Assembly: GCF_028009165.1 (NCBI RefSeq)
Contig: NW_026611618.1
Coordinates: 1,674,001-1,738,000, forward strand
Direction: 5' to 3'
DNA from: Akanthomyces muscarius
Taxonomy: Eukaryota; Ascomycota; Sordariomycetes; Hypocreales; Cordycipitaceae
DNA: 64,000 bases
The notes under the pieces were generated by a model that saw only the letters and a program-made list of their open reading frames with translations, ran no database searches and was not told the origin of the DNA. Below, piece after piece: positions 1 to 64,000 of the stretch (positions within the stretch are counted from its first letter, which is position 1; each line of letters opens with the position of its first letter). The translations under genes and the position numbers were made by a program.

Positions 1-255
1 AAGGCGCCTCTAGCGGCCGAAATTAAGAGCTCTAAGGCAGTGAGTCTTGGTCATAATTCGTGAGCTATAGCCGCCCGCGACAGAGCCGAAAGCCCAAATG
101 TTGACGAAGGAGGCGTCCTTAGTTTGGTAGGCGCTTGCCATAAACTTGGCCGTCTCGTGCAAAACTTTTCTCCCTCAAGAAAAGAGATGAAGCGGGGACT
201 TATTCTATAACGTCTCTTCTTCTCCAATATCATTTTTTTTCTTCTGCAGTCTCTA

Positions 256-337
256 GAAGAAGAAGAAGAAGAAGAAGAAGAAGAAGAAGAAGAAGAAGAA
301 GAAGAAGAAGAAGAAGAAGAAGAAGAAGAAGAAGAAA
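256..337. repeat. (GAA)n microsatellite
   Basis: About 27 uninterrupted GAA units lie some 25 bases before a possible start codon at 364. On the minus strand the run reads as poly-serine codons, which explains a spurious serine-rich ORF there. A purine tract of this kind in a fungal 5' leader is usually non-coding and length-variable. Confidence 0.95.
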
Positions 338-363
338 ACATCAAACAACAACCTCCAGTCATC

Positions 364-599
364 ATGGACGACCCTCACCAAGTGGCCAACGCCCTTCAAG
401 GTATGCACTCATCAACTGTGACGGACCATGAAGATGTAGTGAATGTCAAGGACGCTCAGCCCTGTTGGCTGCCATTGCTGTATTCTTTTCAGATCTCAAT
501 GGCCGGGTCTCAGTGGCCGAGAGCGATTACTTGACGCTGCTGGTCGTCACACGTCCACATCACCACAGTTTCTACATGGATGCTAAAAAAATACCTTAG
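364..599 (+). CDS. possible small spliced ORF, unknown function
   Basis: An ATG at 364 opens a 37-base exon ending at a GTATGC donor (401). An acceptor TTTTCAG at 490-492 resumes the frame, which stops at 597-599. The product would be 47 residues with no family I recognise. It may instead be the first part of a longer gene: skipping about 546-633 (donor GTCCAC, acceptor GACAG) would join it in frame to the membrane/repeat ORF that ends at 1207. The donor for that second splice is weak, so I keep the two apart. This is inference from splice signals alone. Confidence 0.25.
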
Positions 600-631
600 T
601 CGGGCTTTTCGTTATTGCGGTGACCGAGACC

Positions 632-1207
632 ATGTCGACAGTTTGCATTCGTGCGTGGCGATACTACGAAGGACTCCAGAGACAGTCCCTCTTTCCGATT
701 GAAATGGAAATGGAATTTCTCACTGCGTTCCTATTCCTCTTTACCATCGCCACTACGGTTAGCCTCTGCTTCTTTCTCCTGCAGAGCGGTCTAACCGGGC
801 TGTACATAATCAGCATCACCAACCTCTGCGGCTCTGTCAGTCTAAATATCTTTGAGTGCTTCTATACGGAGGCTCTCGAGCGGGAAAGAGCCAGAGCTCT
901 CGCAGCAGAGGCAGAAAGAGCCGGAGCTCTCGGAAGGGAGAGAGGTCCAGCCATCGCAGAGGAAGAAAGAGCCAGAGTTGTCGCAGAGGAAGAAAGTGTT
1001 AGAGCCGTCGCAGAGGAAGAAAGTGTTAGAGCCGTCGCAGAGGAAGAAAGCTCTAAAGCCGTCGCAGAGCAAGACAGAGCCAGAGCTCTCGCCGAGGAAG
1101 AAAGCGTCCGAGTTCTCCACGCAGAAAGCGTTGCCTTGCCGCCCTATAGTGACGGAGAAGCCCGGAATACATCTGAAGGAGGCAAGGCAGCACATGCGCC
1201 GCTCTAG
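632..1207 (+). CDS. hypothetical membrane protein with charged tandem repeats
   Basis: An ORF of 191 residues from ATG 632. Residues of about 30-70 contain two hydrophobic segments that look like membrane spans. The second half is a highly charged Glu/Arg/Ala region built from nine-residue repeats (EEESVRAVA type), encoded by 27-base tandem units between roughly 955 and 1118, and likely to form a helix or coiled coil. I recognise no family. Because the repeat unit is a multiple of three, other frames over the same stretch are also open, so coding status is uncertain. It could be the 3' part of a spliced gene beginning at 364. Confidence 0.35.
   Translation: MSTVCIRAWRYYEGLQRQSLFPIEMEMEFLTAFLFLFTIATTVSLCFFLLQSGLTGLYIISITNLCGSVSLNIFECFYTEALERERARALAAEAERAGALGRERGPAIAEEERARVVAEEESVRAVAEEESVRAVAEEESSKAVAEQDRARALAEEESVRVLHAESVALPPYSDGEARNTSEGGKAAHAPL
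955..1118. repeat. 27-bp minisatellite, about six units
   Basis: Units of the form GCAGAGGAAGAAAG followed by a variable GTTAGAGCCGTC-like half repeat with a 27-base period. Units near 990-1060 are nearly identical and the flanking ones are diverged. The period keeps frame, so the repeat encodes nine-residue repeats in the overlapping ORF. Confidence 0.85.
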
Positions 1208-1765
1208 GCAAGCACAGAGGCACAGCGATCCTCCGCCTGTGGCTGCAACGCGACCGCTTCTGTGAAGTGCCGAGCCGAACAAGTCAACCGACAGGCGTAA
1301 TTACGGGAAGTGCCACAAGATCTGGCTGGTCATGGTGGTTTTTATGGGTGAGGGGAAAAAAGGCGCCGTTCACGTAGAAGCAGTGACTTGTTATGTCTTT
1401 CGTCTTTTTCTCATTTTTATTATGCTTGCCATCTTTTGATCCTTTAATAATATTTTCCATTTGTCTTACTTCCTATAGCCCCTCTATTTCTCTCTTTTCT
1501 CTAGGTTTCTTGGGTTTATAAAGGCTGACAGCTGCCAGCGTCGGCTTTGTACCCGCTAAAGTTGGCACGGCTTTCGGTTCCGCGCCACCGTCGAGCCGTC
1601 GCGCAGCCCTGTAGCTGTGGTCCGGCCCCGGCGAGCTAAAACGCAGCTCGCCACTGATTTGCAGGTTGCGTCATGGGCAAGATTCCAAATGCCCATTATT
1701 ATATAACGAACAACCTGCGCAGCTCTGGCAGCCAGATATTTTCTGCAACACCAAAATTGCCGTTG
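1208..1765. other. intergenic; leader of the SelO gene
   Basis: No gene seen. A TATAAAGG stretch near 1515-1521 and pyrimidine-rich sequence at 1440-1505 suit a promoter for the SelO gene. An in-frame ATG at 1673 could lengthen that protein by 31 residues. Confidence 0.5.
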
Positions 1766-3799
1766 ATGCTTCACAGAAAAAGCCTTTGCAGGGCTCTTCC
1801 GCGAACAACGCTCCTATTTTCCCGCATGGCTAGCCACGGCTCTGCGCGCAGTGCGCGCCAGCTCTCGTACGAGGGCAAGCCGCTCAAGGACATCCCCAAG
1901 TCCTGGAACTTTACCTCGGGACTCACCCCCGACCCCCTGTTTCCTACCCCGGCCGCTTCGCACAAGACACCGCGGGATCAGATCGGGCCACGCATGGTTC
2001 GCGATGCTCTCTATACGTGGGTACGCCCGGAGAAGCAGGAAAGCCCCGAGCTGCTCGCCGTGAGCCCCGCCGCGATGCGCGACCTCGGCATTAAAGATGA
2101 TGAAAAGGCAACCGAGGAATTTCGACAGTTTGTCAGCGGAAACAAGCTTTACGGCTGGGACGAAGACAAGCTGGAAGGTGGCTATCCATGGGCACAGTGC
2201 TACGGCGGCTATCAGTTTGGCCAATGGGCCGGGCAGCTCGGCGATGGCAGAGCCATCTCTCTTTTTGAGACGACCAATCCGGCCACTGATATCCGCTACG
2301 AGCTACAGCTCAAAGGTGCTGGCCTGACACCATACTCGCGATTTGCTGACGGAAAGGCGGTTCTCAGATCTAGCATCCGCGAATTCGTCGTTTCCGAGGC
2401 GCTGAACGCCTTGTCGATTCCTACAACCCGCGCACTAGCTCTCACACTGCTACCGGGGTCCAGAGTTCTTCGCGAAAGAATTGAGCCCGGCGCAATTGTC
2501 TTGCGTTTTGCTCAATCCTGGCTTCGCCTGGGAACGTTTGACCTGTTGCGATCCCGAGGCGACCGTAAGCTAGTTCGGGAGCTGTCCACCTATGTCGCAA
2601 AGGACGTCTTTGGAGGCTGGGACCAGTTGCCCGGAAGATTGGCGAACCCAGACAAACCAGCAGACGGACCAGAACCTTCTCGTGGCGTCTCGGAGAAGAC
2701 GACAGAGGGTCCTGACGAGGTCGCCGAGAACAGGTACACCCGGCTGTACAGAGAGATAGTCAGGCGAAATGCTCTCGTGGTTGCGCAATGGCAAGCCTAC
2801 GGTTTCATGAACGGAGTTTTGGTGCGTACATCACCCCCGACGCATCATTTACAGTACTAATGTGCTTTGTAGAACACAGACAACACCTCTGTCTTTGGCC
2901 TCTCTATTGACTTTGGCCCGTTCGCTTTCATGGATAATTTTGACCCGTCATACACACCGAATCATGACGATGGAATGCTACGATATTCGTACAAGAACCA
3001 ACCTACCATTATCTGGTGGAACTTGGTCCGACTCGGCGAAGCTCTCGGAGAACTGATGGGCATGGGATCCGCAGTTGACAACGAATCATATATCGCGGAG
3101 GGTGTCAAGAAGGGGCAGGAAGACGAGGTCATTGCGCGAGCCGAGAAACTCATCACACAGGCCGGAGAAGAATACAAACACACCTTCTTGTCAGAGTACA
3201 AGAGGCTGATGACGGCGCGCCTCGGCCTGCGCCAGCAAAAAGACTCTGATTTCGAGGTGCTCTTCTCCGAAGCTTTGGACACTCTCGAAGCCTTTGAGCT
3301 CGACTTTAGCCACTTCTTCCGTCGACTCAGCAGTGTCAAGCTCGCCCAAGTGGCGACAGAGGAGGCCAGGCGTCAAACAGCCAAGGTCTTCTTCCACAGT
3401 GAGGGTCTTCCAAAGACAACTGCCGAAGGCGATGCTTTAGGCCGGATTTCCAACTGGCTATCCAAATGGCATGACAGAGTCGTCCAGGACTGGTCACCTG
3501 ATGGGACCAGTGTCACTGACGGTGCCGAGTCAGAAAGGATACAGGCTATGAAGCAGGTCAACCCCAACTTTGTTCCCCGTGGCTGGATCCTCGACGAAAT
3601 TATTCGCCGTGTCGAGAAGGAAGGAGACAGAAAGGTCCTGGATAGGGTCATGCACATGGCTCTACACCCGTTCAATGATTCCTGGTCTGGCTTGGAATTT
3701 GACGGTGCTACATATCAGGGCGACCGTGAAGAAGAGCAGCGCTGGGTTGGCGACGTGCCGCGTCTGGAGCGGGCGATGCAGTGCAGCTGCAGCTCTTAA
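1766..3799 (+). CDS. protein adenylyltransferase SelO (YdiU/SELENOO family), mitochondrial
   Basis: Two exons, 1766-2821 and 2873-3799, with one 51-base intron (donor GTGCGT, acceptor TTTGTAG), encode about 660 residues. SelO proteins have a pseudokinase fold and transfer AMP from ATP to Ser/Thr/Tyr of mitochondrial proteins. Visible family blocks are YGGYQFGQWAGQLGDGRA (near residue 147), ELQLKGAGLTPYSRFADGKA (near 178) and SIDFGPFAFMDNFDP (near 363), which carries the metal-binding Asp. The start at 1766 gives an Arg-rich, Ser-rich N-terminus typical of a mitochondrial presequence; an in-frame ATG at 1673 is the alternative. The protein ends CSCSS, with Cys at the position where vertebrate SELENOO has selenocysteine (third from the end). 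An AATAAA-like signal follows near 3836. Confidence 0.93.
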
Positions 3800-4331
3800 A
3801 AAACAGTACGGGTATGCGAGACTGTAAGCTAGACAAAATAAAAAACCTTTTTGAGGGCTTTGAGATGTAACGACCGGCGGTAAGAGGCAATGCTCGTTGA
3901 GATAAAATTTCTCTCCCCTGCTTCCATAAACGGCGTCAAATATTTTTAATCTGGGACATAAGATAGAGGTAGACTCGACTGAAGCAGCACTCTGCAAAGC
4001 AGCATGCGGCTCAAGCTCACCTACAATAAAATATGTCCGGGTACAATTAATGAGAGAAGAAAAAAAGACGGCAGCGAAGCTCGCAATTTCGCGGCGCAGG
4101 ATATAGTGCGCGAGGTGGATGCGTTTGTGCCTGAGGCACTATTTGGTGCGGCCGGCCAATCAGCGTCAGTGTAAATTAATCCGTGGATGAACACACTAGC
4201 GGAGGAGCCCTTCCCGTCAAACCGACAAGCAGTTCTTCCTCGCCAGCGTCCCTCGGACTGAGTCCTTTAATCCGCCCGCAGCGCACTGCATCTCATCACA
4301 TCACCCCATTCATCCCGGCACGGCGGCAACG
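3800..4331. other. intergenic between SelO and NDUFS1
   Basis: The 3' flank of SelO followed by the nuo-78 promoter. Pyrimidine-rich sequence precedes the start at 4332. No additional gene seen. Confidence 0.5.
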
Positions 4332-6870
4332 ATGCTTCGACACACTCTGGCTCGTTCCGCTCTGCGGACGGGCAGGCGAGCGGCCGGCGCCTCGCGCGCT
4401 TTCTCTGTCTCTTCCCAGCGCCACGCGGAGGTGGAGCTTACAATTGGTGAGCAGTGCCGTCGACGGATGAGCAATTGACTCTGGGCAGACGTGCTAACTG
4501 GCTTCTAGATGGCAAGAAGATCTCGATTGAAGGTAGGAGCTGATACTCGTGGGCCCGCGAGGCGGACGATTGCTGACCAGACGACAGCTGGCTCTGCCCT
4601 GATCCAGGCTTGCGAAAAGGCCGGAGCTACGGTCCCCAGGTGCGTTCAATTGCCTGGTAAAATACGATAAGAACTGGTACGAACTGACATTTGCCTTCCA
4701 GATACTGCTACCACGAGTACGATTGACCACTCTACCCGACGACATCCGATGCCCCGAAACGAAAGCTGACAAATATTTTACAGGAAGCTCATGATTGCAG
4801 GAAACTGCCGTATGTGTCTTGTCGAAGTCGAAAAGGCCCCCAAGCCTGTTGCCTCGTGCGCCTGGCCCGTTCAGCCCGGCATGGTTGTCAAGACCAACTC
4901 GCCTCTTGCCCACAAGGCTCGCGAGGGTGTCATGGAGTTCCTCCTGGCCAACCACCCCCTCGACTGCCCCATCTGCGACCAGGGTGGTGAATGCGATCTT
5001 CAGGAGCAGTCTCTGCGTTATGGTGCTGACCGCGGTCGATTCCACGAAATTGGTGGCAAGCGCGCCGTCGAGGACAAGAACATTGGCCCCCTGATCAAGA
5101 CATCGATGAACCGCTGTATCCACTGCACCCGATGCGTGCGTTTCGCCAACGACATTGCCGGTGCTCCTGAGCTCGGCTCTACCGGCCGTGGCAACGATAT
5201 CCAGATTGGCACATACCTCGAAAAGAACCTCGACTCTGAGCTCTCTGGCAACGTCATCGATCTTTGCCCCGTCGGCGCTCTCACCTCCAAGCCCTACGCC
5301 TTCCGCGCCCGTCCCTGGGAGCTGAAGCACTCCGAATCCATTGACGTTCTCGACGGCCTCGGTTCCAACATCCGTGTCGACTCTCGCGGTCTTGAAGTCA
5401 TGCGCATTCTTCCCCGCCTCAACGACGATGTGAACGAGGAGTGGATCAACGACAAGACTCGTTTCGCCTGCGATGGTCTCAAGACCCAGCGTCTGACCAT
5501 GCCTCTGATCCGCCGTGATGGCAAGTTTGAGCCTGCCGACTGGGAGGAGGCTCTGACCGAGGTCGCCCGTGCTTGGGAGCAGAAGAAGCCCCAGGGTAAC
5601 GAGTTCAAGATCATCTCCGGTGCCCTGACCGAGGTCGAGTCCCTGGTTGTTGCCAAGGACATGGCCAACAAGCTTGGCTCCGAGAACCTCGCTCTGGACA
5701 CTCCCACCGGCAGCGCCCCCATTGCCCACGGTGTTGATGTCCGCTCCAACTACTTGTTCAACTCGTCCATCTGGGGTATCGAAGAGACTGACTGCATGCT
5801 GATTGTTGGCAGCAACCCTCGCCACGAGGCTGCTGTTCTCAACGCCCGTATCCGCAAGCAGTGGCTTCGCTCTGACCTCGAGGTTGGCGTCGTTGGCGAG
5901 ACCTTTGACTCTACCTTTGAGTTTGAGCACCTCGGCAGTGATCACGCTGCCCTGAAGGCGGCCCTTGCCGGTCCCTTCGGCAAGAAGCTGGCCGCTGCTA
6001 AGAAGCCCATGATTGTCGTCGGCTCCGGTGTCACTGACCACGCTGACGCCAAGGCTTTCTACGAGACTGTCGGTGCCTTTGTCGAGAAGAACGCCGCAAA
6101 CTTCCGCACCGCTGAGTGGGACGGCTACAACGTTCTTCAAAGAGAGGCTTCGCGTGCTGGTGCTTTCGAGGTCGGTTTCGTCACACCCTCTGCCGAGGTT
6201 GCCGAGACCAAGCCGAAGTTTGTCTGGCTGCTCGGTGCCGATGAGATCAACGAGGCCGATATCCCCAAGGATGCTTTCGTCGTCTACCAGGGCCACCACG
6301 GTGACCGTGGTGCCCAGATTGCGGACATTGTTCTCCCCGGTGCCGCTTACACCGAGAAGGCCGGTACATACATCAACACCGAGGGCCGTGTGCAGATGAC
6401 CCGTGCCGCTACCTCGCTGCCCGGCGCCGCCCGCACTGACTGGAAGATTCTCCGTGCTGCCTCTGAGTTCCTTGGCGCCCCTCTCCCCTACGACGACGTC
6501 ACGGCCGTTCGCGAGCGCATGTCCATGATCAGCCCCGCCCTCGCCGTCTACGATGTTGTCGAGTCTGTTGCTCTCAGGGAGCTCAGCAAGGTCCAGCTTG
6601 TCGACCAGAACAAGGGCTCCAAGGCCACAGGTAGCCCTCTGAAGAAGGCTATTGAGAACTTTTACTTTACCGATGTCATTTCAAGAAGGTACGTCTTACA
6701 CCACCCAGTTCCCATTTCTCACAAGGCAAAATTACTAACGTGGACGACTTAGCTCGCCCACCATGGCCCGATGCTCTGCCGCCAAGGCCAGCGGCGACCC
6801 CAGAACAAACCTCATGGCCCCTGGCATGGAGGAGGATAGACCCATGGGCCAGATTGCCTACGGATCATAA
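4332..6870 (+). CDS. nuo-78: NADH:ubiquinone oxidoreductase 78-kDa subunit (complex I, NDUFS1)
   Basis: Six exons: 4332-4446, 4509-4532, 4588-4639, 4702-4716, 4784-6688 and 6753-6870, giving 742 residues, the usual length. The first four introns cluster in the 5' 450 bases, and exon 4 is only 15 bases. It is the matrix-arm subunit that carries electrons from NADH through three Fe-S centres. The [2Fe-2S] cysteines are 66, 77, 80 and 94 (C-x10-C-x2-C-x13-C). The N5-type ligands are H126, C130, C133 and C139. The N4 cysteines are 180, 183, 186 and 230. The N-terminus (MLRHTLARSALRTGRRA) is a classic mitochondrial presequence. A molybdopterin-oxidoreductase-like fold without cofactor fills the remainder. 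A long open frame on the opposite strand is only a shadow of its codon bias. Confidence 0.97.
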
Positions 6871-7093
6871 AGGGGGAAGTTGTCAAAAAGAACGGCTGTA
6901 CTAAAATTAAAGAATGCATTTCCTTGCGTTATACAATGTGGAGGGCGGGTTTTACTTTGTACATATAAAGATGGTAGAATTAGTCGGCGACAGGTAGATA
7001 AACCTTGAAAGAGACGGTGAATTCTTTTTTTTTACAATGACCATGTACACACTTTTTGTCCTTACTAACTCGGTCTGACTCGTTGGTCGTCCT

Positions 7094-8491
7094 TTAATAC
7101 TTGGACGTCTTTTTCAAGATGGACTTGGGCTGTGGCCTGGAGGGCTTTGATGGTCTTGCCGCGGCGGCTGACGATGCGCTCGCCTCTCGCTTGTCATCTG
7201 CCGGACCAGGTTGGCTCCCGATCCGGGCGGCCTTTGGTGACGGCCGCAGCGCCGGCAACGCACTCCCCGGCGGCGGTTTTGTCGGCGAGCTAGTAGACTT
7301 GCTTTTGACCGAAGATGTCGTCGTCGATGAAGTAGTAGCCTTGGAAACTACAAACGCACTCGACTGCGACTTGAGCGGCAGGCGGTCCTGTTTGCTCCTG
7401 CCTGGAGGCTCGCTCTCTGCCGGACGCTTCTTGCTATTGTCTCTTTGTTGTCGCTCATCTTGAGCAAAGGCAACAGCGCTGCCACCGCTTCTACCGCCGC
7501 TGCCGCTCTCTTTTTTCTTTTCCTCCTCGCTTCGTCTGCCGCTACCGCTAACGCTGCCGGTTCTCGCAGGCCGCGCAGGCCGATCCTACTCAACCTCGCG
7601 CGTCACCTTGCGCCGCTGCGCGCTCTCCCTGTCGAGCGCCCTCCGGCGCATGTCCCTCTTGGCCGCAATGTGCGCGTCGTACCCGCGCAGCTCCGTTGTC
7701 GCCTTGCTCACCAGCATCAATCCCTCGCGCGCCGCCAGTTCGCGCGGCGACGCCGCCGCACGGTGCGCGAAGCTCGGCTCCGGCACGTCCCCAATAACGT
7801 CGTCCCTCTTGCTAGCGAAAGCGCCTCCCTTTCCCTGCAAAATCTGCGCCACCTGGGCGTGCGGATCGAGCGGCGGCGGTGCGGGCGGTGCGGGCGCCGC
7901 CATGCTGGCAATCATGCGGTCGAGGTCCGCCGGGGACGCGGACCACCCCTTGCGCTGCGCCAGGTGCTGCTCGTAGTCCTCGCGCTCGTCGTGGATGTCT
8001 CTCTGGAACGCCTGCTCATCGGCGCGCATCGACTGCAGGAGGCGCGCGTTCTCGCGGCGGAAGAGGGCCAGCAGGTTGCCGCGCACGGCGGCGGCGTGCT
8101 TGTCGCTGCGGGAGAGGGCCTGCCGCATGTGCTCGGCCCGGTCGGTCGTGGCGAGCGACAGCGACCGCTGCAGGGCCTCCTCGCTGCTCGGCAGGATCTT
8201 GGAGACGGGGACGAAGAAGGCGGGCGCGATGGAGCGAAGACGCGGGATGGGCTGCTCCTTTGTTGGCCCTGTCACGGCCGTGGGCGTTGTCGAGGATGCT
8301 GTTGTGGGTGGTGGCTGCTCGAATGTGTTTCCCATAAGAACGTCTCCATCGGTAGCAGAAGCTCGGCGGCCCGGGAGATTTTCATTTTGTTGTCTTGGGG
8401 AGGCGGCTTTCGCAGCTGCGCCGAGGGAAGAAAATGAGTGTGCTCGTCGCATGGCCTTTGGCGAAGTTGGGGCGGCGGCAGGCGGCGGCAT
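7094..8491 (-). CDS. uncharacterised Ser/Pro/Ala-rich protein interrupted by one in-frame TAG
   Basis: Reading on the minus strand from ATG 8491, an open frame runs 301 codons, meets TAG at 7586-7588, and continues in the same frame for another 163 codons to TAA at 7094-7096. The part after the TAG looks coding: charged, Ser/Lys-rich, ending KPSRPQPKSILKKTSKY. The part before has a helical, Arg/Glu-rich middle (about residues 105-190). No family recognised; the basic tail suggests a nucleic-acid or cytoskeletal partner, but that is a guess. Explanations for the TAG are mRNA editing to TGG, readthrough, a very short GC-rich intron (donor GTAGGA at 7589, acceptor TTAG, 42 bases, frame-preserving but lacking a branch site), a mutation, or sequencing error. 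If the TAG is used, the product is 301 residues (7586-8491). An internal Met at residue 14 is an alternative start. Confidence 0.6.
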
Positions 8492-9307
8492 GGTTGGCCG
8501 TTGGCTGCGAGGTTGCGCTCTCAGAAGCAGAAATAATGGATATAGTAATCAAAGTACTTCTCCTTGCGAAGAGAAGCAGAATTTGACAAGAAATCTCAAT
8601 CGATCGAGTTCGAAATGAGGTTGTGTTGGGTGCGTTTGCCGCCTGCATGGGACCGAGTGTGACAGCCCCAACACCATGCATGCCGGGCGTTTGCAGCAAG
8701 TGGGCGTGCATGGATGGCGGCGCTTACCTTGCTTAAATTGAATAACGGTCGTGCTGTCATGTTTAGGCAACGATACCTCGGAGAGCCCGCGAGAGATACA
8801 AGTCACTAGTAAAACTGCTACATCAGATATTTACTGTAGAATATGACACAGCCATGGTGGTGCGATGAGTAACGGCAGAGGATACAACGCCCAAGGTCCA
8901 AAGTTAGACAAGTAAATCAAAGTATATGCTTGCTGCCTATATAAATTATTCTTCCAATGGTATCTAATACAAATAAAACTCCAAGTCATAAAAATATGGC
9001 CCTCTATTGGCCCTCTTTTTCGTACAAATATATGATCGCTAAATGAAGAAGCAGCCGGCGATGCAAAATTTTGATTGCGGATGCGACTGATGGTGTCTTC
9101 TCAGTCGTCAATATCACCGAGGAGAGTCATGATACTGCCTGCACCACACAATCCGTTGCACAGCTTGCAGTTGTGTAGCAACGGCTGCCTGCTCACTTAC
9201 AGAGCCGCAGATTCCTTCGAAGTGTGCTACATGAGCGCTTCTAGATACCTTGGGCGTGCCGGTTGAGCTGCTGCATAATGATGTGAAGCCAAGACTACAC
9301 TGCGGCT
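8492..9307. other. intergenic
   Basis: This holds the upstream region of the minus-strand gene ending at 7094 and the 3' flank of the ACBD gene, with AT-rich sequence at 8920-9040. No gene seen. Confidence 0.5.
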
Positions 9308-10316
9308 TCACCTTGATGGAACGATATTCCTCACGTACTCTCGTACGAGAGTCAGAGCTGCACGCACGAGGTCTTCAAGACGGCGGTCTTTGCGCTTCCT
9401 CATCCATACTAGGATCATGGATAAGATGACGCAGTCGATGAGGAGGTGCTTCATGATGGACCAAACGAACCAGCCAAGCCATGATGGGAAGCTGCGCTCC
9501 TTCTTTGATTTCCATTCGCGGCCTGTTGAAATTTGCTCACGCAGGGCGGCCACCTCGGCGGACAGCTTGGTAATGGCGCGCTCCATCTTCCGCTGTGACC
9601 GGCCGCTTCCGACGCTGACATCGTGTCCCATTTCGCGGTCCTCTAAATCCATTTGTCGATGAGATCGCAGCTCGGCCTCGTCCTGTTCGCTCATTGGGCT
9701 CAGCATCTTCATGGGACCATCGCTGCCGCTCATTGGTTGTGTAAAGCGTCGGGGCGGTGCCGCAGCTTGCGGCGAAGAATCGCTGGTGCTAGGGCTGTTG
9801 TTCTTGATTTGGTTCCAAACGAATTCGAGTTCCGAGACCAATTCTCTCCCATCTCTGCACAGCACTCGTTAGTCCAATGTGATCCAATAGGGGGTGTCGG
9901 GTCGAGATATTCAGGTATCCTTACGCTGTCGTGGCATAGCGGTGCATTGTTTCGATGAGAGCTTCGATATATCGTCTCTTAGCTTCCGTGCGGCTAATGC
10001 CCTTTTGGCAGTTCCATGCATCCCACTTGTCGCGTTCCCGCTGCAGCTCCTCCGCGGTTAGGCCTGTACCGGCGATGGGCTGCTCCATAACGCCGTCCAC
10101 GTCCCCTTCCATTGCCTGTTTGTAGAGTCCATATAGTCGAAGCCGTTCGGAGGGTGGCGGCCGCGACGCGCCCGTCTTCGGAATCTTCTTGACCGTGTTG
10201 AGGGCATGGACAAAGACCCGGTCTGTGTGTGTTGATTAGTTCACTGGTAGCGAGAGGCGCTCTGCGCGACGACGCGACGGTCCCAGTTGAGTTGACATAC
10301 CTACAGAGTCCGCCAT
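9308..10316 (-). CDS. acyl-CoA-binding membrane protein, ACBD5/Atg37 type
   Basis: Three exons on the minus strand: 10316-10301, 10222-9925 and 9854-9308, giving 286 residues. Only 16 bases of coding precede the first intron (donor GTATGT). The N-terminal 105 residues form an acyl-CoA-binding domain, with RLRLYGLYKQAMEGD and the ligand-contacting KWDAWN. A Ser/Pro-rich linker and a coiled coil (about residues 190-215, KMERAITKLSAEVAALREQI) follow. A hydrophobic span lies near residue 240 (WLGWFVWSIMKHLLIDCVIL), with a basic tail after it. This tail-anchored ACBD architecture is that of human ACBD5 and yeast Atg37, peroxisomal proteins in very-long-chain acyl-CoA handling and pexophagy. The specific role here is inferred from the architecture. 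Confidence 0.88.
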
Positions 10317-11209
10317 GATGATAACGGATGCGAAGACTAATTATCGCAAGATGATGATGCTATCAATTCAATACGGTCGCTCGGGGTCGCGGTGCTGCAT
10401 CGAAGCCCTGTAGGGATCTATTTTACCGGGACCTCGGAACGAGCGTGCCAATGGCGTCAGGACCCCGCCGAGGGATGCAACAGAGCGAGAGGGAGGGCGA
10501 GCGGAGCAGGAAAGGCAGCGGGCCAGAGCAATGGGTCTATAGATGAGAACAAGGAGGAGGGAGCGGTGAAAAGGTAAGGATATGAATATGAGGAAATATG
10601 ATGGAGAAGAAAACCACGTCAAACACACCGTGAGGGAAAGCAAGCTCATCCAGTTATGATATGCAATGGCCCGCTGGGGGAGCTCCAGCAGCGCTAATTG
10701 CCACCCCCAGCTCAAGGCCCCGGAGCGTGAGGTGCTGGTCGAGTTGTGCCTCGGCGAGTCTGAGTTGCACCGATGGCCTGGCCCACCCTTCTAATCTGGC
10801 CCTCGCACGCGACAGCTGCCCGCTACAGTGCCTCTCAATAGCGGCCCTCCGCCCCTGGTCTAGCGCATCTGCCCCCAAAAGCGGCACTGAGTATGCCCCC
10901 ATCGCTTGGCCGGCCGGCGCCTCTCGCCGCTCAAATATAAACACGTGAAACTCGACGCTGTACTGTTGCAGCGGCTGCCAGCCTGTGATTGCTGTCTGGC
11001 GATCTGGCAGGCGTAATTCTACTGTATAATTGTGATATGAGTGTGGTGTAGCTCAATAAAAAAAAGACACGATCTTCTTGCCCAAGAAAAATAAAGCAAG
11101 GAGAGAGAGCGATAATTGATTCAATGCTCTGCATATATATGCGCATAATGTTCTCTAAAGGGTATCCATACCGAATTTCAGCCTTGCAATGCGCCGAGCA
11201 TTTATTATA
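10317..11209. other. intergenic
   Basis: The ACBD gene promoter (purine-rich on the plus strand at 10480-10600, that is CT-rich on the coding strand) and the 3' flank of RNase III. Open frames on both strands near 10660-10948 show no family features. No gene supported. Confidence 0.5.
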
Positions 11210-12427
11210 CTACACCCCTTTTGCCTCTGCAAAAGCTTTCTTCTTGCCTTCATATACCTTCATCAACTTTTTGTGTTCCAGAACTTCCGCGGCAGCTTTT
11301 TGGCCTGCCTCCTTGATGCTGAGGGCAGAGCCCACTCCCAACAGCTTGCCCGTCTCACCCCAACCGTCCAGGTAGACACCAACCGTAAATAGTTCCTGGC
11401 CGAGATGCCTGTCTCTCTTATTTGACTCCATTCTTTCGTATCGAAGCGTGATCCCTTTAACCACAAGCTTGTAGCTCAGCTCCTCCTTTGGAGTTCTTTT
11501 GCGTCCCGTATTCTCGGTCCTTGGTAGCGGTGCCTCGCCCTGCTCTGCTCTCTGCACGTCTTCGATGATATCACGGCCCCAAAGTGCTTTCAACCAGCGA
11601 ACCACAATTTCGATGCCATGGATGGGATCTGAGAGAATGACGGCTGCGACGTAGGCCTCAAACATGTCACTCTGGGTCTTCAGCAGGTCCTTGTCACTGG
11701 AGCTGCCCCTGCCTGGATGCTTCTGATTCCTAACATCTCTCGGAAGTCTGGCTCGCGATTCCAGCCCGTATTCTCGAAAATATGCTGCCAGTGTGGTGTT
11801 TCGAATAAGCCTCTCTCGGATTTGGGAGCAACGACCAGAAGGCAGCTGCAGGAATGTCTTGTCGATGAGAGCAGTGGCGATAAGTTCCAGATATGCGTCC
11901 CCTAGCCATTCCAACCTCTCATATTGCTTATCCGGACTGCTTCCGGGAATGAAACCTGGATGCGTAAAGGCCAAATCTTCGAACTTCCTGTCCTTGATTG
12001 TCGGTAGTGGTGGCAGCTGTCGTGACATTTCCGATGACCGCCAAGGTGTCGCGTAATCCATAGAGGGAATCCGCAGGCTAAGCGGTGACGAATTTGAAAT
12101 GCTAACAGCGTCTAGATTCGAGTATCGTGTCTGAGAGAGTAGCTGTAACTCTGGTGTGACCTTGTCTCCCAGTTCTGATAGATTCTGTCTCGCCGCCAAT
12201 AGTGCAGTATCCTGACCGCGTCTTTCATTGATGCTGGAGTTGCATTGCTTTAGCTGATGCAGAGCCGAGATAAGGTCGTCGGCATTATCGGCCAAATGTT
12301 TCAGCGCCTTGAATTCTGCATCTGATAGTTGACCCTCTCTTGAATCTTTCGTTTGCTGTCTTTTGCTTGACTGATTCGGTGCATCGTTGTAGACGGCGCT
12401 ATGAGAAGATAGGGGGCGCTTTGACAT
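11210..12427 (-). CDS. ribonuclease III (Rnt1-like, one RNase III domain plus dsRBD)
   Basis: Single-exon gene of 405 residues. The RNase III domain spans about residues 146-295 and contains the signature ERLEWLGDAYLEL. Likely Mg-binding acidic residues are E170, E173, D177, and D254 and E257 in the second motif TQSDMFEAYVAAVIL. A double-stranded RNA-binding domain follows at about 312-396 (GVGSALSIKEAGQKAAAEVL). The N-terminal 145 residues are polar and low in conservation. In yeasts this type cleaves pre-rRNA and snRNA/snoRNA precursors in the nucleus. With one catalytic domain and no helicase/PAZ it is not Dicer. A mitochondrial ribosomal L3-like member is an alternative, but the N-terminus is not a convincing presequence. 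Confidence 0.92.
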   Translation of the reverse strand: MSKRPLSSHSAVYNDAPNQSSKRQQTKDSREGQLSDAEFKALKHLADNADDLISALHQLKQCNSSINERRGQDTALLAARQNLSELGDKVTPELQLLSQTRYSNLDAVSISNSSPLSLRIPSMDYATPWRSSEMSRQLPPLPTIKDRKFEDLAFTHPGFIPGSSPDKQYERLEWLGDAYLELIATALIDKTFLQLPSGRCSQIRERLIRNTTLAAYFREYGLESRARLPRDVRNQKHPGRGSSSDKDLLKTQSDMFEAYVAAVILSDPIHGIEIVVRWLKALWGRDIIEDVQRAEQGEAPLPRTENTGRKRTPKEELSYKLVVKGITLRYERMESNKRDRHLGQELFTVGVYLDGWGETGKLLGVGSALSIKEAGQKAAAEVLEHKKLMKVYEGKKKAFAEAKGV

Positions 12428-12673
12428 CTTTTTATCGAGATGTATGAAACGAATTAGAAAAAGGCGTTATTTTAATTTCTGCGACGGGATATAAATATGT
12501 GTATGGGCGAAGGAAAAAAGCATCTACACAGCAAAGTCAAGATGAACAGGGTGGGTCCCGGTCCAGGCCGCAAGCCAATCAGTGTCCACAATTGAGGAAA
12601 GCTGCTCGTTTTGCGACTTCACGGCATCTTCCTGTTCTCCTGCAACGACATTCCCTACGGCGCACATTCCACA
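12428..12673. promoter_or_regulatory. bidirectional promoter, RNase III / mS33
   Basis: Only 246 bases separate the two divergent start codons, so both genes must be driven from here. An ATATAAATA sequence lies at about 12489-12497. No further operator can be named. Confidence 0.45.
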
Positions 12674-13162
12674 ATGAGTGTCCCACGCGCACGGGTAGTA
12701 GACCTGATGAAGGTATGGACGCATGACAGCCATTCTCCATCGCAGATTGGCTAATGATCCCAGGCACAATGCAAGGTCTTTGCGACGACATTTAACCCTG
12801 AAGGAACGCGACTGGGCAACAAAGTCCTGCGCCAACGCTTACGAGGTCCTGCGATGGCCGCCTACTACCCTCGCAAGATTGTCACAATCAAGGATGTCAA
12901 GACCGAATTCGGCCCAGAGCTGCACACGTGGGATCCTAACGAGGAGGCCCGTTTCGAATACATCGAAGAGTGAGTGTCCATCGACTGCGCCATGGTTCTG
13001 CACAATTGCTAATTTCATACGAACAGATTGAAGGCTCGTGGGAAGAGCAACCCGAAAAAGAAGTCGGCGCCAGCTGCTGCTGGTAAGTGCCTCGTTGGTA
13101 GACTCTGCTGATGCCAACTGCTAACCCTATTCCCAGCGCCAGTGAAGGGCAAGAAGAAATAA
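12674..13162 (+). CDS. mitochondrial small-subunit ribosomal protein mS33 (MRPS33/Rsm27)
   Basis: Four exons: 12674-12712, 12764-12969, 13027-13082 and 13137-13162, giving 108 residues. Introns have clear donors (GTATGG, GTGAGT, GTAAGT), a CTAAC branch site in the third, and CAG acceptors. The protein begins MSVPRARVVDLMK and contains the conserved AAYYPRKIVTIKDV and FGPELHTWDPNEEARFEYIE blocks of the mS33 family, ending in a Lys/Ala-rich tail (APVKGKKK). It is a component of the mitoribosome small subunit head. The short overlapping open frames in the region are shadows. Confidence 0.93.
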
Positions 13163-13985
13163 ATGCGACCGACCAAACTATGCCGATCGATTACGTCCAC
13201 CACCGGATATGGAAGCGAATATATGCGAAATACTATCCCTTAAGCATGGCGGGAAAGCCAAAGCCAAAACACCTGGTTCGCGCCCAGGTAAACGACACCT
13301 GCGGGGAGCGATGTAACAATTACTGTACAACTACTTTTTGATAGAGGCCTGCAATACTTACATTGGCTAAAAATGGGGGTTGCTGCATATTTCAAGGAAA
13401 TAAAACATAATCACGATACTGAAAAGCGGTGTTTGCTCGCATGTAAAGTGGACACGACTATTCGAATCCTCAAGTAACTGGAGATAAACTTGGCGATGCA
13501 GACTCGCCGTTAGGCTCCTTACGTGTTACTTTCCTGGGTAAGATAGGCACAGAGCGGGCGGCAAAAGTCTCAATCGCAATGGCCAAGGATTAAGGAGCTT
13601 TTACCCGTTTTGTTGGCTGAATAGTAGGTGAATCGACTTGCAGCGTTTACAACAGTTGCATTAGCGAATGCCGCTCGCTCGCTACAGCTGACGGCACCTG
13701 CCACGGCCGAGGCCGGCTGTTCTTTCGAATCGCCCACCAGCTGGCAACCAGTGCCCCTTGTAGATTTCCTATCTGCGTTTCTGCAATTTCTCTCTCCTTG
13801 TGCTTCAGGCTTTTCTTCTCCTGTTACCTCAAGCCACACCCATGCAGGCAACAGTCTCGTTTTGCATTTTGCCTTCTTTTCTCGGATGCGTTTTCATCAT
13901 CATTTTTGCTAAAAGCTACTCGAAGGCTTTGTTGTGATTGTCCCGGGGTCGACTTCTTTGTTTGTGTCCCCCTTGGTGGCTTCTC
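13163..13985. other. intergenic; Puf gene leader
   Basis: The 3' flank of mS33, then a pyrimidine-rich region (13780-13985) typical of a fungal 5' leader before the Puf start. No gene seen. Confidence 0.5.
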
Positions 13986-16488
13986 ATGTCTGCACCTGTC
14001 TCCAGCGGTTCGACACCCCAGCGGTCTCTTCCATCTTCACTTGAGCCGTCGCCTCATGAAGCTGCCGGGCAATCAAGTCATTCACCACGGTCCGGGAACA
14101 AGCCAGCTGCTGTGAGACCACATCTTTTGATTATTACCACCTGCCGAGCAATGCTAACATGTGTCTCCAGCATGGCTCTCGTTATCTAGCTGGCCCGAAG
14201 ATAGTCAAAGCGCTCTCGACTTCCAAGCTTGCCAACAGCCTTGGACCAAAGGTAAACAATGGAAACAAACTGCGTTGCAGCATCAAACGCACGATGCTAA
14301 TCAAATCACAACCAGATGACAACGGAAGACGCCAGTGTCAAAGACTCGTACCCTATGGACAAGTTGCTGGCCAAACTTTCCGAGCAACAAGCCACTCTGA
14401 AGCAGCAGTCCGCCCAGTCCAAGATCGAAGACGGACGGTGCTCGTCTTTTGCGGAGCACGAGTCTTCCAGTAATTCACTGCCAATGACGCCGGCGACTGA
14501 TGCCTTTCAAACGACAGCCCCCACAACTCGCCCGGCCAGTGCAACTATAGACGAGGCCCGGCTCGATGTGAATGAGGTTCTCCGCCTCAAGCTGCAACTT
14601 GCACAAGCCCAGAACCAGATATCGAAACTTGACCAAGAACTCGCGCACTCACGAACCAGCGAACCCGATTCCACTACTTCGGGCTCAGCTGCCGGCAGAC
14701 GATCGGCTCCGGCTTCGCGTGACAGCCCTTGGCCTATCACGGAGGACTCACATTCGGATACCAGCGATATGTCTTCGTCTGCATTTAGCCGAGCAAGAGG
14801 AATTTGGGGTCAGCCAAAACCTTCTTTCAGCAACCAAACTAGCCAGTCCAGTGCTGCAGATCCTTCGTCCGCAACCTGGCTAGGAGGTCGCGCAGCGCAG
14901 CCATTTCCCGACCCTGGTGTCTCTTTTCCAGTCACGGATGGCTTCCGAGACCGTATGACCCAGGAGTCTGACATGATTGGCCGCCCTACGAATAATCGAC
15001 GTGGAAGTCGGTACGACAGCCGGGGAGCGGCATCAGGTTTTGTGTCATCTCATGGCCCGAGCGGAAACTATTTTGACTCCATGGGCAACACCATGAGCGG
15101 CCCTGCCATGAACATGAGCCACCCACAAGCCAATCCTGCTATGGTCATGTATCCTCAATACCAACAGGCAGCTGGCACAGCACTGTCTCCGCATGCATCC
15201 GAGTTTACTTCAAAGGCGGCATGGAAAAATGAGGTATACACGTCACCACGTTCGTGAAATTTCCTGACTAACATATTGTAGATGACTCTTTCGGAAGGAC
15301 CTACGTATCTACCTCCTACCGAGCCACTCAACTATCGTCGGCTACTCGATCGCAATGTCAACTGCAACTAGAAGTACATCGTTGACAAGATTGTCTGCAA
15401 TAACGATCAGCAAGCTTCCATTTTCTTACAGCAAAAACTCAAAGTGGGCACACCGGAGCAAAAGTACGAGATTGTCGAGGCCATCGTCGCCCAGGCATAC
15501 CCGCTTATGGTCAATCGATTTGGAAATTTTCTAGTTCAGCGTTGTTTCGAGCATGGCACTCCAGAGCAGGTCATTAAGATTGCCGAAGCCATACGTGGCA
15601 ACACTCTTAGTCTCTCCATGGACCCATTTGGCTGCCATGTTGTACAAAAGGCCTTTGACTCGGTACCTGAGAACTACAAAGCAATCATGGTTCATGAGTT
15701 GCTTCGAAGAATTCCCGAAACCGTCATTCATCGTTATGCCTGCCATGTCTGGCAGAAGCTGTTTGAGCTACGTTGGACTGAATCTCCTCCACAGATTATG
15801 ACCTATGTCAACGAGGCTCTTCGTGGCATGTGGCACGAGGTTGCATTGGGTGAGACTGGAAGCTTGGTGGTCCAGAATATATTTGAAAACTGCCTAGAAG
15901 AAGACAAGGTAAGTCGGAGATAGCGTGTCCGCACCAAAATGACACCACTGACATGGGGGGCAGCGCCCGTGCATTGAAGAGGTCCTGGCGAACATCGACA
16001 TCGTTGCCCACGGTCAATTTGGAAACTGGTGCATTCAGCACGTGTGCGAGCACGGTGCCCCTCCTGACCGAAGCCGAGCAATTGACCATGTTATCCGCTA
16101 CGCATCAGAGTATTCGACCGACCAATTTGCATCAAAGGTTGTAGAAAAGTGCCTCAAGATTGGAGGCACGGATTTCCTCGGCCGCTATCTGGACCGTGTG
16201 TGTGAAGGGCGTCGTGACCGAACTCGAATTCCTCTAATTGACATTGCCAGCGATCAATACGGCAACTACCTAATTCAATGGATTTTGAATAATGCGACGC
16301 CACAGCATCGAGAAATGGTGGCAGCGCACATCCGGAAGCACATGGTGTCTCTTCGTGGCTCCAAGTTCGGCTCACGGGTTGGGATGCTTTGCACCAACCA
16401 TGCAGTGACCACCCGGCCGGGCCATGGGGGCGGACCAAGCATTCCTGGACGATTGCCTGGCCCGAGATATGGCCCCAACTACAGATAA
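13986..16488 (+). CDS. Pumilio/Puf RNA-binding protein interrupted by one in-frame TAG
   Basis: Five exons: 13986-14111, 14171-14251, 14316-15233, 15282-15908 and 15964-16488, 758 codons before the final TAA. Codon 405 (15369-15371) is TAG. The family normally reads NW-KYIVDKIVCNN here, so TAG replaces a Trp (TGG) codon. Residues 1-404 are Ser/Pro-rich with a short coiled coil (LRLKLQLAQAQNQISKLDQE). Everything after the TAG is the Pumilio homology domain with eight repeats; cores include NRFGNFLVQR, DPFGCHVVQK, HRYACHVWQK, GETGSLVVQN, GQFGNWCIQH, DQFASKVVEK, DQYGNYLIQW and SKFGSRVGML. Such proteins bind mRNA 3' UTRs and repress or localise them. The frame after the TAG is intact for 353 codons and its splice sites are good, so it does not look like an old pseudogene. 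If the TAG is read as stop, the product has no RNA-binding domain. Confidence 0.85.
15356..15387 (+). promoter_or_regulatory. hairpin with the Puf TAG codon in its loop
   Basis: Seven-base arms TGTCAAC (15356-15362) and GTTGACA (15381-15387) are perfectly complementary and flank an 18-base loop that contains the TAG (15369-15371). CAAT/ATTG can extend the stem with a bulge. This is seen directly in the sequence; a role in mRNA editing is inference. Confidence 0.4.
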
Positions 16489-17112
16489 CGAGAGCAGCTT
16501 AATTAATGGGGGTCGAGGCTAGCTACGACGCGTTTAGGCAACTGGCAGAATGTCATGATATTGTTGACCCAGCGGGCGGTTCAAGGACACCCTCATCTCA
16601 AGTACGGAAACACTTTTCATGTCGAGATGCCCGAAGGATAAAATTTTGTCAATTTCTTCTTAACAATATTTTCCCACGAAGTTAGATTACAGATCAAACG
16701 TCATCCTATGCTCAGTAAGCTACAGCTTGGCTGGGCGCATTGGACACATCATGTTTATGAATTTTGCAATATGGTGGAGAGGCAGCTTACTGCAGGCATG
16801 TGCAGTAGTTATTTGGGGATGGTATTACGTAGGAAGGGTGGCTATTGAGGTGAGGCAACTATCGCTAGTCAGTCCGAACACGGACTGCGCACATGTCGAC
16901 AGAAATAGTGGCCCTTTCATTATCAGAGATATGAGATAGAGGAGGAGGAAGTTCGTTTGGTGTATTTTAGCAAATTCATTATTGTATGACTATTTACATG
17001 AAAGAAGACTCCGGTGAATGTTAAGCGCAAGATGCAAGTCTTGATGGATCCATTTTCGGCTGAAATTCGACGACGCCGCTAAGAAAGGGGTGATGAGTTT
17101 GGAAGTGAGTTT
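16489..17112. other. intergenic between convergent genes
   Basis: The 3' flanks of the Puf gene (plus) and the PEX39-like gene (minus). AT-rich sequence around 16640-16690. No gene seen. Confidence 0.5.
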
Positions 17113-17921
17113 CTAAGCGGCTGCTGCCTCGGGTTGCTCTGACGTTGGCTCGACTGGAGGAAATTCCGTGTCCAGAGCAGCCAATCTATAAGTATCGCCA
17201 GAGGGAGTAGGGGCATCCTTTTCCCACGGCTTGCGAGGCGCTGTACGAGCTCCCACAGGTTTGACAGCCTTTTACACGTTAGCAAATCGTCCGATCAATG
17301 CCTCATAATGTGTGAGCACATGACATACAGGGTCTCTAATGATGGTGTTGGGAATTTGACGAATGCCGGGCACCTCCTTGCCTTCTTGCAGCAGCTTGAT
17401 CATCTCGGCAAAGGCCATCGGGTACGCAGGCTGGTCTCCAGCGGCGGCGGCCGCCGCCGCGCGATCGACATAGAGCTCAGCCTTGGGGGCGGCCTTTTGC
17501 CAGTCGAGCATCGGTGCCGCCGCCGTGGCCCCAGCATCGCCGCCGTTGCTGCTAGGCAGATACTCTGGCGGGAGGATGCTGGGCGGGGTGTGGTCCGGGT
17601 GCTCGGCGAGCCAGGCCTGGTAGGTGGCAAAGTCAATGCTGACGCCCACGCGCTGGGAGTAGTAGAAGATGCGGGCGTGGATGGCCATGTCGGTCGGCGA
17701 GCCCTGCTGGTTTGGTGAGTTGGGGTCGCCGAGGATGGCATGGAGGCCAGACTTGGGTCGGTTGGTCAGCGGCGGGGGCTAACAGACGAAGGAAGTGAAG
17801 AAAAGGTTACCATGAAAGCCTTGTCCTTTGTCCAAGGGTAGGAGTCAAAGGCGCGAAAGACGGCATCGTTGTCTGTGAGGGACCGGATGCCGTGGGTGCC
17901 TGATAGTTGCTCTGCGGCCAT
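17113..17921 (-). CDS. PEX39-like peroxisomal import factor with KPWE motif
   Basis: Three exons on the minus strand: 17921-17811, 17778-17329 and 17268-17113, giving 238 residues. The middle has FAEMIKLLQEGKEVPGIRQI, an amphipathic helix followed by a PGI-containing turn. The last exon carries RKPWEKDAPTP, the [K/R]PWE motif. This order matches the KPWE family that includes yeast Yjr012c and human C6orf226, recently named PEX39, a cytosolic peroxin that helps Pex7 import PTS2 cargo. The first 150 residues (DAVFRAFDSYPWTKDKAF, GLHAILGDPNSPNQQGSP) are a conserved-looking fungal extension with no named domain. The last intron uses donor GTATGT, branch GCTAAC and acceptor AAAAG. Assignment rests on motif recall, not a search. 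Confidence 0.75.
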
Positions 17922-18830
17922 GGCGTATAATGTGAGAGTGTGGTTGCTGCTGGCGATGCTGGGTCGCCGCGGGGCAATACCAGCTGTATGCTGTAAATTG
18001 GAGCCGAATTTACGAGATTGGGGTATATGTGTATATCAAGGCGACGACGGTTTGAGCAGTCAATGGGCTAGGGGCTGTCTTTGGGAGGATATGAATGTGA
18101 GCATATGAAGGACAAAGAATACGGAGCTCTGGGCGGGCTACGGTTGGTGAAGCTGCTAATGCGAAGCTTGGGTGTGCGCCAGACAATTCTGTAGGCTGTG
18201 GAGAGGGCGCTTTTGAATGCTGTTCTTGGGGTGTGGCAGAACCTCGGCAGGGCGCGATAGAAAGAACAATGTCGTGCTGCGCTGTCAGGGTTACGCAGAG
18301 TGGCAGGCATCTTTAAATATAAACTGACGTCGGGGTTTCTCTACGTTTGAAAGTACTTCACCTTTTTTTTGTAATCTTAGCAGCTTCACATACCGAAGAA
18401 TTTCGTCGAGTCACTTGCCTGTAGCAATCATTCTTCGAGATCACGCTATCAGCTCATTCGCCCACTGATTCGACCGCCTGCAGTCTGCCAGCCCTCCCCC
18501 AGAAGCCGCGAACTGTTAGTGGCTCAACGCGCTGAAAGACGAACGCTTTCGACTGGCCGGCCGCCTGTACCTTGGCTACCGTGGCTCCCTAGCTTCACCG
18601 TCCCGCCAGGCTGATCTTCCCTTTCCCCCACACTTGTTCGCAGCCTCTCTAGATTGTACCACTTCATCTTTTGGAAGTGCCTGTATTCGCGCATCAAAGT
18701 CATCGGTGTGAGGCATCCGCTCGTCGTCCGCGTTTCCCGTGCGCCGTTTTCTCCGGCCACAAAAGCTCAGCAGCTTCCCCCCGTCCAGCCATCTCGGGCC
18801 AGCCAGCTTTCTGAGCTTCGAAGCCTCGAC
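17922..18830. other. intergenic; divergent promoters of PEX39-like and PP2C genes
   Basis: About 900 bases between divergent starts. A CT-rich tract precedes the PP2C start (18400-18660). Frames open upstream of ATG 18831 lack family features, so I read them as leader. Confidence 0.5.
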
Positions 18831-20736
18831 ATGCATCGTGCAGCCCTGCGAGCCTTCCGGACAACCTGCCAAACCAGTGTCCGATCTACTGCCCTCGGCC
18901 GGCCCTCACTGCGAAGCCTCATCTCCTCCACCGCCCGATCGTCGATTATCCCCTGCTCGCCCGGCAACGCCTCGCTGCACTCCTCCACGGCTGCTGCCGC
19001 CGCCGCACGCCGCCAGCACGCTTCCGCCACCGCGCCCCTGCGGTCCTCCATGTTCTTTCGGCGCATCCCCGCGGCGCTTGTGTCCAGCATCGTCGTCGGC
19101 TACGGTGCGTGGTATTCGTATAACGGAGGCGCGAGCTGGAACCTCACGAACGCGACGGGTGCGCGCAGTCTGACCTCGACCGGCGGACAGGGACCTCTCG
19201 GCGCTAATACAGCGTCCGCGCCCTTGCCGACCAGGACGGTTCTCGTGGTTGGCGCCGACGAGCTCCGACAGGGTACTATCGTGGGCGAGGAGCCAATCTC
19301 GAAGACGACGAGTGACGGTCGCCGCATCGTGGAAATGCTGACCCCGGAGCAGGCGACGGAAGCGCTCCGCAAGTCGGAGGAGTCTTTCTCGGTGAACCGC
19401 GGTCAGGGCGTCACCCGCTACGATATTGTTCAACTGTCCAGCAATGACCCGATCGAGGATGACCACGCTGAAAAGATTGTCGAGGTGAAGGCTTCGTCGG
19501 CTGATGCGCAGAACAACGACTGGATGTTCTGGGGTGTTTTTGATGGCCACTCCGGCTGGACCACTTCGGCACTGCTGCGTGAGAGCCTCATCAGCTACGT
19601 CGCTCGTGAGCTGAATGATACATACAAATCAACAAAGGGCGGTCTGCCCACTGCCGATGCCATTGATCTTGCCATCAAGACTGGCTTCACCCAGCTGGAC
19701 GATGAGATTGTTCACAAGAGCGTCGAAAAGGTCTTCAAGGGAAAATCTCAAGCTATGGCTGCTGAGCTGCTCCAGCCGGCCATGTCAGGCTCGTGCGCGC
19801 TACTCTCCTTTTACGATACCGAGAGCCAGCTTCTCCGCGTCGCTGTCACCGGTGACTCGCGCGCCGTCCTTGGCCGCCGCTCTGATAGCGGCAAGTGGAC
19901 AGCAACTGCCCTTTCGGAGGACCAAACGGGCGGAAACCCCAACGAAGAGGCACGCATGCGCAGAGAGCACCCAGGCGAGGACAACGTCGTGCGCAACGGC
20001 CGTGTGCTCGGAGGGCTCGAGCCCACGCGCGCCTTTGGCGACGCCGTCTACAAATGGAGCCGCGAGACCACCATCAAGCTCAAGCAAGGCTACTATGCCC
20101 GCAGCCAGTCACCGCTGCTCAAGACGCCCCCATACGTCACGGCGGAGCCCGTTGTGACGACGACCAAGATTCGTCCCGAGAATGGCGACTTCTTGGTCAT
20201 GGCCACGGACGGTCTCTGGGAGATGCTGACCAATGACGAGGTAGTTGGACTCGTCGGTCAGTGGATCGAGTCGCAGGCCAAGACGGGCTCGTCCATGGAG
20301 TCGGCGTGGGCCAAGGTCTTTGGCGCCTCGAACAAGGCGCTCCCCGTCGAGCAGAGCAAGGAGTCTGCCGCGGCGGCCGGTGATGGCCAGCGCGTCCCGA
20401 TCCGTATGCAACAGTGGGGGAACGACCCCGACGCCAAGGGTCGATTTTTGGTCAAGGACAAGAACGTGGCGACACATCTTGTCCGCAACGCGCTGGGCGG
20501 CTCCAACGACGAGCAGGTTCGCGCTCTATTGACGCTCCCTGCTCCGTTTTCTCGCCGCTACAGGTATGTCTCTCACCGAATTTTTTTTTTCGTCGTGTGA
20601 ATGAGCTGCTAATACAAGGGTTAGGGACGATTTGACTGTGCAAGTCATTTTCTTTGGTAACGGCCCCAAGACGGGTGAGGTCAGCGTCAACCACGAGGCA
20701 ACTGCCAACAACGGAGCTCCCAAGCCCAAGCTGTAA
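18831..20736 (+). CDS. mitochondrial PP2C-type protein phosphatase, PDP/Ptc5-like
   Basis: Two exons, 18831-20563 and 20625-20736, with a 61-base intron (donor GTATGT, acceptor GGTTAG), giving 614 residues. The N-terminus MHRAALRAFRTTCQTSVRS is a mitochondrial presequence, followed by a short hydrophobic span near residues 82-98 (IPAALVSSIVVGYGAWYSY), suggesting inner-membrane anchoring. PP2C motifs are in order: WGVFDGHSGW (near 234, metal-binding Asp), GSCALLSFY, VTGDSRAVLG (near 341), GGLEPTRAFGD, VMATDGLWEML (near 457) and KNVATHLVRNALGG. The DGHSG block resembles pyruvate dehydrogenase phosphatase. Yeast Ptc5/Ptc6 have this role, so dephosphorylation of PDH E1-alpha is the likely job. 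The ATG at 18654 would lengthen it by 59 residues but loses the presequence character. Confidence 0.9.
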
Positions 20737-21512
20737 TTTGTGTGATTTTTTTACTCTTGATTCCTTTTCTTTCTCGGCGGCTTAAGCGCATGCTGTATAT
20801 ATATACATTGCCAAGCGGACACGGTTGGCGTTCTGACGGAGTACAGCTTTAATACTCATAGAGGACTATTTTGGGCTCCTTGATTTGCCAACAGCTTCAG
20901 ACGTAATGAAACATTAACCTATGAACATGACCAATTGCGTTTTCCTACTCTAGCGAAGCCATCATGTGGGCGATAGAGAGGGACGCCGTTTAAATAGATG
21001 GAGATGGCAGCCTGTTGCCTCTTTTATCTATTCATTCCACCAAGTACTCCTAGTTCACTTTATTATCTCCTATTTATATCTTCATTTTTACGGCAGCCTA
21101 ATTTATAACGGCCGCTGGCGTCTTTTTAGCTACAGGTTTGTCCTTACTGTACTGCGAGAGCTGGAGGTGTGTGAATAGTAGTCCATAAGGCTGCACGTGA
21201 CAGGTGTGACGCCACATGTTCAAGTACCGAGCAAGCTGTCCAGTTCCTGGACTTTCGCGTGTCTGCTCGCGACAAACAACAGGCTGGGCTACTAGTCCTT
21301 TCTTTTACCCCCAAACTACGCAAAACGATTTTAATACCCCGAGAGAGCCGAGCATCAAATTATAGCCGCAATCAGAAGCTCCCGCGCAGCTATTGGCCGG
21401 TCGATGCGCCACCTCGAGATCCCCGCCACGGAGCTCTTATAGATTCGGATCGAAATCATCGCAGACATTTCCCTACATCCAATCCCACCCTACGTCGACA
21501 TAATACATAAAC
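20737..21512. other. intergenic
   Basis: The PP2C 3' flank and the promoter of the next gene. AT-rich stretch at 21030-21110. No gene seen. Confidence 0.5.
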
Positions 21513-22414
21513 ATGACATTCACAAACACACCAGTGACGAGGCTGATGGTGCTGGGCCTCGTATCAGCATCGATTGGGGCGAGCTTGCTGGACATTAAGC
21601 ACTATGCGTACATCCTGATCAGCCCGCACCTGGTGCAGTACGGGCAGTTCTGGCGGCTTTTTACGTATCAGCTGTGCTATACCAACTCGGCAGAGGTGCT
21701 GTTCGCCGCCATGTCGCTCTATAACCTACGGACAGTCGAGCGCATGTGGGGTTCGCGAAAATACGCTGTAAGTACCAGAGAATAGCAACATTCTTCGACG
21801 GCTAGCATGACCACTAACGCCCCGGAACACAGTCATTCCTCGTCGTTGCGTCGCTCGTCACGTCGATTGTACCGCCCGCGTTCATGGCGGTGCTCCGGCC
21901 GCTGGCACCGAGCCTGTTCAACTACATGCCGGGAGGGCTGACGCCCGTCATCTTCGCGGTGCTCGCGCAGTTCCACGCCATGGTGCCGCACATGTACAAG
22001 TACCGGATCGCGACGTCGGACGCGCCGCCGACGAGCGAGCCGTTCTCCGGGCTGACGCTGTCGGACAAGTCGTACCAGTACGCGCTCGCGGTGCACCTGG
22101 CGCTGCTGCAGTGGCCCGGGTCGCTGGTCGGCGCGGCGGCGGGCTGGGTGGTAGGCAAGGCGTGGCGCGGCGCGCTGCTGCCGACGCGGATGGTGACGTG
22201 GCGGCTGCCGGGCTGGATGGTGGGCGTCAAGACGCAGCGCAGCAGTGCCGAGTTTGAGCAGCTGCGGAGGAGGCTGGAGGGGGAGAATGCGACGGCGGCG
22301 GCGTCGACGGGTGTTGATATCAGCGGGGGTGGTGGTGAGCAGCAGCAGCGGGACGGGGATCGCAGACGAACGATGGGCCAACAGGTTGTTGATCAGTTCC
22401 GCGAGGCGTTATGA
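21513..22414 (+). CDS. rhomboid-like/derlin-like membrane protein (UBAC2/Dsc2 type)
   Basis: Two exons, 21513-21767 and 21833-22414, with a 65-base intron (donor GTAAGT, acceptor CACAG), giving 278 residues. Several hydrophobic segments lie in residues 1-130 and 160-200. QYGQFWRLFTYQLCYTNSAE resembles the L1/second-helix region of derlin and rhomboid pseudoproteases, and no catalytic GxSG is present. Overall it resembles UBAC2 and the fungal Dsc2 subunit of the Golgi Dsc E3 ligase that cleaves SREBP. Those usually end in a UBA domain; here the C-terminus is a charged Gly/Gln-rich tail ending FREAL with no UBA that I can see. The gene might have a further exon, or be a UBA-less paralogue. Confidence 0.75.
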
Positions 22415-24133
22415 TTTTACGTGTGGAAGGGTGGTGAAAGAGTCGTCTACTTGCGTTGTCGAGCGCAGATGTAACTCACTGAGGCGCCAAACTAGGTAGC
22501 TCATAGAAGAGTGCATACATAGAACTAGGCAAAGCATACTTTGTCGTGGGGCTGTTGAACATGGTTGGCGTTTTGTTCGGAATCCAATTGACCGATGCCA
22601 GTGTATGAAGCCGCATTTTAAACGAGAAGTCGGTCCGTGCAGTTGTTGATGTTCCGGTGGCCCGCGGCATTGAAGGCAATGGAAAGGAGTGAGACATTGA
22701 ACGCGCAGGGCCGAGAGGTGCATGCGTGGGCAGAGCTTCCGGTATGATTGATATATATGACTGGAATCACAGATAGCGTGAGATTTGTATTGCAGGTTGA
22801 AGAAGAAGCGCAATGATGAGGTTTGATTTCTTGATGGCCTCTTGCCGATATGTGAGGTCATCGTCGTCATTCTGTAAATTGGCACCGCCAACTTTTTGTT
22901 CTTTTAGCGGTCGCTAGCGCTGCAAGGTACCATGCAACCACCTTGGAGCGGCTCGCGCTGCCAAAAGGGCAAGCCGAGAGCGGCTGTCCAGAAAACGAGG
23001 CCTGCTGCTATTGATGCTCAACCATGTCATCCTCCTTGACGCACAAGGAGGCGATCCCATCTATCTCAAGGGCTGAACCTCTGCGAACAATCAATCTCGG
23101 GTGTTCGCTGAGGGGAACCAGTGGACAAAGGTGCTCCTGAGGAGTAGGAGTGACGATCGATCAACAAGTCACTATCGAGAGGAGAGTACATGTGGGAGGT
23201 GTCCAGGCGCCAGGCACAATAGGCCTCGACCCGCTGGCCGCCCGGCGGGACGGTGAGGACGGCGGGCAGACTGGGGCTTTGGCCATGCTAACAATGCTAT
23301 TACAGCGGGTTTTTCCCCTGAGCGTGGAGAAACGCGCGGGCGGATTGGCCCTTGTATCTGCAGGGGTTCAGGTACAAACAAAGTCTGGTCCACACCCTCT
23401 CGGCGCTTCAGCACGTCGGCGCGCCCAATGCCAGCCAGCTTCACGCACATCCCCCCTTTCTCCTGCCCGTCAGCCCGGCACAAGACCTGCAGCGGCCTCT
23501 CTCGAGTCTTTCGGTACCTGGCATCCTGCGCACCTCCCCGTCTTCCCCCTCCGAGCTGTCAGAGAGAGCCTTTTTTTCTCTTCTCCCCTGTCCTTAACCA
23601 ACGTGCTCCTAATTTTTGGCCCTCCCACTCGTACGACGGAAAGCACGATTGCCTTTGCGAACTTGACCGATTCCACCGCCAGGGCAAACAAGAAGAAGAA
23701 GAGAAAAAACGACGCGCTTGTTGCTGCTCTGTCCCCTGTTTTTTCTTTTGTCGTCTTTTCCTTGATTCCTTCTCCTGGCTTTCTTGTTGCGCGACGAGCT
23801 TGTATATCTACCTAACCTAGCTCACGCACGCGGGCCATCTGGCCTCCATACCGAGACCAAACTCCCCAACCACCTCGACCCAGAACCACCCGCGACCGCG
23901 ATCGATTCCCGGACCTGATTCGCTACACTTTTTGGCTACTTGCGACGCTCTTCTTCTTATAACATTTTGGATACACCGTTACGCGGCCTGCGGCCCCCAA
24001 TTTGCTTTCGCTTTCCACCGCGCTTCCACTGCCACGCCAGCTCGCGACACCCAGCGTCGCCCCGAAACTTCTTTTTTTCTTGGACTTGATGTATTGATGA
24101 TTACGGCCGCGTCACGCAATTAGATATCCTGCC
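22415..24133. other. intergenic; long CT-rich leader of the Uds1 gene
   Basis: About 1.7 kb without a supported gene. From about 23400 to 24130 the plus strand is CT-rich, as expected for the long 5' leader of the downstream gene. An open frame at 23150-23815 is compositional. Confidence 0.5.
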
Positions 24134-26548
24134 ATGAACGGCGTCGCCTCGGGCAGGAGCCCCTACGACTATGGCGCCTCCAATCTCTCGCCCGCGGGCA
24201 GCCCTGCCGTGGGCGGAAAGGCCGCCGTTGACGAATTTGCCAGAAACATGCTCGTGGGAGAGGATCGAGAGGCGCAGCAATATGCTCCGGTAAGTGGCCC
24301 CGGTCCGCGAAGATGCCACTCCGCCAGGCCATAAATCGGATGCGCTGTGTTGTACGGTGGTGGGACTGACTCGACCTTTGCAAGCAGATCAATCGCACGC
24401 CCAGCCCGGCCATGGTTGACCTCAAGGACCCTATTCAGATTCACCTCCTCACCGAAACTGCCTTGGCCGACAGCAAAACATACGAAATCCTGCCTCAAGA
24501 AGAGGTTGACAATCTCAAGAAGCAGTCCCAGCTCATGATCCAGCGCATCGAATCCACGAGAGCCAACCTCGCCATTCAGGCCAAGTACCGAGATGCCGCG
24601 CTGTCCATGGCCAAGCTGTCTCCCGATGGCCATCAAGATCCCCAAGCCGAAAGTGACAGGGCGCAGGCCGAACGCAAATGCGAAGAACTCGCTCTCGAAC
24701 TCTTCAATCTCGAAAAGAGCCTCATGATTCCTCAACGACGCATTCTCGAGCACACAGCCGGTGTTCTTCAGCTCACCCACAAAGTCTCAAAGAAGAAGAA
24801 TGCTCAGCAGACGCAACCGGTCAATGGCATTCCTGGAAGCCCCGAGAGCCTATATACCTACACCCATAGCCGCAACAGCCTCGACGCTGCTACTGACGAA
24901 AACTATTTTGAGGACGGCATGTATCCGCTCGACTCCACTGGTCGCAAAAACGCCATCGAAATACCTATGAAATCGCCAAACAGAGAGCGCGGCGAGATGG
25001 ACCGCGTCAAGGAGGAAAATCTCATTCTCATCAAGTCTGTCAGCGACTTTGAAGAGAAGCTCCGCTCGCTCAACGGCTCGCTGCGCGACACCATTGTACG
25101 ATTTAACCCCGAGGTCAACAGGGATTACATCGAGCCGCCTCGCAACACATCGAATGCCAAACCTTTAGAGATGCTGAGACATCAACTCGATTACCTCGAG
25201 ACTGGTCTCGTTGCTGTGCAAGCCGAGCAGGAGTCTTCTCAGAGTGGTGCAGGTGATAGTGGTGAGAGTGACGGGGCTGTCCGCCGGCTGTGGAGTGTCA
25301 TTCAGAACGATTTCGCCGGTACCAGACAGCGAAGAGAAGAGCGCCGCAGGGCGCGCGTTGACAAGGGACTGTCCGAGAATGACGAGGACGAGGGCTCGGA
25401 TGACGAGTTTGACCACTCTGAGGATTACGACATCGATTCGTTCACAAAGAGGGTACACTATCTGTCATCGCAAACCGCTACTCTGAAGGACCAGCGCACA
25501 GTTCTGAAACGCCAGATCAAACAGCAGCGAGAACTCAACAATAAATCCGACGCCGAAAAAGACGAAGAGCTGGCCCGTCGACAAGAAGAGATTGAAAGCG
25601 GACGCGAAGCCGTCGCCCGTGCTGAAAGAGACGCCATGGTCGCGCAGAACATGCTGTCGGAAGCCCTACAAGACCTCGAACAGGCTCGCGCGCACGCTGC
25701 CATGGCTGGAACCGCCCAATCAGACCTCCAGGACCGCGAAGAGACTATAGAGCTGCTCGAGAAGAAGATTAAGAAGGTCGAGGCCGAAGGCAAGCGATCC
25801 GGCGAGATGTCTGCAGACCTAGAAAAGGCCCTTGCCGACAAGAAGGCTGCGGAGGATGCAGCCAACGCCCTCAAGGCCGACATGAAGGACAAGGACAGGA
25901 CGCTGAAGAATAAGGAGAACGATTTGGATGAGCTCAACATGACGATTGCCGAACTCAAGACTGAAGTCACCATCGCCCGCGCCGAGTTGGACGGAGCTTA
26001 TGGAACTCGCGCCGAGCGCGCGGCCGATGTGGCGGCTCTTAAGAACAGTGCCGAAGTACAGAAGCTCAGCAATCAGATTGAGAAGCTCAAGAAGGAACTT
26101 GCAGGCACTGCTGAGGATCTCGAAAACATCACCAAGGAAACTCTTGGTGCCGAGCGCGAAAAGGTAGAACTGGAGGGCAAGCTGGATGAGGCCTTGCAAG
26201 CCAAGCAAAAGGGCGAGGCTGAGGTGGAAAAGGCGCGCGAGCAGATTGCCACGCTCCAAGAGGAGCTGGACGGTCACCGCCTCAAGGTTGCGGCGGGTGG
26301 CAGGGGCGGCGGAGCCGGTGCCTCGATGCTGAGCGAGCAGTTCCGTGCCACGATGAGGGAGGAGAGGAAGAAGTTCCAGGAGGACTTGAGGGTACGTACT
26401 CGTCAACGGCTGAATGCTTCTCAGTGTAGCATCTTGCTAACATGCGACTTTACAGGAGGAGCGAGGCCGGGCGCGCAAGCTGGAAGAAGAACTCGCGCGC
26501 TTGAAACGGAGTCAAGGACCAGGCAAGAGTCCGTTGAGTCCGCGGTAA
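24134..26548 (+). CDS. Uds1 (up-regulated during septation) coiled-coil protein
   Basis: Three exons: 24134-24289, 24388-26391 and 26456-26548, giving 750 residues. An alternative acceptor three bases earlier would add one Gln at the start of exon 2. The Uds1 domain lies at about residues 75-200 (YEILPQEEVDNLKKQSQLM, then RANLAIQAKYRDAALSMAKL). An acidic stretch follows near 380-400 (ENDEDEGSDDEFDHSEDYD). Residues of about 405-740 are a long coiled coil rich in Glu/Lys/Ala heptads. The fission-yeast family name comes from expression during septation; a role at the septum or in cytoskeletal scaffolding is inference. The gene has an unusually long CT-rich leader. Confidence 0.85.
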
Positions 26549-28796
26549 CAACGAATAGGCTCTCCCGCGCCGTCTCCCACATTCCTGACGCCAGATTATG
26601 GCACACGGTCCCGGCCATCCTCGTTTAGGCCAGAGCCGCGCACCTGAGAGCAGCAGCCTTTATTACTCCCGCGTTTCGCGCTGCCAGGTTTCCTATATCT
26701 ACCTGTAAATATCACGCCATCAGCAGAAACGCAGCATTGCGACACAGACAGACCTCGTTGGTCTGTGTTCGCACCCAACAGCCCCACGATGACTACGGCC
26801 TCGACTAGACAGACAAGTTGACTCTTGGCCACCTTGACACGCTCCGCACACCACACGACGGCGTTTCTTCTGCGGAGTTTTCCCTTTGGTACATTGATGC
26901 ATTTCGTGCTTTTTGTTTCTTCGTCGAAACACCACTATTACTACCCACTAGGAGTTGGAGCTCCTTTATGCATTGGGATTTGCAAGATAGACTATCTTTG
27001 TTTCTGTTGACTTTTTGGTTCATTTGTCTTTTTTTTTTTTTTTGGTTGCCGGGCTTTTTGGGCATTCATGAGGAGCGAGAAGTTTTGGAGAAGTGATGGG
27101 ATACATAATTCTTTTCGTGGAAGGAGGAAAAAGAGAAGAGAGGAATACTTTGAGCGGGAGGGATGAAAGATTAACTTGGGAAGGGATTGCTCAAAGTGAC
27201 AATATGGAGGGCATGCGTGTTGGCATGTCCTCTACTCGTCTTCTTTTTTTTGGATTCTTTTTTTTTTTTTTGCTCATCTTTTGGATGGAACAAGAGAGAC
27301 ACTGAAGAGCATAGAGCCTTTGTATAAAAGAAGAATCGACATTTATTTCAGTCATGCCCCATTTTTTGGACTCTGTTGGTCTAGACACTAGTTGATTAGC
27401 TGCTCATTTCCGGTACCGGCCAAGACGCCGTTGTCGTTGCCGTTGCCGTTGCCGTTGAACGGTTTCGACACTGCCGCCGCCGCCGCCGCCGCCGCCGCCT
27501 CTTCCACCACAACTCCGCCACGGCTCGAGCCTATCCACGAGGCGTCTCTCTAGACTTGGAGCGAACTCGTCCGTTTTGCGCCACTCGCGAAAACATGCCA
27601 GCAAACTCAATTCGAACCGTTGCAGGCGGGCAGCCCGCCCGGCCCGTGACCGCGGACGGCGGGAACCAGGGCGCGCCGGCGGCGGGACAGCACAGCACAG
27701 CACCGCGACAAAGTTTCTCAGCCCTGCCGCGCGCTCTCCCACTCTATTGGAAAGCCTAAATAGAGTTTCCGCGCCTGTTGGACGACGACATGCCCTCGGA
27801 CGAGAGAGAGACACATATCTGTCCTCGGGTATGCTCCGTGGCTGGCTTTGAAGAGGGTGAAGCCTTGCCTACCCACTACGGGGCTTCATTCTCTCGTGTC
27901 ATGTCCGTTCTGGGATGCCTGACTCTCTTTTGGGTGTCGTGTGCAGGCGAGGTGTTTGCAGATTGATTTGCTCAGACTGGCCGTGAAACCTGCAAGAGGA
28001 CTTGCATGCATATATGAACCACTCACCCACCACCACCCACCCCGCCACTACCTTTGGTCGATCGGTCTCCTTGCATGGCACACCCTGTGTCTGGCATGAT
28101 TATTTTCAATCTCCTTCTTTTCCGTTTCGAAAATTTGCCAATCCCGTGTTGGTTTCACTTTTTTTTTTCTTTTTTTGCTAATGCAGGCAGCCACAACAAC
28201 AACAATAAGCAATGCAAGCCGCTCACCCACATGGCACATGAGCGTGGCGCACTCCACGGGCGTCGCTGCCTGAGTCTCTCTCATCACATAGGGCACAGTG
28301 AGATTTTTTCAAATGTACGAAATTATAGTATTCTCTTCCATCTACCTATCTACAGCTTTGGGCTTCCCAAATCTTATTGCTGAAAAAACGTAATAAGCCC
28401 TTCACGGGTATTTGTACGAGAGCAGATCAAACAACCAGTGTATCCGCTGCTCGCCCTAGCACACCAAACGCCGACCCATGAAAAAGTAAGAGCGCCTGGG
28501 AGAAAAAACAAAAAGCCTCGCAAAAAAAAAAAAAAAAACAAATGGTGTAGTACAGTACAAGTGGCGATGAAATGCCACCTTAAACAAACAGCCCAGTAGG
28601 CTGTCTAGCGCAACAGCGCTGACAAACATAGGTATCTCCTCCAGCGGCTTCCGTAGTGAAGCTGACAGACGGCGCCTTGCACGCTTCCTCTATCCGGTCA
28701 AGCTGCGAGGCGTCATAGTATTAGGTATAATAGTTGATGCTGTAATTTTGGAAAATGTTGATGTGGTGAACAGGGTTGTGCAGACGTGTTCTGTTT
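26549..28796. other. intergenic between convergent genes
   Basis: The 3' flanks of the Uds1 gene and Sok1. Contains T-runs (27036-27049, 27266-27281, 28160-28175), an A-run (about 28523-28538), and hexamer and triplet repeats near 27430-27500. No gene supported. Confidence 0.5.
27433..27500. repeat. TTGCCG hexamer repeat and (CCG)n run
   Basis: Four copies of GTTGCC-type hexamers (27433-27457), then about nine GCC triplets (27472-27500). They account for a minus-strand open frame with Gln/Arg and Gly runs that I do not consider coding. Confidence 0.85.
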
Positions 28797-30725
28797 TCAG
28801 GAGTCCAGCACCATGCTGTCCTCGTCGACGTATGCCATCTGCGACCAGACGCGCCAGTGCAAGACACCAAGGTGTGCCAGGCGAACGCCAATATCCTCCA
28901 CCACACCCTCGTCCTGATCGTGTTCGCGGGTCTGGGAGCGACCGCTGGTAGCAGCCGAGAAGAGGCCAACACCAGACAGGGAGCGATATTCGCGGGTGCG
29001 AGTGCTGAGTTCGGCCATGAGACGGGTGTGGAACGACTTCTCAACCTCCTTGTAAAGGGGCGAGTCCACGCCGCAAACGTTGGCGGCCAGCTTGTCCTCA
29101 AAAATGCTCAGCATGCTCGAAGGGGCCTTTGTGTTGCGGAAAATCTGCAGGGCAATCGAGGAAGAGATCGACTGCCAGCGAGCAGACTGGCGGAGCCCAG
29201 GGGTGGCGGACTGGAGGAGAGCCACAAGAGAGTTGTAGAGGTTGCGCGTCTTGCTCTTGGCTTCGCTGTTCTCGGGGGCCACATAGGCGGGAAGGTTGAC
29301 AGAAGAGCGAGGGGATGAATCCGTAGAGCCAGAGCTGCTAAAGTTGATGCTGGATGGTCGGGATGTCTCGAGAGGAGTGTTGAAGTTGAAGTCGGAGCTG
29401 GGCGAGCTGGAGCGGCGCATGGTATCGTCGTCCAAGGCAGGGCCCGCGAAAAGGCCAGATGTGTTGTAGCGGCCTATGCGCTCCAGATCCTCGTACATTC
29501 TCATGCAGATCTCGAGGTTGATGGCGTCGAGCATGTCGGAGCGGAGCTTGAGGATGCGCTCCTCGTCGAAGAGAAAAGTGCTGGGCAGCCGCTTCTCGGG
29601 TGATGAGGGCAGAATCAGGCGGGAGAGGGCCTCAAAGAAGACGCCCGTCTCGCCAAAGGTGTGCGTGGAGTCGGTGATGCCCGCGGCGAGCTTGGTTTCG
29701 GCGTCCTTGTACCACTGCTTGGCAGACGAGATGTCGATTCTTTTGGAGGAAGTCTTCTTTAGAAAGAATTTTTGCTCAAACTGAATCGTGTCTTCGATAA
29801 GGACAGGGCGGAGGCAGCGGATCTGGTGGTTGGCGACATCGAGCTTCATGGCCTCGAGAACGCTGAGCAGACTGCGCATGCCATTGACGAGTTCGTCAAG
29901 GTCCGAGGTTTTGTTGCCGTTGCTGAGCTGGTTGTACATGGCATCGACCCAGTCGTCTCGCATAGGGGCACAGTGAGACTTGAGGACTTGGGAGAGCCAC
30001 TGAGCGAGCTTCTCCAGGTCGGCGCAGCCCTTGTGAAACTGCTGCATCAGCAGCTCGACGTTGAGGCCCTCGTCGAGGAAGTGACGGTCGCGCTGAGGAA
30101 CCAAGGTCTGAATAATCTCCTTGACTGCCTTTAGCAGGGTGGGCAGGGTCCAATCATCGGCGTGGCCGTAGGTGTGGTAGAAGCTAGAACGGTCGGTGAT
30201 GAACATGGCCAGTTCCTTTTTCAAAGAGCGCCAGAACTGGTTTGCGCGGTCCTGCTTCTTGCGGCCCTTTTCGCCATCGAGGTTCGGTCGAAAGTGCAGC
30301 TCAGGGTCAAAGTTGATGTCGTGGCGGAGCTTCGGGTTGTGTATGATTTTGGTGACGTCGAGCTCGCTGAGGGTAGCGCGAGTAACGGGAGGCTCTATGG
30401 GATAGGTGGGCGTGGTGGACGAGTGGCTCGATTTTCTGGAAGGCTTCGTGGGCTCGGGTTGAGGCGTTGATGTGCGGGAGTTGCTGTCTGTCGGCGATAG
30501 GGTCGTGGAAGGTGAGGTTGCTCTGGGAGCAGATTCACATCTTCGAGGCGACTCCTGGGAAGGCTGCGGTTGTGTGGTTGTTTTTTGCTCGGCCTGCGCA
30601 GGCTGCTGCATCTGAACATTGGTCTCGGGCCTAGACTCGCCATCTGGGTTTGGCCGGGGCGCCGAGGTGGAGAGGCTACGTCGTGACCTCTCGACCGGAC
30701 CACCAGTACCTTGTTCCGCCACCAT
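28797..30725 (-). CDS. Sok1/TCP11-domain protein
   Basis: An intronless frame on the minus strand from ATG 30725 gives 642 residues. The first 120 are Ser/Thr/Pro/Gln-rich. From about residue 120 to the end is a TCP11 domain, including DINFDPELHFRPN, DDWTLPTLLKAVKEIIQTL and LDELVNGMRSLLSVLEAMKL. Yeast Sok1, the family's reference, suppresses loss of cAMP-dependent protein kinase; mouse TCP11 acts in sperm cAMP signalling. The frame stays open upstream to ATG 31094 and would add 123 residues. That part is compositionally unlike the rest and contains a 60-base duplication, so I treat it as leader, with some doubt. Confidence 0.85.
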   Translation of the reverse strand: MVAEQGTGGPVERSRRSLSTSAPRPNPDGESRPETNVQMQQPAQAEQKTTTQPQPSQESPRRCESAPRATSPSTTLSPTDSNSRTSTPQPEPTKPSRKSSHSSTTPTYPIEPPVTRATLSELDVTKIIHNPKLRHDINFDPELHFRPNLDGEKGRKKQDRANQFWRSLKKELAMFITDRSSFYHTYGHADDWTLPTLLKAVKEIIQTLVPQRDRHFLDEGLNVELLMQQFHKGCADLEKLAQWLSQVLKSHCAPMRDDWVDAMYNQLSNGNKTSDLDELVNGMRSLLSVLEAMKLDVANHQIRCLRPVLIEDTIQFEQKFFLKKTSSKRIDISSAKQWYKDAETKLAAGITDSTHTFGETGVFFEALSRLILPSSPEKRLPSTFLFDEERILKLRSDMLDAINLEICMRMYEDLERIGRYNTSGLFAGPALDDDTMRRSSSPSSDFNFNTPLETSRPSSINFSSSGSTDSSPRSSVNLPAYVAPENSEAKSKTRNLYNSLVALLQSATPGLRQSARWQSISSSIALQIFRNTKAPSSMLSIFEDKLAANVCGVDSPLYKEVEKSFHTRLMAELSTRTREYRSLSGVGLFSAATSGRSQTREHDQDEGVVEDIGVRLAHLGVLHWRVWSQMAYVDEDSMVLDS

Positions 30726-30884
30726 TTTGCTTGGAAGAGAGCTGCAGGATCGCGACTGCCGTGTACGTGTGCGTTGCAGTGGTGTCGGCTTGGTGATTGA
30801 ACTGCAGAGGCTCACCGTCGGGAGAGCACTGCTGGTCGAGAGCTGCCAGGAAGGAAAGGTCAGCCGGGAGAACTTGACAGGGGA

Positions 30885-31003
30885 AACCATGAAGCAGGTG
30901 GTGCTAGGTGATGGTCTGAAAGTTGGATATGTGAATTGCACGCAAGCCATGAGGCAGGTGGTAAGGGGCGAGGCTATGGAAGCTGGATATGGGTTTTGCA
31001 GGG
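30885..31003. repeat. 60-bp imperfect direct duplication in the Sok1 leader
   Basis: Two copies with a 60-base period, each containing CCATGARGCAGGTGGT and GTTGGATATG-like blocks (starting near 30887 and 30947). The period is a multiple of three and stays in the frame of Sok1's possible N-terminal extension. Confidence 0.7.
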
Positions 31004-32220
31004 GAACGAGGCTTCGCAGCAGGAAGGATATCTCGAGAAAAAGATATCGGAAGAAGATTCTCCATGATTTATAATTGTGTATAAATAACTTCAAGCTACT
31101 CCATACGCTGCTTGCGCATGTGGTGGCTAGGCGAGGGCCTAGGCAAAGGCAGCCAGGACGCCATCGCCTCGAGATGGAGAATGAATGATGGAGATTGTAA
31201 AGTCGAGAGTGATGGGTTTGTGGCTGTGGCTGTGGATGTGGGCTTACATTTAGTTTTGTCGGAGAGAATTAGCGTCGGACTCGTCGACGTCCAAGGAAAA
31301 TCGGTATGAGGCGTAGACGTTGGGCACTGATGGAACGGCCTGGCCGTGCTGACGGGCAACGTCGGGTATAGGAGACAGGCACAGAAAGCGTGGCAACAAC
31401 GGAAGGAAAGAGACGTAGAACGGGTCGGCTTGTTGTAATGAGTGACGGATCTCGCAACGAGCGGAAATGAGGTTGTCGTCGGGTTCGGTTTGTTGGTTCA
31501 GCCTATAAGCGATCGAGCGAGTCGACACCGGGATCGGAAGGCGACTAGGCGGGTAGTATAAAGAGTCTGTTGTGAGGACGGAGGAGAGGCGAACGTTTGG
31601 TACAGTCGAGGAGAGTATAGTCGAGGAGGAAAGGAAGACAGACGAGTGTTGAGGAAAATGCAGAATGACCCGAGGAGAATAGAAAAGAAAAGAGAAGGAG
31701 TGGGAGAGGAAGAAAAGAAGTGCAAGGAGATCGTAGATATGGGGATGGGCAGTCTAAGAAGGGGCCCGGCAATGGGAAGGGGAAATGGGGAACGGGCAAG
31801 GCTTAAAAAAAGGATTTAAAAAAAAAAGAGGATTTAAAATAATAAAAAGGTGAGTGACTGACTCCTGTCCCGGACACCCCTTTGGGGGGGGGCAGCCATT
31901 TTGGGGGGGCGAGCAGGAGAGTGAGAAGCAAGAGTACGGATACTGGTAGAACAAAGGGGGGGTGTGATCAAACGGAAATCCCAGGTGGGAGTGGGAGTCT
32001 CCAGTACGGAAGCACCTAGTGAGGCAAGGGGGGCGTGTGGATCGGAATGGCCCTTTTCAGGCAAGGCCAAGGGCGACAGACACCATGACATGACACAGCG
32101 CACGGCGCTATGAGGCGCTACAGCAGGTGCACGAGTAGTGCTGTGCGACGCGGCTGAGCTTTTGTTGGCTCGGTACAGCGCCGAGCAGTGGGATTTGCTT
32201 TAATTAGCATAGGCCGGCTG
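31004..32220. other. Sok1 upstream region, CT-rich on the minus strand
   Basis: The plus strand is strongly purine-rich at 31540-31850, that is CT-rich on the Sok1 strand, as in fungal core promoters and leaders. G-runs occur at 31885-31892, 31903-31909 and 31957-31963. No gene seen. Confidence 0.5.
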
Positions 32221-32300
32221 AGGTGGTAGAAGCTGAAGTCGTGGATGAATGGCGTCCAAGAGTCCTACCTGGGTAGGTAACCGTACTGTGAGCACTAATA

Positions 32301-32367
32301 AGGTACCTATCTACAGCAGTGGCCAGCTGTCCGCCTGCCCTGCCTGCAGTAGGTACCTATTTACAGC
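32301..32367. repeat. duplicated 17-bp GGTACC-containing motif
   Basis: AGGTACCTATCTACAGC (from 32301) and AGGTACCTATTTACAGC (from 32351) differ at one base. Related GTAGGTA pieces occur at 32273, 32580 and 32805. Confidence 0.7.
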
Positions 32368-35300
32368 GCATCACAGCACCGACACCTACAACCACGCATG
32401 CACAGCACAGGTGCGATCGGACGCCAAATTGGAAGCAACCGCACCTCTAAAAATAATGTACATTTCGCAAACATGGTATCCCCCGATCCGTGAGTTTTGG
32501 CTATATTTTCATCTAGAAAAGTTATCTTTTGACTCTGCGTGAAAGTTTGGTCTCGGCCCTGCCGCTTACCTCACCCAACGTAGGTACATCCCTAACCCTG
32601 CCAAAGAAGCTTCTGGATAGGGCTCTCTCCGAGAAGGAAAATGCCTGATGTTGCAGCCAGAAGGATCCAGTAGGCTCTCAGGCCCAGCTGTAAAAATAAA
32701 ATAAAAAAGGGAAGTAGAATGAACTTTGGGCCATGGTTAGCACCGACAACGGCGGCGGCGATGGCGACGAACTCCGGCTTCAGCGGACTCTTCCACGCTC
32801 TCGCGGTAGGTACACCACTGTACCTGCCAACTTACACGGCGTCAACTTGCCAGCACAAGGCATCACTAGAAACGCAGCGTGCGGGCCACTCGGCACGGAA
32901 AGCAACACTCATCACGCATGCAAGCAAAAAAAGCAAATGTCAACTACTCCAAACGAAGCCACTGTGCTTGTGCCAATGTGCGTGCGTTGCTGCATTTAAC
33001 TATCCATCCCTCATGACTTGACTTTACAGGCAGGTAAGTTAGCCCCCGCTCCACTCCGGTACCACGCGCCCCTCTCCCTGCTCAGCTGGCAAGGGATTTC
33101 TGACCCAAAGCAACCAGAGTCATCCCCAATCTCGCTCCCGTTTGTCGTCCTACTGTACACATCATCCATACTGGTATGATCCATCCCATCATATTCAAGA
33201 ATCTCTGCCCACCTACGGATACCAGTCACCTATCATCACTCGGCCGCTTCACCACTGCCAGAATCTCCGGGAATCATCAACATAGGCATCATCATCGCCG
33301 TCTGCTCGACCAACCTCCCGGATCTCACGCTGCCTGGACCTGAACCTGCACGGAGGCTCCGGCCCTCGCCCGGACCCGGCTACTTACACTAGTTACCAGT
33401 ACACACGCTCACAAGCATGCTGCTGCAGACTCGGGCTGCAAGTGCATGACTCTCTGCCGCCCGCCGCCGAGGCCTTGGCCCCTCGCCGCCGCCCGCGCCG
33501 TAATAATTATGATGCCTTTCTCTACCGTCTTCCTTCCTCTGACTGGTACTCGTTCTTGTCGTGCAGACCCAAGCTGACTATGCGCCCGCCCGCCAGCCGG
33601 CTCTGACGCTTCCTGTCATGTATCTGCAGTAGTGCATCTCCAGCCGGAAAGCTTTGCCATCACGCGCTCCCGAAAAGGGAAAAGAGAAGAAGGACAGCGG
33701 CTTGCCCTTTTTCTCTATCCGGGACTTTCATACTGAATTCTTCCTCTGTTCAATCTACTTGTTTCAAATGCGCTGTTACACCAACCAGAGAAGAACAGCG
33801 CCCGTCCATATTGCCGTCACACAAGGCGCCGGAAGAAAGCCATTGCATTCTGTATTGCCATGCCAATAAGCAGCCATATTTTACAAAAAGCCCTCGCTCA
33901 ACCGACCACACGGACGATCCGGCTGCTGCTGCTTATTAGGCGTAACTAGTTTCTTCTTGGTGCCGAGCCCGCTGCGCGCCCACTCTCTCACCTGGCGGCG
34001 TGCCATGACTTGCTAGCTTCTGCCCGCACCCGGGGCGGCGGTGGCAGTGTGTGTCAGTGTGCGTTACGTACGGGTACGGTGGCACTATGCTTTTCCCCCC
34101 TCCTTCCCATCGTGTACATGACTTGAATCAGGACGCTGGCAACGACTGTACGAAGGAGGCGCCAGACTTTCGGTCGCGGCAACAGTTGTGGACGATGAGG
34201 GGCTCGCTTTGCAATGTGGGAGCGTTTGCGAAGACGACCCGCCGCCCGTTACAAAAATGTTGCTTTCTGCATATGAAAGAAAAGCAACAGTCGTGCTCTG
34301 CAGAATTGCCTTAAATAGCAACTAGACCGCCGTTGCGGTGTGTATGCTGCTGCTGCGACGCGCGGTGCACCAGCGCAGCATAGCGCAAAAATCACAACTA
34401 GTTACTTGTTGCAGTGCACACTGCAAATAAGTCATTGAACTCGCGGCTGCCTGTCGGTGCACCGGGCATCTGGTCCTTCGTCGTCATCGTCGACGGACCT
34501 GGCGGCCACACGCATCCAGCTCCTGTGCTCACACTCCTCGGCACCGCCAGCCCACACACACTCTCACACACACCCCTCCCTCCTACCACGTTGGGCTTTG
34601 TGAACCACAAACTGGACTCGGGGAGGGGCGCAAGCCTCGCTGTAATGCCTTTTCCCCTCCAGAGCGGCCCTGTCTCGTTCCGCACTGTTTCGTGTACCTG
34701 AGAGCACCACCAACAGCCAAGGGAGGTTGTCAGCTGGGTCTGTTCGTGATCCCAACGCCCTTCTGTGGCTTGGCAGTTGGCTAGGCTCAAAAGACGCCCA
34801 CGACTCAGGCGTGGCTCCCAACGTGGGTTTGTTAGTGTCGGTGGTCGCCAGGTCCGTGTCGCCGCCATCGCGCCACCGCGGCGTCGAATTTCCTGGGGCA
34901 GGCCGTGACTTGAATGAATTGACTTTTTGCTTCACAGAAATGGCTGATGCTTCTGGCGGTAACTACTGGGTAGTTTCGTCTCACGGCTTGTGGCGTCACT
35001 AATAACAGACTCCAAGCCTCGTCAGTCCGCTGTGCCGTGTGTCCACGGCCATTGCCGCTTTCTAAAAGGTGTAGCAGTACAAGCAAGCGAAAAACAGCAT
35101 CATTTCTGCAACTAGGACTATTGAATCAAACACAAAAGTGCCATCTTCCTTGTCGAATCTCGATTTCCGAGCCTCACTCCTTGTCCTCTTCTCCCTTGTT
35201 GCTGTCTTTGATGCATACCACTGCACTCATCCTCAATCGGTGCGACTCTTTGTTTGATTACACTGCACGCTGTTTTGGGCCCTCCCGTGGCTACTGCAGT

Positions 35301-37431
35301 CGTGTCTCTCCTGCGCCTGTGTGTTTCCGAGCACCAAGTCTTCTAGCGCGGGGCCGAGCCTGTGGTTCCAAGAATGCCAGATTCTCCCATTCTTTGCCCA
35401 TTGTACCGCCGAAACCACCGAAAGGGATGCACGGCTCACAAGGCCTGGTTGTATGGGGAAGCAAGACTTCCCAAAGGAGGGCAGCGGGGGGGCGTGCGCT
35501 GTCCCAGAGACTGTGTGTGTACGTGTGTGAGTGTGGGAGGCCAGACATTACAGATCGATCTCGCCGAGGTTGATGAGATTGGCTGTTTCGCTGTTTAATT
35601 CCTCGACACAATATATTTTCCCCCCTGGGCGTGTCAACAGACAAAATATTCTGCATCGCTCGAATCTGTACATTTTACCAGCTGAAGCGAGTTCCGGTGC
35701 GCCACCGGCCAAGCAGCTCCTGTACTGGCTTGGCCAGGCAAGCGCCTTGAAGATACCGTCTTCCTCGTTTTCGGAGCCTCTGTGGCGTGCATTCCGTGCT
35801 CCCTCTGCAGCAAGGATCAATGGCCGCAAAACTGCCGAGCCCAGGCTGAACAGCCCGTCTAGGCAAGCCGGATTGGCACTTTGCCCTTTTTTCCTTTTGT
35901 CTGTTCACGGTTTAGTGACCAAGAAAATAAAACGCCACATTAGACACCCGCCGCAGTGCACGAGGGTTCGAACCGACGCCTGTTTACGCCTTGTGTCATT
36001 GGGACAGGACCTTGTCAGCCCCAGTGCTCCCAGCTCTGTGGGCGCTTGCAGCTGGGGGGGCTTGCAGTAGCACATCATTGCCAGCCATGTAATAAACGAA
36101 CAAGCCGAGCTGAGAGCTGCGTTTGGGGAGGCTTGCCGGCCGAATCGAAAACGTAATACGCCGTGTGGTTTGCTCGCAGCAATCGCCCGCTGTGATGTCT
36201 TACTGGCAAGCAGGCATTAGTTAGCAAGTAGTTGGCCCTGCCAGGCTGCAGCATAGCAAACCCCTGCGACTTGTGCAGATTTGATGGGCCGCTTCGGCGC
36301 CGGTGACGATCCTGTGGTTGCCGTCATTTAAACTGTCTTTTAGCCCTTGCGTTGGGGCTTGCTCGTGCCATCCTCTACCGGTATATGACCCATCCTTGTG
36401 GGGGGTCATTGAGCACGACTGCTGCGTGTTGGACTAATGGGTGATGTGACAATCCGCTTCACGAAAGGAGGAGAGAGTCGCGGATTGACCCGAATAGCAA
36501 AGTCGGCAGTCGCAGCAGCCTCATGGACATGCATACACCCACACGCAACCGACACACACACTGGCTCACATGCATGCGCTCCATACGCACTCACGCATTG
36601 TAGCCTTCCACCGACCCCCTGGGGGCTCATTAACTAGTCAGTGAGTGGTAGACTGTAATACCTTGTCCTTGCCTCCCCCCACGCTGGCGGCGCTCATGCG
36701 ACTACACGACGACCTCGTCACATTCAGTCATCTGCGAGGTCTTGTGGCGGAGGGGCGTTTTCCAGTTTCGCCCTCCGCCTCCTTGGTTCGTTGTTTTTCC
36801 TTGGTCCTCGTGCCTGCACGACGAATAAGACACCTCAGCATGCAAGGTGACTGCAGCAAGCCTTTCATCACCAAGCTTGGGTCGTCCGGGACTCTGCAGA
36901 ACGCTTTGCTCGCAGCATGGCTGTTTTTTCTTTCTTCTTCTCTCCGCATCTAGCCTACTAGCCTACTACCTTCCTGTTGCAAGAAAGAGTCCACGAAAAG
37001 TAGCCACAGACAGTGCCCAAATGACCTTTTTTCTTTCGCCACCGTCCTCGGCGCCTGTATCCGTAGACAAAACGTTGTGGTAAAAATAAAAAATAAAAAG
37101 TGCAGAGATGCATCTGAGATACCCACTGGATGAACAAGGGGGTCCCCTGGCCTCGATGCCGGCAGCGAGGCCCGGAGAGCTTCGACTACCGAGTTATGGC
37201 GACTGATTGGACGAAGCCTGCTGCCGCCGCTGTCCTGGTCCAGAAAGTTGGAGTCGGCCCTCTGCAGCCGGCTATGTTACTCTCACCGACACACACGCAC
37301 ACACGCAGGCCTCAGCATGCATGACGGCCTTTTCCGCGCAGCTGCCTGTTAGACAAGTTTCTGAAGCAGCCTTGCCTCTTCCTTTCTTTGTCGCTTTGTG
37401 TTTTGTTTGGGCGCCACCGCCAACGAGAAAG

Positions 37432-37444
37432 CCCCCCCCCCCCC
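37432..37444. repeat. poly-C run
   Basis: An uninterrupted run of about 13 C bases inside the gene-free region, prone to length error in sequencing. Confidence 0.9.
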
Positions 37445-40400
37445 TCTGATCCATTTCGGAGCCTCATTTGTTTCGTTTTCTGCTCACTGCCGAACGGTGA
37501 TCGAAGGGCCGTTGCCTGATGCTCTCTGCAGGCTGACAGCCGGAACGCCGTCTCCATGCACCACCACGTATCATGTCCGCGACAGCGACGATGACAGGCG
37601 GCCAGACGGGGCGCCCGCGTATGGGACCTAGCCCACTTGAAATGACACCTTTGCTGCACCAAACTTTGTACCGAGACGAAAAAAGACTCCAAGCGGGAAG
37701 AAAAAATCGCAACAATGCGCTGGACTCGTTCGCGTGGCTCCTCCAGCGTGGCTCGCTGCAGCGTTCATCTTCCCAGCATGTCTTATTCCAGTCTCAGTGG
37801 GCTTGCTCTAGTTCGGAGAACCGCCGCCACCAGCACCGGTGAGAAAAGAGAGAGAGGCAAGCGCCACCCCAAAGCATTGACCTTGGCAGGCCCTCGCATA
37901 CCTACTCTTTGACCTGCTTTGAGTGACATATTCTTTGGGTTTTCATCACTCGGTGCCATGCAGTTTACGCCACAACTACACGGACGTTCAAACGTCCGTC
38001 GCCCAAATGAATTACACGCCCCCCTTCGTGCGATGTCCGCTGCCGGGTCCAGTGAGTTCGGCAAAGCATTGGTGGAAGCTGTACCCTAAAACGGAAGGCC
38101 TACGGATTTACTCCGTGCGTCCCCGGTGATACATCTGACAAAGGGCCTTTGCGCCTATCTTTGTTCGATTACACTAGGAAACACACGGAACTGAACTTGC
38201 AACAGTAGCATACACCTCGGATTGGGGTTCGTGACCGTTGGTGCGTGTTGGCAAATCATTCGCATGTCTGTCATGCGGCACGGGCTACTTACGTCCAACG
38301 GGCGCTGTATATTACCAATGCTGCCAACAGACGGACTTGAAATGGTCAGTGAACATTTCTACAGCGCATAGGACTCATTCCTACACTTTGACTCATCGAT
38401 CTCACCCGCGGCCCCATCAAACGTTTGTGCGAGGTAGTAATGCGGTTGATACCTTGCGAAGGCCTTTCGAGACCAGGTTGATGGTCGAGAGGCTAGGCTC
38501 TCGCAAAACACTTTGACAGCCCACCGGGCGTTTTCTGCCCCTCATCAACTGCCAGCCCTCGAGGTTGCGGTAATATTGAATAGAAAGCTGGCGAGACGTG
38601 TTCTATGGCTCACGAGGGCGGCGTAAGATGCCAGAAAATTGTTGGCCGACTGTCGCCTTGCTGCCGGGTATGACATGCACGGCCTGTCAACCTTGGTTGC
38701 AGCAGCGCCCGCTTACAGTGAGACGGCTTCACCCTGGAGCATGTGAGACGGCCTTCTCCTGGGCCGAAGAAGAAAACAGTAGTGCATCTTGCAGAGTTTC
38801 GGCCATGGCCTACTTCAGACCAGAACGTGTTGAATACTCGGGCTGATAACTCTCACCGGTCGGTGAGAGGTTCCTGTCTTCAAGATCCCAAGCGTCCGGT
38901 TTCAATGCACACCCCTGTTTCTGAAGGGTTGCGGCGTGGACGAACTAAATCGACCGGTGACATCACTGGCTGATGCCGCGGCCGGCAAACTCCATGTGCC
39001 CATTTTGCGAGGAACCGAGGGCGCCCAGTGCAATCACACTAGAGAGCAGGATGGAGCTGGCCTCGTCCAGGCACAAATGAATATGAAAAGGGGGTGTGTG
39101 CCTCTAAGACAACTTTGGGCTAGCTCCGAATTGGTTTACCGGAAGACTGGTCCCGGCGGTGGCGGCGGCGGACTGGGGGAGAGAGAAAAGGCCAGTACTG
39201 GCTTGGCCACTTGGGACGGGGAAGGGCTAGATTTCGCCCAACGATTTTATCGCCAAACACTTGTTGACAAGATGATGTTTGATTGAGTAATGGGTAATGG
39301 TAATGTAACGACTGGGACGGTACCAGGTCTGCTCACCCCATCTAGTTGCTCCTAGTTTTCGCCCATGTGCACATGATGCAGATGGCCTGCGGGCCGGCGG
39401 GTTCGCCGGAGAGTGGGAGGGCAGATTGGGCAAGATTACACCCCCTTGGTTTACCGTCTGCCTGGAATTCCCCGGCGCAGGCAGGGAAATCTGAGGTTGC
39501 ACAAGAAGAGGAAAATGACAAGCCCGGAAGGAGTGCCGCTTCAGCCGCAAGCCCCTTCTTTTTCTGTATACGAAGTAGACGAGGGTGCCCTTCCAGATAT
39601 CTGGTACGAAATCGAATGCACTCTATGAATGATGCCGCGCATCAACCTTACACGGGCCTCTTGTGCTCGACTGTGGGAAGAATAGGCACTTGATAGCTTT
39701 TACGTATAGCGTGTTTGCGAGTGTGCTGCCGTGCCATGTGCTGCGCGCGCACTGATGTGCGAGCAATCAGGAGCTGCTGCACCGGCTGCCCTCATCACGA
39801 AGGGCGCAACGGCGCTGCTTGTTCATTTTATTAAACAGAGGAGGGTCGAAAAAGTGACCAGTCCGCTGTTTGGCGTCCCTTTCGACGCCTTTGTTACCTG
39901 GTGCGGTCGGCCAGAAGCAGGGCTAACCTTGCCTGTTGGGCGCTGCTGCAGCAGGGATGCTCACCACACCAGCCGTCTGGGTGTGCCTGTCTGTGCTCGA
40001 CAGTGGCCGGCAGACCTGGTTGGCTGGACATGTGTATTCTCCCGCTTCGGATCGAAAGGGGTGAGTGGATAGGTATCCACGTCTTCATTGCGAAAAACCC
40101 ATGTCGCCCCGATCTCATCATCTTAATACTGTGTTTAGGCTCGGGGAAGAGAAAAAGAAAAGAAGCCCGCGAGGTGTGGTAGGTTTCGGCGACGGAAAGA
40201 GAGAAAAAGAAATGAAAGAAAATGCTGATGCATGAAATCAACAACGGAAGGACGGGCAAAGAAAATATGCACGGAAGTACGGGCAGGAAGGCGAATAAGC
40301 AAAGGGGAAAGGAAGGGAAAAAAGGAAAAAAAAAAAAGTATCACGACCGTGATGACGACAGCTCTGTCCATGTGATGTGCTGGGAATAAGCAATATTGCG

Positions 40401-41107
40401 CTGCATTGGTGGGAGAGCCATGTGTTGCTGAGCCCGCCCGAGTCAGCTGCCTGCAGCTGGGACGACGGCATGGGAGGAGCAGGAGCATCAAGCCTGCGGA
40501 GTATCTGATGTATGTTATGCATCCTCTTAAATTGAAGGAAGATGTATTGGATGGCGGTCCTTGACATTGCGCCTGCGACAATGACGGTGGCGGTGTGTGG
40601 GCAATGCTACTAGAGATTACAGTTGATGCAGATGTCACTATCGAAGGCTGCCATGACAAATTCTCCGTTCATGCTCGAGAACTCATGTCAAAAGCACATG
40701 CAGTAAACAAAAAGGAACCAAAAGAGCGTTCAGCGAATAGAGCAAAGTCAAGGGGTTCAGCTGGCCTTGTATATCTGCCGGTCGCTACGGCGCAGCCTTT
40801 CGTGACTGTCGGTCCTTTTCCAACTGCGACATTTCTCGCTGGTGAGCGCCCGCGCAGTCTCAAAAACCATGCGCAATTTCATCCCGCCCCGGCAAACCAA
40901 TGGAGCGCGGGGCCACCCCGAGTCACCAGGCTGTCTCGCCCATGCATGTCTGGGCCTCACACACTCCTCACCCCCCGCCCCGTTGAGACAAGGCGGGCGG
41001 TTCGTGGTGACTTTTCAAAGAGAGAAAAAGCAACTCCTCAGACACTTTTGGGCGAAATGAGGGTAGCACTGTAAATGAGTCCGAGTCAGGAAGAAAGCAA
41101 CGTTGGG

Positions 41108-41143
41108 CCTTGGAAACAGCCCTTGGAAACAGCCCTTGGAAAG
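41108..41143. repeat. 14-bp tandem repeat, about 2.5 copies
   Basis: The unit CCTTGGAAACAGCC is repeated head to tail in the gene-free region. Non-coding as far as can be seen. Confidence 0.85.
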
Positions 41144-42170
41144 GGAACATTATTTCTCAGAAGAAGAATGCAGCGAAATATACGAAAAGGGAATTTCGTA
41201 GAGGGAAGCAGACGACGGAGTATCAAAACTAGATATGAAAGGTCGGTTCGGATATGGCGGTTTATCGGCCCCCCTGCACAAGGCTATCGTCTAGGCAGGG
41301 GCAGACTCACAAGTGTGTGCCCGAGACGAATTACTTTCTGCGCCGCGTCAAGAACCAAAACGGCAGCCGGGATTGCAAAAGACGCATGGCGGGGGTCATG
41401 TGCTCAGCATAATGCCACAGTCCTTTGGCAAGAAGACGAGACTGCTCAAGCCCATAAGCCGCAATCCGTGGGGGGAAAGGCGGAAAGGGGGGGGAGGAGC
41501 ATCTGTTCCCCGAAATTTTTTTGGACAAGGTAAAATCAGCAAAATTAAAGAAATGCAACGCCACCTCGCATCATCACAAAAAGTGCCCAAGCCTCCACGG
41601 CTTGAACCTGCACCATGAAGCCCGATGCTACGTGGGCTTGGCCTACTGTGGTGGAGACTGTGCAGGTTGCCGGTAGTTGACTCGAGCGCAAGCCCTGTGA
41701 ATAATAGCGAAAAAGGCCCTGGTAAATAAGAAGAAAATGGCCCAGCAGAGCCGCTCTACGGTGTCGTATCATTAGTCACTTTTTTTTTTTGTTGCCGGTG
41801 TGTGGCGGATGATGGGCTTTTTTTTTAGGATGCTGCAAATCGCTGCAAGGACTCGAGTAATGTCACCGACTCGCAGCAACGTGGCTTTTTCTCATTAACC
41901 TTGTACCGCTCACCTTCTGACATTGCTGTTTCACAGCAAAAAAAAGAGATATCCTTTTCCCATTAGCGAAATGGACACTGTTGGACGTGACCGACAGTTG
42001 CTTTGTAGCCGCCCGCCAAATGGGGCCGCCTGCTTTGTTGTTATGCTGGCTGCCGCTTATTCAACCCTCAAAAGTCCCCCAAGGGAAGACATTCGACAAT
42101 GCCGCCGTCTCACTTTGTTTGGCCGTTGAAATCCTTCCCATGTGCACTGAGAGGAAGAACCCAAAGAAGC

Positions 42171-42184
42171 CCCCCCCCCCCCCC
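42171..42184. repeat. poly-C run
   Basis: A run of about 14 C bases, followed by CTCTTCG. Confidence 0.9.
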
Positions 42185-45100
42185 TCTTCGCAGCCTGTTC
42201 TGTTAAAGACACTCCCCTCCCCCCTTGTCCTTGAGTCCTCCGTTCCCCGCCCACACTGGGCGATGTCCCAGCCAGCTGGGTCAGCTTTTTGCGCTGAAAG
42301 TTGCTTGCCTGCCCTGGAATGTTCTTCTCGGAGCTTAATTTCGGTGACCACCACACGCAACAAACTGAATCGCTGCACACTCAACTGTGCCAAAACATGA
42401 TGAAACTGACCAATGTGTTGTGCGGTGGCAACGCGAACAAGAAGAAAGAAAAATCTGCCCGAGACCTGCCCGCGCTTGAAATGACGGGATATTAAGCTGA
42501 CTCTGTCATTATGCCGAGGACGAGCGGCGATACGGGCTGGGTACATAGCCTCATGGCGCCTGCACAGTTCAGCTGGGCGCCTGCAGGCTTGCTCGTTTCC
42601 ATCCAAGGCGTCATCGCAGCCCTGGATGCGGCTGCTGCGTATCCCAGCTTTTTTTTCCGGGCGCAGAAAGACCGTTTCGGGATTTCTTCCTGCCCTCCTT
42701 CCGCATTCTTGGCAAGTTGGGTCTGCATGTGGCCTGATGGAATCACTATTGATCTTCTTTTTTCATGCCACATCGAATCTGAACAATCACGAAACTTAAA
42801 TCCTGTATACTTTGCCTTGGCTTCTACAGTACGGAATTCCTGTGGAAAATCATTTTGAAAGTGTACGGCTAAGACGTAATATGCTTTCGGTCGCGCCGCT
42901 TGTTGGCAACAGACTTCAGCACCGGGTAGCTTACTCGTCCACTTGACACCACGCCAGATACCAATCCTCGAGTAGTGCGTCTGAAACTTTTCATCTCCAT
43001 TCCATTGTTCAGATAATCTTTCTTATTATCAAGATATTTCTCAGCAGTTACCCCTCTTTGCAAAGGGGCGAGGCGTGCTCTTGTCCGAACCCCCCGGCCC
43101 CCATACTATTTCAAACCACCCTCACTGATTGGCCCGCTGCTGGGGTTGTGGCCGGATTCAGTAATTCCTCGGTGCGGTGTCTCGATTGAGCTGTTCAGGG
43201 CATTTCAGTGCACAACGGGCAGTTCCCTTTAGCACTCTTTTTAGCGGCCCTCTGTCACTGTACAAACCTCTGCGACCGCTGGGGGAAATGACGCTTGGCT
43301 GCTTTGAGGGGTCGCACGAATTCACATTTGTTGGTCGTACTCGCACGGCCAGGTCGCTACTTCACGCGTTGAGCTTTGACACTGTCACCGAGTCTCTTGC
43401 CTGTCAAAATCGAAACCCCTCGCAGATCCATATCAACATTGGCCCCTTTTATTCTGTCTGAACTCGGACACCTGTCACGTTACCTGCATGACAGCTCCCT
43501 GCTGAGCCAGATGGAGCATGGATGGTAGCCCTGCGTCCAAGCACTGCCCGTCAAATCAAACTCTATTCTTCAGCCAGCAGGTCTGAATCGCCACTCTGCG
43601 TTCGGCTTGGAACTGACCCGTACCGGTAGACATACGCCTCTCCACGCCCATGTTGTCACGTGCAGTAAGTATCTCGGCTCTTGCCGCTGGATAATTTAGC
43701 CCAGCCTCTGCTTGGTTGGGACAGCATGCGTCATCTTGCACTGCATCTCCGGGGTCCGCTTCCAGCTGGCCAACATGGGCAGAAACTCCCATCGTTCTAG
43801 TACGGTAGGTTCGGGGTTCAACGGCATTGAAGTGGCTGCTGCTCTCGAGCGTACTTCCCACCATTATTGCCCTTGTATCAGCACGGCTCATCAGTCCTGT
43901 ACCTCAATCGAAACAGTAATCAGACTGTTATATAGTTAGAAGTGCTCACTTGATAACAAGCTGTGCATCTGCTATCCGTTATAGGATTTCAAGTCCTGTG
44001 CATGGTCTTGGGACACCACCGCACCACTTATACCACCATCTCGACATCACGCCAACATGATACCGACTTCAGCTTCGCTCGATTTTGGCAGTGGCATGCA
44101 ATAACAAACTACCAAAATACTATTTTTTCTCTTTCAATTTCAATATGCGTCCGTTACTTTTGAATAACAGCACGACAGACTGGCCATGGCCACCTTGCTC
44201 CTATAAAGACCCCCGATCGCCATCAGTTAATGCCTTCATCGGCGGAAGACCCATTCGGCATGTCCGAAACCGGCGAGGGTAGTCACATCGATAATTCAGC
44301 TCGATTTGACGGCCTACATTATGGCAAAATTCATTCTGCTACAATCATGCCCTATTTAAACTGCCAGCGGCGGTAATGTCGGCATAAGCTCATTGTGCTG
44401 ACTCGAATGGCAAAACGTAGCAACTCCATGACATGGATCCGCAAATAGTCACACTAACAACTAAAAATTTCTCTTTGTAGCTCTCACAATAAGTAGCTTA
44501 TTGCATGCCTAAGATGTGCCAGCGTGAAGTCCATCCCTCTCTCCATACGTAGGTCTGCTGTTCGCCGTCGTCGTTTGACGGCCCTGGAAGCTGAGGGTCC
44601 ATAGAGCTCCAGAACGTATAGGATATTCTGGATTCTTCACAATCAACTTTGGTGGATCGTACGGTGCAGTCGTGGATTCTTAGAGTATGGAGGTAAACAT
44701 ACATCTACCCGGCCCCTTGCAGGAGAAGGCAAGGCCTTTCTGGAGTGATATAGCTCCACACTGTCCAATTTGTCAGTCGTACATCCAATCCTCGTTTTGA
44801 AGGCCGACGATACATTTGCGAAAGCTTCAAACGCGCTGCATTATCCTGCCAGCGACTGGTTTATCTCTTTCTATGCCGCCAGCCCTGGTACTGCAAAAGT
44901 ATCCGTAATCTCAGCCAACTCTCACGGCATGCTCAGGATGCTGATGTAGGGACCCAGTCTCACGTTAGTTCTACAGCGGGGCCACCACCGACTAATACGA
45001 TGCATCTTATTACAAGAGCATGGATATCGTTGTCACCTCGGAGCTAGAACTTCTCTGGAAGCATGACCGAAGTTATTGGCGTAAATCTCTGGCCCATTAA

Positions 45101-48100
45101 TTCATTCCTTGCAGGGGCGTGCCTCCAATTATCGCAGGCCATCCCTTGCATGGCAAAACCAGCTTTCTCCGTTCGTGTGTGTCTTGGCAATCGAATACTT
45201 TGCATTTTGCCCAGGACGCGAGACTCAGTCGTGCAGAGGAACTAGAGACTGCTACTGTACCCTTGGTGGCCCTGTCAAGTGTTTGAACCCCCCGGGGAAG
45301 CAGTTGGGCAGGCAGATGTAATACGAACAAAAGAAAAGCCCCTCGCGTTTCAGTCAAACGCCACAGGCTGCTGCGGTTGCTCGCTCCAACATATTCATCG
45401 ACAATTTCTCGGGCGGAAATTGGAAACAGTAAACCAGGTTATGACACGAGCGTGGCCTTTTTTTTTTTTTTTTCATTTATTTGATTTTATTTATTTGATT
45501 TCTTGGTCGCATAAATTTCCACTGAAATAGCACACACACCACGGGCCGTTGTTTAGCGGCCATGGGTTCCTTTGTTTTAAATTGCAAACCGCCTTTCCAC
45601 ACGACATCTCCTCGGAAGCGGGAACAGGCATCAGAAGCCCATGCTGGGCGCCGATTGGCATGACAAAGAACCAGTGCTCCAATAGTCGACAGCGGGCAAG
45701 GGCCCCGCGTGATCTGGCACACAAGACCGTTGGGGCCGGGATGGCTTCGGCCCTCGACCACGGGACACCCGGCGGCCTCGTTCCTGTTCAGCACCATTCG
45801 GGGGTAATACGCAAAGATGCTCACGCCATACTCTGTATTTTGCCACCAGTGAAAGTGGGGGAAAGAAGAGAAAAATAGACGAAAGAAAGGATGGCGACAA
45901 GGGCATCTTTTTTCTCACGCGCACGCCCCTGCCCGTACCAGTAAGCCCGAGGGCTGTGTGCTTGCGGCGCGGACGCTATGATCACGAGCAGCAAATTTCA
46001 CTTGGTGTAGTATTATGTTCACCCGGTTCTTATACTGAAACAAGGCACGCGGTCCGTTGCGCTAGGTCTATGCTTTTTTTCTCGATGCACTTCTTTTCCT
46101 GCAAAGAGCACGATCATCCCCAACGGCGAGCGAGGCTCCCCTTGGTGAACAATTGCGAATATTGAGGTTCGGAGGATTATGTTGAAGGATGGCGTAGGAT
46201 CCAAGTGCCTCAAGGCTAGTATCCGATAATGCAAGCAGGTTCGTTTCAGGTGATCTGGCCGGTCGGAAGAATCAAACAGTGCGATGCAAGCAGACCTGAA
46301 GCGAACACGAACAGCACGCTTTCTTTTTTCCACGGCTAAATTGTCTAAAAGTGCAATTACTAAAACGCAGGATTGCCCTGCATCTGCTTAATTAGACGTG
46401 CGCCGGCCCCAATATGTGGCGCCTATTAGTGCCAGCGGGAAACGAAGCTTGGCTTGGGTCTACCCTGATCGATCAATAACGTGTCTCTTATATGCCCGCC
46501 TCCCTACTTATAATAACAATGTTTGCTATTTGGCCTTCCTTCTCCGGAGCCGCGCGCTACTGCATACTGGTGCCCATCCCCGCAAATAAATAACAACAAA
46601 AATTGCCAATGTGGCTGAGATTGTTTGTTGTTACAATGTTCTTTTCCCGCCCTACATTGTTGCCGGGCGGGCGCTGCGTTTCACCATGAACGGGCTGTTC
46701 TCGAAACGGGGGAAAAGCAGCAGCCGGCAGCTGACACAGTTGCTGTGGTTCCTTTTCTACCCGCATCGGTATCGTGAGACACGCCTGGGTGACATGCTCC
46801 GAGACGAGATGGACATGTCCAAAAACCACAGTCCTGCCATAGCGGTCAAGAGAGGTCCTGTCGGCCAAGTGTCACAAACGCCCATGTTCGCGTTTCACTA
46901 TTCGCCAATAGAAGCATGCTTTTGGGTCTATTCCCTGTTACGAGGTCAAGCTCTGGTCGCTCTAGAAACTTGGAATGTCCCCCCTGGCAGCTTCATATTC
47001 CTACCCGGAACCATATCTCGGCATGTGACCCCACGCTTCCGCAGCTTGTCAAGAGAAAGGGATATTGCCCATGTAAATGGCAAACATGCTTGAGATACCC
47101 TTGCTCAATTCTCGCGAAATCAGCTTTGTTTTACGAGTTGCAGAATACTCAGGCATGAATTGTGGGTGGAGAAAGGGTGAAAGTATGCGAGAATAGCCAC
47201 GACACCGCAGCGTCATGTCATGCAGGAAGCTGGAGGGTCGGTCAACGTTACATCACCAAGCAAAAAAAATTGGTTGACAACGGAGGTGAAAATTTGATCG
47301 ACCACGAGTCTGTTCCTAGACGCACCATTGATTCAACAGGCCAAAATCTGTAGCGCATGAAAGCGAATTCTACAATATGAAACGTCATATCTTACAAAAT
47401 TTATATCTGAAATTTAGACGAGATGTGAATCTACTGGTATGCACACCGCGATGTCTGACCGCCCTTTACTACCTACGCCTACTCCTTGCTCCATCCCGAT
47501 TTCTCGCTCTGAATCGTTGGTGTTGCTGAAGCAGTTGATTGACACGGCCACCGCAAATCTCACCGGCAGAGCGTAAATCCATAGGTGACCGCTTGAACGG
47601 TTCTATCCATAGAGTGTATACGAATTACTCATCGCCCGTCTAGTCTTGGATAGACCAAAGGGCAGGAACAGGAAATAGAACGATCCAGGAACATTCCGCC
47701 CCGATCTGATTGGTACCCTAGCGCCGAACAGCCAAAGTTTAGCGACGGCACCAGTTCCTTGTCGGTGGATGCTGGTGGCGATGGGGTGGGTATCGACGAG
47801 TCAACTTCCAGCTGTGTGGCCCGGCAGCTCGGGTACACCGACAGCAGAGCCTCAAAGTTCACAGGCAGGCAGGCAAGCAGGCAAACAACGCGCACACCCA
47901 CCCCCCTCTCTGTCCCTTTTTCAGACTTTGCGATATATTGGCTCGGGAAAAGCCATCTCGTCACTGGGCGGATCCCAAAACATCTGTAAACACACGCCCG
48001 TCCCCCGATAGTTGCAGCTGAGTAAACACGTTCGGCTCTTTGCGCTCCCTGGCACTTCTCCGCGAAGCCCCCCCCCGCCCAAGTTTCAATCGCTTTATTT

Positions 48101-48442
48101 CGGCAAAGGTGCCGAAATGGGCAAACTTCCCGGTCTAACCGTCGCATTGGTTGTTTTGTCTTTGGGCTTGCATTGTGGTGGCTATGCAAGCGCACGTTGC
48201 CTCGGTGTGGCGTTTTCGGTGAGCCTCCGTCGGGCCAGCCAAATTACTAGCGAGAAAGACTCCAGCTTGTAAAGGCTTTTTTGGCTGCTCCATGGCGATG
48301 ACGCAGGTGTGGCTGCCCATGACTCCGACGCACCCAGCCAAGAGCGCCGCCCTGTGCACAAAAAAATAATGACAAAAATAAATTACATGTTAAAAAATCC
48401 CAACCACTACCCGCCTACGAAAGTAGCAGAGTTGACGACGGC

Positions 48443-48449
48443 AAAAAAA
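48443..48449 (-). terminator. Pol III T-run terminator of tRNA-Gly
   Basis: Seven consecutive T on the tRNA coding strand, starting about 14 bases after the mature 3' end. Confidence 0.8.
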
Positions 48450-48462
48450 GGAACTCGGAATG

Positions 48463-48534
48463 TGCGTCGTACGGAACTCGAATCCGTGCCTCAACTTTGG
48501 AAGAGTTGAATCCTAACCCCTAGACCAACGACGC
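48463..48534 (-). tRNA. tRNA-Gly (anticodon UCC)
   Basis: On the minus strand a 72-base cloverleaf is visible. The acceptor stem is GCGTCGT paired with ACGACGC, with discriminator A. The D arm contains the A box (TGGTCTAGGGG). The anticodon stem CAACT/AGTTG has loop CTTCCAA, so the anticodon is TCC. The T arm contains the B box (GGATTCGAGTTCC). No intron. A run of seven T (48449-48443 on the minus strand) about 14 bases downstream serves as the RNA polymerase III terminator. The gene marks the edge of the gene-free region. Confidence 0.93.
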
Positions 48535-48819
48535 TTGTTCTGTGATTGTTGAGATGCGCTAACTTATTAGCCACTATAGAGCTTGTATTGCTCCATCAGC
48601 TGGTCGCACCTGAGCAACAGCCATCTGTCCCCGACAATTTCCTCGCGTCATTAAAGAGGTGTCACTAATGAAAGGATGCTTGGAACACAGTTTGAGTTGA
48701 GTGTTGAACGTAAGATCAGCGCGACCTGCCAAACACGTATTTGCATTGTAACCATTGGTACTCGGTTTTGTACCAGAGGCCCATGCAAGACAAAACGGTA
48801 TCTACATGAGCTACCTTTT

Positions 48820-50073
48820 CTACTCCAGGCCTAGCATTCTTGCCAGTGACACGGAAATATCCTTGGCCATGCCCTCATCATTAACATGTCTCTCATCCTC
48901 CGTGATCTCGATGCCTGTATCCTTCAACCCCTGCCGCACCGCGTCAAACAGCGCAGCGTCAGCTGCTGCATCGGCAAAGGGCTGCCCCTGGACGGCTAGC
49001 ATACTCACGCCGCCCTTGGGGATCCAGACTTGCGTTTTCTCTGGCGCACTTGTCTTTCGCAACTTGTCGGCGATGAACTTGCCAATCTTGGTGCAGTCCT
49101 CGGGTGATGTGCGCACCAGTGTCACGAGCGAGTTGTGCTCGACTATGGTGCGGTCCTTGAATGCTTCGGGGACGGTGTCTCGCGCACCAAAATTGATCAT
49201 GTCTGTCGCGCCGAGGGAGACGATATTTGGGATGCCTTTTTGGACGGCAGCGTCGAGCCGATCTTCGCTAGCTGGCATTACGCCCCCAACAATGTAGTCT
49301 GCAATCTCGGTGGTTGTGAGGTCAATCACGGCATCCAGCGTGCCCTCTCGAATCAACCTTTCCATGGCTTTCCCTCCACGGCCAGTGGCATGAAAGACAT
49401 AGGTCTCAATCGGATAGTTGCTTTCGAGATGGGAGCGGATTGCATCTACACCGGGCGTTGTAACACCAAACATGGTGATGCCCACGCGTTTCTTCTCTGG
49501 CGACGCTTCAGAGTTTGATTTCGGCGCCGAAGCTCTTCTTGCCGAATATGATACAGCCGCTGCGCTAATGGATGCACCGGCATTGCCCAAGATTCCCTTT
49601 AAGACGTGGTTCAAGCCTGCAACGTCGACGACCGAGTACATGAGTGCAATGTCTGTCTCGCCGATGATTGGCTCCGTATCACCACTTGCAATGGTGGAAA
49701 CAATCAGCTTCGGGAAGCCAATGGGCAGCACATCCTTCAGGATGGACGAGACCAGCGAGGTGCCGCCCGAACCACCAGCCGACACGACTCCATCGATTTC
49801 CTGGTTTTCGTAGAGGTCCTTGACGGCCTTGGCCGCGCATTTGGAGATGAAGTCGATGAATTGGCCTCGATCAAGTGACGAGACATCTTTCCCTTTGCCA
49901 TATTTTGAGATGAGATCCGGCTGCGATATGGTAATGTCGCTATTTTCTGTCGCTCGCCAGCCAACGTCAATCATGATGGCCTTGACGGACTCATTGTCCT
50001 GCACTCGATCGCGCAAGAACCGCAGTTCGTCAAACTTGGTATCGCAAGTTCCAATGACTGCTACAGTCGGCAT
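48820..50073 (-). CDS. Tm-1-like UPF0261 ATP-binding protein
   Basis: An intronless gene of 417 residues. It begins MPTVAVIGTCDTKFDELRFL, the typical UPF0261 start. Glycine-rich motifs GVVSAGGSGGTSLVSSIL (near residue 95) and VFHATGRGGKAMERLI (near 225) form the nucleotide-binding and subdomain loops. The tail SLARMLGLE is complete. In tomato the antiviral protein Tm-1 has this domain at its N-terminus fused to a TIM barrel. Microbes carry the two as separate neighbouring genes, as here, where the TIM-barrel gene is divergent 549 bases away. The natural reaction is not established. A Ser/Lys-rich insert near 185-195 separates the two subdomains. Confidence 0.9.
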   Translation of the reverse strand: MPTVAVIGTCDTKFDELRFLRDRVQDNESVKAIMIDVGWRATENSDITISQPDLISKYGKGKDVSSLDRGQFIDFISKCAAKAVKDLYENQEIDGVVSAGGSGGTSLVSSILKDVLPIGFPKLIVSTIASGDTEPIIGETDIALMYSVVDVAGLNHVLKGILGNAGASISAAAVSYSARRASAPKSNSEASPEKKRVGITMFGVTTPGVDAIRSHLESNYPIETYVFHATGRGGKAMERLIREGTLDAVIDLTTTEIADYIVGGVMPASEDRLDAAVQKGIPNIVSLGATDMINFGARDTVPEAFKDRTIVEHNSLVTLVRTSPEDCTKIGKFIADKLRKTSAPEKTQVWIPKGGVSMLAVQGQPFADAAADAALFDAVRQGLKDTGIEITEDERHVNDEGMAKDISVSLARMLGLE

Positions 50074-50622
50074 ATTGCGGATCGGGATCGAGCTGTGCCT
50101 TGAAAATGGATGTCACAGAAGCGAGCTCACCAGGTAGCAGTTATGCCGCGGTATCTTCGGCGCAAATTAGGCGCTGTGAAAACAAAAGAAGTTCAATGCT
50201 GATTTTTGAATCAGAAACCTGAATCGTCGTTGAAGCAGAAGATAATTTGCAGCTATTGGTGATGCAATGACGTTGACGATGGATCGTGTCAGAGCACCCG
50301 TCCCGTCACGAGCTTGAACAGCCCCTCACCTGCGATTGGATGATCAACTCCATTAAGGGCCTCATTATATTATGCATCAGAAAGAAATACGCCAAAACTC
50401 CATATTATTTGCTAGTCGCACCATGACTGCGCACCACGGACGACTCAACTCCACTCTGGTCGTGGCCGGTGGAGCTACTGGTACGCCGCTCTCCGAACCG
50501 GTACTCAATCAGTCATCTTCACTTCCTTCACCCGGATACGAGGCATTTCTAAACTACTTTTCTGTATCTTGCGCTACCTGATTTGGCGACCTTAGTAGTC
50601 CCTCCAGCTTACGATATCAATC
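50074..50622. promoter_or_regulatory. divergent promoter of the Tm-1-like gene pair
   Basis: 549 bases between divergent start codons; the pair is probably co-regulated from here. No specific operator recognised. Confidence 0.4.
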
Positions 50623-51541
50623 ATGGCGCCTCCGACGAATCGACAAGAGATCTTGGCCAACCTGCGGGGGCAAATCGCCGATGGCAAGCCCATTGTCGGC
50701 GCTGGCGCTGGTATCGGTCTCTCTGCCAAGTTCATCGAGGCCGGCGGCGGCGACCTCATCATTATCTACAACAGCGGTCGTTTTCGCATGGCCGGTCGCG
50801 GTTCGCTCTCAGGTCTGATGCCATACGGCAATGCAAACGACGTTGTGCTCGACATGGTGAGTTGATTCCTCATCTAGTGACAAGCCCTCCACGCCAGTTT
50901 CTACTATAATACATCGACTAACATTTTCCCAGGCCAAGGAAGTTATACCCGTCGTCAACCACACGCCTGTGGTTGCCGGCGTTTGCGGCACGGATCCCTT
51001 CCTTAACACCAACCACTTCCTCCGCCAGCTGCGCGACCTCGGCTTCGCCGGCGTGCAGAACTTCCCTACTGTCGGCCTCATCGACGGCCAGTTCCGCGCC
51101 AACCTGGAGGAGACGGGCATGTCGTATGATCTCGAGGTGGATATGGTGCGTGCTGCCCACGAGATGGATCTTCTCACGACGCCGTACGTCTTCAACGTCG
51201 AGGAGGCCCAGAAGATGGCAACCGCCGGCGCCGATATTCTCGTTGCACACATGGGACTCACGACGAGCGGCTCCATCGGCGCCGCTTCTGGCAAGACGCT
51301 CGACGAGAGTGTCAAGCTCATCCAGCAAATTCGGGACGCGGCCGTCGCAATTAGTCCGGACATCTTGGTGCTCTGCCATGGCGGACCGATTGCCGCGCCA
51401 GACGATGCTGCCTATGTGCTGGGCAGAACCAAAGGTGTGCATGGCTTCTATGGCGCAAGCTCCATGGAGCGTTTGCCAGTTGAAGAGGCAATTACGAATA
51501 TCACGAAAAGCTTCAAGGGGCTGAAGCCAAGCGCCGCATAG
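50623..51541 (+). CDS. TIM-barrel protein, phosphoenolpyruvate hydrolase-like (Tm-1 C-terminal domain type)
   Basis: Two exons, 50623-50856 and 50933-51541, with a 76-base intron (donor GTGAGT, branch GACTAAC, acceptor CCCAG), giving 280 residues. The N-terminus [20 protein letters not shown] and [20 protein letters not shown], then [35 protein letters not shown] and [11 protein letters not shown], are the successive strands of the 'PEP hydrolase-like' TIM barrel that forms the C-terminal half of plant Tm-1. The chemistry is uncertain; the family name comes from weak similarity to phosphoenolpyruvate-type enzymes. Pairing with the UPF0261 gene is strong context evidence for a shared pathway. 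Confidence 0.9.
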
Positions 51542-51746
51542 TTGGTCGGCGACAGTAATGAAAGTACAGAAACAAAATCGGCTCTTGCAGTCCTATATTC
51601 AAAGATGGAAAAACTAGAAATAGCTGATTGTGTATTATAACACATTAAACGCAAGCAAACATGAAATGACGCAAGGTCATTCGCTGCTGACGCAGCAAAG
51701 GGTATTATTCATGCAATCAATACGTGCACGGAATCCTGGATTCGAG

Positions 51747-53404
51747 TTACAGCGCCTTTTTCTCGTCATGAATCTCCTCCTCAGATGGGGTCTCAACATC
51801 ATGGACGTCTTCGGCGAGTGCTGCCAAGTCTTGTTCACCCATTTCACCATTCCATCCGTTGGCCAGCAAATAAGCTCTAAACTTCTCGTCTTGCTTGGAC
51901 AGATCTTCGCCTGTAAGTTTGGGGACGAAGAAGAAGGTGACGAGAATACCAGCGACACCGCAAATGGCAGCAATGATAAAAGTCCACTTCTTGCCGAGAT
52001 TGTCCTGGATGGGCTTGAAGGCTTCGGTACCAATTGCGGCGCCAGCCTTTCCAACAGCAGCACTGAGACCGTAGCAGGTACCTCTGACACTAGTAGCGTA
52101 GCTCTCTGAAGAAATGAGGCCCAACATGTCACCAGGTCCAAAGTTGCCGAAGCTGAGCATGAGACCGTAAAAGATGATGAAGAGGGGAATGATGTTGACA
52201 ATCTTGTTATAGGCGAGGCCGATGATGAGGCCAAAGATCAGATAGCCAGAGAAGCCAATCATCATGACATTCTTGCGGCCAAGGCGGTCGCAGAAGAATG
52301 CGCCAAGGAAGACACCGGGAAGAGCAATAGATCCGAGGAGCAGCTGCCATTCGGCGGTGCTGCGGAGGCTGCCAGTCTTGGAGACGACGCTGGAGATGAT
52401 GGTGCCGGAGAAGACACCATTGGGAAAGGTGATGAAGTCGTACAGGAACCAGGCGCCGCAGGTTCCAATTAAAGCCTTCCAGTAGTAACGGATCACGAGC
52501 ATATATGGTACCCTCTTCTTGATGGCGCCACGACGGTATAGCTTCGAGTTGAGCATCTTGAGACGGAAATAGAAGACGGTCAAGGGCAGGAGAACACCGA
52601 TGCCAAAGCAGACACGCCAGACGGTAGACAGGTGGTTTTCTCCAGCGGCAGAGAGAACAATAAGGAATACGCAGACAGCTAGAGGGCCGCCGAAAGAAAG
52701 CGGCAAGTTGGTGACGAGAATGAAGACCGGGCCACGGTGGCTTAGGGTGTGTTCGTTGGCAGCTTCAGAGGCTGAGGCACTGGCAGCGGGATACTCGCCG
52801 CCTTCTTGAGATCAGCATATAATGCACTGTTAGGGTGTGGTTTGAACACAACTCACCAGCGCCGAAGCCGACGATACCACGAGAAATGGTCAGCATCCAG
52901 AACATGCCGTCGATGGTGATGCCGTGAGAAGCCGTCGCCATGATGCCACCAAGGACAATCATGAGCGTGGTCGCGATAATGGCGGTTTTACGCCCGAGGT
53001 AATCGCAGGTCAGACCGACGACGACTTGGCCGAGAATTTCGCCCACCAGGAGCGCATTGGAGACACGGGTGCTGACTGAAGAGGTGTACTCGTGGGGGTA
53101 CTCCTTCTTGAACAAGACATTGGTCATGGTCATGAGGTTGTTCTGGTAGCCATCGGAAATGAGGGCAAAGCCAGAGCAAAACTGTGGCAGTCGGTTAGCA
53201 AGATGTCTTTCCTGAATGCCGGTCGTGCTGATAGCGCCACGGCAGTGGAAGCTTTACAATAGTGAAGATGTCTGAAAGCGACTGCTTCTTGCTCGAGACG
53301 GGAGCGACGACGACCTCTTGCTGGCTAGACTCGGGCTCCTTGCCATGGTCGACGGTGGACTCGGGCGCGACCGCAACCTTGTCCGAGATCTGGGCATCGG
53401 CCAT
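51747..53404 (-). CDS. MFS permease, Git1-like (glycerophosphodiester/phosphate type)
   Basis: Three exons on the minus strand: 53404-53258, 53181-52857 and 52801-51747, giving 508 residues. Introns have donors GTAAAG and GTGAGT; the second acceptor is AAGAAG, unusual but required by the conserved GFGAGGEYP block. About 12 membrane spans are visible, with the loop motifs DYLGRKTA and DRLGRKNV and a GFGAGGEYPAASAS stretch typical of the phosphate/Git1 branch of the sugar-porter-like MFS. Yeast Git1 imports glycerophosphoinositol. Substrate here is unknown. Convergent with the TIM-barrel gene (205 bases between stops), it may import the substrate of the neighbouring enzymes. Confidence 0.9.
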
Positions 53405-55036
53405 TTTTTTTTTTAAGGTTGCACCGGATTGTGTGTCGTAGAAGGCGTAAATGGTACAGCCTGGGGTTTTATTCGACCACGCGACGCTTCAGCTGAGGCG
53501 AAGAAGGAAAAAAAGTTCCTCGCGTGTCGTTCTTCAACGGCTTCCTGGTTCCTTTTTATGAGACGACCCTGCGCCTCGTACACAACCAAGAAAGAAAAAT
53601 CAGCCGGCCAATGCCAAATAAGTGTCACTGCATGTGTTCGCAGTTCTCTAGCGAGAAACGCCACGGCGTGCTCCGGCTAAGCGGCAGCGCGGTGGGGGAA
53701 TAAGTGCGCCATCTTATCCTCGACTTGGCGGCGAGGATAGTTAGTCTGGTCCGGGGCAGTGGCCCACGTGCTCAGTCTGCTTCCCGTTGATTGTTCGCCG
53801 TGCCTGATGATATTTTTTGCTGATCCGATTTTTTCCCCTTGTTTATTTCCTGCTTGGCCCGTCCTTATCATGGTTTCCCTCTTGCCGACTCATGCAGCTT
53901 GCCATATGGCTTGCTTGTTCCTGTCACCGAGCTGGCGCGACCCTTACCAGCCAGTAGAAGCACGCTGACAGGCTGGGCGAGCCTGCGGGTTTCGTTACCT
54001 CACGGGGCGGGCCATCTCCGTTGTTTTCAGCCTCGGGTGGCTATTACCGCGCTCCCAGTTTCGCAGTGCTTTGGCCAGGCTGTGGATCTTGGCTCGACTG
54101 CGCTGCTGAGGGCTGCAAAAGTGCCTGAAATCAGCTTCGGGGCGTCGCGTGACGTGCACACTTTTTATCCCATGTGGAGATGAACCAGTCGGCTAATAAA
54201 GACAAGGTTATGTTTAGAGTGAAGACTGAGTGCTCATTTCCTGGCCAGCCCTGGGAGAGAGCTCTGCACGCCGGCATTTGGACTTCCCGAAAGGGCTCGA
54301 CACCGAGGAACCGTCGCCGAATGCTCTGCGGTGAGGCTTGCTCGGCCTAGAAATTGGTGGCTGGCCAAGCTGTCAGCCAAGCCGGCTGATGGCGATCTCT
54401 TGGCGCTGGCGCGCCATGGATTCGCCATTGCCTCGAGCTACCCCGGAAAGTGCCACATTGGTCTCACAAACTCAGTGGCTCAAAGTTCCTAATAAGTGAT
54501 TAAACGGGGACGGTCAAGCGGAAAGTAGAATCTTACCTCCGGATGCCTCTGTGTAGAGTGATACACAACGAGGTTGAGAAGGCAGGGGACCACTACATAA
54601 GGCTGAACTTGATGATACCGACAGGACCAGTCCAAGCTCAAGATAGGTGCTGAATTTACAACCAAATAGCCGTTAAGTTATTATATCAGATGCCTCTCGT
54701 CTCTGCGTTTCCGAGCAAAGCCCGAAGTTGCACACCTCCGAGCGGCGCTTGATGTTGATTCTCGGAGTTACTGGTACAGCAGACAAAGAAAGGGTGGGTT
54801 CTCCCCCAGGTTTGGTCGGATCTCCGCATTGATCCCATCGGATTTTTGTTCCTTCGCCGAACAGCGTACAGATATATCACCAACCACATCTCAGCCATCC
54901 GCCTATAAGAAAGAAGCTATTGTAATAGGCCCAACATCCCATAATCACAATCTACTTTACATGTGAAGGAAGACCCCTGCGACGACTCTTTTACCATCAC
55001 TCTCGTACGGTCGTATCCACTTCGTCGCCTACCGCA
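53405..55036. other. intergenic, 1.6 kb, between divergent MFS and dehydrogenase genes
   Basis: Promoter regions for both neighbours. Open frames here show no family features. No gene seen. Confidence 0.5.
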
Positions 55037-56221
55037 ATGGCATCGAAGTTGGCCCCAAAGCCCATCTCACGGGCTGTCAATCAAGTCCGCCGAGCACACA
55101 CGCGGAGCAGTCCTGGTTCCACACCTCCATCAATGGTGATCCTGGATGACTACCTCTCTGTGGCGCAACCACATTTTGCGCATTTAGCTCCCGCCGACAT
55201 CAATATCGACATTCTCAAGTCGCATGTACCTCAAAATACGCAGGAAGAGCGGAAGGCTCTGGTTGAAAGGCTTCGACCGTATAATATCATATCGGCGATG
55301 CGCGAAAGAACGCCATTTCCTTCTGAACTGCTGCGCAGCTTACCGAACCTGAAGCTGCTGCTCTGCACTGGCACCCAGTTCGAGACCTTTGACCTCGACG
55401 TCGCGAAAGAGCTCGGCATCATGGTTGCTGCGGCTCCCGGAAAGGGCCGCAGCGACAAGCCTGAACCCTCGGGCACGCCACTTCCCGCTGACATTAAAAA
55501 GGGAGGCGGCCACCCGACGACGCAGCACACCTGGGCACTCATTTTGGCGCTCGCCAGAAACGTGGCGTTTGATGATGCCGTCGTCAAGTCGGGCGGCTGG
55601 CAGTCTGGCCTGGCGACGGGCCTCCCCGGGAAGACCCTCGGAGTCATCGGCCTAGGACGACTGGGTGCGGCTGTGGCGAGGATCGGGGCCCTGGCTTTTG
55701 GCATGAAGGTGGTCTGCTGGAGTGCAAACTTGGACCAGGACAAGGCGGACCAGGCCGCGGTCAATCTCGATTTGCCCACTGAGAATGAGTTCGGGGAGAG
55801 GACGTTCAAGGCGGTCAGCAAAGAAGAGCTGTTTCGGACTGCGGATGTGGTCAGCTTGCACTATGTTCTCAGCGAACGATCGAGAGGACTGGTCTGCGCA
55901 GACATGCTGGCCCTCATGAAGCCGAGTGCATTGTTGGTCAACACCTCTCGTGGCGCTCTAATCGACCAAGATGCTTTGCTTAGTGCAGCGCATCAGGGCC
56001 AAATCCGCGGCATAGCCATGGATGTTTTTGAGCAAGAGCCTCTTCCTGAAAAGGATCCTTGGCGCATCGAGCAATGGGGTACTGGGGGACGATCCAAGGT
56101 GCTCACCACACCTCACATGGGTTACGTGGACGAAGGTCTCATGAACAGGTGGTATGCGGAGACGGCCGAAAATTTGGAGCGTTGGCTGGCGGGGAAAGAG
56201 ATTCTCCATCGCCTCGTTTGA
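55037..56221 (+). CDS. D-isomer-specific 2-hydroxyacid dehydrogenase
   Basis: An intronless gene of 394 residues. The Rossmann NAD(P)-binding motif is GVIGLGRLGAAVARIG (residues 202-217). The catalytic triad is R305 (NTSRGALID), E334 (DVFEQEPL) and H360 (TTPHMGYVD). These enzymes interconvert 2-oxoacids and D-2-hydroxyacids. A Lys/Gly/Pro insert at about residues 135-158 lies in the substrate domain. The first 30 residues are Arg/Ser-rich and could target mitochondria. Its position beside the permease and the Tm-1-like pair suggests the same metabolic unit, though it is 1.6 kb away and the link is inference. Confidence 0.93.
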   Translation: MASKLAPKPISRAVNQVRRAHTRSSPGSTPPSMVILDDYLSVAQPHFAHLAPADINIDILKSHVPQNTQEERKALVERLRPYNIISAMRERTPFPSELLRSLPNLKLLLCTGTQFETFDLDVAKELGIMVAAAPGKGRSDKPEPSGTPLPADIKKGGGHPTTQHTWALILALARNVAFDDAVVKSGGWQSGLATGLPGKTLGVIGLGRLGAAVARIGALAFGMKVVCWSANLDQDKADQAAVNLDLPTENEFGERTFKAVSKEELFRTADVVSLHYVLSERSRGLVCADMLALMKPSALLVNTSRGALIDQDALLSAAHQGQIRGIAMDVFEQEPLPEKDPWRIEQWGTGGRSKVLTTPHMGYVDEGLMNRWYAETAENLERWLAGKEILHRLV

Positions 56222-56467
56222 CATGGACTGTAAGGTTACTCTTCTTGGGCCACAGAGCTCACCACCTATTGTCGTAATCAGCAGCGCATGAGAAGCACCA
56301 AATATGGCATTTATGTTTCATTTCTCTTTTCTAAACCGCTTGTATATCCTCGGTACAGAGAGCCGCCCGCCATTATGTATATCGATAGCCTCGTAAGTAG
56401 TCATGTGTTCGCACCTCGAAACGCCTGTATCGCCAAAAACAAGTCAAGAAAGTGTCGCGTAAAATGC

Positions 56468-56858
56468 TTAACCGAAGAAGATGGAGACCTGTATCGCGAT
56501 TAGCATCTCATTTGGCAGGATAAGACAGTCGGGTCAACATACAGCCATGACAACACAGCATATGCTTATGTATGGACTAAGTCTCTCGCCTATCCGCGCG
56601 CATTTCCAAAAGACGCCCGTGATGCTGACCACGTGGTTAGCCAGCCGCCGCATAGGTGTGTTTTTCTTGCAGTCGTATTTCATTTCCTTACCCATTCTTA
56701 TTCCTGTCGAGGATGCCCGGCGTAAAGTGGTGGACGTATGTGCTTGTGCAGATGAGCAGCAGGATGACGAGGAGGAGAGACTGGAAGTTGAATAGCGCCG
56801 ACTGCGAGTGGGATTAGAAAATGGACGGCGCGATGAGGACACCAAGTCAACATACCAT
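56468..56858 (-). CDS. KISH (TMEM167/Ksh1) small secretory-pathway membrane protein
   Basis: Four exons on the minus strand: 56858-56856, 56801-56692, 56624-56543 and 56488-56468, giving 71 residues. Exon 1 is only the ATG and the last exon is seven codons including stop. Donors GTATGT, GTAAGG and GTATGT and acceptors GCAG, TCAG and ACAG all fit. The protein starts [20 protein letters not shown] (first membrane span) and contains [25 protein letters not shown] and a second span ending AVSIFFG, which is the KISH pattern throughout. Ksh1 is an essential early secretory pathway (Golgi) protein in yeast. Because of the tiny exons a simple ORF scan misses most of it. Confidence 0.93.
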
Positions 56859-57247
56859 CTTGGCTAATCTAAAGCGACAGCACTTGTGGGAAGACAGTTT
56901 TTGCGTCCTGCGCGAGGTCGTGGCGGCAATGCGAAGCTCCAAGTTCGAGATACGCTGGCCTCTCTGCTGGAGCTACGTATCCTAGCTTTCAGGGGACCAA
57001 AGATTCGCCGCGCCCGACCAACCATACGTCAACGGCGACGAGCTGGGCCCCACCAAGCATCGTTCAAGCCATCTTTCAAGACACTCTACCATTGCAAATT
57101 CATCAACTTTGCGCGAGACTGCGCGAGATCTTGGAAGAAATCGCAGAGGCACCGACTTGACTATCGCGACTCACAACATTTCCATCTTCAAAGGCCCTCT
57201 ATCGTCTCCAGCGCGTGGCTGCCGCCGCGCCTCCAAACCCATTCAAG
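56859..57247. other. divergent promoter, KISH / TAF13
   Basis: 389 bases separate the two divergent start codons. No additional gene; no specific site named. Confidence 0.45.
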
Positions 57248-57821
57248 ATGGAACCTCGAGCGCGTGCCGGCAAAAATGTCGGCAAGATGAACTTTTCCCA
57301 CAATGAGCGTACGTCGCATCGAATGCGCTCCTGGCCGAAACGGCGTCTTCTCTTCTCCAGATCACTAACCACCATCCGCAGTCGCTCAGTTGCTCTACGC
57401 TCACGGCGACGTCAAGAACCCGCTTCCCGAAACCGTCCGAGTCCTCGACGAGATCCTCACCGACTTTATGCAGTCCATTGCCTTTGAGGCGGCCCGCGCG
57501 GCGCAGTACTCGGGCCGCCAAAAGATCAAGTACGAAGACTTTGAGTTTGCCTTTCGCAAGAACCCGGCCTTCCTCGGCAAGGTGCAGGAGGTGTTTGAGA
57601 AGCAAAAGGAGATTAAAAAGGCTCGCGAGATTCTGCGCGACGCCGAGGACGACATCATGAAGGACGCGGCCGAGGAGGAGAAGAAGCGCGAAAAGGGAGA
57701 CGGCGGCGGCGCGCCCGCGGCGGGCGGGAGCGCCAGCAAGCCGGTCAACCAGGAGGAGGAGCTTGGAGAGGCCGACGACGATGCCGATGCCGAAGCAGAT
57801 GCGTTGGGCAAGAAGAAATGA
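57248..57821 (+). CDS. TFIID subunit TAF13
   Basis: Two exons, 57248-57308 and 57382-57821, with a 73-base intron (donor GTACGT, CACTAAC branch, CGCAG acceptor), giving 166 residues. A histone-fold domain at about residues 21-110 contains LLYAHGDVKNPLPETVRVLD, MQSIAFEAARAAQYSGRQKI and YEDFEFAFRKNPAFLGKVQE, the TAF13 pattern. It pairs with TAF11 in the TFIID histone-fold dimer and contacts TBP. The C-terminal 50 residues are a Gly/Ala/Glu/Asp-rich tail ending LGKKK, common in filamentous fungi. Confidence 0.95.
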
Positions 57822-58922
57822 TACCCTGGCTGCAACCGCAAATACATGAGCGGCAGCGATGACGATTCGACCTTTCTGGCAGGACAGCTCCTTGACACAT
57901 GGCTTGCTTCCTACAACTTGGTTTTTTGTTTTACATTTGCATGGAAATGGCGTTCAGGGTTTAGTACGGGATGCAAGGAGCCCAACTTCTAGCTTGCAAA
58001 AATTGAAATCATCAGACATTCAATCATGTCTCTGCTTATAACTCGAACCTTTACCAGTTGCACTCTGTCTGGCTTTGCCGGGCTTCGCTGCTCCGTAGGC
58101 CGCTAGACCCCCACCATCTCACCTGTAATCAGGCACCGGCAGCCACCGGAGCTTTCTCGAGAGAGAAATGGCAGAAAAAATGCGAGTTTGTCGGTCTTGC
58201 CAAATCAGCAATTGTTTTTTCTCAGGCGTTGATTTTACTAATAACGTTTCATTGCCCCGTGGGCATATGCGGCTTAAAAGAACCGGCCTCCACCCTGCCT
58301 ACTGGTACTGTCGCCGGGTATTTGCCCCGCGCGCAGAGAAGAAGCCGACTGGTTTGCCAAGGAACCAGCCACCACCACGTTGTCTATTCTGCTGCCAATG
58401 GTCAGCGATTGGTTATTGCTACGGATAGTGAAGGATTGGTTGCCCATCAACTGCGCTCTCCAGTGCGATATCGGGCGGCGACCACTACCAACTGCCCAAT
58501 TCAGCACTCCGGCATTGCCCTCCCGCGCCATTAGGCCCTCGCTAGTTGCATTCTCACTTGTTCGTTGCGGACGAGCGGTTCCACTGTCTCCTCCTCCATC
58601 CCACCATCATGCAACCACAACCAAATATCGCCGCCATAAGATGTGCATTTGGACTCCACCGGTATGGCCTAGCAGCGCCGCTGCCCGCCACCGGTCAAAT
58701 CCTGGTCTATTGCCGGTTCGCTGATGACTGGGACACTCACTACCTGATTTTCTTCCTCTTCTCTCTCTCTCTCTTCTCGGAGGACACAGCTGCCATGGCG
58801 AGTCAGTTGACTACTAAAAGGTTGAGACTGTTGAAAGTAAAACTGCATCAGCATATTTGCACCTGATACGCTCTGGTGGTGTCAATTGTTCTCACCGGCG
58901 TTTGCTTACAAACTCGGACATC
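57822..58922. other. intergenic
   Basis: The 3' flank of TAF13 and the upstream region of the EamA gene. Short open frames only. A CT-rich stretch at 58750-58780 lies near the EamA start. No gene seen. Confidence 0.5.
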
Positions 58923-60311
58923 ATGTCTCGTGGTCGTGCCGCCACCGCCGCAGAAGTAGAGCTTACTTCGCACGGCAAGACGGAACTCGACAGCACAACG
59001 CCGAATTCGAGGAGTGATGGGCAAAATGGATTGTCTCCAAATACACTTCGGCCAAAGTCTGAAGGCTTCATGCCTGAAGCTATTCGAGCACTGACTCCAA
59101 GCCCAATTCTTAGCGGCCGATTGTCTCCGTTCCCGCACGACGACATGCGCAACAACCAGTCTGGGCTCACTCAGCCACCGTCGTTTATTCGAAAATTCTG
59201 GCAAAATAATCTACCGTCTATATGCGTCGCTTTAGCCCAATTGTTTGGCGCCCTCATGAATCTTACCGCCAGGTTCATGGAGCTAGAAGGCGACGGAATG
59301 CATCCTGTGCAGCTCTTATTTTACAGACAAGGTCTCAGCGCTGTTGGCTGCTCTATATATATGTGGAAAGCCGGTTTTCCCGACTTCCCAATACCGCACA
59401 AGGGCATCCGCTTGCTACTGTTCGCCCGCTCCTTTTCCGGCTTCTTTGGGATATATGGCATGTGGTACTCAATGATGTATCTGCCGCTCGCCGACGCAAC
59501 AGTCATTACGTTTCTGGCCCCGGGTGTCGCTGGCATTATATGCTACTTTGCGCTCCGCGAACCATTTACAAAGATGGAGCAGCTCGCTACTCTGATTGCC
59601 TTTTTCGGCGTCGTTCTCATCGCACAGCCCGCCACCTTCTTCGCTGACTCGGGTAAAAAGTCAAGCCATGAGCCAACTGAGGCCGGGGCTCTTCCAGGCA
59701 TGGACCACGAAGCAACCGCAAGAGAGCGTCTCGTTGCTGTTGCTGTTGCGCTCCTTGGCGTTTGCGGCGCGGCTGGTGCTTTTACAACTCTCCGAGCCAT
59801 TGGCAAGCAGACGCATCCGCTCATCTCGGTCAACTGCTTTGCGGCCATCAGCACTTTGATGTGTGCCACTATACTTTGCGCAGCGCCAGCGCTCAACATT
59901 TCACAACCGACGTTGCAGTGGAAGTTTTCATACACGATTAAGCAAGCCTTTCTTATTGCTTTGATCAGCCTCTTCGGATTGATCATGCAGTTTCTGCTCA
60001 CTGCGGGTCTGAGCAAGGATAAATCGAACAAGGCCAATTCTATGATATACACTCATATGCTGTTTGCTGCGAGCTTTGACTGGTGGGTCTTTGGCCATCG
60101 GATGGGATTTATCAGCTTTCTAGGATGTGCATTGATTCTAGGCAGCGCCATTGGAGTCATGTTTCTGAAAAAGTCGCCGAAGGCTATCGCGAAAGTAGAA
60201 GATACTGAGGCGCAACAGAATCTGCTAGATGAGACCGAGGGCTCACCAATGCTTATGGATGGCGGTGGCGCTGGTGCAAATACAGAGCTGAATGTCTTCC
60301 GGTCACGGTAG
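58923..60311 (+). CDS. EamA/DMT-superfamily transporter (SLC35G-like)
   Basis: An intronless gene of 462 residues. A polar N-terminus (about 95 residues, Ser/Pro-rich) precedes ten predicted membrane spans in two EamA repeats. The first repeat contains VALAQLFGALMNLTARFMEL, MHPVQLLFYRQGLS and LADATVITFLAPGVAGIICY; the second contains GVCGAAGAFTTLRAIGKQTH and ALISLFGLIMQFLLTAGLSK. A soluble loop near residues 245-280 separates them. Substrate unknown. The start at 58923 is chosen because upstream in-frame sequence (ATG 58857) lacks conservation features; that ATG would add 22 residues. Confidence 0.9.
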   Translation: MSRGRAATAAEVELTSHGKTELDSTTPNSRSDGQNGLSPNTLRPKSEGFMPEAIRALTPSPILSGRLSPFPHDDMRNNQSGLTQPPSFIRKFWQNNLPSICVALAQLFGALMNLTARFMELEGDGMHPVQLLFYRQGLSAVGCSIYMWKAGFPDFPIPHKGIRLLLFARSFSGFFGIYGMWYSMMYLPLADATVITFLAPGVAGIICYFALREPFTKMEQLATLIAFFGVVLIAQPATFFADSGKKSSHEPTEAGALPGMDHEATARERLVAVAVALLGVCGAAGAFTTLRAIGKQTHPLISVNCFAAISTLMCATILCAAPALNISQPTLQWKFSYTIKQAFLIALISLFGLIMQFLLTAGLSKDKSNKANSMIYTHMLFAASFDWWVFGHRMGFISFLGCALILGSAIGVMFLKKSPKAIAKVEDTEAQQNLLDETEGSPMLMDGGGAGANTELNVFRSR

Positions 60312-60849
60312 TCGTGCAAATAAATAGATGAATCCATTTCTATGACGATTTTTGTCTTTTCCTAAAAACTAATTCAGCTGTAGCGTCGCGGTGACGTACA
60401 ACAGTGGACGTAGCAAGGGCGAGGTGTAGTGGCCGAAGCGGCCCGACATTAAAAACACACCATCGCACATTCTGAACAAAAAAACTGCATAAACCCGTCG
60501 CAAGCTATCGGTATTAGCAACCTAGCAAGGCGAAATAAAGCAAGTCGGCGGCATGCATGCGCCAAGTTGAGCAAAGAAACAAGCACAATGGTATAGGGTA
60601 GCCTAGCATGAAGGCCAGTGGATGAGCTCGGCGTCACGTGATGGCAAAGGTTTCCGCGACCGTCGCGAGAGCTTCAACCGTTCGCCAGTTGCAGGGCGGA
60701 TCGCAAACATTTCGAGGCTTCGCAAACGTCCATTAGCATCAAACCACGCCGTTTTACGTGATTGATAGTCTAATTGCATCGATTTCACATCCAATTCGCC
60801 AAGTTACCTTTATCCCGACGACCATAGGCTTCGTCAAGCCGCCGCCAAC
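60312..60849. other. intergenic; RVB1 promoter
   Basis: The EamA 3' flank and RVB1 upstream region. A CACGTGA box (E-box type) lies near 60635-60641. No gene seen. Confidence 0.45.
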
Positions 60850-62927
<2,078 letters not shown>

Positions 62928-64000
62928 ATTTGAGAGCCCCGTGGAACACGGTAATCTAGACCATGTCACAGGCGATCTCCTTGTCTTTATAGAGAGAAAA
63001 AAAGAAAGCAATGGCGAAGTCACTCGTGGGAGTGATGATTTTTTTTGGCATCAACAAGGGAGTTAGAGACAAGTTATACTTGGAAGCGGGTCCCCGGCCC
63101 TCTCCCCCAATTGGATTGGAAAGAGAAAGGGTGTTCAGAGACAGATGAAAAGTAGCAGTAAGAGAGATTGGTAAGGGAAATTGCTTTTGCGACGGGGAGG
63201 GAGGGGCGGCTCAAATGAGAGATAACGGCGCCTGGTAACCCAAGAAGAGAATAACACGGCCCATAGGTTATCTAGTTGTATTATTTTACTGTTGACCTTT
63301 TTTTTTTAATCATGTTTCTTAGCCATGCTAACTAATGAAGAACAACTGTACGCTAAAATAGACAGGTTCATGTACGGCATGGAGAAGTTGAAACCCTCGG
63401 TAGCTTTGGCGCAGATGCCGATGATGCGGCTTGGTTGCCCAGGTGAGAGGAGAAAGCCATCGGAAGAAATGCGAAGACACGGGACGGGAATACAGAATAT
63501 AGACCAGTACAACAAGAAGAAAAGCACACAGTCAATTTTTTTTTTGTTTGCTTGCCGTTCAATATGGACGACGCTTACTCGGTACTTCTGGTGTTTCGCT
63601 TGTGTTCACCCAATGACAAGCTTGGCATCACGCTGCTATGAGGAAACCCCGGTCTGACGCGCCCGCATCTCGCCCCTGGGCCTTTGTTGCTCTGCATCAT
63701 GACCTGTATTGTTGAAAAGGTTTAAAAATAAACCTCATGCACGACAGAAATCTGAGGCAGAAGCACAGGGCCGCACACAAAGAAAAGGGCGGCGAGGGGG
63801 CCCCTCTTCTTTTTTTGGGGGAACAGGAGGAGGGAGGCTTGCAGCGCGCGGCGGCGACCGCGGCAATCTCTTGGCCAGCTTCGATCTCATCAATCTCATG
63901 GGCCAGGCAGGCAGGCAGGCAGGTGGGGGGCGCGACGCCGCAGCAAACACGCCCGGCCGAAGCACCCTATCATGACGGGCCAGACGGGCTAACGAATTGG
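62928..64000. other. intergenic, end of window
   Basis: The 3' flank of RVB1. Contains T-runs, a GGCA tetramer repeat at 63904-63923 and purine-rich tracts. No gene seen; a gene beginning beyond the edge could have its leader here. Confidence 0.5.
63904..63923. repeat. (GGCA)n microsatellite
   Basis: Five tandem GGCA units. Confidence 0.85.

What the first reader, a model, noticed from the sequence alone, without database searches (positions are those of the whole stretch)
15282..15908. In-frame TAG in place of a conserved Trp just before the Puf RNA-binding domain
The Puf gene is otherwise intact: five exons with good splice signals and an eight-repeat Pumilio domain. Codon 405 (15369-15371) is TAG where the family reads NW-KYIVDKIV, so a TGG codon has become TAG. 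Reading it as stop yields a 404-residue protein with no RNA-binding domain; reading it as Trp yields the full protein. The remaining 353 codons show no other lesion, unlike an old pseudogene. The expected Trp comes from my memory of fungal homologues.
Basis: partly seen in the sequence, partly recalled or inferred. Interest (0 to 1): 0.88.

Follow-up and report, generated by a model that had tools for sequence, protein, structure and literature searches.

The report
Stop codon interrupting fungal Puf gene
An insect-killing fungus and its relatives carry a stop signal in the middle of a gene for an RNA-binding regulator, and the pattern suggests that the cell rewrites that signal in the messenger RNA to make the full protein, probably during sexual reproduction.

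Summary
TAG lies at 15369-15371, codon 405 of a five-exon, 758-codon Pumilio (Puf) gene with no other in-frame stop. The window matches Akanthomyces muscarius (Cordycipitaceae), whose deposited protein ends there. Of 217 homologues fetched, 172 read Trp here. None of the seven named members of the A. muscarius clade does: one ends at the stop, four have models whose splice junction needs codon 405 to end in AG, and two skip the site. In a tree of 38 rows the stop-type rows form one clade with two deeper unnamed lineages. Protein after the stop is 98.5-99.4% identical to six relatives, against 76-83% before it, so the downstream part is under selection. The same genome has an Ame1 orthologue with the residues needed for editing, Tad2/Tad3-like deaminases, and TAGs in PUK1-like and RID-like genes, both edited genes in Fusarium. 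Best reading: an ancient, clade-wide premature-stop-correction site, UAG to UGG, made by ADAT-Ame1 A-to-I editing, so that the Puf domain appears only when editing is active. No RNA data were available; editing is inferred. New member of a known kind.

The parts
13986..16488 (+). Puf (Pumilio-family, 'meiotic coiled-coil protein 2'-type by database names) gene, ATG to terminal stop, five exons
   Evidence: Exon joining gives one frame of 758 codons with a single internal TAG; best listed homologue 98% identical over residues 378-735
13986..14111 (+). exon 1
   Evidence: GT at 14112, in frame with exon 2; protein matches P0121
14171..14251 (+). exon 2
14316..15233 (+). exon 3, N-terminal part before the Puf domain
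   Evidence: no Pfam family in the 404-aa product P0121
15282..15908 (+). exon 4, carries the TAG and, behind it, the first Puf repeats
   Evidence: Pfam PUF 125.3 bits for 15372-15908 alone, without reading through the stop
15964..16488 (+). exon 5, rest of the Puf domain and terminal stop
   Evidence: residues 603-775 of P0001 match here at 93% identity
15369..15371 (+). premature TAG, codon 405, at a conserved Trp; candidate edited adenosine at 15370
15356..15387 (+). predicted RNA hairpin with the adenosine 15370 at the fifth position of an 8-nt loop (15366-15373)
   Evidence: probability of lying in a hairpin loop 0.96-0.99, but 34.6% of 500 sampled window TAGs also lie in one
15234..15281 (+). 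intron 3, 48 nt, ending TTGTAG, with an ACTAAC branch-site-like sequence (read by eye) just before the acceptor
15234..15371 (+). rival: alternative intron that would use the AG of the TAG as its acceptor and drop 30 codons in frame; the junction drawn in four relatives' annotations
15357..15410 (+). rival: 54-nt in-frame micro-intron (GTCAAC..CAG) that would remove the TAG, matching the Aphanocladium album model

Best explanation
The gene is a premature-stop-correction (PSC) gene. The genome encodes UAG at a position where the family has Trp. Unedited mRNA gives a 404-residue protein with no Puf repeats. The ADAT pair Tad2-Tad3, activated by Ame1, deaminates the adenosine at 15370 to inosine, which the ribosome reads as G, so UAG is read as UGG (Trp) and the 758-residue Puf protein is made. 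Because Ame1-dependent editing in Fusarium is confined mainly to sexual stages, the stop acts as a stage switch that keeps the Puf domain off in vegetative growth. Shown: the stop, its sharing by the clade, strong protein conservation behind it, and a genome that encodes the machinery. Inferred: editing itself, its stage, and its benefit.
For: (1) Trp in 172 of 217 fetched homologues, none of them among the seven named clade members. (2) A stop or an A at the same place in the clade: P0121, P0124 and P0132 end exactly at NVNCN (the kind of stop is not visible in P0124 and P0132). P0133, read in the +1 frame, has ..STATRST, so the last two bases of the site codon are AG or CG, not GG, where Trp-type ORFs P0144 and P0158 have the Gly that TGG would give. 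Models of Cordyceps fumosorosea, C. militaris, Lecanicillium saksenae and Beauveria join ..E|KYIV; a GT-AG intron ending there needs codon 405 to end in AG, which TGG does not. (3) The stop-type rows form one side of a branch, support 100/99, in a tree of 38 chosen rows. (4) Identity to six relatives 98.5-99.4% after the stop, 76-83% before. (5) Own genome: an Ame1 orthologue with M, V, S, E, R, D and H at the spacing of FgAme1 500, 501, 531, 546, 548, 589 and 629; in FgAme1 the MV, E/R and D positions are needed, the S and H are not (PMC11087585, sections 17 and 18). Tad2-like HAE..PCIMC and Tad3-like HCV..PCVAC deaminases. (6) PUK1-like kinase with TAGTGG, the arrangement edited in N. crassa (PMC4817773), and an RID-like methylase with two in-frame TAGs; the RID orthologue is an edited Fusarium gene. 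(7) U at -1, G at +1, A at +3 and a hairpin loop fit the published preference. (8) False introns drawn round the stop are the published annotation signature of PSC genes. (9) No second copy found: the nearest Puf paralogue is 36% identical.
Against: No RNA data at all. The hairpin alone is weak, since 34.6% of 500 sampled TAGs lie in one and 23% reach P of at least 0.8. The PUK1-like TAG is not in a predicted hairpin loop (P 0.24-0.31), and one RID TAG lacks A/G at +3. Skipping models also occur where a sister species or another model of the same species reads Trp (Trichoderma breve P0179, Ustilaginoidea virens P0182), so skipping by itself proves no stop. Database clusters are at 90% identity, so unseen members could differ. 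In Sordaria macrospora individual editing sites were found not to be conserved and a neutral origin was proposed (PMC5381528, passages), so a site kept across genera is unusual, and its being kept does not by itself show a benefit. No editing study in Cordycipitaceae turned up in the searches.
Confidence: 0.85

Rival explanations
1. Alternative splicing removes the codon, either with the AG of the TAG as acceptor (intron 15234-15371, loses 30 codons) or through a 54-nt micro-intron (15357-15410). Both keep the frame.
For: The micro-intron is a multiple of three and the longer one drops exactly 30 codons of exon 4. Deposited models of relatives use such junctions. FgBUD14 shows editing and alternative splicing at one PSC site (PMC11156358).
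Against: The models disagree with each other on the junction, as expected of annotation artefacts and as described for PUK1-like genes and CHE1. The normal acceptor follows an ACTAAC sequence, and two further AGs lie between it and the TAG. The segment that the longer intron would lose is highly conserved and is kept in P0121, P0122, P0124, P0125 and P0132. The micro-intron donor GTCAAC is weak (judged by eye). Pyrimidine content does not tell the acceptors apart.
Confidence: 0.08
2. Translational readthrough of UAG, or a suppressor tRNA, yields full-length protein without editing.
For: It would also keep the downstream codons under selection.
Against: It does not explain why the PUK1-like gene has its TAG at the position edited in N. 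crassa. It needs a mechanism not known in this gene class, whereas Ame1 with the needed residues is present. UAG-AAG is not a strong readthrough context that I recall (not tested). Suppressor tRNAs were not searched for.
Confidence: 0.04
3. The 404-residue product is the real protein, and the Puf half is a relic or is translated from an internal start.
For: The A. muscarius record is annotated as 404 aa.
Against: Downstream residues are 98.5-99.4% identical between genera, more conserved than the upstream half, with no other in-frame stop in 353 codons. The first in-frame Met after the stop lies inside the Puf domain.
Confidence: 0.02
4. Sequencing error or a strain-specific nonsense mutation.
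For: Only one assembly's DNA could be read directly.
Against: A stop, or an A at the same base, in several other lineages.
Confidence: 0.01

Closest known systems
PSC (premature stop correction) editing genes of Fusarium graminearum and Neurospora crassa: PUK1/STK-21, AMD1, FgRID, FgAMA1, FgBUD14
   Same: TAG inside the coding frame at a residue needed for the full protein, U at -1, false introns in annotation, genes of sexual development (PMC4817773 passages, PMC11156358 parts 1-2 of 3)
   Different: Target is a Puf RNA-binding protein, and the stop is shared by a whole clade; no editing has been measured here. The main text of Liu et al. 2016 holds neither 'pumilio' nor 'Puf'; its Supplemental Table 4 could not be opened
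CHE1 of Fusarium (conserved premature stop edited in hyphae)
   Same: PSC site conserved between species, hairpin loop, the same kinds of annotation trouble (PMC11169179 passages)
   Different: CHE1 is a zinc-finger gene edited in hyphae, with the PSC site described in closely related Fusarium species; the Puf stop spans genera
FgMPF2 (FGSG_05203), Pumilio gene of F. graminearum
   Same: Pumilio gene of similar length (768 aa); deletion abolishes ascus formation and overexpression disturbs ascus maturation (PMC13278821 passages)
   Different: No premature stop in this gene is mentioned in the passages seen; whether it is the direct orthologue of the window gene was not tested

Membership tests
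Pumilio/Puf RNA-binding proteins | PUF repeats over the curated score | tested here: met
   Pfam PF00806, 125.3 bits for 15372-15908 against a cut-off of 26.3
Pumilio/Puf RNA-binding proteins | eight-repeat arc as in PUM1 | tested here: inconclusive
   Homologue P0001 aligns to PUM1 chain residues 29-333, but repeats were not counted; the fold of exon 4 alone was of low confidence, mean pLDDT 59.4
Fungal PSC editing genes | in-frame TAG in an otherwise intact gene at a conserved Trp | tested here: met
Fungal PSC editing genes | U at -1 and A/G at +1 and +3 | tested here: met
   CUAGAA; preference from PMC11156358
Fungal PSC editing genes | adenosine in a hairpin loop | tested here: met
   P 0.96-0.99, but 34.6% of 500 sampled control TAGs also qualify by minimum-energy fold
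Fungal PSC editing genes | editing machinery (Tad2, Tad3, Ame1 with the Sordariomycete MV residues) in the genome | tested here: met
   named by motif and spacing, not by a tree
Fungal PSC editing genes | A-to-G in cDNA in sexual tissue but not in genomic DNA | not testable with these tools
   no RNA reads available
Fungal PSC editing genes | stage-specific expression | not testable with these tools
   no expression data
Pseudogene | relaxed constraint after the lesion | tested here: not met
   98.5-99.4% protein identity after the stop to six relatives; no DNA of relatives, so no dN/dS

The most novel reading that the evidence does not exclude
A whole clade (Cordycipitaceae and near kin) has depended since its common ancestor on RNA editing to make a core post-transcriptional regulator, so that RNA editing itself gates a Puf-controlled mRNA programme. 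In members with no known sexual stage, the kept stop and the frozen downstream sequence would mean either cryptic sex or editing outside the sexual stage, for instance in hyphae or in the insect.
Probability: 0.35. Interest if true: 0.85.

Novelty: new member of a known kind. Interest (0 to 1): 0.72.

Why it matters
If true, it puts an RNA-binding regulator under direct control of mRNA editing and shows a nonsense codon kept at one site across several genera, a good test of whether restorative editing is adaptive or a tolerated accident. It gives one base whose reading in fruiting-body RNA data would extend editing to Cordycipitaceae, a family of biocontrol and edible fungi (recalled) for which the searches here turned up no editing study. 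It also means that the deposited models of this gene seen here for the clade are probably wrong: they lose the RNA-binding domain or part of its start.

Tried and rejected
A scan for other stops flanked by long open frames in the window gave 35 places and no discrimination. The hairpin was first taken as strong support; the sampled control (34.6%) made it weak. Skipping models were first taken as evidence of a stop; T. breve and U. virens showed that only the E|KYIV junction is informative. DNA of relatives was sought in viral contigs: 0 matches. Structure prediction of exon 4 was of low confidence (mean pLDDT 59.4) and nothing rests on it; no fold search was run. A second intact copy in the genome was looked for and not found. 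One regular expression was wrong and returned nothing (redone), and the Fisher value is not used because the rows are related. Of 137 kinase matches, the eight with TAG as the only kind of stop inside were read; apart from L031, their TAGs look like parts of introns, judged by eye.

Full report
What is there. The window encodes, on the + strand, a five-exon gene with exons 13986-14111, 14171-14251, 14316-15233, 15282-15908 and 15964-16488. The joined frame has 758 codons and two stops: TAG at codon 405 (15369-15371) and the terminal stop. Pfam finds PUF repeats behind the stop and no family in the 404-residue product before it. A homologue (P0001) aligns to human PUM1 along chain residues 29-333, starting nine residues after the Trp.

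Which organism. The best match to the first 404 residues is an Akanthomyces muscarius protein of exactly 404 residues, 100% identical, family Cordycipitaceae, order Hypocreales. The genome behind the window, G000, has 36.2 Mb in 12 contigs. The name is inferred from this match.

Is Trp expected? Three homologue searches, each listing its best 120 (of 1329, 578 and 1087 matches), gave 217 different proteins. Of these 172 have W directly before KYIVDKI[V/I]; 4 have a splice junction there; 3 end at the site; 3 have models that jump it; in 35 the site is missing or not in frame, among them a U. virens model that jumps it. Where both flanks are present in frame, 158 of 158 have W. The query carried X, not W, at the site, so the result is not self-fulfilling.

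Is the stop conserved? The seven named relatives in the window's clade all lack W at the site. Six are Cordycipitaceae, by the lineages looked up or, for C. militaris and C. fumosorosea, by genus; Aphanocladium album is incertae sedis in NCBI taxonomy but falls inside the clade in the tree. A. muscarius ends at the site. C. fumosorosea, C. militaris, L. saksenae (Corniculantispora saksenae) and Beauveria join the end of exon 3 to KYIV; if the drawn intron is GT-AG, codon 405 must end in AG, so its middle base is A, as in TAG, not G, as in TGG. C. javanica and A. album jump the site by other junctions, which is uninformative, since T. breve does the same beside Trp-reading Trichoderma. Three unnamed metagenome ORFs add evidence nearer to DNA. 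P0124 and P0132 stop exactly after NVNCN, though the kind of stop is not visible. P0133, read in the +1 frame, has Arg across the site, so the last two bases of the codon are AG or CG and TGG is excluded; two Trp-type ORFs (P0144, P0158) have Gly there, as TGG predicts. P0131, read in the +2 frame, cannot tell. A tree of the N-terminal part, 37 of the 217 proteins chosen by me plus the window, puts the nine stop-type rows (the window and P0121 are the same sequence) on one side of a branch with support 100/99; all 18 Trp rows lie outside, and 11 rows had no label. P0132 and P0133 lie in the group's deepest branch, so the stop is probably older than their split from the named members.

Is the downstream part in use? 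Against six named relatives, the window protein is 98.5-99.4% identical over the aligned part of residues 406-758 and 76-83% over residues 1-374. Sequence that was not translated should have drifted at least as much as the upstream part. Hence a full Puf protein is made, or at least selected for, in these fungi. No DNA of the relatives was available, so dN/dS was not computed.

How can it be made? In F. graminearum and N. crassa, UAG codons inside genes are corrected to UGG by A-to-I editing in perithecia; 70 genes besides PUK1 need it in F. graminearum, and the enzyme is Tad2-Tad3 with the activator Ame1 (PMC11156358, parts 1 and 2 of 3 read; PMC11087585, outline, passages and sections 17 and 18). 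G000 has DUF726 matches at three loci. One, at C5:1087723-1088784, has Met and Val 31 and 30 residues before the nucleophile Ser, Glu and Arg 15 and 17 after it, Asp 58 and His 98 after it, the spacing of FgAme1 M500, V501, S531, E546, R548, D589 and H629. Mutation of MV500-501, D589 or E546/R548 abolished Ame1 function or its contact with Tad3, while S531 and H629 were dispensable. The MV pair is the change that the authors tie to the gain of mRNA editing. The genome also has a Tad2-like deaminase (HAE, PCIMC) and a Tad3-like one with the inactive HCV motif. Names are by motif, not by a tree.

Does this genome have other editing-type stops? Two genes known to be edited in other Sordariomycetes were examined. 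The PUK1-like kinase (L031, C1:382800-384600, minus strand) reads ..GRCD[TAG]WSIG.., i.e. TAGTGG, the arrangement edited in N. crassa (PMC4817773, passages); the paper places the PUK1 stops in kinase subdomain IX, and that this motif is subdomain IX is recalled. The RID-like methylase (L018, C3:2362403-2362912, minus) has two in-frame TAGs in its methylase domain, and the RID orthologue is among the edited genes of F. graminearum. Orthology to PUK1 and RID is inferred from motif and domain. A second methylase hit (L017) has one TAA, not followed up. So the lineage appears to keep editing substrates, not just one odd gene.

Local context. The site is CUAGAA: U at -1, G at +1 and A at +3 fit the published preference. 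Folding puts the adenosine in an 8-nt hairpin loop with probability 0.96-0.99 for 20, 30 and 40 nt flanks. This is weak by itself: 34.6% of 500 TAGs sampled from both strands of the window lie in a hairpin loop by the same test. The two RID TAGs are in loops in the minimum-energy fold (probabilities 0.76-0.79 and 0.36-0.97) and the PUK1-like one is not (0.24-0.31).

Rivals. Alternative splicing in frame is the strongest rival. The AG of the TAG could serve as acceptor (losing 30 conserved codons), or a 54-nt micro-intron could remove it. Annotations of relatives draw both, but they disagree, and such false introns are the published signature of PSC genes. Readthrough, internal initiation, a relic and a sequencing error are less likely, for the reasons given in their sections.

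What it would do. In F. graminearum a Pumilio gene, FgMPF2, is needed for ascus formation and is harmful when overexpressed (PMC13278821, passages). If the window gene has a similar role, a stop that only editing removes would keep the Puf domain off in vegetative cells and switch it on in fruiting bodies. The orthology to FgMPF2 was not tested, so this step is inference. Nor is benefit shown: for S. macrospora the authors found individual sites not conserved and considered a neutral origin (PMC5381528, passages).

Novelty. PSC editing is known; a Puf gene with a clade-wide stop was not found in the papers searched (PubMed Central open licences only; supplementary tables could not be opened; one search was spoilt). 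I file it as a new member of a known kind. The bolder reading, that editing also works outside the sexual stage in species with no known sexual form, is not excluded; hyphal PSC editing exists in Fusarium. That A. muscarius lacks a described sexual stage is recalled, not looked up; its genome does carry a MAT1-1-1-type gene.

Noticed in passing
L018 1501-2010 minus (G000:C3:2362403-2362912): RID-like DNA methyltransferase with two in-frame TAGs inside the methylase domain, at C3:2362811-2362813 and C3:2362688-2362690, and no other stop in that stretch: a second candidate for stop correction in this genome.
   Followed up: partly
L031 (G000:C1:382800-384600, minus): PUK1-like protein kinase with TAGTGG, as in the edited N. 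crassa orthologue; its adenosine is not in a predicted hairpin loop.
   Followed up: partly
L034 (G000:C5:1087723-1088784, plus): Ame1 orthologue with the seven FgAme1 residues checked at the right spacing, one of three DUF726 loci in the genome.
   Followed up: partly
window 12758-12973 (+): Frame resembling, by eye, the start of the Beauveria fusion model P0127 (Pfam PF08293, recalled to be mitochondrial ribosomal protein S33): several deposited models carry PF08293 together with the Puf domain, as if this upstream neighbour had been fused to the Puf gene.
   Followed up: no
L017 (G000:C2:4639982-4641190, minus): Second DNA methyltransferase hit with one in-frame TAA in the domain, possibly an intron.
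   Followed up: no
L035 (G000:C3:1597492-1597905, plus): MAT1-1-1-type mating gene whose inner TGA and TAG lie in what looks like an intron: the strain keeps a mating-type gene.
   Followed up: partly
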